From the IMG/VR virus record IMGVR_UViG_3300032736_000354, positions 1-55,199 of that record: 55,199 nt of DNA, one strand, 5' to 3'. The position numbers and the translations under genes were made by a program. Positions 1 to 55,199 of this stretch are shown one piece after another. The notes under the pieces are model-generated. The model ran no database searches. It saw only the letters and a program-made list of their open reading frames with translations, and had not been told where the DNA came from. This stretch comes from a virus. Each line of letters opens with the position of its first letter. Positions within the stretch are counted from its first letter, which is position 1.

Positions 1-2
1 AT

Positions 3-1181
3 CGTGTAACAGAAGTTACTGATGAACTTCAGCGTCTGCTGAATGAGTTCAAAGTGGAACTTGCTGTTCTTAAAGGTCGTGTAGATGGTCTTGATGCAAA
101 GGTAGGTCAACTTGAGGCAACTCAATTCTCAACCACAACCAAACTCAAAGGTGAAGCAACCTTCGTTCTTGGTGGAGTTCCTGGTCTAGAAACGAATGCT
201 GGTGGAAACGTCGGCAACACCGCATTCAACTATGATCTCCGTCTGAACTTTGATACTTCATTTACGGGTAAGGATTTGCTTCGTACCCGTCTCCGTGCTG
301 GTAACTTCAGTAGTGATCCTTTTGGATCTAGTTCTTCCTTGTTCAAACTGGACAAAGCAGAAACCACTGACAACAGTGTAGAGATTGATCGTCTTTACTA
401 TCAGTTCCCAGTTTCTAAGAGTGTAACTGTTACTGCTGGTCCTTTGGTTCGTAACACCGAGATGGCTTGGGTTCCTACTGCTTACAAGTCAGAAATTCTT
501 GACTTCTTTGCTGTTGCCGGTGCTCCCGGTGTCTATAACAAGGCAACTGGTGCTGGTGTTGGTGTCCAGTATGCCGGTAAAGGTGGACTTGTCGCTGGCC
601 TGAACTATGTTGCTCAGAATGGCGATGATTCACAAACTGGTGTATTTGATTCTGATGGTGCCCTGAACTTCCTTGCTCAAGTGGGCTACCGTGCCCCTCA
701 GTGGGGTGTTGGTGTTGGTTACCGTTACGGTTCTGAGGGCACTCGTCCTCGCTCCTACAATGGCCTTCTAGGGGCCAATGGTGCTCTAGTTGATGGTCAA
801 GAATCCAATGCTGTTGCTTTGAATGCTTACTGGCAACCTTCCAAGAGTGGAATCATTCCCTCTATCTCGGCTGCCTATGGTTACAATTTCGTAAGTGGTG
901 CTACTGGTGCTACCGATGCTACGAATTCCGATTCGTGGATGGTTGGTCTTCAGTGGTCTGATGTATTCGTAGCTGGCAACTCTGCTGGTATTGCTGTGGG
1001 TCAAGCACCTTCTGCTGAAACCGCTGGTGTGGATGATGCTACAATGCTTGAGATCTTCTATAAGTTCCAAGTAACTGATAACATCAGCATCACTCCTGCT
1101 CTGTTCTATGTTGATAACAATCAGCGTTATCAAGATTCCAACAAGTGGGGTGGGGTGGTTCAGACCAAGTTCACCTTCTGA
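3..1181 (+). CDS. Cyanobacterial-type outer-membrane porin (SomA/OprB-like), 5' truncated by window
   Basis: The frame is open from base 3, so the gene starts outside the window; the GTG at 54 is internal. The visible 392 codons begin with a short heptad-like segment (VTDELQRLLNEF...LDAKVGQLE), typical of the linker between the SLH domain and barrel of cyanobacterial SomA/SomB porins. A long Gly/Tyr/Asn-rich stretch of alternating beta-strands follows, and the protein ends in Phe (KFTF), the usual C-terminal signal for outer-membrane barrel insertion. Family role: diffusion of small solutes or ions across the cyanobacterial outer membrane. The gene looks host-derived, with C-ending codons (TTC, GTC, AAC) unlike the AT-rich structural genes nearby. 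It ends 6 bases before the permease gene, so the two are probably cotranscribed. Function in the phage (uptake, or receptor alteration) is unknown. Confidence 0.85.
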   Translation, partial: RVTEVTDELQRLLNEFKVELAVLKGRVDGLDAKVGQLEATQFSTTTKLKGEATFVLGGVPGLETNAGGNVGNTAFNYDLRLNFDTSFTGKDLLRTRLRAGNFSSDPFGSSSSLFKLDKAETTDNSVEIDRLYYQFPVSKSVTVTAGPLVRNTEMAWVPTAYKSEILDFFAVAGAPGVYNKATGAGVGVQYAGKGGLVAGLNYVAQNGDDSQTGVFDSDGALNFLAQVGYRAPQWGVGVGYRYGSEGTRPRSYNGLLGANGALVDGQESNAVALNAYWQPSKSGIIPSISAAYGYNFVSGATGATDATNSDSWMVGLQWSDVFVAGNSAGIAVGQAPSAETAGVDDATMLEIFYKFQVTDNISITPALFYVDNNQRYQDSNKWGGVVQTKFTF

Positions 1182-1187
1182 TAACGT

Positions 1188-2228
1188 ATGGATCTATTAA
1201 TGGGCATTTGGGAGAAACTTCTCTTTCTCCCTTATATCATCGGCATCATGATTGTCGGTGGTCTTGTGAAACAATATGGTGTGCTTAACGAAGTATTCGT
1301 TGCACTCCGTAAAATATTCAAGTCAAATCGTCTTGTTGTTGCTGCCACTGCTCTTGCTGGCGGTATTCTACCCATTGAAGGGCGAGTCGTTATGTCAGCT
1401 CCCCTTCTGGATTCCATCGCTAGCGACAAAGCACAGTCACGTTCTAAGTTTGGTATTGTAGATTATCTTTCTACTCACCACTATTACTGGTGGTCACCAC
1501 TTGAGAAAACTGTTGTGCTTCCGATGGTAGCATTGGGTATGTCTTATACCACATTCATGTCACATGCTATTGTTCCGCTTGCTATTGTTCTAACATTTGC
1601 TGGAGTATACATCTTCAAGTATGTGAAAGAAACTGACGTAGAAATCGTAGAAGAAACACGTTCCTTTAGTTGGCAGCGTCTTGCTAAAGGTTGGGGACCA
1701 ATCATTGCTACAATGTGGTTCCTAGTGTGCTATGGTGATCCCGATATGCCTTACCTCTTCTCCCTATGGTTTGGTGGTCTTGCTGCCTACTATTCATTCA
1801 TCTGTAATGATTGGAAGTGGGGTCGGTATATCAAGTGGAAGTTTGCTGGATTTGCTGCTTTAGTTCTTGCTCTCGCAGCAGTGTTTGGTGAACTCAAAGA
1901 ACCTGTCATGGAGTATCTTAAGATTACTTCAGCACAAGGTTCTGCTGCTCTGGTAGCAGTTTCTGTGGTTGGGTTCTTGGCATCATTTGCTATGGGTTCA
2001 TCTGGTAAGTATGCTGGTATGGCTACGCTACTTGCCAAAGCATATGGTCCTGGATACTTGACATGGTTTCTATGTATTGAGTATGCTGGATATATCATCT
2101 CACCAATGCACAAGTGTCTGTTGATTGGTCAGCAATACTTTGGTACTCCTATCAGAACCTACTATAAAGTTCTTGGTATGTTGATTGCTTGCTTGGTTGG
2201 TTGGGGTGCTTTTACGTTAGCTTTTTAA
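1188..2228 (+). CDS. DUF401-like integral membrane permease
   Basis: 346-aa protein with about nine or ten hydrophobic segments (for example residues 12-30, 48-64, 105-145, 165-200, 215-230, 255-275, 325-345). Two segments resemble the DUF401 membrane family of the ion-transporter superfamily: GGILPIEGRVVMSAPLL near residue 58, and ISPMHKCLLIGQQYF near residue 303, where family members have SPxHLCLxxxxxYF. The substrate is unknown. It sits 6 bases after the porin gene, suggesting outer- and inner-membrane parts of one uptake route, which is inference. ATG at 1188 was chosen; ATG 1200 is an alternative. Family identity rests on remembered motif resemblance, not a search. Confidence 0.65.
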   Translation: MDLLMGIWEKLLFLPYIIGIMIVGGLVKQYGVLNEVFVALRKIFKSNRLVVAATALAGGILPIEGRVVMSAPLLDSIASDKAQSRSKFGIVDYLSTHHYYWWSPLEKTVVLPMVALGMSYTTFMSHAIVPLAIVLTFAGVYIFKYVKETDVEIVEETRSFSWQRLAKGWGPIIATMWFLVCYGDPDMPYLFSLWFGGLAAYYSFICNDWKWGRYIKWKFAGFAALVLALAAVFGELKEPVMEYLKITSAQGSAALVAVSVVGFLASFAMGSSGKYAGMATLLAKAYGPGYLTWFLCIEYAGYIISPMHKCLLIGQQYFGTPIRTYYKVLGMLIACLVGWGAFTLAF

Positions 2229-2242
2229 CACATTAAGGGGCG

Positions 2243-2272
2243 TTGACATACCTCCTATTTTTCATATATACT
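2243..2272 (+). promoter_or_regulatory. Sigma70-like promoter for hli
   Basis: TTGACA (2243-2248), 18-base spacer, TATACT (2267-2272), 40 bases before the hli ATG. The -35 box lies in the loop of a weak inverted repeat (AGGGG...CTCCT, one G-T pair) followed by a short T-run, so the element may also terminate the porin-permease transcript. Confidence 0.75.
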
Positions 2273-2311
2273 ATTTCAAAAATTTAAAACAACTACTAAC
2301 GGAGAAACAAA

Positions 2312-2431
2312 ATGAAATTTGGATTTACCCCAGAGGCAGAGATTCTTAATGGTCGCCTCGCCATGCTTGGATTTGTAATTGCCGTTGGCACTTACTTGAC
2401 GACTGGTCAGATACTTCCGGGAGTATTCTGA
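2312..2431 (+). CDS. hli: High-light-inducible protein (Hli), 39 aa
   Basis: The short ORF carries the chlorophyll-binding helix signature AEILNGRLAMLGF at residues 9-21. E and N/R in this motif ligate chlorophyll and form the inter-helix ion pair in Hli/LHC proteins. One transmembrane helix spans about residues 12-31. The length of 39 aa is at the short end for phage Hlips. Hlips protect photosystem II or bind free chlorophyll under stress; cyanophage copies are thought to sustain photosynthesis during infection. A GGAG Shine-Dalgarno sequence (2301-2304) precedes the ATG. The gene has its own sigma70-like promoter and a following terminator, so it forms a monocistronic unit. Confidence 0.92.
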   Translation: MKFGFTPEAEILNGRLAMLGFVIAVGTYLTTGQILPGVF

Positions 2432-2465
2432 TTCCACTGACAAACTAATTTAATTGAATATAATT

Positions 2466-2489
2466 AGAGGTTTTACAACCTCTTTTTTT
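2466..2489 (+). terminator. Intrinsic terminator after hli
   Basis: A perfect 7-bp stem AGAGGTT/AACCTCT with loop TTAC is followed by a run of seven T. It isolates hli from the downstream fibre gene. Confidence 0.9.
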
Positions 2490-2494
2490 ATGGA

Positions 2495-2502
2495 GATAAA
2501 TA
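2495..2502 (+). promoter_or_regulatory. Probable late promoter (GATAAATA)
   Basis: GATAAATA differs at one base from the T4 late consensus TATAAATA. It lies 25 bases before the ATG of the 1495-aa structural gene and directly after the hli terminator, as expected for a gp55/gp33-dependent late promoter. Confidence 0.6.
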
Positions 2503-2526
2503 ATATTTAAACGAGTTGATTATTCA

Positions 2527-5500
2527 ATGTCTAGAATTAGAGCGGATAGAGTTACTAATAAAAATGCTACAGGTCCCTTTGAAGCAAGTGAAGGCATTGA
2601 AATTCCTCAAAATAAAACATTTACTATTGATAATGATTCTGGGGTAGAAGGAAATTATTTAAAACGTACATTAACAGGAATGATCTGGGGTGACATTCCA
2701 AGTGCTACGCAAGCAGAAAGAGGTATTGTTCAAATTGGAAATGGACTTAATGTATCTAATGGTATAGTAAATGCAAATTTTAATAGCAGAGTAACTGGTT
2801 TACTTGATGTTGATTTGACAACTCCTCCTATTATAGGACAAGTATTGAAATGGGACGGCGAATTTTGGACTCCTCAAACTGATGCAAATTTTAGTGGCGA
2901 CTATAATGATCTAGTTAATCTTCCTGCGCTTACTTTAGAGGAGATTACTGGTAGAGGTAACGCTACTTTCAATCCAATTGTAATTGGTGGTCTTACTGTA
3001 TTTGATCCCGCAGATTCTGACCAAAATTCTATCTATGAATGGGATGGAGATACTTATAATCAATACATTGAAACTTTAACAAATCTAGGTGAATATAATA
3101 TTACAATTGATGAAAATACTATTGTTTATATTCATAATGAGTCTACTCTTGGAGATCCTGGAGTAGGAATTAATGCAGCTCCTGCGTTTACTGGTTTGGA
3201 TGTTACTGGCAATTTTGGATTAAACAATTCTATTCACATCAATTCAGATATTTTATATGAACAAAGTATAATACCAAATACTACAAATGATATTGATTTA
3301 GGAAGTTCTGATAATCTTTGGAGAACTGGTTACTTTCAATCGAGTGTTTTGATTGGTTCTGGTACACCTACTGGAACTACAGACCAAAAACTTCAGGTAA
3401 CTGGAGGTACATACATTTCTGGTGATCTGGGTGTGGGTGTTGAAGACCCTCAAGAAAAGGTAGATATTGATGGTAATATTAAATTAACTGGGGAGCTTAG
3501 AGGTCCTTCTGTGTTTGTTATTGACCCAGCAGTAGTAGGAAATAATACTGGCTTGGTTCAAATTAAAGGCGACTTGCAAGTTGACGGCACGACCACAACA
3601 GTTAATTCTACAATTACAACAATTGCCGATCCTATTGTAGAACTACGAACTGGCAATTCTATTGTTGGAAATGATGGTGGTATTCAAGTTAATCTAACTA
3701 CGAACTCTACCGGTGTTGTAACAGCATTTCAAAGAGTCCAGTGGAACAATACTAATAATCGTTGGGAAACAACCAATGGTACTATAGCAAAACCAGTAGT
3801 TAATACTGTAGATGATTTTACTATTGGCGGTGCCTTTATATTCGCTAACAATTTAACCTTTGGTGATTCAGTAAACGACACAATTACAGTTAATTCTAGA
3901 TTTGTTTCTGGAACACAACTTAAAACTTCACAAACTGTAGGCAATACTTTATCTCTATCTGCTTACGATGTTGACGGAACTACATATAATAATTTAATTA
4001 CTTTAACTGCATCAAATACCCCAACACTCACATTAGTATCAACTGGCGTCGGTACTATCGACAATATCAATATTGGTGCTACCACTAGAGCAACTGGTGC
4101 TTTTACTACTCTACAAGCAAACTCTACTACTACTATTAATCCAGTAAACAATAACGTATCAATTACTCCTTCTGGTACAGGTATACTTACTGTATCTTCT
4201 GGTGCTGTTGGTACTATTGATAATGTAAATATCGGTGCTACTACTAGAGGTACTGCTGCATTTACTACCCTAAATGCTAACGGCAATATAATTTTAGGAG
4301 ATGCTTCTGCCGATACTTTAACTGTCAATGCAACATCGACATTTGTAGCAGATGTATTTTTAAATGCTAATCTAACAATTGGTAATGCAGATACAGATAC
4401 CATTTTTGTTACCTCTCATTTTGCAGGAAGTACTCAACTAAAAACTTCTAAAAATTTAAATGAAACTTTAAACATCTCTGCGTTTGATGTGGATGGTAAT
4501 TCTTATACTAATTTAATTACTCTTACTGCATCAAACAACCCAACATTAACTATTGCTTCTGTAGCAACTGGTACTATTAATAATATGAGCATTGGTGCTT
4601 CGACAAGAAGCACTGGTGCATTTACTACACTAGAAGCTAACTCAACTACAACTATTAATCCGGCAAACAATAATGTAGCTATTGCTCCATCTGGTACAGG
4701 TGTTTTAACAATTTCATCTGGTGCAGTAGGTACTATTAATAATGTTAACATTGGTAATACTACTAGAGGTACTGCTGCGTTTACTACAATAGATGCTAAT
4801 GGTAATGTAATTCTAGGAGATGCTTCTAGTGATACACTAACTGTTAATTCTACTTCTACATTTAATTCTAGTGTCACTATTTCTGGAGTATCATCTAATT
4901 TAACTGTTGGTGGAGAACTCAGAGGACCTGCAGTATTTGTAATCGACCCCGCATCAATTGGTGATGACACTGGTGTAGTAAGAATCAAAGGTGGTTTAGA
5001 AGTTCTTGGAACTACAACTACAATCAACTCTACAATCACTACAATTACTGATCCAATTATTGAATTGAGAACTGGTAATTCGATTGTTGGTGATAGTGGA
5101 GGAGTTCAAGTTAATCTTACAACTAATGGTTCTGGTGTAGTCACGGCATTTCAAAGAATTCAATGGAATAATGGTGATCAAAGATGGGAAACTACTAATG
5201 GAACTACGCTAAAACCAATAGTAAACACAGTTGATAGTTTTACCTTTGCTAATTCCATTTCCTTTGATGCAAATGTTACTTTAGGTAATGCGGTATCCGA
5301 TACCATTACTGTAAATTCTCAATTTGTAAATGGAACACAACTTAGAACATCACAAGTTTCTGGTAACACATTAGCTATATCTGCTTATGATGTTGACGGA
5401 ACTTCATATACAAATCTGATTACTTTAACTGCATCAAATACCCCAACACTCACATTAGTATCAACTGGTGTTGGTAATATTGATAACATGAACATCGGTG

Positions 5501-7014
5501 CTACTACTAGAGGCACTGGTGCATTTACAACTCTAAGTGCCAATAGCACTGTTGGTTTATCTCCAGCTAATGCTAACGTTACAATTTCACCATCTGGTAC
5601 TGGTGCTCTTACATTATCTTCGGGTGCTGTAGGAACACTAAACAATGTAAACATCGGTAATGTTACTAGAGGAACGGCAGCATTCACAACTCTTGATGCA
5701 AATGGTAATGTAATATTAGGAGATGCTTCTGCAGATACTGTAACTATTAATGGTACGACAACAGTTAATGCTCCCGTAACATTCACTGGTGCTACTTCCC
5801 ACCTAACCTTAACTGGTGAGTTAAGAGGTCCAGCAACATTTATTATTGACCCATCTACTGTTGGTGATGATACTGGTCTAGTTCAAATTAAAGGTAATTT
5901 GGAAGTACTTGGTACTACCACTACAATTAATTCTACCGTCACAACTATTGCAGATCCTATTATTGAACTTCGTAGAGGTAATAGTTTAACTGCTGCTGAT
6001 GGTGGAGTTCAAATAAACCTTACAACTAATGGTTCTGGTGGCGTAACTGGATTCCAGAGATTACAATGGAACAATACAAATACTCGTTGGGAAACAACAG
6101 ATGGCACTACAGCAAAACCATTAGTTAATACCGTAGATAGTTTCACATTTGCTAATGCTATTAATTTCAATGGTAATGTTTCTATTGGTGATGCTACTTC
6201 AGATACAATTACTATCAATTCTCAATTTACAAATGGATCTGAATTAAGAACTGGTCTAGTAAATGGTAATAATTATTCTCTTGCTGCTTATGATGTAGAC
6301 GGAGCTGTATATGCAGATCTTGTTACTTTAACTGCATCTAATACTCCAACTATTGCTATTACTTCTGTTGGAGTAGGTACATTAGATAACATAAACATCG
6401 GTGCTACTACAAGAGGCACAGGTTCATTCACTACATTGAGTGCTAATAGCACAGTTGGTTTATCACCAGCTAATGCTAACGTTACAATTTCTCCAACTGG
6501 TACAGGAACTGTAACTATCTCTCCTGCTGGTGGTCTTACTATTGCTCCCGCAACATTATTGAGTATTGCTCCTACTGTAGTGGGTACTATTAACAATATA
6601 AATGTTGGTAGCACTACTAGAGGTACTGGTGCATTTACTACGCTTGATGCTAACGGTAATGTAACTCTTGGTAATGCTTCTGCGGATGCTATTAATATTA
6701 ATGGAACAACATTAGTAAATGCTCCTATGTCATTTACTGGAGCTACATCACACTTAACATTAACTGGTGAACTTCGTGGACCAGCCACATTTACAATTGA
6801 TCCAGCCACTGTTGGTGATGATACAGGGACAGTTATTATTAGAGGTGCTTTACAAGTAAACGGAGTTAATACTGCGGATAGATTAAAGAATACGGCAGCC
6901 CCTACTACAGCAACTGATATAGGAACGGCTGGTGATATTAGATATGCTACTGGATTCCTTTATGTTTGTGTTGCAACAAATACTTGGCAGCGAGTCGCCA
7001 TCGCTACTTGGTAA
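2527..7014 (+). CDS. Repetitive fibre-like virion structural protein, 1495 aa
   Basis: Very Thr/Asn/Gly/Ser-rich, beta-repeat protein. The N-terminal about 300 residues are unique. The rest is built from a recurring cassette: GELRGP..FxIDP..VGDDTG, IKGxLxVxGTTTTxNS, TTIxDPIxELRxGNS, WNN...RWETTxGTxxKP, then several INIGATTRGTGAFTTL repeats. GELRGP occurs near residues 323, 797, 1098 and 1413, the last copy being truncated. This resembles long cyanophage tail-fibre or whisker-type structural proteins. The final about 60 residues (TATDIGTAGDIRYATGFLYVC...) look like a receptor-distal cap. The long direct repeats allow recombination and length variation. The gene lies behind a late promoter and an intrinsic terminator. 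Exact virion location is unknown. Confidence 0.75.
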   Translation: MSRIRADRVTNKNATGPFEASEGIEIPQNKTFTIDNDSGVEGNYLKRTLTGMIWGDIPSATQAERGIVQIGNGLNVSNGIVNANFNSRVTGLLDVDLTTPPIIGQVLKWDGEFWTPQTDANFSGDYNDLVNLPALTLEEITGRGNATFNPIVIGGLTVFDPADSDQNSIYEWDGDTYNQYIETLTNLGEYNITIDENTIVYIHNESTLGDPGVGINAAPAFTGLDVTGNFGLNNSIHINSDILYEQSIIPNTTNDIDLGSSDNLWRTGYFQSSVLIGSGTPTGTTDQKLQVTGGTYISGDLGVGVEDPQEKVDIDGNIKLTGELRGPSVFVIDPAVVGNNTGLVQIKGDLQVDGTTTTVNSTITTIADPIVELRTGNSIVGNDGGIQVNLTTNSTGVVTAFQRVQWNNTNNRWETTNGTIAKPVVNTVDDFTIGGAFIFANNLTFGDSVNDTITVNSRFVSGTQLKTSQTVGNTLSLSAYDVDGTTYNNLITLTASNTPTLTLVSTGVGTIDNINIGATTRATGAFTTLQANSTTTINPVNNNVSITPSGTGILTVSSGAVGTIDNVNIGATTRGTAAFTTLNANGNIILGDASADTLTVNATSTFVADVFLNANLTIGNADTDTIFVTSHFAGSTQLKTSKNLNETLNISAFDVDGNSYTNLITLTASNNPTLTIASVATGTINNMSIGASTRSTGAFTTLEANSTTTINPANNNVAIAPSGTGVLTISSGAVGTINNVNIGNTTRGTAAFTTIDANGNVILGDASSDTLTVNSTSTFNSSVTISGVSSNLTVGGELRGPAVFVIDPASIGDDTGVVRIKGGLEVLGTTTTINSTITTITDPIIELRTGNSIVGDSGGVQVNLTTNGSGVVTAFQRIQWNNGDQRWETTNGTTLKPIVNTVDSFTFANSISFDANVTLGNAVSDTITVNSQFVNGTQLRTSQVSGNTLAISAYDVDGTSYTNLITLTASNTPTLTLVSTGVGNIDNMNIGATTRGTGAFTTLSANSTVGLSPANANVTISPSGTGALTLSSGAVGTLNNVNIGNVTRGTAAFTTLDANGNVILGDASADTVTINGTTTVNAPVTFTGATSHLTLTGELRGPATFIIDPSTVGDDTGLVQIKGNLEVLGTTTTINSTVTTIADPIIELRRGNSLTAADGGVQINLTTNGSGGVTGFQRLQWNNTNTRWETTDGTTAKPLVNTVDSFTFANAINFNGNVSIGDATSDTITINSQFTNGSELRTGLVNGNNYSLAAYDVDGAVYADLVTLTASNTPTIAITSVGVGTLDNINIGATTRGTGSFTTLSANSTVGLSPANANVTISPTGTGTVTISPAGGLTIAPATLLSIAPTVVGTINNINVGSTTRGTGAFTTLDANGNVTLGNASADAININGTTLVNAPMSFTGATSHLTLTGELRGPATFTIDPATVGDDTGTVIIRGALQVNGVNTADRLKNTAAPTTATDIGTAGDIRYATGFLYVCVATNTWQRVAIATW

Positions 7015-7039
7015 CGTGACACTTAGGTAATTGGACCTA

Positions 7040-7068
7040 TTGACAATCCGATCAAACCAGAGTATACT
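7040..7068 (+). promoter_or_regulatory. Sigma70-like early promoter for the glutaredoxin operon
   Basis: TTGACA (7040-7045), 17-base spacer, TATACT (7063-7068). Transcription would start about 7075, after the GTG at 7071, so the glutaredoxin start must be the ATG at 7092. An inverted repeat TAGGT...ACCTA (7024-7039) abuts the -35 box. Confidence 0.82.
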
Positions 7069-7091
7069 AAGTGAATAATTACTCATTGTCT

Positions 7092-7343
7092 ATGGACATT
7101 CAAATTTATACAACGGTAGGTTGTAGTTATTGCGAAAAAATTAAAAAGCTTATGAATAGAGCTGAATTAGAATACAAAACTATTCTTGTTGGCAAAGATA
7201 TAACCAGAGAAGAGTTTAAAACAAATTATTCTTCTGCTCGTGGTTTTCCTTATGTAATTATTGATGATAAACCTATTGGTGGTATCGTAGAAACAGTGAA
7301 ATTATTTGTTGAGAAAGGATTAGTGTCTTCAAAAAAAAGATGA
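7092..7343 (+). CDS. grx: Glutaredoxin
   Basis: 83-aa thioredoxin-fold protein with a CSYC redox motif at residues 11-14 after a short strand (MDIQIYTTVG), the cis-Pro region GFPYVIIDD, and the glutathione-site GG in IGGIVE. Glutaredoxins reduce ribonucleotide reductase and other disulfides; T4-like phages commonly carry one (nrdC type) for dNTP synthesis. ATG 7092 was chosen because the -10 box ends at 7068, which rules out the upstream GTG 7071. It is the first gene of an early operon and its stop overlaps the next ATG (ATGA). Confidence 0.92.
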   Translation: MDIQIYTTVGCSYCEKIKKLMNRAELEYKTILVGKDITREEFKTNYSSARGFPYVIIDDKPIGGIVETVKLFVEKGLVSSKKR

Positions 7344-7504
7344 GTAACGAAGAAAAAACCCCAATAAATAAAGGTGTAGAGCTAATGCTCAGGAGGGTTA
7401 GTAAAGAACCAAGAACACATGGTCTTAAGATTAACAAATCTTTCACCCTCCATAATAAACAATTCTTTTTAAAGTTTGAGTTTACTTGGGGGAACTTAAC
7501 GTAA
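7340..7504 (+). CDS. Small hypothetical protein, 54 aa
   Basis: The ORF starts in an ATGA overlap with glutaredoxin, implying translational coupling. It is basic in the middle (MLRRVSKEPRTHG) and ends with an aromatic strand-like segment (KQFFLKFEFTWGN). I recognise no domain. Its position between glutaredoxin and a small membrane protein in one operon supports a real gene. Confidence 0.65.
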   Translation: MSNEEKTPINKGVELMLRRVSKEPRTHGLKINKSFTLHNKQFFLKFEFTWGNLT

Positions 7505-7522
7505 CTCACTCGGAGAATTAAA

Positions 7523-7759
7523 ATGGAATCTTCTACAATCTTATTTTTTTCAGCTTGTTTTATGATTCTGTTCCTGTTGGTAGGAATTATAGCTGGATGG
7601 TTTATCAACGATATCGTTTATAACTTTACTAACAAAAATAATTCTGTTCAACTTCATCCAGAAATGTATGATGAGAATGGAATTATGATTAACGAAGAGC
7701 TACTCTCAGTAAGATTTATTGATGAAGAGGAGGAAGAGGAAGAGGATGATTATCATTGA
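7523..7759 (+). CDS. Small membrane protein with acidic C-terminus, 78 aa
   Basis: A single N-terminal transmembrane helix (about residues 6-28, ILFFSACFMILFLLVGIIAGW) precedes a hydrophilic part ending in a run of glutamates (DEEEEEEEDD). Orientation and function are unknown. A GGAG-type ribosome site lies 8 bases before the ATG. The purine-rich DNA of the acidic tail doubles as the Shine-Dalgarno region of the downstream RNase H gene, which starts inside this gene in another frame. Confidence 0.7.
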   Translation: MESSTILFFSACFMILFLLVGIIAGWFINDIVYNFTNKNNSVQLHPEMYDENGIMINEELLSVRFIDEEEEEEEDDYH

Positions 7760-8606
7760 TGCCAATCAAGTTATGATTAGTAACTTGATGGCGCAAATTA
7801 AAAGAGATGAACTGAATGAAAATTTAGTTCGTCATATGGTTCTCAAGAGTTTAATTTCTTATGAGAAACAATACAAAAATGAATATGGTGAAGTGGTTTT
7901 AGCTTACGATAGTAAACACTATTGGAGAAAAGATTTCTTCCCATACTACAAATACAACCGCAAAAAAGATCGTAAAAGTTCTGGTCTTGACTGGCATTCT
8001 ATCTTTGATGTCTTGAATAAAATTCGTGATGAGATTAAGGAGCACTTTCCATACAAAGTTATGGAAGTATATGGTGCTGAAGCAGATGATGTGATTTCCA
8101 TATTGTGCAGACACAAGAAAGCAAATGAGAAAATTTTAATTCTTTCTGGAGATAAGGATTTCATTCAACTTCATAAGTATCCGGGAGTATATCAATACAA
8201 TCCCATTATGAAGAGTTATATTTCAACTGATAACCCATATAATTTTATCAAAGAGCATATTATTAAGGGTGATAAGTCAGATGGAATCCCAAACTTTTTA
8301 TCAGACGATGATACTTTTGTAACTGAAAAAAGACAGAAGCCAATTAGTCAAAAGAAATTGGCTGTGTGGGTTGATCAAGATCCATCTATGTTTTGTAAAA
8401 CTAAATCAGAAATAGATAATTACTATCGTAACCGAACTTTAATTGATCTTGATTACATTCCGGTAGAGTTAGAACAAAAAATTCTTGATGAATTTACTGG
8501 TCTAAATAATAACAAACAAATTCCTTTAGAATATTTCCGTGAACATCAATTGAATGATTTGATGGAAACTTTCTATTTTCGTAGTTCGTCACCTTTCAAA
8601 AAATGA
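7746..8606 (+). CDS. rnh: RNase H / 5'-3' flap exonuclease (T4 Rnh-like)
   Basis: 286-aa FEN-family nuclease. Metal-binding acidic residues appear in order: IIDAN (D5), LAYDS near 54, the GAEADD cluster near 116, and LSGDKDF near 136; KGDKSDGIPNF near 178 is the helix-hairpin-like segment. The T4 enzyme (305 aa) removes RNA primers from lagging-strand fragments beside gp32. The in-frame ATG at 7719 would add nine basic residues that are only a shadow of the upstream acidic tail. ATG 7746 starts the conserved strand directly and follows a GAGG site, so it was chosen. It overlaps the previous gene by 14 bases and the next by 4. Confidence 0.88.
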   Translation: MIIIDANQVMISNLMAQIKRDELNENLVRHMVLKSLISYEKQYKNEYGEVVLAYDSKHYWRKDFFPYYKYNRKKDRKSSGLDWHSIFDVLNKIRDEIKEHFPYKVMEVYGAEADDVISILCRHKKANEKILILSGDKDFIQLHKYPGVYQYNPIMKSYISTDNPYNFIKEHIIKGDKSDGIPNFLSDDDTFVTEKRQKPISQKKLAVWVDQDPSMFCKTKSEIDNYYRNRTLIDLDYIPVELEQKILDEFTGLNNNKQIPLEYFREHQLNDLMETFYFRSSSPFKK

Positions 8607-9037
8607 AACTGTTAATTTCTGAAGTGCTCCAAAAAGTGAGTAACGCCAAAACCAAAGCTGAAAAAATTGATCTTCTTCATCAACATAACACTGCTGCTCT
8701 CCGAGCAGTATTGATCATTAACTTTGATGAGAGTGTAGAGTCCATGCTGCCCGATGGGGACGTACCATTCAACTCCAACGACGCCCCTAAGGGCACTGAA
8801 CACACTGTTCTGGAGCAGGAGTACCGCAAGCTTTATCTCTTCTTCAAGGGCGGCAATTCGTCCATCAATCAAACCACCAGAGAAAATTTATTCATTCAAC
8901 TTCTTGAAGGTCTTCAGGAAGAAGAAGCAAACCTTCTTGTGATGGTAAAAGATAAAGGATTGGGTAAAAAATATAAAATTACTAGAGCTTGTGTGGAAGC
9001 AGCATTCCCCCATATTAAATGGGGAGGACGTAGTTAA
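8603..9037 (+). CDS. Conserved cyanophage protein (DUF6433-like)
   Basis: 144-aa soluble protein with the pattern of a conserved T4-like cyanophage family that I associate with DUF6433: an N-terminal SEVLQKVSNAKTKAEKIDLL helix, ALRAVLIINFDESVESMLP, GTEHTVLEQEYRKLYLF, then NLFIQLLEGL and a Lys-rich C-terminus. It starts in an ATGA overlap with rnh and ends sharing an A with the next ATG, so it lies in the early operon with replication genes. Molecular function is unknown. Confidence 0.72.
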   Translation: MKLLISEVLQKVSNAKTKAEKIDLLHQHNTAALRAVLIINFDESVESMLPDGDVPFNSNDAPKGTEHTVLEQEYRKLYLFFKGGNSSINQTTRENLFIQLLEGLQEEEANLLVMVKDKGLGKKYKITRACVEAAFPHIKWGGRS

Positions 9038-9297
9038 TGAAAGTTCTTCATGAGAACTGTGACCGAGATCTAGCAAAGGATAGAACTCTACCTTATAGCG
9101 CCTACCTCGTAGCTTATGAAATTGATTCGGCAATAGCATACGATATAGTTATCAGTGATAAACAAGCGGATATATTTGATTATTATTGGGATAAGTATAG
9201 AGAAGGATTGAAAGGTTGGAGACAATCTGAAGGTAGAGTTAACCCTCGCAATTGGGGGTATAAATCTAAAGAAGAAAAAAAGTCAAGGGGGAGATAG
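9037..9297 (+). CDS. Hypothetical protein, 86 aa
   Basis: Start overlaps the preceding stop (TAATG). Residues 10-60 are mixed alpha/beta with several Tyr and Asp residues; the C-terminus is very basic (KSKEEKKSRGR). No recognised domain. Tight packing between the DUF6433-like gene and speD supports expression as part of the early operon. Confidence 0.65.
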   Translation: MKVLHENCDRDLAKDRTLPYSAYLVAYEIDSAIAYDIVISDKQADIFDYYWDKYREGLKGWRQSEGRVNPRNWGYKSKEEKKSRGR

Positions 9298-9624
9298 ATG
9301 GGGAAGCATTATCTACTTAACTTATATGGATGCTCGTTATCTTTGTTGGATAACGAGTTTTTCCTTTGTGATATGATTGAAAATGCTGCTGAAGCATGTG
9401 GTGCTCATGTGTTACAAACAATGTCCCATCATTTTAATCCACACGGAGTGACAGCGATATGTTTACTATCCGAAAGTCACATCAGTATTCACACTTGGCC
9501 AGAGAAAGGTGAGGCAGCAGTGGATGTGTTTACCTGTGGAGAATCAGAACCTAAGATTGCTTGCGATATTATTATTCAGCAACTTAACGCTGTGGATTAC
9601 AATTTAGATTACATTGAACGATGA
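9298..9624 (+). CDS. speD: S-adenosylmethionine decarboxylase proenzyme
   Basis: 108-aa prokaryotic class SpeD. The self-cleavage motif LLSESH places the cut between Glu59 and Ser60, the serine becoming the pyruvoyl cofactor. His65 (in SIHTWPE) and Cys80 (in DVFTCGE) occupy the conserved catalytic spacings of +5 and +20 from Ser60. The enzyme makes decarboxylated SAM for spermidine synthesis, and speD is a known cyanophage auxiliary gene, possibly supporting DNA packaging. ATG directly follows the previous stop. A terminator-like hairpin carrying the next promoter starts inside its stop codon. Confidence 0.93.
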   Translation: MGKHYLLNLYGCSLSLLDNEFFLCDMIENAAEACGAHVLQTMSHHFNPHGVTAICLLSESHISIHTWPEKGEAAVDVFTCGESEPKIACDIIIQQLNAVDYNLDYIER

Positions 9625-9659
9625 GAGGGGTTGACACCACTCTCTTTTTGTGTTATGAT
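9623..9659 (+). promoter_or_regulatory. Combined intrinsic terminator and sigma70-like promoter
   Basis: The hairpin stem is GAGAG/CTCTC plus GG/CC (one G-A mismatch). Its loop is exactly TTGACA (9631-9636), and TTTTT (9645-9649) follows. TTGACA also serves as a -35 box with TATGAT at 9654-9659 (17-base spacer). The element would end the speD transcript and start that of 9683. Confidence 0.8.
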
Positions 9660-9682
9660 AGGAACAAATCTGCTTTGATTCT

Positions 9683-10003
9683 ATGGCATCATTAAAGCGG
9701 GCAACTCAAATGCTTACTAAAGCATTAGAAGACCCACAATATACAACAAGTCAACATGTTGAAATTCTCAAGCGTCGTCACCAAATTAAAAAATTACGTC
9801 AAAACTTACAAAACTATGAGCGAGCATCACGTGGATTTGGAATCACCTTTGATCCAGCAATGTTTGAAGAATCAATCAGTGAAGTTAGTGACAGTGACTC
9901 CGAAAGCGGAGGAGATGATGGCGTACGTAGCGAGAGTGAGCAACCCGAACAACCAGGAGAATCCGAAGATCTCGGGACTACTGAAGTATTGTATTCAGCA
10001 TAA
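9683..10003 (+). CDS. Hypothetical protein overlapping thyX, 106 aa
   Basis: The first about 65 residues look like a real protein: a basic helical segment (LKRATQMLTKAL, VEILKRRHQIKKLRQNL) and RASRGFGITFDPAMFEE. The last about 42 residues are Ser/Asp/Glu/Gly-rich and overlap the thyX reading frame by 125 bases, so part of that composition may be imposed by thyX. It has its own promoter 24 bases upstream. It could instead be an originally shorter protein whose stop was lost. No domain recognised. Confidence 0.6.
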   Translation: MASLKRATQMLTKALEDPQYTTSQHVEILKRRHQIKKLRQNLQNYERASRGFGITFDPAMFEESISEVSDSDSESGGDDGVRSESEQPEQPGESEDLGTTEVLYSA

Positions 10004-10508
10004 TCACTGGAGTGTATTTGAACAAGCATACATGACCCTTGAAATTAACACTACTCGTGGTCTGGCTGCTCAAATTCTTCGTCATGTTTCTTTCCGATTT
10101 CAAGAGTTTAGCCAGCGTTATGCCGACACAAATCTTTTGACTCAAGAGATTCCTGTTCCAGAACTACGTCGTCAGGATACTAAGAACCGTCAAAATTCTA
10201 TTGATGATCTTGACCCAGAACTTGTGATTGCTTTTGAACGTCGTATTAAGATGTTGTTTGCTGAAGCACAAGAACTGTATGATGATATGCTTGAATCAGG
10301 AGTGGCAAAAGAGTGTGCCAGATTTGTACTTCCTTTAGCAGTTCCGACCAGAATCTATATGACGGGATCTGTTCGTTCTTGGGTACACTATATAGAACTG
10401 AGAGAAAAAAATGGCACTCAACAAGAACATATGGAGATTGCTATGATGTGTAAACAAATTTTTTCTACTCAATTCCCAACTGTCGCTGAAGCTTTGGAGT
10501 GGATCTAA
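9879..10508 (+). CDS. thyX: Flavin-dependent thymidylate synthase ThyX
   Basis: 209 aa from the GTG at 9879, where VKLVTVTPKAEEMMAYVARVSNP-type sequence begins, as in other phage ThyX proteins. ATG 9816 would add 21 residues overlapping a better-looking frame. The signature reads RHVSFRFQEFSQRY (about residues 68-81): the usual RHRx7S motif has Val in place of the second Arg, while the following SQRY is intact. QILRH, the SVRSWVHYIELR helix and the C-terminal Q..H..EIA segment are present. ThyX makes dTMP from dUMP with FAD, methylene-THF and NADPH, feeding phage DNA synthesis. Confidence 0.88.
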   Translation: MKLVTVTPKAEEMMAYVARVSNPNNQENPKISGLLKYCIQHNHWSVFEQAYMTLEINTTRGLAAQILRHVSFRFQEFSQRYADTNLLTQEIPVPELRRQDTKNRQNSIDDLDPELVIAFERRIKMLFAEAQELYDDMLESGVAKECARFVLPLAVPTRIYMTGSVRSWVHYIELREKNGTQQEHMEIAMMCKQIFSTQFPTVAEALEWI

Positions 10509-10638
10509 AGATCAAGTTAGAGAGATCAGAAATAGCACTGAAAAGGGCATTGTACTGGCATCTAAATATCGTATAACCCCTTCGTTAGTTTCCCAAATTA
10601 GATTAAACAAATCACTTGCTTACAATCATATAATATAG
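10504..10638 (+). pseudogene. Helix-turn-helix remnant without start codon
   Basis: An open frame runs from within the end of thyX to the TAG at 10636-10638 with no ATG, GTG or TTG. It translates to a clean HTH-like sequence, QVREIRNSTEKGIVLASKY followed by RITPSLVSQIRLNK. This resembles the DNA-binding tail of phage HNH homing endonucleases. I infer a decayed or partly deleted homing endonuclease next to thyX. Alternatively it could be read by frameshift at the thyX end. No catalytic HNH part is visible. Confidence 0.4.
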
Positions 10639-10649
10639 GAGGTAAAATT

Positions 10650-10892
10650 TTGCCAACATACCCCGTAATTCATAAAGAAACTAAAGAAACTCAAGAACTC
10701 TCCATGACAATGGCAGAGTATGATCAATGGAGAAAGGACAACCCTGACTGGGATAAAGACTGGTCACAAGGTTGTGCTGGTGTTGGAGAAGTCGGAGACT
10801 GGCGAGATAAGATGAGTAAAACTCATCCTGGTTGGGGGGATATTATGAAAAATAAAGTGGCTAAAGCACCCGGTTCACGAGTACAATGGTAA
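10650..10892 (+). CDS. Conserved cyanophage protein, FmdB-like N-terminus, 80 aa
   Basis: TTG start with a perfect AGGAGG site 7 bases upstream (10637-10642), which decides the start. The N-terminus MPTYPVIHKETKETQELSM and MAEYDQWRKDNPDWDKDW resemble small FmdB-type regulators, but the zinc-binding cysteines are absent (only one Cys). The C-terminus (HPGWGDIMKNKVAKAPGSRV) also matches that pattern. Similar proteins are widespread in T4-like marine phages; function unknown. Confidence 0.75.
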   Translation: MPTYPVIHKETKETQELSMTMAEYDQWRKDNPDWDKDWSQGCAGVGEVGDWRDKMSKTHPGWGDIMKNKVAKAPGSRVQW

Positions 10893-10909
10893 TCTTACAA
10901 TAAACAATT

Positions 10910-11662
10910 ATGCCAAGAGCTAGAAAAACAAACACTCCCGATATTGCTGGTATGAACAACAAGCAAATGAAACGGAGAAAACCAATTAGTTCTGACTATC
11001 TTTTAAACATAGAACCTTTAACAGATAATCAACGTATTATGTTTGAGGAATATGGTAGAGGTCAAAACATCTTTGCTTATGGTGCTGCTGGAACAGGTAA
11101 AACATTTCTAGCATTATTTCTTGCTCTACGTGATGTTCTTGATGAGCATACCCCATACGAAAAAGTATATGTGGTTCGTTCTTTAGTTGCTACCAGGGAG
11201 ATTGGTTTCCTTCCTGGTACTCACGAAGATAAAGCATCACTTTACCAGATTCCATATAAGAATATGGTAAAGTACATGTTCAAGATGCCTAATGATGGAG
11301 CATTTGATATGCTCTACGAAAACCTGAAGGCACAAGAAACTATTAGCTTCTGGTCCACATCATTCCTTCGTGGTACTACACTTGACAAAGCCATTGTCAT
11401 TGTAGATGAATGCCAAAACCTAAACTTTCATGAATTGGATTCAATCATCACTCGTGTGGGTGAAGATACCAAGATTCTATTCTGTGGTGATGCCAGTCAG
11501 TCCGACCTTCAACGTACTCACGAACGTTCGGGTATCATTGATTTTCAACGTATTCTTCAACAGATGAAAGAATTTTCTGAAATTGAATATGGCGTAGAAG
11601 ACATTGTTCGTTCCGGTCTTATCAAATCTTATCTCATTGCTAAAATTAACTTAGGTCTTTAA
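10910..11662 (+). CDS. phoH: PhoH-like ATPase
   Basis: 250-aa P-loop NTPase. Walker A is GAAGTGKT at residues 58-65; Walker B is IVIVDECQN near residues 163-171; the LTDNQRIMFE helix before the P-loop and the FCGDASQSDLQRT sensor region are typical of PhoH. It belongs to the helicase-like PhoH family, widespread in marine phages and often linked to phosphate stress in hosts; the phage role is unproven. The stop TAA shares its last base with the next ATG, so it is cotranscribed with the nuclease gene. Confidence 0.9.
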   Translation: MPRARKTNTPDIAGMNNKQMKRRKPISSDYLLNIEPLTDNQRIMFEEYGRGQNIFAYGAAGTGKTFLALFLALRDVLDEHTPYEKVYVVRSLVATREIGFLPGTHEDKASLYQIPYKNMVKYMFKMPNDGAFDMLYENLKAQETISFWSTSFLRGTTLDKAIVIVDECQNLNFHELDSIITRVGEDTKILFCGDASQSDLQRTHERSGIIDFQRILQQMKEFSEIEYGVEDIVRSGLIKSYLIAKINLGL

Positions 11663-12354
11663 TGAAAATCTTTAATCATGTTGGCTTGATTGAGCCTATT
11701 GAAATGAACACCGTTAATATTGATGGTCGGCGTTATTATAATACGCCGACTGGCAATAAGCACAAATCAGTCACCACCGTGATTAGTAATAATCCCAAGA
11801 AGCAAGAGGTTCTTGCTAAGTGGAGAGCACGAGTTGGGAAAGAAAAAGCCCAGCAGATCTCTTCACGTTCTTGTACTCGTGGTAATCGTTACCACAAACT
11901 GGCAGAAAACTACCTCAACAATGAACATGACACAACTCTTTACCAAGAGTATCCTTTGATCTGGGTCATGTTTAATTCATCTCGGAAAATTCTTGACAAC
12001 ATAAATAATATATACTTACAAGAGGCTGGATTATATTCTGACTTCTTAGGAATCGCTGGTCGTGTAGATTGTATTGCTGAGTACAATGGTAAGCTTTCTA
12101 TTATTGACTTTAAAACTTCGGCGGAAGAAAAAAAGGAAGAGTATCTTTACGACTACTATGTTCAAGAAACAGCATACGCTTGTATGCTTCAAGAACTTTA
12201 TAGTATTACAGTAGAACAGCTTGTTACTATCGTCGCTTGTGAAAGTGGTGATACACAAGTTAGTATTCAGCCACCGAAAAAAGAATATTTTATTAAGTTA
12301 CAAGAGTACATACGAGATTACGAAAACAGATATGAAAGAGACCTTAGAGGATAA
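11662..12354 (+). CDS. PD-(D/E)XK exonuclease (RecB/Cas4-like fold)
   Basis: 230 aa. The catalytic set is visible: His78 (RYHKLAE), Asp136 (GRVDCIAE), Asp149-x-Lys151 (IIDFKTS) and Gln168xxxTyr172 (QETAY), the classic arrangement of RecB-type nucleases including phage exonucleases. It probably processes DNA ends during replication or recombination, or degrades host DNA. There are no iron-sulfur cysteines, so it is not a true Cas4. It overlaps phoH by one base and ends 4 bases before gp33. Confidence 0.85.
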   Translation: MKIFNHVGLIEPIEMNTVNIDGRRYYNTPTGNKHKSVTTVISNNPKKQEVLAKWRARVGKEKAQQISSRSCTRGNRYHKLAENYLNNEHDTTLYQEYPLIWVMFNSSRKILDNINNIYLQEAGLYSDFLGIAGRVDCIAEYNGKLSIIDFKTSAEEKKEEYLYDYYVQETAYACMLQELYSITVEQLVTIVACESGDTQVSIQPPKKEYFIKLQEYIRDYENRYERDLRG

Positions 12355-12358
12355 ATTT

Positions 12359-12577
12359 ATGACGCCTACCAGATTCGCTCAGGAGGTTGAAAAAATAGCT
12401 CACGAAAATTCAATGAATTATATTGATGCTATTGTTCACTTTTGTGAGTCAAATGAAATTGAAATAGATACCGTTTCAAAATTAATTTCAAAACCGCTTA
12501 AAGAAAAACTAAAGTTTGATGCTCAAAAATTAAACTTTATGAAGAAAACATCTAAAGCAAAACTTATGCTTGTTTAA
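12359..12577 (+). CDS. 33: Late-transcription coactivator gp33
   Basis: 72 aa. MTPTRFAQEVEKIAHENS, YIDAIVHFCE, SKLISKPLKEKLKFDA and a basic C-terminus match the cyanophage late promoter transcription accessory protein. T4 gp33 binds the RNA polymerase flap and links the sliding clamp gp45 to gp55 at late promoters. ATG 12359 was chosen for its AGAGGA site 7 bases upstream; ATG 12332 would add nine residues and overlap the nuclease gene. Its presence agrees with the TATAAATA-type promoters seen before the structural genes. Confidence 0.85.
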   Translation: MTPTRFAQEVEKIAHENSMNYIDAIVHFCESNEIEIDTVSKLISKPLKEKLKFDAQKLNFMKKTSKAKLMLV

Positions 12578-12579
12578 TT

Positions 12580-12921
12580 ATGTCTGACTTTTTTAAATCT
12601 GAAATGGTTCGTGGAGATATTCAAGAGATGTCAGAACTTCAACAGTTCTGTATGAGATCTATGGTAGCATTTCCTGTCTTAAACAAAGAAAAGAAGCTCC
12701 AGTACTTTGAAGTTCTTGAACAACTGATCGAGAAACAAAAAATATTTCACGCTCGTGTTTGTCTCAGCGACGACCCTGAAGCAGTGGATATGGCAGAGAG
12801 TATGAAGCAAGCAGCCGTGATGCTTGGTGCCACACCAAATCAAAACATAAGTTCTATGTTTGATGACCTTATTGAGAAGGTTCATGTCATGAAAGAACAA
12901 CTAGAGGCTCAGGGGGATTGA
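12580..12921 (+). CDS. DUF1825 family protein
   Basis: 113-aa helical protein: MSDFFKSEMVRGDIQEMSELQ, then EKKLQYFEVLEQLIEKQKIFHARVCLSDD and a C-terminal helix with SSMFDDLIEKVHVMKEQLE. This is the pattern of DUF1825, a family confined to cyanobacteria and their phages. Function unknown. It starts 2 bases after gp33, and its 3' end overlaps the inverted repeat and -35 region of the gp32 promoter. Confidence 0.8.
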   Translation: MSDFFKSEMVRGDIQEMSELQQFCMRSMVAFPVLNKEKKLQYFEVLEQLIEKQKIFHARVCLSDDPEAVDMAESMKQAAVMLGATPNQNISSMFDDLIEKVHVMKEQLEAQGD

Positions 12922-12946
12922 CGCTGCCCTGAGCCTGTGCTATGAT
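12906..12946 (+). promoter_or_regulatory. gp32 promoter inside a 9-bp inverted repeat
   Basis: TTGACG (12918-12923), 17-base spacer, TATGAT (12941-12946). The -35 box lies in the 12-base loop of a perfect repeat GGCTCAGGG (12906-12914) / CCCTGAGCC (12927-12935). No T-run follows, so this is as likely an operator or antitermination site as a terminator. Confidence 0.78.
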
Positions 12947-13000
12947 GTGTAAGTGATATAGCGTCACACAAGCCAAATATAATTATCTAAGGAAATCCGT

Positions 13001-13882
13001 ATGTCTTTTGCTGATCTTAAGCGCAAGTCCCAGAGTAACTTTGAGTTCCTACAAAAAGAACTTGAAAAGTCCAGTACCACTAATGGTGCCGACGATAGGA
13101 TCTGGAAGCCCGAACTTGACGCTTCCGGAAACGGTTATGCCGTTGTCCGTTTCTTGCCAGCTCCCGATGGGGAGTCTGTGCCTTGGGCGAAGGTTTACAA
13201 TCATGCTTTCAAAGGTCCTGGTGGCTGGCTGATTGATGGGTGCCCCACCACTCTTGGTGATAAGTGCCCCGTCTGTGCTGCCAATACCAAACTTTGGAAT
13301 AGTGGTCACGAGTCCGACAAAGCAACTGCTCGTGACCGTAAGCGTAAACTTTCATACTACAGCAATATCTTTGTTGTCAATGATCCCAAGAATCCTGACA
13401 ACAATGGAAAGGTAATGCTTTTCAAGTATGGTAAGAAAATCCATGACAAGATTCTCGCAGCCATGCAACCTGAGTTCCAAGATGAAACTCCCGTGAATGT
13501 GTTTGACTTCTGGGCGGGTGCCAACTTCAAGATTAAAATCAAGACCGTTGGTGGTTACTGGAATTACGATGCTTCCGAGTTCACTTCACCTGCTGCTCTC
13601 AGTAGTGACGATGATGAAATGGAATCACTGTGGAAGCAAGCATATTCTCTGGAAGCATTCACTGCTACCAGTGAGTTCAAGAGCTACGAAGATCTTGAAA
13701 CTCGTATGAATAATGCTCTTGGTGCTGCTCCAGCTACTCGCCAAACTCAAGCCGAAGAGTATGAAGATCCCGCTCCTGTTGCTACTGTAACTCGTGAGCG
13801 TAGTGATGACTTCACCTCACCAAAATCGGAAGATGATGACGATGCTCTGAGCTACTTCGCTCGACTTGCTGAAGAAGATTGA
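13001..13882 (+). CDS. 32: Single-stranded DNA-binding protein gp32
   Basis: 293 aa, close to T4 gp32 (301 aa). The basic N-terminus (DLKRKSQSNFEFL) mediates cooperativity. The OB-fold core contains a His-Cys-Cys-Cys zinc site (His68, Cys81, Cys89, Cys92 in HAF...DGCP...KCPVC). The C-terminal tail is acidic (DDFTSPKSEDDDD...LAEED) and recruits replication partners. The protein coats ssDNA in replication, recombination and repair. It has its own promoter and a strong terminator, hence a monocistronic unit. C-ending codon use suggests high expression. A GGAA site lies before the ATG. Confidence 0.95.
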   Translation: MSFADLKRKSQSNFEFLQKELEKSSTTNGADDRIWKPELDASGNGYAVVRFLPAPDGESVPWAKVYNHAFKGPGGWLIDGCPTTLGDKCPVCAANTKLWNSGHESDKATARDRKRKLSYYSNIFVVNDPKNPDNNGKVMLFKYGKKIHDKILAAMQPEFQDETPVNVFDFWAGANFKIKIKTVGGYWNYDASEFTSPAALSSDDDEMESLWKQAYSLEAFTATSEFKSYEDLETRMNNALGAAPATRQTQAEEYEDPAPVATVTRERSDDFTSPKSEDDDDALSYFARLAEED

Positions 13883-13890
13883 TACTTTAC

Positions 13891-13914
13891 AGGGGGCTTA
13901 CGCCCCCTTTTTTA
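13891..13914 (+). terminator. Intrinsic terminator of gp32
   Basis: Stem GGGGGC/GCCCCC with loop TTAC, followed by six T. It separates the plus-strand gp32 unit from the convergent minus-strand gp53; the gp53 stop lies in the T-run. Confidence 0.92.
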
Positions 13915-14562
13915 TACCCCAGTTTTCTTTAACCTATTATCAATGAAGTCACTTGACTTACCATATAGATTAGTTTTCCTGAAGTCAGTCAAGAAAGCAT
14001 CAAGGTATCTTGGCTTAAGTAAAAAGATTTCTCTCTTCTTTTCATTCTCGTCTGATTCGTATTCAAAAATTGTTACTGGTCTTGAAGCACTGCTACCAGA
14101 AATTTGTTCAACTGATGATCCATTCCAGTATTTAAATGGTGATGAATAAAATGTTTCGTCAACAACTAAACCACTTTTTAAAACTGTAACTCCGCTATTG
14201 GTTTTAATTTCGTATGTTTCGTAATGTTTTATAGTTGAATATGGATCATCATATGATGACTCCAGTAATTTTCTTAGATCATTTTCCGACAACGGTAAAT
14301 CAAACAATGGATTGACCATGTTATTTGTTAAAGCAATAATCCAATCAAAGAATGGATTGCCGTATGCTTTATCTGCTATTGTGTCAAGACGTTCGCCCTC
14401 TTCAACAGCGTACTTCTTGAAGTAAATAGCATACGAAAATACGTCAGGGTTAACTTGATATCTTCTGAAGAAATTCTTAGCTACAACAAAATCTGATTCA
14501 GAGAATGGATACTGAATCGGTTTGCTGTCGTACTGTATGCTTGGAATGAATGAAAAATACAT
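13912..14562 (-). CDS. 53: Baseplate wedge subunit gp53
   Basis: 216 aa. The N-terminus YFSFIPSIQYD and the LysM-like EEGERLDTIADKAYGNPFFDWIIALTN segment (about residues 55-82) identify gp53, which locks wedges together in the T4 baseplate; the T4 protein is about 196 aa. It is the last gene of the minus-strand cluster gp4 - virion protein - gp48 - gp53 and converges on gp32. It starts one base after the gp48 stop, implying translational coupling. Confidence 0.85.
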   Translation of the reverse strand: MYFSFIPSIQYDSKPIQYPFSESDFVVAKNFFRRYQVNPDVFSYAIYFKKYAVEEGERLDTIADKAYGNPFFDWIIALTNNMVNPLFDLPLSENDLRKLLESSYDDPYSTIKHYETYEIKTNSGVTVLKSGLVVDETFYSSPFKYWNGSSVEQISGSSASRPVTIFEYESDENEKKREIFLLKPRYLDAFLTDFRKTNLYGKSSDFIDNRLKKTGV

Positions 14563-14563
14563 G

Positions 14564-15754
14564 TTAGATACCTCCGCCCGGTATGATTACTTCTTGAGCA
14601 AATACTAACTTTGATTCTAAGAATGAAATAGTTAATTCTGTAGCTACTGGTGATCCATCTCTTAAGGTAGCATATGCTCCAGCAGCAGTGTAATTAATAT
14701 TTACATCTGTGATACCACACAATTTATACTTGGGTAGGTAGGGATGAAAATTGCCACCTTTCATGAAAGAAACTTGACAAAGATCTGGAATTGTTAATAA
14801 ATTTGAAGCTTCTTTTATTGCTCCAAAAATAGCAGACCCACCAAAACTAGGAAGCATAGCTTTTTTAAAACTATTACATATTTGTTTAATATCGTTTGCT
14901 TCTTTACTTGTTCTAGGAACAAGTTTAAATTTTAAACTAAATGTTCTCAATTTAGGTGCTTCATATAAAAGCTCTACGTTTGGATTAAGTATAGTTCCTG
15001 TTACCGATCCGAGAGCTTGATTTAAATTGACGTTAGCACCAGCTACAGCATTAATACCATCCAACAAACCTTTAAATATGGCAGCTTTCACACCACCACC
15101 AGCGGCGCTACCACCAGCATCAACCATTGCTCCAAAATCTTTTTGTGTATTTACTGATCCGGTTACACCAAATAATCCTGCTGCCGCCGCTCCAAAACCA
15201 GCAGCATTCCACCCAGCTCCAAATTGAGATTGGATATCTTCTGGCATGTATAAAATAATTGGCTTCACATCTGTTGATGGATTAGCATAAGAACGATCAT
15301 TTGAATTTTGGTAGTTGGCGTATCCACTAGCAGAAGAAAGTTTGGTCGTTGAACCTGCGCCAGCTTGCTTTGGTGTGTCTCTACCACCACCAAAAGGAGG
15401 AGCATATTTATAAAATCCAAATGATACATAATCACTTGTTCCATCAAGTGTCGCTGGGTCTGATGGGTATCTTAAAGTTCCTGGTCCAGTTGGTGTTTTT
15501 TTAATTACTAAATTTATTGTGCCAGTTAATTCTGTTGCTGATGGTGTATTATTGGATACTACTGCTGCTGCTGCTGCTTCTTCTACGACCGGATTTACTG
15601 CTGCTCCTGGAGGAGATGATTGCCTGCCTGTTATGGCTGCTTGCCCACCAGGCGCCCCCCGTTGGCCAACATTTTTCCATGATGTTCCATTATATAACAT
15701 GATGTTGCCCCTGGGCAGTTCATACCAATCTCCCGGTTTGTACTGTTGCGCCAT
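14564..15754 (-). CDS. 48: Baseplate tail-tube cap protein gp48
   Basis: 396 aa. The C-terminal half has the tube-like fold signature of gp48/gp54: TILNPNVELLYEAPKLRTFSLKFKL and VPRTSKEANDIKQIC around residues 255-300, then ITDVNINYTAAGAYAT. The N-terminal about 110 residues are low-complexity (Ala/Pro/Gly-rich, PPGAAVNPVVEEAAAAA), and a second Ala/Gly-rich stretch lies near 185-230. The start has a GAGGG site. In T4 gp48 joins the baseplate hub to the tail tube. The Gly/Ala insertions are longer than expected for the family. Confidence 0.8.
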   Translation of the reverse strand: MAQQYKPGDWYELPRGNIMLYNGTSWKNVGQRGAPGGQAAITGRQSSPPGAAVNPVVEEAAAAAVVSNNTPSATELTGTINLVIKKTPTGPGTLRYPSDPATLDGTSDYVSFGFYKYAPPFGGGRDTPKQAGAGSTTKLSSASGYANYQNSNDRSYANPSTDVKPIILYMPEDIQSQFGAGWNAAGFGAAAAGLFGVTGSVNTQKDFGAMVDAGGSAAGGGVKAAIFKGLLDGINAVAGANVNLNQALGSVTGTILNPNVELLYEAPKLRTFSLKFKLVPRTSKEANDIKQICNSFKKAMLPSFGGSAIFGAIKEASNLLTIPDLCQVSFMKGGNFHPYLPKYKLCGITDVNINYTAAGAYATLRDGSPVATELTISFLESKLVFAQEVIIPGGGI

Positions 15755-15789
15755 TACTTGACCCTCTCTATATCTTTTCTGGTGAGATC

Positions 15790-16614
15790 TTAAACAACTC
15801 TGGTTCCCTTGATACGGTCATTCCAATACTGATCTATCTCTTCCCAAACATACTCTTTAGGATATTCAATTTTACCACCGCCCTTCATCAATACAAAATC
15901 TTCTACAGGAAGAGCAGAAGCGGTAACCCATTCTTGTATAGCTAAATCCAAGAACAAACTTTTACACCTTTTATAAAGATATTTATGAATGATTTTTTTG
16001 GGAATATCTATTTGTCCTTTCTCTAATTTATTCACAACAATCAATCTTTTCTTTGGTTCTAGATAATGTAAACTAGCTCCCCAAAATTCTGCCCCCTCCA
16101 CCTTTAAAATGTATAGTAACGGATACTTGTCATAGTATGGAAGTGTTGGTGTCTCTGCTTTGTATTCAAAAAAGCACAGGTGTCCAGGAAATACACGACG
16201 ACGATTTACATTTTGGTCTTGATTAACTAAAGCACCAATTGAATCATATTTTTCCTGCTCGTTCATACGAGAAGGCTCTGCTTGAATACCAGCACTTAAA
16301 CTTTTAAGTTTTGATTGATACCACCCTAAACTTTTACTTTCTCCTTCAGTTGCTGCTCTTACTTTTTCAAATATAGTTTGATAACTTTTCTTTCCTGCTT
16401 TTATATACCCCTCAGTTTGACTGACTACTTTAGCCAGCTCTGTCATGTCCTTGTATGAGGAGTATCTTTTCACTCCATACTTAGAAGCAAGAGCACGAAT
16501 CTGATCTCTAGTATATTCAGATAAAGAATTTAATTCGTATCCCGTAAGATAAGACCACCTATCAATAGCATTTATAGCACTTTGTTTTGGTTTTAAATTA
16601 TTCTTTGCTGCCAT
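15790..16614 (-). CDS. Virion-associated protein with SAP/Rho-N-like N-terminal domain, 274 aa
   Basis: Residues about 5-65 (NNLKPKQSAINAIDRWSYL, SEYTRDQIRALASKYGVKRY, SSYKDMTELAKVV) form a small helix-extended-helix module that recurs in the 1294-aa protein at 18705. The C-terminal domain (PGHLCFFEYKAETPTLPYYDKYPL, GASLHYLEPKKRL) resembles a family common next to gp4 in T4-like cyanophages. In T4, gene 2 (DNA-end protector) is beside gene 4, so gp2 equivalence is possible but unproven. It begins 2 bases after the gp4 stop with a GGAG site. Confidence 0.6.
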   Translation of the reverse strand: MAAKNNLKPKQSAINAIDRWSYLTGYELNSLSEYTRDQIRALASKYGVKRYSSYKDMTELAKVVSQTEGYIKAGKKSYQTIFEKVRAATEGESKSLGWYQSKLKSLSAGIQAEPSRMNEQEKYDSIGALVNQDQNVNRRRVFPGHLCFFEYKAETPTLPYYDKYPLLYILKVEGAEFWGASLHYLEPKKRLIVVNKLEKGQIDIPKKIIHKYLYKRCKSLFLDLAIQEWVTASALPVEDFVLMKGGGKIEYPKEYVWEEIDQYWNDRIKGTRVV

Positions 16615-16615
16615 G

Positions 16616-17053
16616 TTATACTCCTAAGTGATCTTCTGTGAGGATTAAAAATTTCATCTGTCTATCTTCACAGAAATCTTCTGCGGCTGCCCACTTAGCA
16701 CGATTTTTCATGTAGGTCAGCACTTCTCTTTTCCAAGCAGCAGTTTTTCTTTTTGGTTTTTCAATTGGACCAGCTACTTGTCTCTTTGGCTTCACTTCTA
16801 TTAGGTACTTACTGATACTTCCTGTTTTACTTTTGACTTTGATATAAAAATCTGGGTAGTACCTATGAACTCTACCATCAGTTGGACACCGATAGGGAAT
16901 GATTACTTCTTCGCTTCCCCACTCCACAATGCTATCGTTGTTATCACAGAACACCATAAACTTTCGCTCCCACATAGAACGATAAATGATCCGTGTGGGG
17001 TTACCTCTATACTTTTTGGGGTTCTTTGGTTTATATATTCCCGAGTACGCCAT
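16616..17053 (-). CDS. 4: Head completion protein gp4 (nuclease-like)
   Basis: 145 aa from the ATG at 17053. MAYSGIYKPKNPKKYRGN, TRIIYRSMWERKFMVFCD, VEWGSEEVIIPY, HRYYPDFYIK and KYLIEVKPK match T4 gp4 (50/65), required for head completion after packaging. The PDFYI...LIEVKPK strand pair has the look of a PD-(D/E)XK nuclease core (Asp, Glu-x-Lys). Longer upstream in-frame starts run into the opposing gp54 gene and were rejected. First gene of the minus-strand late cluster. Confidence 0.88.
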   Translation of the reverse strand: MAYSGIYKPKNPKKYRGNPTRIIYRSMWERKFMVFCDNNDSIVEWGSEEVIIPYRCPTDGRVHRYYPDFYIKVKSKTGSISKYLIEVKPKRQVAGPIEKPKRKTAAWKREVLTYMKNRAKWAAAEDFCEDRQMKFLILTEDHLGV

Positions 17054-17083
17054 AAATAAATATATCCCTCCGACTGTATTTAG
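17052..17083. promoter_or_regulatory. Divergent late promoters between gp4 and gp54
   Basis: On the plus strand ATAAATAAATA (17052-17062) faces gp54. On the minus strand CTAAATAC (complement of GTATTTAG at 17076-17083) faces gp4, whose ATG is 22 bases on. The two cores lie within 32 bases, so the two transcripts would start inside each other's promoter. Confidence 0.6.
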
Positions 17084-17084
17084 A

Positions 17085-17786
17085 GTGGCAAAAGGATCAA
17101 TAGACACATTCATAGCTGCTATAGCTGCCAATGGTGGCATGGCAATGTCCAATGGTTATGATGTTGAATTTGATTTTGGTGGGTTGGCCCGGTTGAACAG
17201 TACTATTGGTAGATTAGGAATAAAACTTCCCGAAAATAGTGATAGTGCTCAACCGGGAGCGTTAATTAATATGTTTTGTGATGAAGCACAACTCCCAAAT
17301 ATCTCTGCTGCTGTCGGGCAAATCAATGGAAGATATCTCGGAGAAGGAATTGTTAACTATCCACACACGAGAATAGTGAGTGATTTTTCTTTAACTTGGA
17401 TGTGTGATGCTAACATGATCCCATTTAAATTTCTTAATGCTTGGCATGGATTTATATTTGATGAAACTATGTTTGAAGAAAATCCTACGGGATCCTCATT
17501 ACGAGATATAAAAAGCTTTGCTCTCAAAAGAGCGCCCAATAGAGTTAATAGATTAAATTATCCAGAAGAATATCAAGCAACCTTAAGAATATCTAAAGCA
17601 GAGAGAGGACAAAACGCTCCAAACAGTAGGGTTTCTTTAGTATGTGTGTTAGAAAATGTGTATCCATATTCCATTGATGCTGTACCAATGTCATATGGAT
17701 CATCTCAGATTACTAGAGTAAGTGCTAATTTTTATTACACTCGCCACACATATTGGAATGTAGACATTCGTAAATTCAATGGATAA
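17085..17786 (+). CDS. 54: Baseplate tail-tube initiator gp54
   Basis: 233 aa from the GTG at 17085. The residues before the first ATG (GSIDTFIAAIAANGG) resemble the N-terminal helix of tube-initiator proteins, which favours GTG over ATG 17139 or 17145. GLARLNSTIGRLGIKLPE, FKFLNAWHGFIFDE, and NVYPYSIDAVPMSYGSSQITRVSANFYYTRH near the C-terminus are typical of gp54/tube-like proteins. In T4 gp54 polymerises on gp48 and starts tail-tube assembly. A late promoter core lies about 25 bases upstream. Confidence 0.82.
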   Translation: MAKGSIDTFIAAIAANGGMAMSNGYDVEFDFGGLARLNSTIGRLGIKLPENSDSAQPGALINMFCDEAQLPNISAAVGQINGRYLGEGIVNYPHTRIVSDFSLTWMCDANMIPFKFLNAWHGFIFDETMFEENPTGSSLRDIKSFALKRAPNRVNRLNYPEEYQATLRISKAERGQNAPNSRVSLVCVLENVYPYSIDAVPMSYGSSQITRVSANFYYTRHTYWNVDIRKFNG

Positions 17787-17787
17787 A
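17780..17787 (+). promoter_or_regulatory. Probable late promoter (GATAAATA) for gp26
   Basis: GATAAATA overlaps the gp54 stop codon and lies 28 bases before the gp26 ATG, the same distance as at the other late promoters here. Confidence 0.6.
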
Positions 17788-17815
17788 TATTAATACCGAA
17801 TTGAATTAAAGTTTC

Positions 17816-18529
17816 ATGTCATTACCTAAAGTTGGAATTCCTACTTACGAATTAAATCTACCTTCAACTGGCAAAGCTATTAAGTATAGACCTTTTGTTG
17901 TCAAAGAAGAAAAGGTTTTGTTGTTAGCATTAGAATCTGAAGACGAAAAAGAAATCAAGAACGCTGTCAAAGATCTAATTAAGAATTGTGTTCAGACTAG
18001 AATTAAGGTAGATGATCTACCAAGTTTTGATCTTGAATATATTTTCCTACGTATTAGAGCAGCTTCTGTGAGCGAAGAAGTTAGTATGGTGGTTACTTGT
18101 AAAGACGACAACACCACACAAGCAAGTGTGAATATTAATTTAACTGATGTTGAAATTTTTAAACCAGAAGGACACACCAACAAAATTATGTTGGATGATG
18201 TAACTGGTCTTGTCATGAAGTATCCTGGTATGGATAGGTTTATTGATTCTGAATTTTTAAATAAAGATATTAAAACAGATGAAGTATTTGATTTTATTGC
18301 TACCTCAATAGATCAAATTTTTAATGATGAAGAGGTATGGGACTCGTCAACAACGTCTAAAAAAGAAATGATTACATTTATTGAAGAATTGACTGCTAAA
18401 CAATTTGAATCAATTCAAAATTTCTATGAGACAATGCCACGATTACTTCATAAATTTACAGTAATTAATCCCAACACTGGAGTAGAATCTGAATATATTA
18501 TTGAGGGACTACAGAATTTTTTCGTATAG
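17816..18529 (+). CDS. 26: Baseplate hub assembly protein gp26
   Basis: 237 aa. MSLPKVGIPTYELNLPSTGK, IKYRPFVVKEEKVLLLALES, LIKNCVQTRIKVDDLPSFDLEY and LRIRAASVSEEV form the T4 gp26 (T4_baseplate) pattern. It ends CAG AAT TTT TTC GTA TAG. The heptamer T-TTT-TTC just before the stop is a perfect -1 slippery site; a slip would replace Val-stop by an extension of about 61 residues containing the gp51-like sequence (see 18517). In position and length the 0-frame product then equals a lambda gpG-type tail chaperone. Confidence 0.87.
   Translation: MSLPKVGIPTYELNLPSTGKAIKYRPFVVKEEKVLLLALESEDEKEIKNAVKDLIKNCVQTRIKVDDLPSFDLEYIFLRIRAASVSEEVSMVVTCKDDNTTQASVNINLTDVEIFKPEGHTNKIMLDDVTGLVMKYPGMDRFIDSEFLNKDIKTDEVFDFIATSIDQIFNDEEVWDSSTTSKKEMITFIEELTAKQFESIQNFYETMPRLLHKFTVINPNTGVESEYIIEGLQNFFV
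18517..18523 (+). promoter_or_regulatory. Candidate -1 programmed frameshift site (T TTT TTC)
   Basis: The heptamer matches X XXY YYZ in the gp26 reading frame, two codons before the gp26 stop. The -1 frame is open from 18505 to the TGA at 18706. The fusion would be about 297 aa. No well-spaced ribosome site exists for independent initiation of the downstream frame: GGAGGGG at 18549-18555 is 24 bases from the only ATG. Confidence 0.65.
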
Positions 18530-18708
18530 CACTCTTCCAAAATAGTTTGGAGGGGTATTTCAGAACTAACTTTGCTTTGATGCAGTATCATAAATACTCT
18601 TTGACTGAAGTAGAAAATCTCATTCCGTGGGAGCGAGAAGTGTATGTGTCCTTGTTAATTCAACACCTCAAAGAAGAAGAAGCAAAGAGAGCGGCTGCTA
18701 AGCAATGA
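18523..18708 (+). CDS. 51: gp51-like baseplate hub assembly domain, probably made as a gp26 frameshift extension
   Basis: The -1 frame after the slippery site reads RIALFQNSLEGYFRTNFAL, then MQYHKYSLTEVENLIPWERE and VYVSLLIQHLKEEEAKRAA, ending at TGA 18708. The SLTEVENLIPWEREVYVSLL part resembles cyanophage gp51 and the second half of tail-assembly-chaperone fusions. Coding-like aromatic sequence upstream of the only ATG (18580) argues that translation arrives from gp26 rather than initiating there. A TTG at 18547 is an alternative start. The stop overlaps the ATG of the next gene (ATGA). Confidence 0.65.
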   Translation, partial: RIALFQNSLEGYFRTNFALMQYHKYSLTEVENLIPWEREVYVSLLIQHLKEEEAKRAAAKQ

Positions 18709-21700
18709 TACCACCAGAGGCAATAAAGCCAATAATCAGTAAAGGAGGTAGAGACAGCACTGAACTTGCTGTCGGAACTCTTATTGCTTATCGTGTAGTT
18801 CCACAAACACAAGAAGGAATAGATAAAGCAAAAAAAATAATTGCTAATAGTAAGGAATGGTTGGTGCCATCTACACATCCTGAGTATTATAATGATATTG
18901 ATAGTGATTTGATGGCGGGAAAAGAAACTCCTGGCATTCTAGCAATTCAGAATCACTTAAAAGAATTTTACGGGTTAACTACTCCTTCTGTTGTCAAAAA
19001 ACCTGTTGCCGATACGAAAGTAAAACAACCACCGGCAGCTCCTCCCGATCCAACTCCAACTCCTTCTGCTGGCACACAAGATTTTGTTGATACTAGAGTA
19101 GAAAAACCAGCAACAACAAAAGAAAAAAAGAAGAACAATTTAAAACCAAAACCTTACGCCAAAGATAACATTGATCGTTGGTCTAGGTTAACTGGATACG
19201 AATTAGATTCTCTTTCAGATTACACACGAGATCAACTTCGTGCCCTTGCTTCTAAGTATGGAATTAAAAGATACTCTTCATACAAAGATAAGAATGAACT
19301 TGCTAAAGTTATTCAGAATACTGTAGCATATCAACAGGCAGCTCCAAAAGCAGTGGAGAAAAAAGTTGAGAAAGTTAAGCTCCCCAAACCAGTTGAGCAA
19401 CCCTCCGCTATAAAAATACCACAAGCACATTATATTCAAGGCCAGAGAGGAAGGTGGGAACCTGAATTTGAAAATGACATTGATCATGCTGTTTATTATG
19501 CCGGGAAATCGCCAATACCTAAGGGAGATAAGCAAAGAGAAGTTCTTGCCTGGCTGAAGAGTTTGGGGTTAACCTACGAACAAATACATGATCATCGTGA
19601 AAAAGTATTAGAAAAAATGAGGGACACAATTGCTGTTCCTGGTGTTGAAGAAGAGTATCCATACCTTTATATTGATGCCGTTGATCAAGATTTTGTGATA
19701 GAAGATGATGATGAATTTGATGAAACAGAAGATGACATAGAAGATCTTGATGATCTTTTAAATTTAGTTAGAACAGATGATGATACATCAGAAGAGGAAG
19801 TTGCCGAAAATATTGAAGAAGAAATTTTAGATGCTGCTGGAGAGGATAAAGATGATGAGGAGGAGGGAGATTTTGGATCAGAAGATGATATACCTGATGA
19901 ATTATTACAGGATGAAGTAGATCCAGAACTGTTAGAAAAACTTCTTGTTACAATAAACAAACCAAAGAAAGAATCTAATTACACAAGTAACAAAAAAATC
20001 TTTGATTCTATTGTTGTTAACTTTGGTAGATTACAATCTACTTTAGATACTATCAACAACAACTTAGAGAAACAAAATAGTTTAATCAAAGCTAACATTG
20101 ATACTCAGTTAGCAATCGGTGAGTTGGTAAGTAATCAAACTGATTTACTTGGGGAAAAGTTTGATGCTATACTGAAAGAATTTCAAAAACAATCTGAGCG
20201 AGCAAAAGATCTTGCTGATGAACAAGAAAGAGGATCAGCAGAAGATTCTTTGGAAGGACAGCGAGATGCTGCTGGAGTTTCTGACTTTCAAGATCTAACT
20301 AAGAAACCTTCTGGCAAAAAAAGAGAAAACAAAATTGAGAAGTATTTGAGGGGTAAGTTAACCAGAAAACTATATCGTAAACTACCAAAATCGGTAAGGA
20401 ATGTTAGACAAAAAGTAAGAAAACTTCAGCGGTTGCCTGATAAAGCTAAAGCAAAAGCAGTAAGTAAAATAACTTCTATGCTTCCTACGAAAGGCAAACA
20501 AGCTGTTGGTACTATGAGTAAAATTCGTGGTATGGGTAGCGTTGGTAGGATGGCTGGTCCTGCTAGATATGCCTTCGCTGGGCTTGAGTATGGAGAAAGG
20601 AAAGCAGAGGGGCAGAGTGAACTTCAGGCACAAGCTGGGGTTGGTAGTGGACTTGCTGGGGCAAGTTTAAGTGCTGGTCTGGTCAGTGCTGGAATAGCTT
20701 TATTACCAACTGCCCCAACTGGATGGGGTGCTGTTGCGGCAGGATCATTAATTTTACTTGGGTCTGCACTTGGGGGGAGTATAGCTAGCGGAGCAGCTGA
20801 TAGAGCAACTGGAGCAGATAAAGTTACTGGAGCACACGAAACTGGTACTGGTCTCACTAAACCAGGCACAGCATTACTTCACGGCACCGAAGCAGTTATT
20901 AATCCAAATGCTATGTCGCCAATGAGTAGTGTTGGTGGTCTAATGATCGCCGCTACTACCGGATACATCAATTCTGCTGGCGCTGTTGCTGCTCCTATTG
21001 CCCCTGTATTGAAAGGAATTTCTGCTCAAATGGCGAAGCAATATGATGTTCCTTCCACATTAACTCAGACCAATGTTGGTGGTAGCTTACCTAATATATC
21101 TGGAGAATTGAAAAAAGTAAAAGAAAAAAGAAAGCAAACGCCAGGAGAAGAACTTTCTGGTATGGAAAAGGATCTTCTGGAGACACAAGATCCACAATCA
21201 TTTGCTGATAAACTGCTGAAAATGCTTGACCCAGAAGGAAAGTTCCAACAATTATTGCAGCAAATAAACCACCAACCTCCCGAAGGTGATCCTACATTAA
21301 CTGAAGGTGGGTATGCTACATTTGGTGAAACTGGTAGTGGTTCTAACGCTAAAGGTTGGGTGCATGGACATTTTCAAAATCCTACTAGCGAAGCAGAACT
21401 GCTGAGAGATACTTTTCCTTTTGTCAAAAAGTTATTAGAACAAGGTTCTGAAGTAGTAATTACTGGTGGAGTTGATAGACCATTGAATAAAGATATGGAT
21501 GATGCTACTATAAAAGATATAATTTCTAAAGGAATAGGTACTCACTCAAATAGAACAAAGGGATATTATGCCGTAGATGTTTCTGTTAAAAAAGGAACAA
21601 AAGTTCCTTTTGCTCTGGAGGATGTTCGGGATGCTGGTGGTAGAGAAGGTGTCAGAGGAAAGATACCTGGAACAAACACTTTTATTGGTCATTTAACTGG

Positions 21701-22589
21701 AGATTCTAAATCTGGTGGACCAGAAAGTCGTCCAACAAAATCCACTGGAGATTTTGATGTCATTATTCCTTTGGACCATGTTAAACCAGGCAATGAAAAT
21801 AAAATACCAGATAAAAAAGGAGGAAACACTTTTAAAAATGCTAGTGCCACAGGTGCTGCTGGTAGAGAAAGAGATCATCAAGATAAAGCAGCAGCTAAAG
21901 TCAAAGCAAAATTAGAAGCGAAAGGTCTTCGTGTTAAAGTTATTACTCCAGAAGATTTTGGAAACTACGAAGATTATGATAATTATATTACAACACAGGC
22001 TTCAAAAAATGTTAGGATAGTTCCTTTACATTTTGATGCTGCTGTTGGTCAAGGAGGAACTGGATTCTTAACAAGAACTAAGAAGGGTGATTCTGGAGAC
22101 GCTGCTCTAGCTAAACCTATACAACAAAAACTATCATCTTTTCAAAAAGCAAACCCTTCTTTAGGAAATTTGGGACCAACCGATACAGTAAGTAATGCCA
22201 CTATTAATAGAGCATCTGCTTCGCCAGCAGCATTAGTTGAGATGGGATCAATGGTTGCTTGGGAAAAACAACATGGATCTAATTTTACTAGCACAAATAA
22301 ATTTGATGAACTTGCTACGGGAATAGCTGAAGGAGTATATCAGGGGGGTGGTTTTGATAATAAAATTAAACCACCCACACAACAACCTAGATTCCAATCC
22401 CTGCAAGGAAAAGATGGCAATGATGATACCAAATATCTGATTGTCAATCAGCAAGCAAAACCACAAATTACAGGACAAGGATCACAAAATGCTCCTTCAT
22501 TTGTTTCTATGGGAGATGGTAGATGGAGAACCCAGAATGAATTGTCAACAACAATGAGAAATCTTTATTTACAAAAACTTGGACAATAA
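18705..22589 (+). CDS. Tape-measure-like virion protein with C-terminal amidase domain, 1294 aa
   Basis: Modules in order: an N-terminal domain (1-90); a Pro-rich linker; a SAP/Rho-N-like module (about 143-205) shared with the 274-aa protein at 15790; an Asp/Glu-rich stretch (about 330-410); coiled coil (about 430-510); a basic region; a Gly/Ala-rich hydrophobic region (about 640-700); and LLHGTEAVINPN, of the HGxExVIP type common in tape measures. A domain near 883-1000 (GWVHGHFQ...THSNRTKGYYAVDV) is peptidase-like but unassigned. An amidase_3-like domain (about 1050-1240) has RERDHQ, VPLHFDA, GTGFLTR and ALVEMGS. It directly follows gp26/gp51, where tape-measure genes lie. Likely a tail protein that digests peptidoglycan at infection. 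Confidence 0.65.
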   Translation: MIPPEAIKPIISKGGRDSTELAVGTLIAYRVVPQTQEGIDKAKKIIANSKEWLVPSTHPEYYNDIDSDLMAGKETPGILAIQNHLKEFYGLTTPSVVKKPVADTKVKQPPAAPPDPTPTPSAGTQDFVDTRVEKPATTKEKKKNNLKPKPYAKDNIDRWSRLTGYELDSLSDYTRDQLRALASKYGIKRYSSYKDKNELAKVIQNTVAYQQAAPKAVEKKVEKVKLPKPVEQPSAIKIPQAHYIQGQRGRWEPEFENDIDHAVYYAGKSPIPKGDKQREVLAWLKSLGLTYEQIHDHREKVLEKMRDTIAVPGVEEEYPYLYIDAVDQDFVIEDDDEFDETEDDIEDLDDLLNLVRTDDDTSEEEVAENIEEEILDAAGEDKDDEEEGDFGSEDDIPDELLQDEVDPELLEKLLVTINKPKKESNYTSNKKIFDSIVVNFGRLQSTLDTINNNLEKQNSLIKANIDTQLAIGELVSNQTDLLGEKFDAILKEFQKQSERAKDLADEQERGSAEDSLEGQRDAAGVSDFQDLTKKPSGKKRENKIEKYLRGKLTRKLYRKLPKSVRNVRQKVRKLQRLPDKAKAKAVSKITSMLPTKGKQAVGTMSKIRGMGSVGRMAGPARYAFAGLEYGERKAEGQSELQAQAGVGSGLAGASLSAGLVSAGIALLPTAPTGWGAVAAGSLILLGSALGGSIASGAADRATGADKVTGAHETGTGLTKPGTALLHGTEAVINPNAMSPMSSVGGLMIAATTGYINSAGAVAAPIAPVLKGISAQMAKQYDVPSTLTQTNVGGSLPNISGELKKVKEKRKQTPGEELSGMEKDLLETQDPQSFADKLLKMLDPEGKFQQLLQQINHQPPEGDPTLTEGGYATFGETGSGSNAKGWVHGHFQNPTSEAELLRDTFPFVKKLLEQGSEVVITGGVDRPLNKDMDDATIKDIISKGIGTHSNRTKGYYAVDVSVKKGTKVPFALEDVRDAGGREGVRGKIPGTNTFIGHLTGDSKSGGPESRPTKSTGDFDVIIPLDHVKPGNENKIPDKKGGNTFKNASATGAAGRERDHQDKAAAKVKAKLEAKGLRVKVITPEDFGNYEDYDNYITTQASKNVRIVPLHFDAAVGQGGTGFLTRTKKGDSGDAALAKPIQQKLSSFQKANPSLGNLGPTDTVSNATINRASASPAALVEMGSMVAWEKQHGSNFTSTNKFDELATGIAEGVYQGGGFDNKIKPPTQQPRFQSLQGKDGNDDTKYLIVNQQAKPQITGQGSQNAPSFVSMGDGRWRTQNELSTTMRNLYLQKLGQ

Positions 22590-22592
22590 ATA
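22585..22592 (+). promoter_or_regulatory. Probable late promoter (AATAAATA)
   Basis: AATAAATA overlaps the end of the 1294-aa gene, 29 bases before the ATG of the 867-aa gene. Confidence 0.5.
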
Positions 22593-22613
22593 CCAGGATA
22601 AGGGGTAGCATAA

Positions 22614-25217
22614 ATGTCGGCGGGAACTCAAGGATTTACTGATACCAGACAAGACACGAATCATATCGGTAGTGTCATAAGTAGAATTCTTGAAGCAAGA
22701 CAACTTGCCGAAGATGAAAGAAAGTATGCCGAAGCACAGGCAGATAAGTATCAAACTTCATTAGAAGAAGCGGGAGTAAAAAGAGGAGATTTCTTTAAGA
22801 AAGCATTACGCTGGAAGTTTGGTGGTGAGTTTAAACAAAAAAAACTCTCTCAGTTAAACACTTGGAAAAAGAGAGGTGATTTATTAAAGAGTGCTGCCAC
22901 TGGAAAATCTGGTAGAAATAAACTGAATAAGATTGAAAGATCTCAAGCACTCTTTGATATGTTTAAGGCAAGTGACAAGCCAAAAACATTCCGAGATAAA
23001 TTTAAACCGCTGTATGAAGGATTTGTTGATGATCCTATGATGAGACCGACAAAACCAAAGAGTCATATAGTAAAGCCAGGAACTGCCAAGAAAATACAGA
23101 AGGCACTAACATCAAGGAGTAATAAGAGAGTCAGTAAAGAAGACATTTTAGATTCTATTTCTAGTATTACAGATGCAATTGAAAAAATTGCTGAATCAAT
23201 ATCAGAAAAAAATAAAATTGTTTCTGATCAAATGATACATTCCTCTGTTCTCCAGGGAATGATTCATACTCAATTAAAAACCAATGGAGATTCATTGGAG
23301 GACAAACTACAAAAAATTGTTGATGCTATCTCTAATCAAACTCAGTACAAAAAAGAGGCTGTAGATAAAGCAGAAAGTAAAGATGCCGAGAATAAATTAG
23401 AAGCACAAAAAGATGCTGCTGGTGTAGTTAATTTTGATGATCTAACTACGAAGGAAGATGAAAGTAAAGCACCGGAAAGACCTACAGGGGGATACCCAGA
23501 GCTTTCCCAGATGGCACATGCCGGAATGGATGTATCTGGTGTGGAGAGTAAAACTCCTCCTATGTACATGCCACCACAAGCAGAACAAGGAGCAATATTT
23601 TCTGGACCTGATAGTGGATATCTTGTAGAACTTCATGGTAAAGAAAAGGTTGTTCCATTAGATAATAACTACACACAAGGAGAACCAAGTGCTGTTGATG
23701 GTAAGGTAAGACCAAAACCAACTGAGCCTATTGCCAAACCAAAATCTATGCCCTCAAACAATATCCAAAAGTTTGAGATGGGAACTAATAAATCTCCTAT
23801 AAGTTCTTCGCCAATCACATCTAAGTTTGGTTTCAATACAGCAAGAAATCAAATGGGTATTGCTGGTGGCGGAACTACACAGCAATCTAAGATGACACAA
23901 TCAATGGTTGATGTGATGTCATTACCAATGATGGCTGCTGGTGGTACTATTCTTGCCGCCACAACCAAATACATGCAAAGTTTGGGAGGAGAAGGTGCTA
24001 ATATATCTCCAGAAATTCAACGAGTATCGAGACCAATAGCAGAAACTTTTGGTTTGCCTTCATCAATTGTTAACAAAGCTAAGCAAGGTTCTACTAGCAA
24101 GCCTTCTGGTGTAGGGAAACCTGACGAGGAAGGTGGCGAACCTAGTAAAAATATATTTGCTAAATTGATGGATGGTTTTGGTGCTATGCTTGATAAAATG
24201 AAAGATAGTATTAATACTACACCTCCCCCTAGTCCCACAGGAACAGCTCAACCAGCTGATATAAGTGGAAACGAAAAAGAATTGGTGAAGAGATTAATGA
24301 TAGCGGAAGCTGGTGGAGAGGGAACAGAAGGAATGGCAATGGTGGGTAGATCTGTACTGAATAGAGCAGGATTAGTTCAATCTGGTAAACTTGGTGCTGG
24401 TCAATTCAATGCTGAAAGCGGTAGTGTTACTGATATTATTCAAGCACCATTACAGTATACTCCATACGCACAGGGAAAATTAGATAGACCTTTGAGTGCT
24501 GAAGAAAATGCCAGAGCGGAAGCAGCATATCAATTAATGATGAATGATCCTGAGTTTAGAAAAGCAATCAAAACGAAATTTAATTTATCTGAATCCGACG
24601 TTAAAAAAGCTGCTGCGGCAACTGGATTTAGAAACTATGACGCAGGAGCTGATGTTGACAAATCTCAGCAAGTGAATGAATTTGTTGCGGGAAGACATAC
24701 ATTTAATACAGCAGGAAATGCTGGATTGATAACACCATATTCAACAGCGACAGTAGCTCAACCAACTCCATCCCCAACTCAATCTCCAACTGCTCAATTA
24801 GGACAGGCAATCACTAACAACTATGGTCTTGGAGTAGGAAAAGAAAGAACATTTACTGTTCCGGGTTATGGGGAAGTTACCGCACATAAAACAACTGTTG
24901 GTTTTGATTTCTTTAAAGATGGACGAAGACTTGATGTTTCCCCTTCAAACCCACAAGGCAAAACAATCGTTGATTACTTTAAATCAACTAATGGTGGTCA
25001 AACTATCAGTCCTCCCGAAGAAACAAGAGTAGGTTCACTATCACCTGGCAACAAGTCTGAATCTGGTAACATAGCTATGTTAAATATTGGTGGTGGTGGA
25101 TCACAAACTTCTACTGCTGGATCATCACCACAACCAACTGGTGAAGACGGCACAGAGTCAGGAAGAAATCCGACACAAAATTTTTATTCTAATTCATTCT
25201 CTATAGGTGTTGGATAA
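22614..25217 (+). CDS. Tape-measure-like virion protein with SleB-type hydrolase domain, 867 aa
   Basis: Starts SAGTQGFTDTR, almost the same as an internal segment of the previous protein (SAGTQDFVDTR). A basic helical region, a coiled coil (about 170-260), a DAAGVVNFDDLT motif also present in the 1294-aa protein (DAAGVSDFQDLT), YLVELHGKEKVVPLD (tape-measure-like) and a hydrophobic MAAGGTILAATTKYM segment follow. Residues about 550-690 form a cell-wall hydrolase (Hydrolase_2/SleB-like) domain: EKELVKRLMIAEAGGEGTEG, GRSVLNRAG and the LQYTPYAQG region, with Glu in AEAGGEG as candidate catalytic acid. Paralogous to its neighbour but with a different muralytic domain. Confidence 0.65.
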   Translation: MSAGTQGFTDTRQDTNHIGSVISRILEARQLAEDERKYAEAQADKYQTSLEEAGVKRGDFFKKALRWKFGGEFKQKKLSQLNTWKKRGDLLKSAATGKSGRNKLNKIERSQALFDMFKASDKPKTFRDKFKPLYEGFVDDPMMRPTKPKSHIVKPGTAKKIQKALTSRSNKRVSKEDILDSISSITDAIEKIAESISEKNKIVSDQMIHSSVLQGMIHTQLKTNGDSLEDKLQKIVDAISNQTQYKKEAVDKAESKDAENKLEAQKDAAGVVNFDDLTTKEDESKAPERPTGGYPELSQMAHAGMDVSGVESKTPPMYMPPQAEQGAIFSGPDSGYLVELHGKEKVVPLDNNYTQGEPSAVDGKVRPKPTEPIAKPKSMPSNNIQKFEMGTNKSPISSSPITSKFGFNTARNQMGIAGGGTTQQSKMTQSMVDVMSLPMMAAGGTILAATTKYMQSLGGEGANISPEIQRVSRPIAETFGLPSSIVNKAKQGSTSKPSGVGKPDEEGGEPSKNIFAKLMDGFGAMLDKMKDSINTTPPPSPTGTAQPADISGNEKELVKRLMIAEAGGEGTEGMAMVGRSVLNRAGLVQSGKLGAGQFNAESGSVTDIIQAPLQYTPYAQGKLDRPLSAEENARAEAAYQLMMNDPEFRKAIKTKFNLSESDVKKAAAATGFRNYDAGADVDKSQQVNEFVAGRHTFNTAGNAGLITPYSTATVAQPTPSPTQSPTAQLGQAITNNYGLGVGKERTFTVPGYGEVTAHKTTVGFDFFKDGRRLDVSPSNPQGKTIVDYFKSTNGGQTISPPEETRVGSLSPGNKSESGNIAMLNIGGGGSQTSTAGSSPQPTGEDGTESGRNPTQNFYSNSFSIGVG

Positions 25218-26629
25218 TGTCAGATACAGCAAAACCATACGCTTCTAGTTTCCAACTAAAAACAGTTGTTATATATCGTGTTAAGTCAAATGAAACATAC
25301 GACATTACTGATTTAGTTCATCGGTTTGATTACTTCGAAAGCATTACATCTCCTGTCATATCCGGCACACTGGTCATGGTTGACTCAGGAGCTAACTTAA
25401 TATCATCTCTACCTATTCAAGGAACAGAAAGAATTGTTATTACTTTAATTGCTCCTAACAATGAAGAGCACACATATGATTTACATGTCTACAAAATCGG
25501 TAGTAGATTTGGAGCAGAAAGATTCCAAACTTATACATTAGGATTGATATCTAAAGAAGGATTACTGAATGAAGGTATACGAATAACAAAAACTTTGAAA
25601 GGAAAAGCAAACGATATTGTTAAATCTTTACTTAAAGATTACATTAAAACAGATAAGGAAATTGATGAAGAGAATACCAAATTCAATATAATTTTTAACG
25701 CTGGCAAAAAAAGTCCATTCGCTGTTATCAATAGTATACAATCAAAATCTGTTGCTAATTCTAGCACTGCTAAAGTAACCGAAAGCAAAGGAACTGGTAA
25801 AGCAACTCCGTCAGCAAATTCCAGTGTATCTTCTTTGAAACCAACTGATAGTTCTGATTATGATAGTGTAACTGGGAGTGCTGGATACTTCTTTTTTGAA
25901 AATAAAGATGGGTATGTTTTTAAATCAATTGATACTTTGTGTGAAGGAAAGAATTCTGCTGGCACATACTTCCAAGAACCGATTGATGTAAACTCTCCTC
26001 CCGATAAAAAGATTCTATCAATTGATTTTCTAAATGAGATTGATTTGTTGGCAAAATTGAGAACAGGTGCTTTCTCTTCTGTGATTTGTTATTATAACTT
26101 TAGTACTGGTGCTTATGAAGAGTATGTTTATTCTTTGGATAAATCTTATGATAGCATGAAGCACATGGGATCACAAAAAGGATTACCTTATGGACAGAAG
26201 GAGTTAGCTAAGTACCCTACTCGTGTGATGAGTGTGATATTAGATCATGAAACTTGGTATGATGGAGAAGATATAGCATCACCTGAAAAAAAGGATGGGG
26301 AAAAGGGAGCATCACAATTTCCAGATTATCAAAAGTTTTATATGGCACAATCTATTTCTAGATTGAATTCATTAACAAATCAGAAAGTACAAATTAAAAT
26401 TAATGGTACTCCTTCAGTGAGAGTTGGTGATAGCATTGACATCATGATTCCAAACCAAGTCACTCAAGAACAAAAGATTGTTGAGAAGTATGACCCAGAG
26501 CACAGTGGAACATATTTAATTGCTGAAGTGAATCATGTGTTTAATCCTAAGGAAAGAAGATGCTATACATTTTTGACTTTGGTTAGGGATTCTTATGGCA
26601 TGAAAGATTACTCATCCAAAACACAATAA
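25217..26629 (+). CDS. 27: Baseplate hub protein, gp27-like
   Basis: 470 aa, starting in a TAATG overlap with the previous gene. The N-terminal half has tube-like beta domains (YDITDLVHRFDYFESITSPVISG, LVMVDSGANLISSLPIQGTERI). A Ser/Thr-rich linker lies about 190-215. The C-terminus (NSLTNQKVQIKINGTPSVRVGD, GTYLIAEVNHVF) matches hub proteins of the gp27/GpD class. It would form the trimeric platform joining tube and gp5-like spike. The position between tape-measure-like proteins and the gp5-like gene supports this. Confidence 0.75.
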   Translation: MSDTAKPYASSFQLKTVVIYRVKSNETYDITDLVHRFDYFESITSPVISGTLVMVDSGANLISSLPIQGTERIVITLIAPNNEEHTYDLHVYKIGSRFGAERFQTYTLGLISKEGLLNEGIRITKTLKGKANDIVKSLLKDYIKTDKEIDEENTKFNIIFNAGKKSPFAVINSIQSKSVANSSTAKVTESKGTGKATPSANSSVSSLKPTDSSDYDSVTGSAGYFFFENKDGYVFKSIDTLCEGKNSAGTYFQEPIDVNSPPDKKILSIDFLNEIDLLAKLRTGAFSSVICYYNFSTGAYEEYVYSLDKSYDSMKHMGSQKGLPYGQKELAKYPTRVMSVILDHETWYDGEDIASPEKKDGEKGASQFPDYQKFYMAQSISRLNSLTNQKVQIKINGTPSVRVGDSIDIMIPNQVTQEQKIVEKYDPEHSGTYLIAEVNHVFNPKERRCYTFLTLVRDSYGMKDYSSKTQ

Positions 26630-26640
26630 ATAATAAATAA
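26625..26640 (+). promoter_or_regulatory. Probable tandem late promoter (AATAAATAATAAATAA)
   Basis: Two overlapping ATAAATA cores span the end of the gp27-like gene and lie 13-28 bases before the gp5-like ATG. Confidence 0.5.
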
Positions 26641-26652
26641 ACCTCGTGTGAT

Positions 26653-29562
26653 ATGGATCCGGTATTATCATCATTATTCCCAGTAAATCAAATAGGATCT
26701 GATGGTTTCAACTGGTGGGTTGGCCAGATTGAATCGAAAAAAAGCGATGATCCAAAACAATCCGGTAGATATCGTGTTCGTGTTGTAGGCCAGCACCTCA
26801 AAGATTGTGACGCCACTGCGTCAGATCAATTGCCTTGGGCGAATGTAATGATGCCCGTAACGACACCATACACCGATGGCTTGACTACAGGTGCCTCAGT
26901 GGGCCTAGAACCAGGCTGTTGGGTGTTGGGCTTCTACTTAGATAGCGATAAACAGAAGCCCATTATAATGGGTTCTATAGGCCACACAAAGTATGCTACT
27001 ATCGTAAAAAATGATGACCCAAATCCAACAGGGTCATGTAAATCTTTTACTACATTTACATCGCAGAAAGTAATTCCTCAAGCACATTATCCCACGAGTG
27101 CTCAAAGTGGAGTAGATAAAGAAACAAAAGCAAACATATCTGCTGCTGGTCCTTCGGCAGCAGATGGCGCAGTTAAAAAAGATGGAGCACCCCCAATTAT
27201 TCTTGCTGCTCTTGCTCAATACAGTGAAACTAATCCTATTGGAGGCAAAAGTTGCAACATCATTGCCAATCCTAAATGCGGTCAAGAGAAAAATTTAAAG
27301 AATGGTCTGACTACTATTCTTGGTGATCTTCTGGCAGCAAACCAAAATTCTGGTGGACAACTGGGAGATTATTACGTAGGTAAAGTGACCGGATTTTTAT
27401 ATGATGGTGTAGAAATTGCTCGCTACCATATTAGCAGAGTTACCAGACTTGTTAGAAGTTTTATCGCTCGCATCAAAGGAGAGATTATAAAATTTATTAG
27501 GGATGGTATTGATAAATTAATTAAATCAGTAATACTGTTTGAAGATCCTGCTGGAGAAATTATTGGTAACACTGGGCCTCTTGCTGACCCAGAAAAAGCA
27601 TTCAAACCTGTTAGAGCAAAAGGCAATAGATTAAAATTTATTAAAAAAATCTTTGATCAAATATTTAAAGAACTTGGTTGTGCTATAGAAGATCTTACCG
27701 ATAGAATTGTTCAGTTTATTACTGATCTTATTTTTGGTTTTCTATCTGATCTTTTTTATCAAGCAACCTGTGCTGTAGATACAATCATTCAAGGTATATT
27801 GAATGAAATACTTTCATTGTTTGACAGCCTCGTAGCAATGATTCTTGGACCATTACAACAATTGTTGGGTGCATTAGCTTCACCATTAAATTTGATTAGA
27901 GGTCTTCTTAATAGTGTTATGAGTCTTCTTGGCATTTCTTGCTCAGGACCATCAGCAAATTGCGAAACGATACAAAAAAAATGTACTGATTGTGGTCAAA
28001 ATAAAGAGGATGATCTTGATAGATTAATTAAAGCAATTGAAGATGGAGCATTGGATTTTGGTGGTGGTCTTTGTGATGAATCCAAACAAGTACCTCCCAT
28101 TGTAGCAACTGAAGTCACTTTTATTGGTGGTGTATTTTTAGAACCAACCCCAGCTGTTCCATCCGAACCTCCTGGTGGAGAAAATACTCCCGAATCATTC
28201 TTTCCTGGCGGCACAGATATTCCAGAAAATACTTTTGGTGAGATTGATACTCCTGCTGAGTATGCTGATCCATTTAATGATGCCGATCTACCAACGTTTG
28301 AGCCAGCAGATCGGTTGCCGGATCCAGAAGGAACTACAGAACCATTTTATTCTGTGCAAGCTAATAAATCTACCGTGAAGGAAGGAGATACGGTAGTGTT
28401 TACTATTAAAACAATTAATGTTCCTATTGGTACTGTTGTTAACTATACATTATCGGGTTCAACTATCACTGCAGATGATATTGTTGGTGGTGAGTTAACT
28501 GGGTCTGTCACTATGGGAAGTGATACCGAAACAGTTGATGTTAGTATTGCTCAGGATGATATCATTGAAACAGTTCCTCAAACACTAACACTAACCATTG
28601 ATGGGACTAGTGCTTTCGCAACTGTGGTCATTGATTCTGAATTTGAATTAGTTCCTGGCATAAATGATGACATTGTAACTCCCAGAACATATAATGTTGA
28701 ATCAGATAAGCCAAGCTACATGGAAGGTGAGAATATTGTGTATACTATTACTACGACCAATGTAGATAATGGTACTGAATATAATTACATACTAACTGGT
28801 TCAGGAATAGTGCCAGAATTTTTTATCAATAACAGTTTGGTGGGAACATTTACTGTTCAAGATAACAAAGCTCAAGTTGTTGCTGGCATTAATGACAATC
28901 TCAACTGGTCAAATAATTATATTCTTTCTTTCATACTTACTGGAACAGGTGCATTTGTTGATGTTGTTTTGGAGGCAGAAGAAATTGCTGCCACTACTTC
29001 AGGTGATGATAAAAAATCAGACCCAAAAATCGACAAGCCCGTGACAGGAACCCCAATTACAGATGATAATGGTATTATTATTAGTATACCTATTGTTAAT
29101 ACAGGAGATCCTTTCCAAAAAGCACCTCAAGTTATTATAACTGGACAAGGATATGGAGCTACTGCTATTGCTTTATTGGACGGCAAAGGATTTGTTTCTG
29201 AAGTTAGAGTAACTAGAACAGGAACAAATTACAAAGTTAACACACCAAAAGATTCTAATACTCAGTGTATTATTGATTCTTTCACATTAATTTCTCCCGG
29301 TGTTGGTTATACGTCTTCTCCGTCTGTATATGTTGATGGCATTCCTGATATTGCTAGGGCGATTGTTGAAAATGGTTTCGTTATTAGTGTAGAAATTCTT
29401 GATAGAACTAAAGTGTACGAAAAAATGCCTGAAATTTTAATCATTGGTGGTGAAGGTGCTGGAGCACGAGTATTGCCTAATTTATTCTGCCTAGATATAG
29501 AAGAACTTGAGCGTAAAGGATATGCCAAGATCGGTACTGGTAAATATATTGATTGCCCATAA
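26653..29562 (+). CDS. 5: Baseplate hub/spike protein, gp5-like OB domain with Calx-beta-like repeats, 969 aa
   Basis: Residues about 18-120 (FNWWVGQIES, GRYRVRVVGQH, LPWANVMMP, GCWVLGFYLD, PIIMGSIGH) are the gp5/VgrG OB-fold. There is no T4-type lysozyme domain; the lytic domains lie instead in the two upstream proteins. A long helical hydrophobic segment (about 270-430) and a Cys cluster (CSGPSANCETIQKKCTDCG) follow. Two Calx-beta-like repeats start near 571 and 685 (VKEGDTVVFTI, YMEGENIVYTI). The C-terminal part repeats PQVIITGQGYGA-type strands. The beta-helical needle is encoded separately by the next gene. Confidence 0.72.
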   Translation: MDPVLSSLFPVNQIGSDGFNWWVGQIESKKSDDPKQSGRYRVRVVGQHLKDCDATASDQLPWANVMMPVTTPYTDGLTTGASVGLEPGCWVLGFYLDSDKQKPIIMGSIGHTKYATIVKNDDPNPTGSCKSFTTFTSQKVIPQAHYPTSAQSGVDKETKANISAAGPSAADGAVKKDGAPPIILAALAQYSETNPIGGKSCNIIANPKCGQEKNLKNGLTTILGDLLAANQNSGGQLGDYYVGKVTGFLYDGVEIARYHISRVTRLVRSFIARIKGEIIKFIRDGIDKLIKSVILFEDPAGEIIGNTGPLADPEKAFKPVRAKGNRLKFIKKIFDQIFKELGCAIEDLTDRIVQFITDLIFGFLSDLFYQATCAVDTIIQGILNEILSLFDSLVAMILGPLQQLLGALASPLNLIRGLLNSVMSLLGISCSGPSANCETIQKKCTDCGQNKEDDLDRLIKAIEDGALDFGGGLCDESKQVPPIVATEVTFIGGVFLEPTPAVPSEPPGGENTPESFFPGGTDIPENTFGEIDTPAEYADPFNDADLPTFEPADRLPDPEGTTEPFYSVQANKSTVKEGDTVVFTIKTINVPIGTVVNYTLSGSTITADDIVGGELTGSVTMGSDTETVDVSIAQDDIIETVPQTLTLTIDGTSAFATVVIDSEFELVPGINDDIVTPRTYNVESDKPSYMEGENIVYTITTTNVDNGTEYNYILTGSGIVPEFFINNSLVGTFTVQDNKAQVVAGINDNLNWSNNYILSFILTGTGAFVDVVLEAEEIAATTSGDDKKSDPKIDKPVTGTPITDDNGIIISIPIVNTGDPFQKAPQVIITGQGYGATAIALLDGKGFVSEVRVTRTGTNYKVNTPKDSNTQCIIDSFTLISPGVGYTSSPSVYVDGIPDIARAIVENGFVISVEILDRTKVYEKMPEILIIGGEGAGARVLPNLFCLDIEELERKGYAKIGTGKYIDCP

Positions 29563-30638
29563 TGAGTAATGTACAAAAGCCTTCGCCAAACCAACAACCA
29601 TTCCAAGCAAAAGGTGCTGCTAGACCGGAGGGAGCTGAAGAATTGGAAGGCGGTCAGTTTTGTAATGCTGATTTTAATGTCATCGCTACCAAACATGGGT
29701 GGACGATGGGAACGTACACAAATAACGATGGAACATCTGGTTACATTTTAACTAATGGCACAGCTATATTTCATCTTGATACTGTCGGTAATATTATTCT
29801 TTCTACTGGCAAACCAGCTCAAGCTGGTTGTGGTGGTAAAGTTATTATGCGGGGAGATGATAATGCTTCTAAATTTAAAACTACTAGCATTCATATCACC
29901 GGAAATGATGATCAAAAAACAAGAACTAAAGATGGAGAAGGTGAGGAAAAGGTAGAAGAATATCCTCCGTATTCTTTGTTTGTTGAGGGGGATATTGCAA
30001 TTGAATCTCAAGGCGGTGAGGTGTCTATTAAGGGAGACAATATCACTTTAAATGCTACTAATATTCTTACTCTACGAGCAGGGGAAGCAATTAATTTAGA
30101 GGCTGGGCAAGGTGGGGGTAAAGTTAATGTACTTACTGGAGATTATAATATCAATGCTGCTTTCCAAACTAATACTATTACTGGTGGGCAATACAATGAT
30201 AACTCTGGAGAAGTTACTACCAATCAAATTTTGCCCGGTACAGTAACTGCAGTTAACACTCTCGGTGGAGTAAATTATCTTGTTCGAGGAGATTATAATG
30301 TTGGTATTCTTGGTGACTATAATGTAGCAGCAAAAGGAAATATATTATTTGGATCACTCACAGGTGGATTGGGTACGAGAATTATTGGGAAGTCATATGA
30401 ATTTGTGGGTGGTAATAAAAAAAGTGTGATCATGGGTAAACCTTTGTCTGGAATTGATCCACCAACCGAAACTTTTTCTCAAACTATTGCTGGTGCTGCT
30501 CCAGTTGCTTATGCTTTACGAGCGATGCAAAAGATTGAAAACAAAGCAGTGGGTGGCTGGTCTTTGACTACTGCTGCTCCGATTGACATTAAAGGTTCTC
30601 TTGTTACTATACTCGGAGCTTCTATTTTCTTAAATTGA
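29562..30638 (+). CDS. Separate beta-helix spike (gp5 C-domain-like) protein, 358 aa
   Basis: ATG 29562 overlaps the preceding stop (TAATG) and was chosen over in-frame ATG 29553, which lies inside the gp5-like gene. Residues about 145-200 (VEGDIAIESQGGEVSIKGD, NITLNATNILTLRAGEAINLEAG) show the short VxVxG/T repeats of the gp5C/VgrG triple-stranded beta-helix. The middle is Gly/Asn-rich. There is no PAAR motif at the end. It probably forms the cell-puncturing needle with the upstream OB protein, that is a split gp5. Confidence 0.68.
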   Translation: MSNVQKPSPNQQPFQAKGAARPEGAEELEGGQFCNADFNVIATKHGWTMGTYTNNDGTSGYILTNGTAIFHLDTVGNIILSTGKPAQAGCGGKVIMRGDDNASKFKTTSIHITGNDDQKTRTKDGEGEEKVEEYPPYSLFVEGDIAIESQGGEVSIKGDNITLNATNILTLRAGEAINLEAGQGGGKVNVLTGDYNINAAFQTNTITGGQYNDNSGEVTTNQILPGTVTAVNTLGGVNYLVRGDYNVGILGDYNVAAKGNILFGSLTGGLGTRIIGKSYEFVGGNKKSVIMGKPLSGIDPPTETFSQTIAGAAPVAYALRAMQKIENKAVGGWSLTTAAPIDIKGSLVTILGASIFLN

Positions 30639-30660
30639 AATTCGGAAGTTGGTTACAAAA

Positions 30661-30707
30661 AAACTGGAAAAAAATCGCCGGTAAAAAATGAGTCAAAAAG
30701 TTGAGCC
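30661..30707 (+). repeat. A-tract/GTTGAG repeat, copy 1
   Basis: A stretch of pattern GGAAAAAAATCGCC..AAAAAATGAG..AAAAAGTTGAG matches a second copy at 32716-32758 (GGGAAAAAAATCCCCGCC..AAAAAATCTC..AAAAAAGTTGAG). Both flank the tRNA region. Copy 1 also encodes the end of an 18-codon TTG-started frame (30635-30691). Function unknown; possibly a recombination or insertion footprint. Confidence 0.45.
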
Positions 30708-30730
30708 AGAAGTTTGAGTGGCACAGGGGG

Positions 30731-30759
30731 TTGACAAGCTGATTGGATCGTGGTATTCT
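30731..30759 (+). promoter_or_regulatory. Sigma70-like promoter before the tRNA region
   Basis: TTGACA (30731-30736), 17-base spacer, TATTCT (30754-30759). It would transcribe the small basic ORF at 30788 and the first tRNA genes. Confidence 0.7.
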
Positions 30760-30787
30760 ATATACATACACAGGTCGAGGCACCACA

Positions 30788-30919
30788 ATGAAACTTCCCA
30801 ACTGGCAACATCACAGCAGCAAAGAACAGAAGCGGTCCCTCAAACCTCAAGCTATGAGAGACGCCAGACGCCGCAGACAGGCGCTCAAGAACCGCTTGGC
30901 AGCTACTGGGCGAATATGA
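30788..30919 (+). CDS. Small basic hypothetical protein, 43 aa
   Basis: The ORF starts about 22 bases after the predicted transcription start. It is strongly basic (MRDARRRRQALKNRL) and could bind nucleic acid. GC-rich codons resemble early genes rather than the flanking structural genes. No homology recognised; it ends 25 bases before the first tRNA. Confidence 0.5.
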   Translation: MKLPNWQHHSSKEQKRSLKPQAMRDARRRRQALKNRLAATGRI

Positions 30920-30944
30920 TATCATAGATTGGTATCTATTTCTC

Positions 30945-31033
30945 GGGAGTGTGATGTATGGAGCATCGTGGGTCTTATAAGCCCAAGTGGACCCGATTAG
31001 TCCCGTGTTAGGGTTCGATTCCCTACACTCCCA
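30945..31033 (+). tRNA. tRNA-like gene, anticodon loop CTTATAA (UAU, Ile?) with long variable arm
   Basis: Acceptor GGGAGTG/CACTCCC (7 bp), discriminator A, T-arm TAGGG-TTCGATT-CCCTA, anticodon stem TGGGT/GCCCA with loop CTTATAA, hence anticodon UAU. The 23-base variable region can fold as GGAC...GTCC, making a class II (Leu/Ser/Tyr-type) body of 89 nt. UAU would read Ile AUA, but Ile tRNAs are class I. Identity is therefore uncertain. CCA is not encoded. Confidence 0.6.
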
Positions 31034-31056
31034 TTTGCTATTTCCGAATAGCGAAT

Positions 31057-31128
31057 GCTCGTTTAGCTATCTAGGAAAGCACCGATCTCATAAATCGGCA
31101 TAGGTCGGGGCAGAACCGACAACGAGCA
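31057..31128 (+). tRNA. tRNA-Met (CAU)-like, unusual T-loop
   Basis: Acceptor GCTCGTT/AACGAGC, D-stem GCT/AGC, anticodon stem CCGAT/ATCGG with loop CTCATAA (CAU). T-stem GTCGG/CCGAC carries loop GGCAGAA instead of the usual TTCRANN. Could be elongator Met or, with lysidine, Ile2. Length 72 nt. Confidence 0.75.
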
Positions 31129-31133
31129 CCTTT

Positions 31134-31205
31134 GGGTCATTAACTCAGCAGTAGAGTATCCGACTTTTAATCGGTTAGTCGTTGGTTCAAATCCAACATG
31201 ACCCA
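31134..31205 (+). tRNA. tRNA-Lys (UUU)
   Basis: Acceptor GGGTCAT/ATGACCC, D-stem ACTC/GAGT, anticodon loop CTTTTAA (UUU), T-arm GTTGG-TTCAAAT-CCAAC, discriminator A. The outer pair of the anticodon stem is T-T. Length 72 nt. Confidence 0.85.
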
Positions 31206-31206
31206 C

Positions 31207-31235
31207 TTGACAATCTGGGCAATCCCTGCTATGAT
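31207..31235 (+). promoter_or_regulatory. Sigma70-like promoter inside the tRNA array
   Basis: TTGACA (31207-31212), 17-base spacer, TATGAT (31230-31235), 15 bases before tRNA-Leu(UAA). The -35 box sits in the loop of CCCA/TGGG (31202-31219). Confidence 0.72.
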
Positions 31236-31250
31236 TGTTATATACCAAAC

Positions 31251-31325
31251 GGCGGTGTAGCCCAATTGGCAGTAGGCAAACGACTTAAAATCGTTCAAGT
31301 GTGGGTTCAAATCCCACCACCGCTA
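31251..31325 (+). tRNA. tRNA with Leu (UAA) anticodon but class I body
   Basis: Acceptor GGCGGTG/CACCGCT, D-stem GCC/GGC, anticodon stem AACGA/TCGTT with loop CTTAAAA (UAA). The variable loop is only CAAGT; T-arm GTGGG-TTCAAAT-CCCAC; discriminator A. Bacterial Leu tRNAs normally have a long variable arm, absent here. Length 75 nt. Confidence 0.8.
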
Positions 31326-31327
31326 TT

Positions 31328-31370
31328 AACGGTAAACTATTATAAATAACTATAATTATTGTTTACCGTT
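31328..31370. repeat. 10-bp inverted repeat enclosing a TATAAATA late promoter
   Basis: AACGGTAAAC (31328-31337) and GTTTACCGTT (31361-31370) are perfect complements around a 23-base AT-only-plus-one-C spacer. The spacer contains TATAAATA (31341-31348), an exact T4 late promoter core oriented toward the gene at 31453. A second hairpin TGCTTAA/TTAAGCA (31422-31441) lies just before that gene. Confidence 0.7.
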
Positions 31371-31452
31371 ATGTCAAACCCCAGAAACTACTGCAGATTA
31401 TAGATGATTTAGATTAAAAAATGCTTAAATAGTATTAAGCAAATTGTGTAAC

Positions 31453-31719
31453 ATGAAATACGTTCTTTCTCAATCATACTGTTTTTATATGGGTGAAGTA
31501 GTGAGAATGTATTTTATTCAAGGTATGCCATATACTTTTGACGAACTTCCTGAAATAATTCAAAATCATCCTGAAATACAAATGGAGGCTCTTAGCAACC
31601 GAGATTTTGATGATGAAGATATGTATACTTGGTCAAATTATTTGATTATGGAAGCAGTTCACCCACTTATGTTTGAACTTGACCTAGAAAATCCTGAATT
31701 ACTACCTAAAGATGATTAA
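31453..31719 (+). CDS. Hypothetical acidic protein, 88 aa
   Basis: ATG 31453 was preferred to TTG 31444. Sequence: an N-terminal aromatic segment (QSYCFYMGEVVRMYFI) and an acidic C-terminus (DLENPELLPKDD), with the DDEDMYTWSNYLIMEAVHPLMFELD helix between. No domain recognised. It overlaps the cpeT start by 8 bases, so the two are coupled and probably late-transcribed from the TATAAATA within the inverted repeat. Confidence 0.6.
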   Translation: MKYVLSQSYCFYMGEVVRMYFIQGMPYTFDELPEIIQNHPEIQMEALSNRDFDDEDMYTWSNYLIMEAVHPLMFELDLENPELLPKDD

Positions 31720-32236
31720 TGAATTTTTTAGATTACTTGAAGGAAAATTTGAAAATAAAATTCAAGCTTTTTCTCATCCATCTAGATATGCTTTTATTAG
31801 AATAACTCATATTAATATTGGTAATGGACTTTTTTATGGCGAACAAGCATATAATTATCAACTTCATAAACCGTATCGTCAATTTGTACTACAACCGAAT
31901 CTAGATGGAAATCAAATTAAAATTATTAATTATAAATTAAAAGATCCCACTACATTTGTAAATTTTAAAAACATAGATACATTATCGCTTAATGATGTAG
32001 AATTAAATACTGGTTGTGATATAGTTATGAAACCAGTTGGTGATTCTTTCAAAGGGGGGTTGACCGGATGTGAATGTATGGTAGAATGGAATGGTCGGGA
32101 AACATATCTTCAAAATGAAATTCAATTGACTCCAACACACTATTACGTTATGGATCGTGGATTCTGTGCTAAACATAAGCATCAACTCTGGGGATCTAAA
32201 TATGGTAGATTTGAATTTGTTAGAATGCCACTTTAG
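31712..32236 (+). CDS. cpeT: CpeT/CpcT-like phycobiliprotein lyase
   Basis: 174 aa. Family landmarks in order: F..QAFSHPSRYAFIRITH, LFYGEQAYNYQLHKPYRQFVL (the Q-Y...PYRQ signature), KIINYKLKD, GCDIVMKP, F.GGLTGCECMVEWNGRETYL and the C-terminal MDRGFCAKHKHQLWGSKYGRFEF. CpeT-type lyases attach phycoerythrobilin to phycoerythrin in marine Synechococcus, and cyanophage copies are known. The gene points to a phycobilisome-containing host. Its stop codon lies inside the tRNA-Thr gene (10-base overlap). Confidence 0.88.
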   Translation: MINEFFRLLEGKFENKIQAFSHPSRYAFIRITHINIGNGLFYGEQAYNYQLHKPYRQFVLQPNLDGNQIKIINYKLKDPTTFVNFKNIDTLSLNDVELNTGCDIVMKPVGDSFKGGLTGCECMVEWNGRETYLQNEIQLTPTHYYVMDRGFCAKHKHQLWGSKYGRFEFVRMPL

Positions 32237-32300
32237 CTCAGCTGGATAGAGCAGGGCTTTTGTAAAGCTCAGGTCACCCGTTCAAGTCGGGTAAGTGGCT
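32227..32300 (+). tRNA. tRNA-Thr (UGU)
   Basis: Acceptor GCCACTT/AAGTGGC, D-arm GCTC/GAGC, anticodon stem GGGCT/AGCTC with loop TTTGTAA (UGU), T-arm ACCCG-TTCAAGT-CGGGT, discriminator T. Its first 10 bases encode the last residues and stop of cpeT. Confidence 0.92.
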
Positions 32301-32347
32301 CTTGGTGGTACTCGCTAGGCAGATAGCCTAGAAGGAGACTATCATTC

Positions 32348-32419
32348 CCTCTGGTAGTCTATTGATAAGGACGGGTGGATAACACACATAGAAACTAGGT
32401 TTGATTCCTAGACAGAGGA
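32348..32419 (+). tRNA. Degenerate tRNA-like sequence
   Basis: Acceptor CCTCTG/CAGAGG plus one G-A mismatch, T-arm CTAGG-TTTGATT-CCTAG and D-stem GTCT/GGAC are present. The anticodon arm (around GGTGGATAACACACAT) gives no 5-bp stem with U33. Either a decaying tRNA or one needing editing. Just upstream, CTAGGC-AGATA-GCCTAG (32315-32331) is a perfect hairpin, and GACTATC/GGTAGTC offers a competing fold. Confidence 0.45.
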
Positions 32420-32597
32420 AAATTTAGGTAAGGAAAGTAAAAGGAGAATGGGAACCAGTGACACTTGTGAAACGTATGGGTATACCTCACCTGCCTAATT
32501 GCTATTTGCGCTGGAAAGATAAACCAGAATGCCGTAGCAACAACACCCCTCAAGCCTATCTCGGGACGCCGAATGATGCTCAAACAGAGGGGTCACT
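32420..32597 (+). other. Non-coding spacer in tRNA array
   Basis: About 180 bases between two tRNA-type sequences. Open frames here run through tRNA genes and have no ribosome site or family resemblance. CCCCTC/GAGGGG (about 47 bases across, near 32547-32593) could pair, but no tRNA fold emerges. I see no gene. Confidence 0.4.
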
Positions 32598-32670
32598 GCC
32601 CGAGTACTCCAACGGTAGAGAGAGTGGTCTTAGAAACCATACAGTGGAAGTTCAAATCTTCTCTCGGGCA
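32598..32670 (+). tRNA. tRNA with Leu (UAG) anticodon but class I body
   Basis: Acceptor GCCCGAG/CTCGGGC, D-stem CTC/GAG, anticodon stem GTGGT/ACCAT with loop CTTAGAA (UAG). Short variable loop ACAGT, T-arm GGAAG-TTCAAAT-CTTCT, discriminator A. Like the UAA species it lacks the long variable arm expected for Leu. Confidence 0.8.
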
Positions 32671-32715
32671 TTTCAAATCACAGGATTTGAAATTGAAAAA
32701 CAGAATACATAAAAT

Positions 32716-32758
32716 GGGGAAAAAAATCCCCGCCAAAAAATCTCTAAAAAAGTTGAGG
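32716..32758 (+). repeat. A-tract/GTTGAG repeat, copy 2
   Basis: Second copy of the pattern at 30661-30707: GGGAAAAAAATCCCCGCC, AAAAAATCTC, AAAAAAGTTGAGG. It sits between tRNA-Leu(UAG) and the small gene at 32766. An ATG at 32714 opens a 16-codon basic frame through it; I do not call this a gene. Confidence 0.45.
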
Positions 32759-32765
32759 GCATAAA

Positions 32766-32909
32766 ATGAGCTTACTTTCTAAGAAAGATCACGAAATAGT
32801 CATTGAAGCACTTCAAACCCTAATTCAAACAAAGGAGGAATCTAAAGAAAAATTTGAATATTATAATTTACTTAATTGGGTTAAATTAAAATCCAAAGAA
32901 GTATTTTAA
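32766..32909 (+). CDS. Small helical hypothetical protein, 47 aa
   Basis: ATG-started frame encoding an apparently single amphipathic helix pair (KKDHEIVIEALQTLIQTKEE, SKEKFEYYNLLNWVKLKSKE). It lies between the Leu and Asn tRNA genes, ending 4 bases before tRNA-Asn. Such short helical proteins are common between cyanophage tRNAs; function unknown. Confidence 0.55.
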   Translation: MSLLSKKDHEIVIEALQTLIQTKEESKEKFEYYNLLNWVKLKSKEVF

Positions 32910-32913
32910 TTAT

Positions 32914-32985
32914 TGGGATGTAGCACAACGGCAGTGCGAAGAGCTGTTAACTCTTAGGTTACAGGTTCGAATCCTGTCATCCCAG
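32914..32985 (+). tRNA. tRNA-Asn (GUU)
   Basis: Acceptor TGGGATG/CATCCCA with discriminator G (U1-A72 and G73 are usual for Asn), anticodon loop CTGTTAA (GUU), T-arm ACAGG-TTCGAAT-CCTGT. Length 72 nt. Confidence 0.92.
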
Positions 32986-32988
32986 TTT

Positions 32989-33071
32989 GGGTAGGTGTCC
33001 GAGTGGTTGAAGGAGGGAGACTGTAAATCTCTTGGTTCTGTCCATCGTTGGTTCGAATCCAACCCTGCCCA
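32989..33071 (+). tRNA. tRNA-Tyr (GUA), class II
   Basis: Acceptor GGGTAGG/CCTGCCC, anticodon stem GGAGA/TCTCT with loop CTGTAAA (GUA), long variable arm, T-arm GTTGG-TTCGAAT-CCAAC, discriminator A. A normal bacterial class II Tyr tRNA of 83 nt. Confidence 0.92.
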
Positions 33072-33075
33072 TTTT

Positions 33076-33148
33076 GGAAACATAGCTTAGTTGGTAAAGC
33101 ATTCGACTGATAATCGAAAGACCACTGGTTCAAGTCCAGTTGTTTCCA
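33076..33148 (+). tRNA. tRNA-Ile (GAU)
   Basis: Acceptor GGAAACA/TGTTTCC, D-stem GCTT/AAGC, anticodon stem TTCGA/TCGAA with loop CTGATAA (GAU), T-arm ACTGG-TTCAAGT-CCAGT, discriminator A. Length 73 nt. Confidence 0.93.
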
Positions 33149-33192
33149 TTGTCAATATTGCCAAAAATCAAGCCCCTTCCGTGTGACTTCAA

Positions 33193-33217
33193 AACCTCCC
33201 ATTACAGGGGGGTTTTA
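33193..33217 (+). terminator. Intrinsic terminator of the tRNA array
   Basis: Stem AACCTCCC/GGGGGGTT (one T-G pair) with loop ATTACA followed by TTTTATT. It ends tRNA transcripts before the late promoter. Confidence 0.85.
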
Positions 33218-33220
33218 TTG

Positions 33221-33228
33221 TATAAATA
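33221..33228 (+). promoter_or_regulatory. Late promoter TATAAATA (exact consensus)
   Basis: Exact T4 late consensus TATAAATA, immediately after the terminator and 36 bases before the ATG of the 3285-aa fibre gene. Confidence 0.82.
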
Positions 33229-33264
33229 CTTTCAAGAAGACAGCACACATAGGTTTGAGTAATT

Positions 33265-36200
33265 ATGGCTCTTACAAGACTTGATAATCTCTATTCAAGC
33301 AAGACTGGCAAATATCTATATGTTTCTCCAGACGACTTTAACGCTACTGACGAATTAGATAACAGAGGTAATTCTCCTCTTCGCCCATTTCTAACAATTC
33401 AAAGAGCATTTATTGAAGTAGCTCGTTATTCATACTTACCCGGTAAAAATAACGATAGATTTGATCAATTCAGCATCATGTTGATGCCTGGTAATCACTA
33501 TATTGATAATAGACCTGGAACAGTAGATGTAATTAATCCAGAAGTACGATATATTGATGGTGCTAATTTAATTCAATCAAATAGACAAGAAATTATTGAT
33601 AGAGCTTTTGCCGAAATCGCTATTCAATATGATGAAGTTACTTGGGGTACTGATTGGGTAGTACCGGGAGACCAAGTATTTGATAATGAATTAAATCGGA
33701 ATTTTGATGCATACCGTTTAATTCAACGTAATAAAGAAGAAATTGTAGAATCTGCTTATCAAGCAATGCTGGATTTAAATCCAGGATTTGTAGTACCTGG
33801 AACTGGCGGCATTGATGATAATAAGTGTAAGAGAGATATTGGTTTCTTTATTGATGCAGTTTCTTTAGATGTAGTTCTTGGTGGTGGTAATAAGTATACC
33901 AGAAAATTCATTCAAAGTTATTTTAATGCTGCTGATAATAATTGGTTAAGCAACACATTAGAAGGAGAGGAGCAACAATCAATTCAGGCATTTGTTGCGG
34001 CTAGAGATGGAATGGTTGACGCTGTTTCAAATCAATTAACGTATAAAGATTTAAGTATAACAGCAGATCCATCAACTGGTTCTAACGTAGACGAAAATTC
34101 TTGTGCAAATATTCAAAATTTAATTATTACTCTTTCTGCAATTATTACTGATAGAATTATTGCAGGAACTTTAAATGGATTGGTTGGCGAAACTTCTTCT
34201 CCCGCAAAAGGAGATGGAGAAAATAGTGCTAAAGCAGACATTGCAATTATTGTAGATGCTATTATTTCGGATTTAAAAACGGGCGGCAATAGCAATATCA
34301 TTCAAGTTGCTAGATCTTATTTTGATAGAAGTGGAGTTCCAATTAGTGATGGGTTGATAGGTCAAAAAGATCAATCAATTGTTGCTTTTACTGCTGCTGC
34401 AGATATGATGAGAAAAGCGGTTCGCAACCGTTTATACGAAAAAGATTTAACAGTATTGGCCGGACCTTCTGTTGCTGGTGGAACAGGACTTATTCAACCA
34501 GTATATCCTTCTGGAAATGATTTTGCCTGTGTTGATGTACAAGATACAATTAGTTCTCTTGTTCTAACTTTAACCAATATAATTGAAGATGAAAATCTTT
34601 CAAGTTTAAGTGATATTGAAATTACTGGTGATGTTCCGGTATTTAATTACAATCAAGCTTTGGAAGAATGGAACGACAATTCTGTTTTGGATCTTGGAAA
34701 TCCAGATAATGTTTTTTATAAATTTAATGCTTCTACTGGAGGAGCAATTGTTCCTAGAGGTTGTTCACTTATTGGTTATGATCTCCGAAGAACAGTAATA
34801 AGACCACTTTATGTTCCGGATCCTGCTGATGGTACTCAGGCAAGAACTTCTATTTTTAACTTGACTGGTGGTTGTTATCTATGGCAGTTTACTATCAAAG
34901 ATGGAGATCTTTCTTCAAATTCTCCACTATTTGATCCGGTTGCTAATGTGGGTAAAGTTTACTTTCAAAAAGGAAACACTAGTCAACTAGCTGTTCCTGA
35001 GTATTCACACCACAAAATCTGCATTATGGAATATGCAGAATCGGAAGAGCTTGATAGATATTACACTAAAGTTGCTAGATCATTTTCTAGATTTCAACCA
35101 TTAATTGACAATGGTGAATTAGAATCTCTTGTACAAGAAAACAGAATTGTTGGACCATTATCAGATACTCGTAGACTTGCAAGTATTAAAATTATTGATT
35201 CTACACCGGCAGGCATTTTAACTGTAGAAGTTGCAACAAAAATTGATCACGGTTATTTTGTTGACCAATATATCGCTATTTTAAATAATGGTTTGAGTGA
35301 TCAATTAAATGGAACATTTAAAGTAACCGCTACAAATATTGGCGACAATCCAAAAGTGTTCCGCTACCAAATTCCTACAGTTGTAGCTGCGTTAGGAAAT
35401 TCTAATTTAGAGAGTGGAGCTACTTATACATCATCAAATGGTCTTAATACTAATGCGGTAGCACAAGCAGAAATTGACTCTGTAGAATCAGCTTCTCCAT
35501 ATGTCTTTAACTGCTCAATTCGCTCTACTTGGGGTCAGTGCGGCATGTGGGCCGATGGATCTAAAGCCACTGGCTTTAAGTCAATGGTTGTCGCTCAATA
35601 TACTGGCGTATCTCTGCAAAAAGACGACAGAGCATTTATCCGTTACGATAAATTTACTAATACATGGAATCAAGCCTCACTAACTGATGCTTTTGCTACT
35701 GTTCCTTATCACACTAAAGGCGATGCGTATTGGAAGGATGACTGGAGAAACTTCCACATTCGTGCTTCCGACGATTCTTTTGTACAGTGTGTTTCTGTAT
35801 TCGCTGTAGGCTTCCATGATCACTTCTTGATGGAATCTGGTGGTGATATGTCAATCACCAACTCCAACTCAAACTTTGGTAATACTTCACTTCATGCGAT
35901 TGGTTTCAAAGGATTCTCTTTCAACCAAGATAAAGGTGGATATATTACCGACATCATTCCTCCTCAGGTTATCAATACATCAATAAGCAACGAGGAAAAA
36001 GTACAGTATTACACGTTGGATATTCAAGCATCAAATCCACAAAGTAATAATACTAAACTTTATCTTGCTGGCGATGATATTTCTGATCCAGCTAATCGTC
36101 CCGCAGCCACTATCGGTGGTTATAGAATTGGCGCAAAATCAAATGAAAAATTATATGTAAAATTAGATGATGGAGTTTACAATTCTACCATAACCCCATC

Positions 36201-39200
36201 TGGATTCTTAAACTATACTGTTAGTTTAGAAACTTTAAATCCTGGTGGTATTGGTATTAATAATAAAGCCCAAGATGCTGCTAACAGAATTGAAAGTAAT
36301 AAAACATTTATTGCTAATGAAGCATACGAATATATTCTTGACAAATATCCTAATTTATTAACAACTCCTAATATAACTATTTCTAAATGCGAGAGAGATA
36401 TTGGTTATTTTATTGATGCAACTATATCTGATTTGAGATTAGGCGGAAATATAAACACAGTTCAGGCAGCAGAAGGATATTTTGTAGGAAATAATTTAGT
36501 TTATATTCAAAATGAATTGAGCGAGACTATTGAAGCTTTAGATTATGTAAAAAATCTCAGCATTGCTGCGATGAGAAATTTTGATTACTTAATCCAAAAT
36601 TGCTCAACTTCTGCCGGATCTCCTTTGGTCAATGTCGGTGATACAACTGGTCTTGTTGTAGGAATGAGTGTATCTCAGTATTCTCCACAAAGCTTTACTA
36701 ATGGAAGATTGAATACGGGAGCCACATCACTCACATCAAACATTACATCAGGAACTTATATTAAAAAAATTGTAAATAATACTACAATTGAACTTGGTGT
36801 CTTTGGTAGTAAACTTGATGAAGGGACTACAAAAAATGCTTTACAAAACTCTTCGACTACGTGGCTTTACTTTACTCTGCCATTTGGTGCATGGAATAGC
36901 GATCACAATATAATTCCCAATACAGATCCTTCTCTTATACAAGATACTAGCTATCCAGAATGTTCTGATATTGCTTCTATTATCAATCAATATTTTGCTG
37001 ATATCACTTTAACTTTAAATCAAGGAATTGGTAGCGTAATAAAAATAGAACCTGTAATTGATATTGTAAGTCTTGGTCAAAGAGCCACTATATTTACTGT
37101 CAATACAGGCGAATCTACTTCAAATCCTCATCAATTTGAAACAGGAACTCCAATAAGACTTGTTCCTAAAGCAAAAGAAGGATCAACTGTAGACAAAAAA
37201 TTTATTCGTCTTCCTAGAGGATTTGAATCAAATCAAAAATATTATGTAATTTCTCCGGGTAGATTAACACAGCCATTTGATTATTCTGGAACCACTTATT
37301 TTGATGGATCTGATCAAACTAAGTTAATGCTTGCTTCTACCAAAGAAAATGCTGGAGCTGGTATTTACATCTATTCCCCCGAAACTGAATCTGTTCATCC
37401 TGATGTTGAAATTGAAATTCAGCAATTTGTACTGGATGAATCTTATGATCTTCATAAATTTAAGTGTAATTTTGCTGTGGGGGATACTAGAAATGTTGAA
37501 ACTGACGTAGTACATATTTTTGATTTGCCGAGTGCTTCAGTAATACCACAAAAAATATTTTTTAGACAAGCTGATGATATAATTGATTCTACGTTGCCAC
37601 AAATTGTAGGACAAGGAACAATTAATACTCAGACATATTATTACGCAAGATATGGTGCAACTAAAAAATTCACTGTACATACATCACATTCTGATGCTAT
37701 TGCTGGAATTAATGAAATAACTTTTGTCGAAAATACAGGTAAAAATTTCTATGTTTTTGCTGATAAGAGAGTCAGTCCTTTGAGATTTGATGCTACTTTT
37801 TCTTCTGTAGAAAATGCAACTGGATTGTGGTATTTGGAAGTTCTTGATGAATCTTCTGGAGCAAATATTAGATCTGATAGTATTTTAACTAGATTCCATA
37901 ATGTAAATGCGTATGGTCCTAATTCAGGTAAAATTAGAACACTTGATACTTGGTTTACCAGAGTTAATGATACTAGACAAAAAGAGGATAGAGTTTATAG
38001 ATTGCGTTATGTAATTCCTAAGTATCTTGAGACAGTTAGAGATCCTTTAAATGGATTTGTTTTAAAAATTAGAACAGATGAAAAGAGAAGATTAGTACCC
38101 CAAAAAATTGTATTAGTTCCGGTTTCGGGAAACACTCAGAATACTGCCGTATTCCAAAATCCTGGTGGGTTTCAAGAAACGCTTGGTTTAACCAAACAAC
38201 AATATATTACTGATATTGTTAATCCAATTGATCCGGGAATTTTTAATCTAAGCCCAGAAAAACGACTTGGTTTGTATGATCCATATTTTAATCCAAAAAT
38301 TGTAGAAACAGAATCTAACATAGCATTTACTGTACAATCTGCAAGAAAGACTCAAAATAATTACTTAGAAATTATTGCATTTGATCACACTATTGTGAAT
38401 GAAGCATTAAAAAATGAAATTTTTACGGTCGTAGAAATTTCTGCTCCTCAAGGAGGATCTGGTCAGTTTACATCTGGATCCACTGCACCATTAATTACTT
38501 GGTCGGGAAATTCTACTGGTTTTGCTATCATACAAAAATATCTTTTTGTCAATAACAAACATTATTTGATTTTAATAATTACTGCGGGAAAAATTGAGTA
38601 TTCTTCTTTCATACCAACCACATTTAATCAAGTAGTAGCACCATTTCAGATTACTGCAAATCTTGTAGCAAAACCAAACAGTGTTGGAGACCCCGAAGGT
38701 AAAGACAAATCTAATAAAAAAGATTTCTTGTACACTATAGAAGGTTCTAATGTATATACTTTAGCTCCCGGTGATTTTATTAACGATGATACCGGCAAAA
38801 GATATCAAATTCAAAGTGTTCAGGACGTTGGAAATATTGATGACACGTTTTATATTTTTGATATTGATGAAATCCGAGAAAGAATTGCTGGACAGCAAGA
38901 CGGAGTGTATTATTTAACAGCAGTTAGAGGCAACATTTCACCATTCCCTACGGGTGCTGGTGTTGGAGAAAACTTTAAAAATTATAAGTTTTCGCAGCCA
39001 ATTTCTCAACTGTATCCACAAAATTACAAGAATGATCCTGTATGGTTTAAACAATTAAATCCAGTATTTAATGACGTACCTCCTTCCGTTGCTGCTGCTG
39101 ATAATTACATTCATGGTTACGTAACAATCAATGATTCTAAAAATAGTGAAACAAAAGAAGTTGTTTACGACATAATTCAGCAACCAGCCTTTGAAAATTA

Positions 39201-42200
39201 TAGTTTTGTTAAGTCTGAAGATTTAACATCTCCTACTTTAACTCCAGTTGGAGGTTCGGATGTTATTGAAGCTCAGGAAGGAAATGCTAGATCTGGATCA
39301 GAAGATAGATATATTCCTATTTCTGGTGATTCTGAATATCCCTCAGAACAAAAATTATATGTAGAACTTCGTAGACCTTCTATTGCACGTTCAGGAAATC
39401 ACACATTTGAATATCTTGGATATGGTCCTGGTAACTACTCAACTGGTTTTCCGTTAAGACAAGAAGTAGTATTATCAGATCTTCAAGATTTTTATGCTCA
39501 ATCTAAAAAAGAAAATGGTGGTATTGTATTTTATACTGGTTTAAACTCTAATGGCGACCTTTATATTGGTAATAAAAAAGTTAATGCTATTACTGGAGAA
39601 GAAACATTCCTTGAAAGAGCTGATTTATTAGATTCTGAAGATGATTCAGATGATGCCGGAGGAACTCTTGTTACAACGTTTGATACTCCGGTAACGTTTA
39701 ATGATAGAATTACTGTGGAAGGTAACGCCACATTTAATAATCCGGTTGAAATTAATGTTGGACCTGATGAAGGAACTGCATTACGTATTTTTAGTGTTGT
39801 TGATACAGCTCTGGGAGATGATCTTTCTGTGGACAGATCTCAGCAAACTAATAATGATAATGGTGACATTACGCTAGGTAAAAATAGAATAAACGCAGCC
39901 GTTTATGGAATTACTGCTAGACAGCAACTTGGAAAAGATGGTCAACCTTATTCTGTTAGAACTAACTTTGCGGGATCTTTGGGACCAACTAATCTAACAC
40001 CCAATCAAAATTCTCAATTTAGATTTGATAGTAGTCAGGAAATTTCTTATAGTTCATTATTGAAGCCAGTTTCTGGTGATGTATTATTAAAAGGAGCTGA
40101 AGTAGGACTTTCTGGATCTTTGGGTTGGATTTATGCAAATTACTATACGACAATAACAGATTCTAGCATTCAGAATATCACTAGTGATGGAATTTATATT
40201 ACAATTAATTGGATCAATACGGTATCTAATCAAAATTTAAACGTTACTGCCGGATCCCAATTAAGAATTAGCAACTTTAATTTAAATCCAAATCTAAACG
40301 GAACTTGGAATGTTATTTCTCAGGGATTTGTTGCTTCCTCAAATTCATGCCGAATTTTAATTTCAATACCAGTTGCTAACGGAACAGTATATACGTGGTC
40401 TAATGCCGCTGCTAATGCTGCCATAGAAGTTGCTAGGTCAAATTGGAAAGAATTTGGTGTTCTTGGTAGTGAAACTTTAAGAACAAATACAGAAATTTTT
40501 GGTAACTATAAACTTGGCATCAATACTATAGCAAGAGCTTCTGATACAGCTTATCTACGTGGATTTGTAGATTCTTCAACAGAAAATAATATTTCTCCGA
40601 GAGCTAATCTTGATCTTGTTGGTGATGCTTTTATTAGTGGTAAATCTGTTGGTATTACTATTAACAATGGTATTCAAACAAAGATAGAAACTGCATTAAA
40701 CAATGCATTTTTAATTGGAGGCAACAGCTTAACACCAGATAATGCCTCAACATTACGAGTATCTACAACTAATAGTGGAAGAGTTGGTATTAATACAACT
40801 AATGCTCAACTAAATGGTACTGCTGATAGTGGAATTTATAATGTTGCTTTTGCTGTAATTGGAAGTTCGGCAATTAGTAATGCTCTTAGAGTTGGTGGAA
40901 CTTCATCTCTAATTGGAAATACCACAATTACTGGGGATTTGGCAGTTAATGGTGGTGATATTACAACAACCGTTACCACTAATTCGTTTAATTTATTAAA
41001 TGACACTACATTTATTGGAACATTAAATATTTCCAATAGTGTTGGCATCGCAAATCTAACTAGAAATGCTTCCCAAATTAATTTTGGTAATTTAGCAACG
41101 TCCCAAATTATTAATATTGGTAATCCATCATCTACATCTGCCAATAGTTCCCAAATTACCATTGGTGGTGCTTACGGTAATAACGAAACTAATAGTTTTG
41201 TAGAAATTAAAACAAAATCTATAAAACTTTGGGGTGATTTGCAAGTAGGTATTAATAAATTAGTTACTGAAGAAGTAGCAATAACAACTTCTGCTGGTTC
41301 GGTAAGTTTCTTCTCTAATTCCGGAGCAGCATCTTCTCTTAATTTTGCAGCCAATGCATCAGATGTTAGCATTGCTGGTCAAGGAGGAACCACCAGGATA
41401 AGAAATAGCCTTACTGTGGATGCTACTTTACTTGTTAAAGGAAATAGTATTCTTAATGGAGGAACGGCATCATTCAACTTTAATGGCACTAGGGCACAAT
41501 TAGGATCTACAATTTCTGCCCACACAGGAACAATTTCTGTGCCGTTAAATAAAAATATTGATTTTGCAACAATTGTACCTGGATTTAATAATCTAGTTGA
41601 TACTGCTGGTGCCGGATCATGGGGAGGAACTTTCTTCCAACAAGCAATTTCTACATATATTTCAGATTCTGATTCAGCTTTAGTAGCATTAACTGGAAAT
41701 AGGTATTATTTACCTCTAGTAAATCTACCCACATATTCTGAAAATGATGATTTATTAATTGATACAACTGTTTCTGGAACTACTCACCCAGAAATTGTAA
41801 GAATTGCTTCGGGTGGATTAGTTAGAGTACAAACTGCTCCATATTTTATCATTGTTGAGCGTCAACCATATGGATCATTCTTGCCAACTAAAACAAATCA
41901 CCCAGATAATACTGCGGTACGAAAAATAAATGTAGCTCTTGATGCTACTTGGATAACCTCTAATGTTGATGGATCCGGAACAAGTGATCAATTTAATTTA
42001 GCTGAATTTGGCGGTTCTTTAAATATAGGAGATTATATTTTTGTCAGCAGAAATTCTTCTGGAACATCAGGAGAAGCAGTTGAAATTGGCACTTCAGTTG
42101 GTCAAATTTCTAAGAAATTTATTGTAAATAATGGATCAAATGTTACTAAATTTGAAATTGATAGTGTAACTGGCGAAACAACAATTAGTGATTCTATTTC

Positions 42201-43122
42201 AAATGGTGGTTTGACAGTCTTTGGACCGACAAACCTAACTGGATCTTTGACCACTTCGGGTGGAAATGTAACATTCAATACTCCCAGTGCTTTAACACTT
42301 AATGGCGGAAACTTCATTATTAATGATTCCACCGGAACTGTCAATAAGTTAACACTCACAAACTCAACTGGAAATCTGTTTATTGCTGGTGACTTAACAG
42401 TTAGCGGTAACGATATTAGTTCTAGCACTGCTATCGCATTGACTCTCAGTGGTGCCAACGTTCAAGTAAGAGGTGACCTTACTATTACTGGTAATGATAT
42501 TAAATCAAGTACTGGTGCCACTGTAATTACTTTGAGTGTAAATGACGCAACATTTGCTGATAATGTGAATATTGGCGGAACAACTACTATTGGTGGTGAT
42601 TTAACTCTCAATGGTGGTGACTTCACAGTTAACTCGGGAGGCATTGAAAGATTTAATATTAATAGCAATGGTGCTATTGATTTGGGCGGTATTACGCAAT
42701 ACTTTACTCCTACTGGTGGCAGAAAGTGGGTATACATTACAACGCAAGCAAATACTCAAACTTCTGCAGTATCATTGGTTAGTAATACTAACTATTATGT
42801 TTCTCCTACCGGAACGGGCAGTGTGCTTGTGTTAACTTTGCCAGGAACACCGCAAAATGGTGATATGATTAGAATACTTGATTTGGGTGGGCAGATTACA
42901 TATAATACACAATTAATTATTAGAGCAACTAATGGCAAATCAATCCAGGGTGATACTACTGGATCTACTTTTGGTATGCCTACTGGATCTTATACTGGCG
43001 GTGGAGAATTGATTATTAATACTCCTAACGTTGGTCTTGGGTTAGTTTATATTGGGGATATAGATGGTATTGGCGTCGCAATTCCATCCAGTGCTCAGGG
43101 ATGGAGATTAATGGAGATCTAA
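33265..43122 (+). CDS. Giant fibre/adhesin-like virion structural protein, 3285 aa
   Basis: The longest gene in the window. Its N-terminus (MALTRLDNLYSSKTGKYLY, DDFNATDELDNRGNSPLRPF, LTIQRAFIEVARYSYLPG) is a conserved start of large cyanophage structural proteins, with a pectate-lyase-like beta-helix feel (SIMLMPGNHYIDNRPG). A module of pattern RDIGFFIDAVSLDVVLGGGN recurs near residues 187, 325 and 1043. Residues about 700-890 have denser C-ending codons than the rest. The last about 900 residues are Thr/Asn/Ser-rich beta repeats (GDLTVNGGD, IGGTTTIGGDLTLNGGDF), ending in a compact C-terminal cap. Probably a long tail fibre or baseplate-attached adhesin. Confidence 0.75.
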   Translation: MALTRLDNLYSSKTGKYLYVSPDDFNATDELDNRGNSPLRPFLTIQRAFIEVARYSYLPGKNNDRFDQFSIMLMPGNHYIDNRPGTVDVINPEVRYIDGANLIQSNRQEIIDRAFAEIAIQYDEVTWGTDWVVPGDQVFDNELNRNFDAYRLIQRNKEEIVESAYQAMLDLNPGFVVPGTGGIDDNKCKRDIGFFIDAVSLDVVLGGGNKYTRKFIQSYFNAADNNWLSNTLEGEEQQSIQAFVAARDGMVDAVSNQLTYKDLSITADPSTGSNVDENSCANIQNLIITLSAIITDRIIAGTLNGLVGETSSPAKGDGENSAKADIAIIVDAIISDLKTGGNSNIIQVARSYFDRSGVPISDGLIGQKDQSIVAFTAAADMMRKAVRNRLYEKDLTVLAGPSVAGGTGLIQPVYPSGNDFACVDVQDTISSLVLTLTNIIEDENLSSLSDIEITGDVPVFNYNQALEEWNDNSVLDLGNPDNVFYKFNASTGGAIVPRGCSLIGYDLRRTVIRPLYVPDPADGTQARTSIFNLTGGCYLWQFTIKDGDLSSNSPLFDPVANVGKVYFQKGNTSQLAVPEYSHHKICIMEYAESEELDRYYTKVARSFSRFQPLIDNGELESLVQENRIVGPLSDTRRLASIKIIDSTPAGILTVEVATKIDHGYFVDQYIAILNNGLSDQLNGTFKVTATNIGDNPKVFRYQIPTVVAALGNSNLESGATYTSSNGLNTNAVAQAEIDSVESASPYVFNCSIRSTWGQCGMWADGSKATGFKSMVVAQYTGVSLQKDDRAFIRYDKFTNTWNQASLTDAFATVPYHTKGDAYWKDDWRNFHIRASDDSFVQCVSVFAVGFHDHFLMESGGDMSITNSNSNFGNTSLHAIGFKGFSFNQDKGGYITDIIPPQVINTSISNEEKVQYYTLDIQASNPQSNNTKLYLAGDDISDPANRPAATIGGYRIGAKSNEKLYVKLDDGVYNSTITPSGFLNYTVSLETLNPGGIGINNKAQDAANRIESNKTFIANEAYEYILDKYPNLLTTPNITISKCERDIGYFIDATISDLRLGGNINTVQAAEGYFVGNNLVYIQNELSETIEALDYVKNLSIAAMRNFDYLIQNCSTSAGSPLVNVGDTTGLVVGMSVSQYSPQSFTNGRLNTGATSLTSNITSGTYIKKIVNNTTIELGVFGSKLDEGTTKNALQNSSTTWLYFTLPFGAWNSDHNIIPNTDPSLIQDTSYPECSDIASIINQYFADITLTLNQGIGSVIKIEPVIDIVSLGQRATIFTVNTGESTSNPHQFETGTPIRLVPKAKEGSTVDKKFIRLPRGFESNQKYYVISPGRLTQPFDYSGTTYFDGSDQTKLMLASTKENAGAGIYIYSPETESVHPDVEIEIQQFVLDESYDLHKFKCNFAVGDTRNVETDVVHIFDLPSASVIPQKIFFRQADDIIDSTLPQIVGQGTINTQTYYYARYGATKKFTVHTSHSDAIAGINEITFVENTGKNFYVFADKRVSPLRFDATFSSVENATGLWYLEVLDESSGANIRSDSILTRFHNVNAYGPNSGKIRTLDTWFTRVNDTRQKEDRVYRLRYVIPKYLETVRDPLNGFVLKIRTDEKRRLVPQKIVLVPVSGNTQNTAVFQNPGGFQETLGLTKQQYITDIVNPIDPGIFNLSPEKRLGLYDPYFNPKIVETESNIAFTVQSARKTQNNYLEIIAFDHTIVNEALKNEIFTVVEISAPQGGSGQFTSGSTAPLITWSGNSTGFAIIQKYLFVNNKHYLILIITAGKIEYSSFIPTTFNQVVAPFQITANLVAKPNSVGDPEGKDKSNKKDFLYTIEGSNVYTLAPGDFINDDTGKRYQIQSVQDVGNIDDTFYIFDIDEIRERIAGQQDGVYYLTAVRGNISPFPTGAGVGENFKNYKFSQPISQLYPQNYKNDPVWFKQLNPVFNDVPPSVAAADNYIHGYVTINDSKNSETKEVVYDIIQQPAFENYSFVKSEDLTSPTLTPVGGSDVIEAQEGNARSGSEDRYIPISGDSEYPSEQKLYVELRRPSIARSGNHTFEYLGYGPGNYSTGFPLRQEVVLSDLQDFYAQSKKENGGIVFYTGLNSNGDLYIGNKKVNAITGEETFLERADLLDSEDDSDDAGGTLVTTFDTPVTFNDRITVEGNATFNNPVEINVGPDEGTALRIFSVVDTALGDDLSVDRSQQTNNDNGDITLGKNRINAAVYGITARQQLGKDGQPYSVRTNFAGSLGPTNLTPNQNSQFRFDSSQEISYSSLLKPVSGDVLLKGAEVGLSGSLGWIYANYYTTITDSSIQNITSDGIYITINWINTVSNQNLNVTAGSQLRISNFNLNPNLNGTWNVISQGFVASSNSCRILISIPVANGTVYTWSNAAANAAIEVARSNWKEFGVLGSETLRTNTEIFGNYKLGINTIARASDTAYLRGFVDSSTENNISPRANLDLVGDAFISGKSVGITINNGIQTKIETALNNAFLIGGNSLTPDNASTLRVSTTNSGRVGINTTNAQLNGTADSGIYNVAFAVIGSSAISNALRVGGTSSLIGNTTITGDLAVNGGDITTTVTTNSFNLLNDTTFIGTLNISNSVGIANLTRNASQINFGNLATSQIINIGNPSSTSANSSQITIGGAYGNNETNSFVEIKTKSIKLWGDLQVGINKLVTEEVAITTSAGSVSFFSNSGAASSLNFAANASDVSIAGQGGTTRIRNSLTVDATLLVKGNSILNGGTASFNFNGTRAQLGSTISAHTGTISVPLNKNIDFATIVPGFNNLVDTAGAGSWGGTFFQQAISTYISDSDSALVALTGNRYYLPLVNLPTYSENDDLLIDTTVSGTTHPEIVRIASGGLVRVQTAPYFIIVERQPYGSFLPTKTNHPDNTAVRKINVALDATWITSNVDGSGTSDQFNLAEFGGSLNIGDYIFVSRNSSGTSGEAVEIGTSVGQISKKFIVNNGSNVTKFEIDSVTGETTISDSISNGGLTVFGPTNLTGSLTTSGGNVTFNTPSALTLNGGNFIINDSTGTVNKLTLTNSTGNLFIAGDLTVSGNDISSSTAIALTLSGANVQVRGDLTITGNDIKSSTGATVITLSVNDATFADNVNIGGTTTIGGDLTLNGGDFTVNSGGIERFNINSNGAIDLGGITQYFTPTGGRKWVYITTQANTQTSAVSLVSNTNYYVSPTGTGSVLVLTLPGTPQNGDMIRILDLGGQITYNTQLIIRATNGKSIQGDTTGSTFGMPTGSYTGGGELIINTPNVGLGLVYIGDIDGIGVAIPSSAQGWRLMEI

Positions 43123-43124
43123 AA

Positions 43125-44183
43125 ATGGCAGTTAATTACAATACTTTAAAATCTTTAAAGGGAACTTCTATTGGTACAATAGTACCTTGGTGTGGTGATA
43201 TTGCTCGTATTCCCAAAGGATGGATTGCTTGTGATGGAGAAACATTGACTACTTCAGATTATCCTTTGTTGTATGAAATAATTGGTAATAGATATGGCGG
43301 AACACTTAATTCTAGTTTTAATGTTCCAAATTTTACAACCAGGGGTGTGGTGGATTATCACACCTCACATTCAGCTATATCTGGCATCAGTATGCCAAAT
43401 GTATTTAAAAATTTAATAAATGACACGAACGACGTAGCAAATGTTTCTGTTTCTACGCCATCATCTAATATTGATTTGAGAGTAGATCAAGTAGGTTATA
43501 ATAATATATCCGCAACAATTACCGGGCAAACTTTGGTTGATCCATCTTTTAGTGATGCTGTATATGTTGCTGGTCGCCTTTTGGGAGATGATCATATTGC
43601 CTCTCATGGTCACCCAGCCGAATTTGACACTGTTGGTGGTCCATCTCAATGGGTAGAAGCATGTCAAAATAGCAATGGTAGTAATTGTTTTTCGCTATTT
43701 GAATGTAGTGATGATTGCAATAACAATTCATTTTATCCAACAGAAGCTAATAATCCTTATGGGCAAAGTTTATTCAAAGGATTTCCTGAAGGAGGAACCG
43801 CAATATATAATGCTCTAGCTGGTGCCGGAACTGCTAACGTTGATTTTGCTAGGCAAAATAGTTACGGTGGTAGTGGAATCCGAAATTATATTACGTCAGG
43901 AGAAGATCCAGCTTCTTCTAATAGTGGTGGTTTTGCGTATAATACTTCATTAGATCAAAACGCAGTTAATTTTGTGAGTAACGGTCACAATGTTCATGAT
44001 CATTTATCACTGTCTTATGATATTACAAAAGGTAGTATGTCCATTCCTTCTTCATATAATATAAATAATATAGGAACTTCAAATATTAGTCCACAAAATG
44101 AACCATTACGTGATATCGGCAGAATTCAAATTGAAGTAAATACTCCTGTATGTCAAGTTAAGTATATCATAAGAGCGTATTAA
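43125..44183 (+). CDS. Tail-collar-domain fibre protein 1, 352 aa
   Basis: ATG 43125, 2 bases after the giant fibre gene, was chosen over in-frame ATG 43101 inside it. The N-terminal phage tail collar domain (IGTIVPWCGDIARIPKGWIACDG, YPLLYEIIGNRYGG, FNVPNFTTRGV, about residues 19-80) is found in short tail fibres such as T4 gp12. The rest is Asn/Ser-rich, with HGHPAEF and HNVHDH His patterns that may bind metal as in gp12 and gp37. The C-terminus (CQVKYIIRAY) is shared with the third collar protein (RLKYIIKAY). Confidence 0.82.
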   Translation: MAVNYNTLKSLKGTSIGTIVPWCGDIARIPKGWIACDGETLTTSDYPLLYEIIGNRYGGTLNSSFNVPNFTTRGVVDYHTSHSAISGISMPNVFKNLINDTNDVANVSVSTPSSNIDLRVDQVGYNNISATITGQTLVDPSFSDAVYVAGRLLGDDHIASHGHPAEFDTVGGPSQWVEACQNSNGSNCFSLFECSDDCNNNSFYPTEANNPYGQSLFKGFPEGGTAIYNALAGAGTANVDFARQNSYGGSGIRNYITSGEDPASSNSGGFAYNTSLDQNAVNFVSNGHNVHDHLSLSYDITKGSMSIPSSYNINNIGTSNISPQNEPLRDIGRIQIEVNTPVCQVKYIIRAY

Positions 44184-44188
44184 TAGAT

Positions 44189-45064
44189 ATGGCAACAAAT
44201 TATGGATACGAAAAGGGAAAATATGGTATATTTGCAGGAACTATTGTGGCTTTTCCTAGAAAACTTACTGGCAAAGATCCAAATGATCAGACATGGAAAA
44301 CTTTAGTTCCAGCTGGATATTTGAGATGCGATGGCTCTATATTGAATGGCGATTCTTACCCAGCGTTAAAGCAAATTTTAGCTGTTGGAGCAGCTTCTAA
44401 ATATATAAAATCTGGAGTTACTTTGAAAGAAGATGACGAAAATGGAAATGGTGGACAATTTCAACTTCCTGATCTTGGATCAAAATACCTAAGAAGTGCG
44501 TTAGTTTCTGGTGGATATGATCACTTGACAGTTATTAATCCAGTAACTTCTAACGAAGTTGCGAGAGTTGGTGTTGCTACTACGGTAGAAACAAATATTC
44601 AATATCCGGTGCAAGTTTTTTATAATGGAAATTTATCAATTCCATCAAATCCTGTTCCCATCACAGAAACATCAAATTTTGGCACAACTTTAAGCGGAAT
44701 TACTCCAACTGGATATCCTGATTATACTGCATATCTTCCACACGGGCATTACGCAAATACTGTATCTAGACAGTCAAATGCTGAAACAGCTTCTTGTGCA
44801 TCTGGAGGTGGAGATACTTCATCTAGAACACAAGTTGATATATCAGATGGAGATTCTGGCACAACAGGTAGTTTTTCTAGCGTTACCCACGCACACAATT
44901 TAACAAGAAGTCCAGTTACTAGAAGTACAACACAAAATAATATAGCTACTACTGCGGGGCCAGATAATATATCAACATCAGTCACATTAAATCCTAGTAA
45001 TACCTTTAAGATGGATGATATTCAACATGCTTTTATCCTCGTAGAATATTTAATAAAAATATAA
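44189..45064 (+). CDS. Tail-collar-domain fibre protein 2, 291 aa
   Basis: Collar-like start: FAGTIVAFPRKLTGKD, VPAGYLRCDGSILNGDSYPALKQIL and FQLPDLGSKYLR at about residues 16-105. A Ser/Thr-rich middle (ASCASGGGDTSSRTQVDIS) and HGHYANT and THAHN His motifs follow, then a terminal hydrophobic strand (AFILVEYLIKI). It is a diverged paralog of its two neighbours, tandemly arranged with gaps of 5 and 2 bases. Probably a receptor-binding fibre. Confidence 0.78.
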   Translation: MATNYGYEKGKYGIFAGTIVAFPRKLTGKDPNDQTWKTLVPAGYLRCDGSILNGDSYPALKQILAVGAASKYIKSGVTLKEDDENGNGGQFQLPDLGSKYLRSALVSGGYDHLTVINPVTSNEVARVGVATTVETNIQYPVQVFYNGNLSIPSNPVPITETSNFGTTLSGITPTGYPDYTAYLPHGHYANTVSRQSNAETASCASGGGDTSSRTQVDISDGDSGTTGSFSSVTHAHNLTRSPVTRSTTQNNIATTAGPDNISTSVTLNPSNTFKMDDIQHAFILVEYLIKI

Positions 45065-45066
45065 TC

Positions 45067-46176
45067 ATGCCTGTACGTTATTCTAAACAAACTCAACAAA
45101 GTGGTGTAACTATTGGCACTGTGGTATCTATACCAAAACCAATTACCTGGGCAAATAGTGCCAATTTAACAACAGAAACTAATAATTGGGAATGCCAAAC
45201 TAATTATCCTGGTTGGTTACCTTGTGACGGCAGAACAGTAAATATTTCTGAATATCGAGCTTTGTATGATGTAATTGGAAATACCTATGGAGGAAATGCA
45301 ACAACATTTAATTTACCAGATTACAGATCTAAAAAATTAATGGGCACTGGTCCGGTATCTTCGGGAACAACGTTAACTTTGACGCCAACACAAGGTCCAG
45401 GTAATTTTTCTCCTGCTCCAGATGTTCCTGGATCTATGGGAGGATTATATAGCTTAACTACTACGAGACAGTTACCACCAGAAAGCGAAATAACTCCAGG
45501 AAATCCAGGAAGTCCAGCAGTTATTGGTGGTGACGCAACTGATACTTTTTCGCTTGGTTCATATAGATCAACTGGATTTGTTGAAACAACTACTAATTCA
45601 AATGCCAATATAAGTGGTAATATTAATTATAGTATAGGACCAATATCACAAAGATCTATGTCTGGAGTTGCACCTCACTCCCACGCAGTAAGATATGCAC
45701 AAGCTACTGGTGGTAGTATGGCTGTTGGGAGTCCATATTGTGCTTATCAACGATATCCTTTTTTAAATAATGTTACGGGTGGCGTTAGACAATTTAATAG
45801 AGAAGACAGACCTTTGCTTACTCACTCACATTACCTTTATTTCGAATCCGAATCATTAATAGCAAAAGGATCGTATGGTCTTGATGATGGTCCTGGAACA
45901 TCTGGATTGGTAAATACTGCATTTGCAATATCAGGACCAAACGCAGGACCAGCTTTTGCAACAAGTTATTCCAGCACAAATAATAGAGGAATTACTATCC
46001 AGAAAACTGTAACTATGTCGCAACTTGGCGTTACTATAACAGATGCTACAGTAACATTAAAAAACACAACAAAAAGTTCTTGGGATGCTTCTTTAAGGAT
46101 AAGATTACAAGCAGCGGAAGAACTTCCCTTAATGACACCATATTTCCGACTTAAATATATAATAAAGGCTTATTAA
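45067..46176 (+). CDS. Tail-collar-domain fibre protein 3, 369 aa
   Basis: Collar domain at about residues 14-100: VTIGTVVSIPKPITWANS, YPGWLPCDGRTVNISEY, RALYDVIGNTYGG and FNLPDYRSKKLMG. A Pro/Gly-rich middle (PESEITPGNPGSPAVIGG), HSHAV and LTHSHYLYF His motifs, and a LKYIIKAY end like that of collar protein 1 follow. Two bases separate it from the previous gene. Divergence of the middle regions suggests exchange of host-binding parts. Confidence 0.8.
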   Translation: MPVRYSKQTQQSGVTIGTVVSIPKPITWANSANLTTETNNWECQTNYPGWLPCDGRTVNISEYRALYDVIGNTYGGNATTFNLPDYRSKKLMGTGPVSSGTTLTLTPTQGPGNFSPAPDVPGSMGGLYSLTTTRQLPPESEITPGNPGSPAVIGGDATDTFSLGSYRSTGFVETTTNSNANISGNINYSIGPISQRSMSGVAPHSHAVRYAQATGGSMAVGSPYCAYQRYPFLNNVTGGVRQFNREDRPLLTHSHYLYFESESLIAKGSYGLDDGPGTSGLVNTAFAISGPNAGPAFATSYSSTNNRGITIQKTVTMSQLGVTITDATVTLKNTTKSSWDASLRIRLQAAEELPLMTPYFRLKYIIKAY

Positions 46177-46185
46177 AAAATTACT

Positions 46186-46839
46186 ATGGCTATTTTACCA
46201 ATCAAACCTGTTGAATTGATGCAGGGAAAATTTACTGATTTTATTGGAGTTTGGGAAGATCATTTACCCAAATTTGTTTGTGATAAAGTAATTCAATCAT
46301 TTGAAAATGCAATAGACAACTCATCTAATAATTTTAATCAACCAGATGAGGATGATGCAAATCAACCAATTATAATGAATGGATCTGAGCAATTTTCTAA
46401 CAGAAATTTGGGAAGAAAAGATATTGGAATTATGCTAAATTTACATGATGCCGAAAGAACAATGGAAATAAATCAATATTTACATTCATGTTTTTTGGAT
46501 TATATTAGAGAATATGGTAATTTATCAACTACGCCATTAATTTCTAGTGATGTCAAAGTACAAAAAACTCTTCCTGCTGGTGGATATCATGTATGGCATA
46601 GTGAAAATAGTGGACACACGATGGCACAAAGAGTGTTAGTGTGGGCAATATATTTAAATGATGTTGAAGATGGAGGAGAAACAGAATTTTTATACCAATC
46701 TACTAGATTTAAACCAAAACGAGGTACTGTTGTTATTTGGCCAGCTGCATATACTCATGTACATAGAGGAAATCCTCCTTTATCTGGGCATAAATATATT
46801 GCAACTGGATGGTATATTAATGCTTTTGTATCAAATTAA
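46186..46839 (+). CDS. 2OG-Fe(II) oxygenase 1 (prolyl-4-hydroxylase-like)
   Basis: 217 aa. Iron ligands are likely H-S-E in YHVWHSENSG and the distal His in YTHVHRGN; the 2-oxoglutarate-binding Lys is in SGHKYIATGWY. The core double-stranded helix reads VLVWAIYLNDVEDGGETEFLY and PKRGTVVIWPAAYTH. The first ligand set is HxE, not the usual HxD. Such oxygenases are frequent in cyanophages; placement directly after three fibre genes suggests hydroxylation of a structural protein, which is inference. Confidence 0.8.
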   Translation: MAILPIKPVELMQGKFTDFIGVWEDHLPKFVCDKVIQSFENAIDNSSNNFNQPDEDDANQPIIMNGSEQFSNRNLGRKDIGIMLNLHDAERTMEINQYLHSCFLDYIREYGNLSTTPLISSDVKVQKTLPAGGYHVWHSENSGHTMAQRVLVWAIYLNDVEDGGETEFLYQSTRFKPKRGTVVIWPAAYTHVHRGNPPLSGHKYIATGWYINAFVSN

Positions 46840-46851
46840 AGGAAAATAATC

Positions 46852-47763
46852 ATGGAAACCTCCCAACTTTCTCCTGTGTTGCAATTTTTACCTCTCGACA
46901 AATCAATTTATTTTAAAGGTAAATCTTACAAATTAACAGATACTGAATTAAATTTAGTCATTGAAAAAACTCCTCCCCTCTGGTGGAATGAACATGATCC
47001 AGTGATGTTTTTTACTTACTATGATGATGGGTCTTATTTTTGCGAAAGAAAAAAACAAGTATATGATTTTAAAAATAAAATTACTACTCAACGAATATAC
47101 GAATTTATTGAACCTTCTAATGAAGATGCAAAGATTTGGTTTGATATTTTTGTGGAAGTATTGGAATCAATTCGTTTGGAACAACTTAGAAGTTCCAAAG
47201 AAGAGGTGAGAGAGAAAGTATTGGAAGAAGGAAAAGTATTACTTACATCCTTACTATCCTATCGAAATAAAGGATTGAAGGAGTCTGATTGGACTCAACT
47301 TCCGGATGTTTCATTGAGCGATTACGAAAAAGAATTGTGGAAAAAATATAGACAATCTCTGAGAGATATAACTGAAGATTATAATTGGTATACTAATAAC
47401 TTTTTCTTGGTTGATTTTCCAATCAATCCGTATGAATATATTGAATTACACGACAAAGAAGTTGAATACTTGAGTGTGAAAGAGCATTATAATAACTATG
47501 GTGCTAATATTGTCAAACTCAAACTAGCTAGATTAATGTCGTACTTAGCTGATCCACAAACTGATCTTGGATTAGGAGCTAATGATGAAGAATGGTTCCC
47601 TGGCGAAGATATAGAAAAACTTCGTTCAACTCCATATGAAGATTTTGTTCAGAAAATTAACAAATTGTTAACTAGAATAGATCCAGATTTAAAATACGAG
47701 GTTGTTCCTGTGGCTGGTTGTGGGGGAGAATCTTTTGTAACAGATCTAAACCAGAGTAAATAA
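46852..47763 (+). CDS. Tail-fibre assembly chaperone-like protein
   Basis: 303 aa. The segment near residues 125-180 (LLTSLLSYRNKGLKESDWTQ, LPDVSLSDYEKELWKKYRQ, SLRDI) is the phage tail-assembly chaperone signature (LLxxSDWTQLPD...W..YRQALRDI), seen in proteins that fold or attach tail-fibre tips. N-terminal residues 1-110 contain an aromatic WWNEHDPVMFFTYYDDGSY. Encoded between two oxygenases and after the collar fibres, so it probably matures those fibres. A GGAAAA site precedes the ATG. Confidence 0.75.
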   Translation: METSQLSPVLQFLPLDKSIYFKGKSYKLTDTELNLVIEKTPPLWWNEHDPVMFFTYYDDGSYFCERKKQVYDFKNKITTQRIYEFIEPSNEDAKIWFDIFVEVLESIRLEQLRSSKEEVREKVLEEGKVLLTSLLSYRNKGLKESDWTQLPDVSLSDYEKELWKKYRQSLRDITEDYNWYTNNFFLVDFPINPYEYIELHDKEVEYLSVKEHYNNYGANIVKLKLARLMSYLADPQTDLGLGANDEEWFPGEDIEKLRSTPYEDFVQKINKLLTRIDPDLKYEVVPVAGCGGESFVTDLNQSK

Positions 47764-47785
47764 GTAAAATATTATTAGTAATGTT

Positions 47786-48460
47786 ATGATGTATGTTCTA
47801 AATTTGTTAAGTGAAAAATCTGCTGACAATATATTAAAAATATATGATGTAGCTACCTTTGAGAAGGGAGTAATGACAAATCCAAATAATAACTCACACA
47901 AGTTTTTTACGGATCAAAAAAATCTATTGGAGTTGGCAAAAGATGGTTACCAAAAACAGTGTAATGATATAGTAGAAAAAAGTATAATGAAATCTACTCA
48001 ATTTTATGATTATACATGCCCCAAAAAACTTTCTGGTATTAAATTTTTAGAATACCGAGAAGGAATGTATTATAGAGAGCACAATGATAGTTATATGATG
48101 GGATCTATTAGATCTGATTTTAGTTGCACTATTTTTTTAAATGATTCTACGGAATATGAGGGTGGTGAATTATTATTACGAGTAGGAAATAAAGAAATAG
48201 AATATAAATTGGAAAAAGGTCAAGCAATTTTATATCCAACTGGGTTATCTCATCAAGTGAAAGAAGTTACTTCTGGATCTAGAAAAGTCGCAGTATTTTG
48301 GGTAGAATCTTGCATACAAGACTCAAGAATATTGGCTTTATATCAACAATTTTGTTTGTTGCATAATAATTATAAAAATATGCCAGAAGCAAAAACAGAA
48401 TTTGGTGATCAATTGCATGGGTTTAAAAATAATTTATTACGAAATTTTCTAACACTATAG
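47786..48460 (+). CDS. 2OG-Fe(II) oxygenase 2 (PiuC/PKHD-type)
   Basis: 224 aa. HxD in YYREHNDSY (His/Asp), distal His in PTGLSHQVKEV, and Arg in SGSRKVAVFW for 2-oxoglutarate. FSCTIFLND and EYEGGELLLR are the core strands, as in PKHD-type hydroxylases. It resembles cyanophage prolyl-4-hydroxylase-like proteins. A second ATG at 47789 is possible. Substrate unknown. Confidence 0.85.
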   Translation: MMYVLNLLSEKSADNILKIYDVATFEKGVMTNPNNNSHKFFTDQKNLLELAKDGYQKQCNDIVEKSIMKSTQFYDYTCPKKLSGIKFLEYREGMYYREHNDSYMMGSIRSDFSCTIFLNDSTEYEGGELLLRVGNKEIEYKLEKGQAILYPTGLSHQVKEVTSGSRKVAVFWVESCIQDSRILALYQQFCLLHNNYKNMPEAKTEFGDQLHGFKNNLLRNFLTL

Positions 48461-48470
48461 GAGTAAAATT

Positions 48471-48806
48471 ATGGATTTGCAAATTTTAAGGTTATACGAT
48501 TTAGTTGCTGAGTATTGTAAAACTCATTCTGTGTCGGTTGTTTATTTTGAAGTAAAAACCAGAACACCAGAAGAGAAGGCAGAAATGCTTGATTTTTACA
48601 AAGATAAAATGCCAATTGAAATATACACATCTTTACAAGTAGAAGATGATAATTTTGTTATTTTTAACAACAAAGAATCTGCATTAGAATATGCAGAAAG
48701 TATTTTCCCATATTACACGGATATAGAACAAATAAACTCAAAATATCATATTTTTGCGTGTGTGTTTGATACCGACGGGAGTTTTCTTTGGGATAATAGT
48801 ATATGA
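48471..48806 (+). CDS. Hypothetical protein, 111 aa
   Basis: Has a GGAG site before the ATG. Contains VVYFEVKTRTPEEKAEMLDFY and EYAESIFPYYTDIEQINSKY; mixed alpha/beta, acidic. No domain recognised. It sits between two oxygenases in the late fibre cluster with 10- and 13-base gaps, and AT-rich codons match its neighbours. Confidence 0.65.
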   Translation: MDLQILRLYDLVAEYCKTHSVSVVYFEVKTRTPEEKAEMLDFYKDKMPIEIYTSLQVEDDNFVIFNNKESALEYAESIFPYYTDIEQINSKYHIFACVFDTDGSFLWDNSI

Positions 48807-48819
48807 TGCAGTGTAAAAT

Positions 48820-49326
48820 ATGAGTAAAATATCATTATATACTAATGTTTTTTGTGATGAAGATTATAATAAGATATGGTCGTATTTAACTTCAAATAAC
48901 TGGTCTTTCGGACATGTGAGTAATAGAGGATCATTGAAACGATTTTGGAGTATGGATTTTACAAATGATTCTTTTTTTACAGAACATTTGTTTAATAAAA
49001 TAAAATGTTTAATAGGTAATAACTATATTCTTGAACGAGTATATGCAAACGGTCAAACACATGGATTGGATGGGGAGTTTCATCAAGATTGTTTAGATGA
49101 ATATGGATACACATTTTTATATTATCCCAGTAAAGAGTGGAAACTTGACTGGGGTGGAAGTACAGTAATAGTTGATGGAACAGAACCCAAACTAGTTTAC
49201 CCCTTTCCGAATACCGCAGTTATTTTTCCTGGTAAACTATTTCATTGCGGAAATGCTCCCTCCAGAGAATTCTATGATTTGAGAGTAAGTATAGCGTTTA
49301 AAATTAGACAACTATTGGACACTTGA
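48820..49326 (+). CDS. 2OG-Fe(II) oxygenase 3, short
   Basis: 168 aa. HxD in GEFHQDCLDEYG, a core strand in YTFLYYPSKEWKLDWGGSTV, distal His in FPGKLFHCGN and Arg in YDLRVSIAFK. A complete 2OG-Fe(II) ligand set in a short, P4H-like frame. Third oxygenase in 3.1 kb; the three share little sequence, so they are not recent duplicates. Last gene before the terminator-promoter at 49339. Confidence 0.83.
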   Translation: MSKISLYTNVFCDEDYNKIWSYLTSNNWSFGHVSNRGSLKRFWSMDFTNDSFFTEHLFNKIKCLIGNNYILERVYANGQTHGLDGEFHQDCLDEYGYTFLYYPSKEWKLDWGGSTVIVDGTEPKLVYPFPNTAVIFPGKLFHCGNAPSREFYDLRVSIAFKIRQLLDT

Positions 49327-49338
49327 ACAACTGGCACA

Positions 49339-49373
49339 GGGGCTTGACGAGCCCCCTTTTTTTGTGGCATACT
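49339..49373 (+). promoter_or_regulatory. Combined intrinsic terminator and sigma70-like promoter
   Basis: Stem GGGGCT/AGCCCC (49339-49344/49350-49355), loop TGACG, then CTTTTTTT. TTGACG (49344-49349) is a -35 box with CATACT (49368-49373) 18 bases on. It ends the late fibre transcript and starts the helicase gene. Confidence 0.8.
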
Positions 49374-49396
49374 ATCTGTATTGAAACCCATTTGCC

Positions 49397-50629
49397 ATGA
49401 AACTTCGCTCTCACCAACAAACTGCTCTGGATGCCCTATCCCTCAATGCTTTTGGGCAAATCATCGTCCCAACTGGCGGCGGCAAAACTCTTGTGATGAT
49501 TCTTGATGCTCTCCGTCGTTTTCGGGAATCTACTACACCACTCACTATTGTTGTGTGTGCTCCTCGTATTCTGTTGGCTGAGCAACTATCTAGTGAGTTT
49601 CTTGAGTATATTGATTGTGCCAACGTACTTCACGTTCATAGTGGCGAAACTCACCACTACAGCAGCACAAAACCAGAAAAAATTTCCCAGTGGAATATGC
49701 TTGTCAAAGATGAGCATCAACTGATCTTTACCACTTACAACTCGCTTCGCCGGGTTAATGAGTCCAACATTCGTGTTGATGTTGCTTACTACGATGAGGC
49801 ACACAATGCTACTAAGAAGAACTTCTTTGTTAGTGTAGCTGAGTGTAATGCCAAGAATTACTACTATTTTACTGCCACACCAAAGCACAAGAAATCTGCT
49901 TTTGATACTGGTATGAATAATAGTATTGTGTTTGGTAATGTTCTTGAAACTGTGCCTGCTCCTGAGCTGATTCAGAATGGTAGCATCCTTCCCCCCACTG
50001 TGGTGATTCATGAAGTTGATTTTGAACGCCAGAAGGGCCTCTCAGCCGCCTCAGACGACGCTCAAACTCTTCTGGACATCATTGACGACCTTGACGAGCA
50101 TACGGGCTCTAAGGTCCTTGTAGCCGCCCCTAACAGCAAGGTACTTTGGGAAGCAATTTCCAAAACTGCCCTACTTGACAATCTTGCAGAAAGGGGGTAT
50201 GATGTTCTTCATATCACCAGTAAGTATGGTGCCTACGTCAACCGCAAGAAAGTTAACCGAGAGCAGTTCTTTGACACTTTCAATGCTTGGGGCAAAGATC
50301 CTGACCGTAAGTTTGTGATTTTTCATTACAGCATTCTTTCCGAAGGTATCAATGTTCATGGTCTGACTCACACGGTTCTTATGAGGAATCTGAATGTGGT
50401 TGAGATGGCACAAACTATCGGTCGTGTCATTCGTCTGAACCATGATGATGCTCAGGATATTGCCACCGGCAAGATTCCTGCTGGCCAATTCAATCTGTAT
50501 CGTAAGCCTACTGGGTTTGTTACTGTTCCCGTCTTCAAGAACTACGGCAAAAAGACACAAGCTCGTCTTGATGATCTTATTCAAACCATATTCGTTGAAG
50601 GTCTTCCCGCTATTTGTGTTACCAAATGA
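49397..50629 (+). CDS. SF2 DEAH-box DNA/RNA helicase
   Basis: 410 aa. Motif I PTGGGKT (residues 25-31), Ia VVCAPRILLAEQL, motif II DEAH (about 133-136), motif III FTATP (about 158), and in the second RecA domain FVIFHYSILSEGINVHGL and motif VI QTIGRVIR (near 337). The N-terminal LRSHQQTALDAL is a Q-motif-like segment. It resembles UvsW/SSL2-type phage helicases that remodel forked or R-loop DNA. C-ending codons are unlike the AT-rich late genes just before it, and it has its own early promoter. Confidence 0.88.
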   Translation: MKLRSHQQTALDALSLNAFGQIIVPTGGGKTLVMILDALRRFRESTTPLTIVVCAPRILLAEQLSSEFLEYIDCANVLHVHSGETHHYSSTKPEKISQWNMLVKDEHQLIFTTYNSLRRVNESNIRVDVAYYDEAHNATKKNFFVSVAECNAKNYYYFTATPKHKKSAFDTGMNNSIVFGNVLETVPAPELIQNGSILPPTVVIHEVDFERQKGLSAASDDAQTLLDIIDDLDEHTGSKVLVAAPNSKVLWEAISKTALLDNLAERGYDVLHITSKYGAYVNRKKVNREQFFDTFNAWGKDPDRKFVIFHYSILSEGINVHGLTHTVLMRNLNVVEMAQTIGRVIRLNHDDAQDIATGKIPAGQFNLYRKPTGFVTVPVFKNYGKKTQARLDDLIQTIFVEGLPAICVTK

Positions 50630-50683
50630 AAAAATTATTTCTTACTGTGTTAAATACATACGACAGTTCAATGGTATTGAGTG

Positions 50684-50872
50684 ATGTATGAAGAACTTTC
50701 AATTTTTGAGAGAGCACTTGCCCGTTTTGGAGATAGATGTGTAATTCTTTCTTCGTTGGAAATCTCAGGTAAAATTTCTCCTGAAGATGCATACCAACAA
50801 ATTCGTACATATTATAGAGAACTTAAGAGCCTCCGTAAACAAGAAAAATCAGATTGGGACACCCCAAACTAG
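50684..50872 (+). CDS. Conserved small phage protein, 62 aa
   Basis: ATG 50684 was chosen over GTG 50681. MYEELSIFERALARFGDRCV, ISGKISPEDAYQQIRTYYREL and KSLRKQEK give two helices with a basic end, a pattern I know from other T4-like cyanophages without function. The last 86 bases overlap the next ORF in another frame. Confidence 0.65.
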   Translation: MYEELSIFERALARFGDRCVILSSLEISGKISPEDAYQQIRTYYRELKSLRKQEKSDWDTPN

Positions 50873-51011
50873 AGTATGCTCTAAGTGTGGACAAGAAAAG
50901 CCTCTTAACAAAGATCATTACCAAGTAGTGAAAGCTTTTAAATTCGGCTTTTCATACTACTGCAATGACTGCTCAGTTGAAATGAGGAAGACAAAGCCAG
51001 CAAATAAATAG
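50787..51011 (+). CDS. Zinc-ribbon protein, start uncertain
   Basis: The reliable part is RVCSKCGQEKPLNKDHYQV followed by FGFSYYCNDCSVEMRKTKP: two CxxC pairs about 31 residues apart, as in HNH-associated zinc ribbons. The only ATG in frame (50787) lies 86 bases inside the previous gene, and residues before CSKCG look unstructured. A downstream non-AUG start or a shift from the previous gene is possible. No catalytic HNH residues are clear. Confidence 0.55.
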   Translation: MHTNKFVHIIENLRASVNKKNQIGTPQTRVCSKCGQEKPLNKDHYQVVKAFKFGFSYYCNDCSVEMRKTKPANK

Positions 51012-51024
51012 TAAAAAAGATCAA

Positions 51025-51285
51025 ATGACTTTATATTACTACATTATACTTACCTTACTTGCTGTCATCGGTTACTTGATGGTAGTAGATAGAAACATTA
51101 TCACCTACATTGAACTAAATTTTCAGTTTGCTGTAGTTCAACTCAAACGAGCATGGTTTATCGTTAGGTTTCATCCGATCAACCCGATCCCACGTTGGAC
51201 TCTTAACAGAAGAATTGAGCGAATGACCCGAGAATTGGAAGAAGAGCTTAAGATTGTCCGTAAGCACTTGACAGACGACGAGTAA
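51025..51285 (+). CDS. Small membrane protein, 86 aa
   Basis: N-terminal transmembrane helix (YYYIILTLLAVIGYLMVVD, residues 4-22), a second amphipathic region (FQFAVVQLKRAWFIV), then a charged C-terminal helix (RRIERMTRELEEELKIVRKHL). No family recognised. The 3' end contains the -35 box of the next promoter. Confidence 0.6.
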   Translation: MTLYYYIILTLLAVIGYLMVVDRNIITYIELNFQFAVVQLKRAWFIVRFHPINPIPRWTLNRRIERMTRELEEELKIVRKHLTDDE

Positions 51286-51296
51286 TCCTCTATAAT
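51268..51296 (+). promoter_or_regulatory. Perfect sigma70 consensus promoter
   Basis: TTGACA (51268-51273), 17-base spacer, TATAAT (51291-51296), 22 bases before the ATG at 51319. The closest match to consensus in the window; drives the early small-gene train. Confidence 0.9.
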
Positions 51297-51318
51297 AAAA
51301 CCATCAGCAAATTTCATT

Positions 51319-51501
51319 ATGACTCAATACGACAAGTTAATGGATGTGATTAAAAATCATTTGTATGCTTACTACCTTAGTGGACAGAAGGATGATGGTT
51401 GGGATGAAGCAGATGCTAAAGAATCTGCTCACATGATTCTCCAAGCAGTTGAAAAATTTCATTCTGTTCCTACTGTAGCACGTTGGAGGGCAAGTGACTG
51501 A
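51319..51501 (+). CDS. Hypothetical protein, 60 aa
   Basis: First gene behind the consensus promoter. A helical small protein (YDKLMDVIKNHLYAYYLSG, ADAKESAHMILQAVEKF) with no recognised domain. Its stop TGA shares its last A with the next ATG, indicating coupling. Confidence 0.65.
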   Translation: MTQYDKLMDVIKNHLYAYYLSGQKDDGWDEADAKESAHMILQAVEKFHSVPTVARWRASD

Positions 51502-51650
51502 TGAAACATCTTGAAATATTAAAACTTCTTACGGCATTAAGTGATGCTAAAAACATTCTTAATGACATACATGAGTATGATGATTTTGATGTTCTTGAGC
51601 TTTTAGAAATCAAATACGAAAAGTTTTACATTGAAATGTACAAAAACTAA
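51501..51650 (+). CDS. Hypothetical protein, 49 aa
   Basis: Start overlaps the preceding stop by one base (TGATG). Predicted all-helical, acidic (MKHLEILKLLTALSDAKNIL, EYDDFDVLELLEIKYEKFY). No family recognised. Confidence 0.6.
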   Translation: MKHLEILKLLTALSDAKNILNDIHEYDDFDVLELLEIKYEKFYIEMYKN

Positions 51651-51660
51651 TTTTTTTATT

Positions 51661-51888
51661 ATGGACATCCGCATTCACGACAAAACTGGTAACTATGTTT
51701 CTATTGAAGATTGTATTCAAGACATGCAAGATACCATTATTACTCTTCGGGCAAACATCGTTCAGCTTGAATATGCTATAAAAACTCAAGCTTCACAAGA
51801 AATTAAAGAAGTTCCTAAATCGGATTACAACAAACTCAAAGAAGAAATCATTGAAGAAGTTAATCTCATCATTACTGATCTACTATGA
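51661..51888 (+). CDS. Hypothetical coiled-coil protein, 75 aa
   Basis: ATG 51661 was chosen; the in-frame ATG 51631 lies within the previous gene and gives an unrelated leader. IEDCIQDMQDTIITLRANIV and QLEYAIKT look like a short coiled coil. Overlaps the next gene by 4 bases (ATGA). Confidence 0.62.
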   Translation: MDIRIHDKTGNYVSIEDCIQDMQDTIITLRANIVQLEYAIKTQASQEIKEVPKSDYNKLKEEIIEEVNLIITDLL

Positions 51889-52262
51889 CATCCTCTAAAG
51901 CAATATTATCAACAGATAAACAGAAAACTACCTTGAATTGGTGGGAGTATTGGATTGGTCACTGCTGGATGACTGGGTGGCAAAGTATTCGTGGAGCATT
52001 TAGAATCTGGGCTGATCTCATGGGATCAAACTATCACAATTATGCTCTGCCCAGAACAGCAGAAGATCCCGAACAAGAATGCCTTGAATGGTTCTGGGTT
52101 ACTCTTGGTGAAGATGATACATATCCAAGAGAGTTTCTGGAGTATCTACTACAAATGGTGGATGATATTCAAACTGGGAAAGAAGAACTCATCCCTATGG
52201 ATGAAAACTTCATGGAAGAATTAAAAAACTGGTGTGAGGAAAATGATGAAGAACTTACCTGA
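51885..52262 (+). CDS. Hypothetical protein, 125 aa
   Basis: Trp-rich (NWWEYWIGHCWMTGWQSIRG) with an acidic C-terminal half (EFLEYLLQMVDDIQTGKEEL, ENFMEELKNWCEENDEELT). No domain recognised. The first 50 residues could associate with membrane. ATGA overlap with the previous gene. Confidence 0.62.
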   Translation: MTSSKAILSTDKQKTTLNWWEYWIGHCWMTGWQSIRGAFRIWADLMGSNYHNYALPRTAEDPEQECLEWFWVTLGEDDTYPREFLEYLLQMVDDIQTGKEELIPMDENFMEELKNWCEENDEELT

Positions 52263-52407
52263 TAAACTACAACTTGATATTATGTGGAGTGTCGCCACTT
52301 CAACCAGTATTGAAACTGGCACACGACCCCACCACATCTTCGCTAAACTGCTGTATGATGAATTGAACAACATAAAACCTATTGTTGGACTTGCCGATGC
52401 CAAATGA
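52243..52407 (+). CDS. Hypothetical protein, 54 aa
   Basis: Starts inside the end of the previous gene (ATGATG at 52243) and overlaps the next gene by 11 bases. LPDKLQLDIMWSVATSTSIE, TRPHHIFAKLLYDELNNIK. Small, soluble, no family recognised. It fills the otherwise empty gap between its neighbours, which supports it. Confidence 0.55.
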   Translation: MMKNLPDKLQLDIMWSVATSTSIETGTRPHHIFAKLLYDELNNIKPIVGLADAK

Positions 52408-53023
52408 CGATCCTGTATGGGTGAACTTATCACCACAAGAAATAGAAGAACTCCGCAACAAAAAACACGAACTCACTGAATACGGTGAAGAACAACTGAG
52501 GAAACTTATGATGAACCAAGAACCTTATCCCGACGAGATGTTTGAAGAAGCACAACGTCAGGAAGATGAACGTAAAGAACTGATTGAGCAGTTGGAAGTA
52601 AAGAAAAAAGAAAACTTCCAACTGGTTGCTGATGCTTGTATGGAAGAATACACCAAAACTTATGGTGAGATGCCAGAAGATGACAGCTGGATGTTTCTGG
52701 AAGCAGAATACTATGGCACGGGTGAAGGTCAAACTACTTGTTTACAGATGACACAAGCAAATCCTTGGGGTGGTGATAATGGTGATTTTGATAGAACTCT
52801 ACCATACCCAGACGACTACAAACCAATCACATCAAAACAGTATCGTGCTGTGAGAGGGTTTCATAAACTCTTTGGCACTTGGCATCTACATGGTCTTCGT
52901 TTTCACACTCGTGAAGCATTCTTTGATAGATATGCCAATCAATTGCCAGCAACATTAGTAAAACTCAAAGACCAGCAATGTTTCCTTGAGTATCATTCTG
53001 AACTACACTACAACTTTGGTTAA
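52397..53023 (+). CDS. Conserved phage hypothetical protein, 208 aa
   Basis: ATG 52397 (MPNDDPVWVNL) was chosen over 52382, which lacks a better ribosome site. The N-terminal 75 residues are charged helical (ELRNKKHELTEYGEEQLRKL, RQEDERKELIEQLEVKKKEN). The C-terminal part (GTGEGQTTCLQMTQANPWGG, YKPITSKQYRAVRGFHKLFG, WHLHGLRFHTREAFFDRY) is globular. I recognise no enzyme motif. Part of the early gene train. Confidence 0.65.
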   Translation: MPNDDPVWVNLSPQEIEELRNKKHELTEYGEEQLRKLMMNQEPYPDEMFEEAQRQEDERKELIEQLEVKKKENFQLVADACMEEYTKTYGEMPEDDSWMFLEAEYYGTGEGQTTCLQMTQANPWGGDNGDFDRTLPYPDDYKPITSKQYRAVRGFHKLFGTWHLHGLRFHTREAFFDRYANQLPATLVKLKDQQCFLEYHSELHYNFG

Positions 53024-53025
53024 TC

Positions 53026-53289
53026 ATGAAAATCAACTTTACTGGTCATTCTGCTACTGAGCGTGAAACAGAGATCACTCAAGAACAAATGGTCCTTCTT
53101 TTTGAGGCGATGAAAGAAGAGTTTATCACTCATATTGAGTTTAGTACATTTGATGGTCGTTCTTATACTGAAGGAGACAAAGGTATCAAAAAACTGTGTC
53201 AAAATCATCAAGTAGATGTTTTTTACAAGAAAGACCGTCTGGCATTCTTTCAAGCAATCATGAATAACATGGAGAATCCTTATGGATAA
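53026..53289 (+). CDS. Hypothetical protein, 87 aa
   Basis: Two bases after the previous stop. KINFTGHSATERETEITQEQ, MVLLFEAMKEEF and VDVFYKKDRLAFFQAIMNN; alpha/beta, no family recognised. Overlaps the next gene by 8 bases. Confidence 0.62.
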   Translation: MKINFTGHSATERETEITQEQMVLLFEAMKEEFITHIEFSTFDGRSYTEGDKGIKKLCQNHQVDVFYKKDRLAFFQAIMNNMENPYG

Positions 53290-53482
53290 AGAACTTTATG
53301 ACCCAGACGAGTTTCTGCTTGATAACATCAAATCATTTCATTATGAGGTGATGGACGAGGGAGAGCATGTCTGGATGGCATTCTATATGGAAGATGGTCG
53401 CACAGGCCACTTGAATATTTTCCGAAACTGTGGTAAGATAAAGACCCGCTACGAGGAGTGGGATGATGCTGTCAAAAACTGA
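53282..53482 (+). CDS. Hypothetical acidic protein, 66 aa
   Basis: Overlaps both neighbours (8 and 20 bases). Sequence with SFHYEVMDEGEHVWMAFYME and GHLNIFRNCGKI gives an antiparallel beta pattern. No family recognised. Confidence 0.6.
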   Translation: MDKELYDPDEFLLDNIKSFHYEVMDEGEHVWMAFYMEDGRTGHLNIFRNCGKIKTRYEEWDDAVKN

Positions 53483-53651
53483 TTTGATTCACTACAAGAT
53501 TCAGGCTGCCATGAGAGAAAACATCTTTGATGAAGACCAAATGAAATATCTTGGTGTTCGTGAGGATGGCAAGCATTGGTATCTTGTTGGTGGAGAACAT
53601 GAAGTATCCGCTGATCAATTTGAACATTTTGAGATGAACCATGATGAATGA
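53463..53651 (+). CDS. Hypothetical protein, 62 aa
   Basis: Starts ATGATG in a 20-base overlap; start could be 53466. The HYKIQAAMRENIFDEDQMKY helix is followed by WYLVGGEHEVSADQFEHFEM. No family recognised. Overlaps the next gene by 11 bases. Confidence 0.58.
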   Translation: MMLSKTDLIHYKIQAAMRENIFDEDQMKYLGVREDGKHWYLVGGEHEVSADQFEHFEMNHDE

Positions 53652-53943
53652 TTACAAACTTGACCCAGAAGCAAAAGCATTCTCATATACGAGGGAAGAA
53701 TTATTCAATACGATTAAAAGTATTGTGGCACATCCTCACACGGTTGTTACAGACCACGACAAAGCTCGTGCTATGGCAATCTTTCTAACCTTTGCTGATT
53801 ATCTCGGCAACTATACTGAAAGCGACAACAATCACGGTCATTATGTTTACGAATGTGATGCTACTGACTTTGACGGATATGTGATGGAGATTCTTAACTT
53901 AAAAGATTACAGTGAGGTAAATCTACAGGAGATTTTAAAATGA
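53641..53943 (+). CDS. Hypothetical protein, 100 aa
   Basis: YTREELFNTIKSIVAHPHTV, DHDKARAMAIFLTFADYLGN and VYECDATDFDGYVMEIL. Mostly helical, acidic. No family recognised. Ends in an ATGA overlap with the membrane protein at 53940. Confidence 0.62.
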   Translation: MMNDYKLDPEAKAFSYTREELFNTIKSIVAHPHTVVTDHDKARAMAIFLTFADYLGNYTESDNNHGHYVYECDATDFDGYVMEILNLKDYSEVNLQEILK

Positions 53944-54185
53944 ACAGCAATGATTATTATCGTGCCGGGCTACTTGGTGTAGTTATAGGTATGGGATTTC
54001 TTTCTCTGTTTTATGTGTTTTTAATTCCAGTAGAAGATGTAAAACCAGCAGAGGCATTAGAACCCAATGGTACTTTTACTGTTGTGTCGCAGTATAAAGG
54101 ATGCGATGTGGTTCAGTGGCATTATGGTATGCTTGCTGAGTATAAGTATTTCTTAGATTGTACTGATAGTATGAGAAACAAATGA
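53940..54185 (+). CDS. Small membrane-anchored protein, 81 aa
   Basis: One N-terminal transmembrane helix (AGLLGVVIGMGFLSLFYVFL, residues 9-28) and a soluble domain (FTVVSQYKGCDVVQWHYGML, AEYKYFLDC) with two cysteines. The VVSQYKGCDVV...AEYKYFLDC pattern occurs in other T4-like cyanophage small proteins as I remember them; function unknown. ATGA overlaps on both sides. Confidence 0.65.
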   Translation: MNSNDYYRAGLLGVVIGMGFLSLFYVFLIPVEDVKPAEALEPNGTFTVVSQYKGCDVVQWHYGMLAEYKYFLDCTDSMRNK

Positions 54186-54388
54186 CTGACAGAGCACAAA
54201 AACTGATGGATGCTATCTATCAAGAACGAAATACATGGGCAGACACAGAGCAAAAGCTTGTCGCTGCAATTATCCGCCAAACAACGGAATATGTCAAGAC
54301 CACGACAGCACAAAAGATGAATAACTTGACAGTGCTGGACAAAGGTGATATGATGACCCTATCAAAAGAAATTGAGAATTTACCATGA
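54182..54388 (+). CDS. Hypothetical helical protein, 68 aa
   Basis: Starts in an ATGA overlap. Helical throughout (KLMDAIYQERNTWADTEQKL, VAAIIRQTTEYVKTTTAQKM). No family recognised. Its 3' part contains a consensus promoter for the downstream gene. Confidence 0.6.
   Translation: MTDRAQKLMDAIYQERNTWADTEQKLVAAIIRQTTEYVKTTTAQKMNNLTVLDKGDMMTLSKEIENLP
54326..54354 (+). promoter_or_regulatory. Internal sigma70-like promoter
   Basis: TTGACA (54326-54331), 17-base spacer, TATGAT (54349-54354), inside the 54182 gene and 30 bases before the ATG at 54385. It would boost the last two small genes. Confidence 0.7.
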
Positions 54389-54630
54389 AACTCTTTGATT
54401 ATTTTCACCAGTATGATTACGGACACGAATGGTATTTGAACATAGGTTGTAGTAGATTGTTCAATCTATTTCAATTCAATATGGATTGGAGTTATTATGC
54501 TGGTAGACCAATTCTTCTTATTAATGTTCTTGGAGAAAGTTTTTGTGGATTTACCTTGACTGTTGGTAAGTTCACATTTTCATTTGACTTCCTGGCTTAT
54601 CGTCAACGTGATCTTGATTGGTATCGGTAA
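54385..54630 (+). CDS. Hypothetical protein, 81 aa
   Basis: Aromatic-rich (YFHQYDYGHEWYLNIGCSRL, FNMDWSYYAGRPILLINVLG, TVGKFTFSFDFLAYRQRDLD), predicted beta-rich. No family recognised. ATGA-type overlap with the previous gene and TAATG with the next. Confidence 0.62.
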   Translation: MKLFDYFHQYDYGHEWYLNIGCSRLFNLFQFNMDWSYYAGRPILLINVLGESFCGFTLTVGKFTFSFDFLAYRQRDLDWYR

Positions 54631-54986
54631 TGGACTTTCCAGTGTTCTTAAATAAGTGGATCATCGGATTAAAACCGATTAAATATACTTCATTCTGGTG
54701 GTGGTATCGCTTGATGTCTCACGAAGGCTTCCGATTTGATGATTACCATGTGTGGGGAGAGTTTTGGCACTCCTTGAATCATGGTTGGGAACATATTCAA
54801 TATGTGAATGAATTTGAGAAGTATTGGGGCAAAGGTTCTTATCCTCCAGAAACGATTATCCTATCACAAAGAGATTTTGATTCCCTCGTAGATAAATTAA
54901 ATGAACCACCAGATCCCAAAGCAATTGAAAGATTAACTGAAATTTTACGAAAGCCAGCGCCGTGGGATGATGACTATCATAATTAA
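54630..54986 (+). CDS. Hypothetical protein, 118 aa
   Basis: ATG 54630 overlaps the preceding stop (TAATG) and was preferred over GTG 54618. WIIGLKPIKYTSFWWWYRLM near the N-terminus, an aromatic-rich centre, and a C-terminal helix (LSQRDFDSLVDKLNEPPDPK, AIERLTEILRKPAPW) with Pro. No domain recognised. Last gene of the early small-gene train. Confidence 0.62.
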   Translation: MDFPVFLNKWIIGLKPIKYTSFWWWYRLMSHEGFRFDDYHVWGEFWHSLNHGWEHIQYVNEFEKYWGKGSYPPETIILSQRDFDSLVDKLNEPPDPKAIERLTEILRKPAPWDDDYHN

Positions 54987-54997
54987 TACTTATCAAT

Positions 54998-55032
54998 GAC
55001 CTCTTGACAACTACGTTGAGGGGTCTTATACT
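54998..55032 (+). promoter_or_regulatory. Promoter with -35 box in an inverted repeat
   Basis: TTGACA (55004-55009), 17-base spacer, TATACT (55027-55032). GACCTC (54998-55003) pairs with GAGGGGTC (55018-55025, two-base bulge), leaving the -35 in the loop. Confidence 0.8.
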
Positions 55033-55053
55033 ATGAACAATTCAAACAAAATC

Positions 55054-55199
55054 ATGAATTACAACTTCCCCGAGATCAAAACCATTCAGGATGTTCTGCC
55101 TCATATTGAGGGTAGAGATGAGTTCCGGATAATGGATAAGGACTGGTATACCGTCATCAATTATATGGTGTCGCTTGAGAATACCTTCCTATGGGATGA
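55054..55199 (+). CDS. RNA ligase-like protein (T4 Rnl1/RnlA type), 3' truncated by window
   Basis: 48 codons visible. ATG 55054 was chosen because the in-frame ATG 55033 abuts the -10 box. MNYNFPEIKTIQDVLPHIEG, RDEFRIMDKDWYTVINYMV matches the start I remember for cyanophage RNA ligases (NFPEI..I.DVLP.I.GRDEF). The nucleotidyl-transferase KxxG motif would lie beyond the window. Has its own early promoter. Confidence 0.6.
   Translation, partial: MNYNFPEIKTIQDVLPHIEGRDEFRIMDKDWYTVINYMVSLENTFLWD

Follow-up and report, generated by a model that had tools for sequence, protein, structure and literature searches.

The frameshifted tail assembly chaperones of lambda (gpG/gpGT) and of other phages were reportedly described by Xu, Hendrix and Duda in 2004. 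The lambda heptamer is GGGAAAG. For T4 the corresponding pair is said to be gp26/gp51, as we gather from the title of the 2022 paper of Vladimirov and coworkers together with the homology found here.

In the passages that concern the T4-like tail assembly chaperones, PMC12846349 and PMC10885494 both cite Vladimirov, Gautam & Davidson 2022 (Virology 566:9). The former attributes to that work the poly-T -1 slippery signals in T4-like TAC-N genes, and the latter cites it for T4-like phages which contain short and long copies in place of a frameshift. To judge from these passages a frameshifted chaperone has been described before, at any rate for the T4-like phages as a group. The frameshift passage of PMC12846349 also describes the tail assembly chaperone (TAC) of Vandenendeviridae / Andersonviridae (phage Adele), in which the -1 frame is likewise open in every genome and a conserved T-rich motif is likewise found near the end of TAC-N. 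That system belongs to another phage lineage and its motif is GTTTTT; a hairpin is not mentioned in that passage.

In public records the locus considered here is labeled as two genes, a 'baseplate hub subunit' and a 'baseplate hub assembly catalyst'. The gp51 proteins of cyanophages and vibriophages are described as being without the first ~200 residues of T4 gp51 (PMC3037559), and the presence of one recoded chaperone gene would explain these missing N-terminal residues. We analyzed a virus record of 55,199 bases from a T4-like marine phage; this record is called the window throughout. As judged from sequence comparison, a programmed -1 frameshift at its gp26/gp51 locus very probably yields a short and a long tail assembly chaperone. 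The present analysis provides a count of the lineages concerned, the constraint at codon level, the copy number in comparison to T4, the exceptions and a hairpin that appears to be specific for one clade.

Reading frames of the gp26/gp51 locus

The following features, all on the + strand, are referred to in the text.

17816..18529, +, gp26 / T4_baseplate family gene (PF12322, phrog_150), putative short tail assembly chaperone (TAC-N), 237 aa
18517..18523, +, T_TTT_TTC heptamer (slippery site) in the phase of the gp26 codons AAT TTT TTC
18517..18708, +, -1 frame (gp51), putative C-terminal extension of the long chaperone (phrog_634, C-terminal part of phrog_150, alignment to T4 gp51)
18527..18529, +, 0-frame stop TAG of gp26
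18531..18556, +, predicted stimulatory hairpin (folding and synonymous shuffles) with an 11-bp stem, 18531-18541 / 18546-18556, and the loop 18542-18545
18580..18582, +, sole ATG in the -1 frame, probably not used
18705..22589, +, downstream gene for a candidate tape measure or hub protein of 1294 aa, its start overlapping the gp51 stop

The 3' end of gp26 reads GAG GGA CTA CAG AAT TTT TTC GTA TAG, so that sequence and phase of the heptamer are as the sequence-only reading had given them. That reading had placed the heptamer two codons before the stop; it is indeed close to the stop, with a single codon (GTA) in between, which is a trivial difference. The phase fits a tandem -1 slippage, in which the P-site would re-pair from UUU to UUU and the A-site from UUC to UUU. 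Also as proposed, the -1 frame is open to 18708; the open stretch begins at 18505 and ends with a TGA at 18706-18708, and the part that follows the slip encodes FFRIALFQNSLEGYFRTNFALMQYHKYSLTEVENLIPWEREVYVSLLIQHLKEEEAKRAAAKQ. The predicted fusion product comprises 297 aa, in comparison to 237 aa for gp26.

Most ribosomes would stop at the TAG at 18527 and release gp26 as the short chaperone. We infer that a minority would slip back by one base on T_TTT_TTC and continue in the -1 frame, giving the 297-aa long form (TAC-NC), and that this slippage would be aided in the clade of the window by the hairpin. If the two forms act like lambda gpG and gpGT, the tape measure protein would be coated by the short form and the extension would bring in the subunits of the tail tube. 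The arrangement resembles the lambda-type chaperones in the predicted -1 slip toward the 3' terminus of a small gene, in the candidate tape measure gene just downstream, and in the predicted combination of a major short and a minor long form. In contrast to lambda the sequences are unrelated or highly diverged, the heptamer is TTTTTTC, and gp26 is larger and contains extra beta-rich parts. The sequence-only reading had regarded gp26/gp51 as the T4-like counterpart of G/GT, and the conservation of the heptamer, the survey of start sites and the homology to T4 gp51 support this view.

Conservation of the heptamer and of the -1 frame

The alignment of relatives revealed an in-phase TTTTTT[C/T/A] in all 113 distinct junctions (103 TTTTTTC, nine TTTTTTT and one TTTTTTA), and the -1 frame before the ATG is conserved as protein. 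The cyanophage loci near the window share ancestry, so these junction counts are not independent events and the breadth of the lineages carries the weight. TTTTTTC is found at the same in-phase place in all of the 80 IMG/VR loci fetched with gp26, in S-PM2 and in the window. The heptamer is also kept in distant isolates, namely in Kyanoviridae of other genera, Pelagibacter phage Mosig, Stenotrophomonas phage Ps15 and Vibrio phages R10Z and K566. Methylophilales phage Melnitz and Sinorhizobium phage phiN3 contain the TTTTTTT variant, and Pseudoalteromonas phage XG4 contains TTTTTTA. Another set of environmental contigs was fetched with the gp26 of phiN3, and each contig that includes the junction keeps the heptamer. 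In these contigs the distance from the heptamer to the 0-frame stop is 0, 3, 6, 9 or 24 nt and the -1 frame is open throughout.

Constraint at the codon level was examined in 57 genes dereplicated at 95% nucleotide identity. All 57 genes have TTT as the first Phe codon of the heptamer and 56 of them have TTC as the second one, while TTC accounts for only 28% of the Phe codons elsewhere in these genes (TTT 589, TTC 225). The median codon conservation at conserved residues of the same genes is 0.63. The codon in front of the tandem Phe codons varies (AAT, AGT, TCT, GAT, GGT) and ends with T every time. These numbers argue for a synonymous constraint on the heptamer beyond what chance would give.

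They also bear on a slippage of the RNA polymerase, which would generate mixed mRNAs on the run of six Ts without any ribosomal slip and would lead to a fusion protein of identical appearance. Six Ts are short for polymerase slippage, the nearly invariant TTC avoids a longer T run, and the constant T before the tandem codons corresponds to the X_XXY_YYZ pattern of tandem tRNA slippage. In the near clade a hairpin is in addition located 7 nt downstream. We therefore consider polymerase slippage extremely unlikely as the source of the long form.

In the 80 IMG/VR loci, S-PM2 and the window the -1 product shows conservation from FFR onward. Beyond the hairpin, in the stretch between the 0-frame stop and the ATG, the nucleotide diversity is 0.16/0.16/0.45 for the three -1 codon positions. 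No stop in the -1 frame was found in this stretch in any of 67 sequences, while nearly all of them contain stops in the other two frames. This pattern points to a -1 frame that is conserved as protein-coding sequence upstream of any ATG.

It could be argued that gp51 is a separate small gene with an ATG (or TTG) of its own, at which ribosomes reinitiate once they have terminated at the gp26 stop, and that the T-run is incidental. Most of the public records fetched annotate gp51 as a CDS of its own, and some lineages contain a TAATG overlap (Sf-FR1 and KVP40-like phages) or another early ATG as a possible separate gp51 start. The only ATG of the window, at 18580, lies within the conserved NFALMQ motif, and the ~20 codons upstream of it are conserved as -1 protein, in agreement with the earlier impression that these residues look like coding sequence. 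That no well-placed ribosome site serves this ATG was borne out as well, for Shine-Dalgarno pairing is absent both there (dG +0.2) and at the in-frame TTGs. Among 68 junctions, 42 are devoid of an ATG over the initial 12 codons of the -1 frame, and a start preceded by a strong Shine-Dalgarno sequence is missing from 66. Together with the synonymous constraint on the heptamer this makes a separate gp51 gene very unlikely in general. The sequence-only reading had named as its counter-case relatives with a strong ribosome site and an ATG for gp51 but no heptamer; nearly all relatives keep the heptamer, and strong-site starts are confined to the two remaining junctions, so that the proposal withstood this check.

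Exceptions are the Vibrio phages K357 and K474, which form one lineage and are without the heptamer (CTT TTC AAG TAA TG and CTT TTT GCG TAA TGA TG). Their gp26-gp51 junction has only a TAATG overlap, which would fit a separate gp51 gene in this lineage. The genome of K357 encodes one PF12322 copy. In S-SCSM1 the heptamer is kept; an apparent insertion of 11 nt in comparison to S-SM2, at the junction located at about 162,270-162,310 of MK867354.2, closes the -1 frame and gp51 is found in the +1 frame. The junctions of the nearest relatives of S-SCSM1 (SynMITS9220M01, S-SM2 and P-TIM68) are normal, and the apparent insertion may be real or an error of sequencing or assembly.

Relation to T4 gp26 and gp51

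The gp26 protein of the window matches PF12322 (T4_baseplate, E 2.2e-68) and phrog_150 ('baseplate hub', E 4.3e-73). The -1 product is assigned to phrog_634 (E 4.9e-28) and matches the C-terminal part of phrog_150 as well (E 2.7e-5), which means that phrog_150 spans both parts. T4 gp26 belongs to PF12322 (E 5.2e-63). T4 gp51 matches PF12322, phrog_150 nearly end to end (13-280) and, at its C-terminus, phrog_634. In the alignment T4 gp26 ends with GLKEFFELL at the position of GLQNFFV in the window, while T4 gp51 extends, with no change of frame, across the part that corresponds to the -1 product. T4 gp51 thus looks like a ready-made in-frame long form that is homologous to the predicted fusion.

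In a six-frame search T4 was found to contain two PF12322 copies, and the 16 other phage genomes contain a single copy each (16/16). Because of this single copy the long form must come from a single locus in the phages other than T4, if it is made at all. The record of the window, a fragment of 55 kb, also contains one copy, and by analogy with the complete relatives the phage from which it derives probably has a single copy too. T4 and the window share the PF12322 family and the same short and long forms; the difference is that T4 contains two separate genes while the window would produce both forms from one locus. The T4 long form appears to be a separate, diverged gene. Reading the locus of the window as one recoded gene brings the T4 branch, with its two genes, under the rule that long-tailed phages generally have two forms of the chaperone.

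A gp26 model was calculated with AlphaFold2 from an alignment of 38 sequences (mean pLDDT 86.5). The most probable of the PDB matches listed (0.82) is 2ob9, the tail assembly chaperone of HK97, a statistically weak match with an E of 0.41 over 69 aligned columns; 3fgx is also among them. The BFVD matches of the model are members of the T4-like 'baseplate hub' family itself, and a PDB sequence search with the gp26 profile gave chance matches only. The fold matches agree with a TAC fold and fall short of a proof.

The predicted downstream hairpin and neighboring genes

A hairpin is predicted 7 nt downstream of the heptamer. Its strength was compared to shuffles in which the -1 protein is fixed and the synonymous codons are redrawn from the codon usage of each phage. 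In the window the hairpin has a z of about -4.2 to -5.0. Near relatives (identity of 55% or more across the last 150 residues) reach a mean z of -3.44 and 97% of them lie below -1.65, in comparison to +0.20 and 3% for the control stretch. In a sliding profile of 34 loci, which are mostly near relatives, z peaks at the position of the hairpin (mean -3.4) and differs little from zero in gp26 and in the greater part of gp51. The signal fades in distant phages, and for most of those with less than about 45% identity z falls in the range of -2.5 to +1.

Covariation is weak according to RNAalifold on the near-clade alignment (-0.24, one pair with a compensatory change). Counting of pairs gives modest support, with 86% of the cells paired versus 45-59% for slid registers and a change from C-G to G-C at the second stem pair in three sequences. 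The case for the hairpin is therefore based on the synonymous-shuffle test and not on covariation. No Rfam family matched at the site.

We had also considered a hairpin common to all of these phages. The first shuffle test applied the codon usage of the window to all phages, which could favor structure in the GC-richer ones. After the shuffles had been redone with the usage of each phage the universal hairpin was dropped for a clade-specific one, and we read the hairpin as a clade-specific stimulator and not as a universal part of the signal.

The frameshift could be real without any stimulation by the hairpin, which would then be a by-product of codon choice or would influence either the stability of the mRNA or the start of the gene that follows. 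The weak signal in distant lineages suggests that frameshifting needs no hairpin there, and the covariation support is small. The peak at the position expected for a stimulator, however, and the high proportion of significant near relatives with the protein sequence held fixed make a hairpin without stimulating function rather unlikely. The balance is slightly in favor of an invariant T6 slippery core that is common to the phages with a single PF12322 copy and combined with a lineage-specific stimulator, the hairpin in the case of the cyanophage clade of the window, by which the ratio of long to short chaperone would be tuned differently in each lineage. The hairpin offers a ready test of what sets this ratio.

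The protein of 1294 aa encoded directly downstream had been described as tape-measure-like. The start of its gene overlaps the gp51 stop; the tape measure label is plausible but unproven. The protein contains a hydrophobic mid-region and a C-terminal Amidase_3 domain (PF01520, E 1.5e-8), and also matches phrog_11440 (unknown function) and phrog_435 (endolysin). A second long gene is located at 22614-25217 (+), with a Hydrolase_2 match below the cut-off, while the Amidase_3 match of 18705-22589 is above it. Both genes have matches to cell-wall hydrolases, and either of them is a candidate for the tape measure gene.

Further downstream a tRNA cluster is found at 30945-33149 (+). Its eight genes according to ARAGORN are Ile-TAT, Lys, Leu-TAA, Thr, Leu-TAG, Asn, Tyr and Ile-GAT; the Ile-TAT gene (30945-31033) was not detected by Rfam at its gathering score.

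The DNA end protector (gp2-like; 15793-16614, -) and the 1294-aa protein have a module of 74 residues in common (65% identity, E 5e-27), which comprises residues 13-86 of the former and 152-225 of the latter. In the 1294-aa protein the module overlaps a weak Rho_N match. It was possibly exchanged between the neighboring genes.
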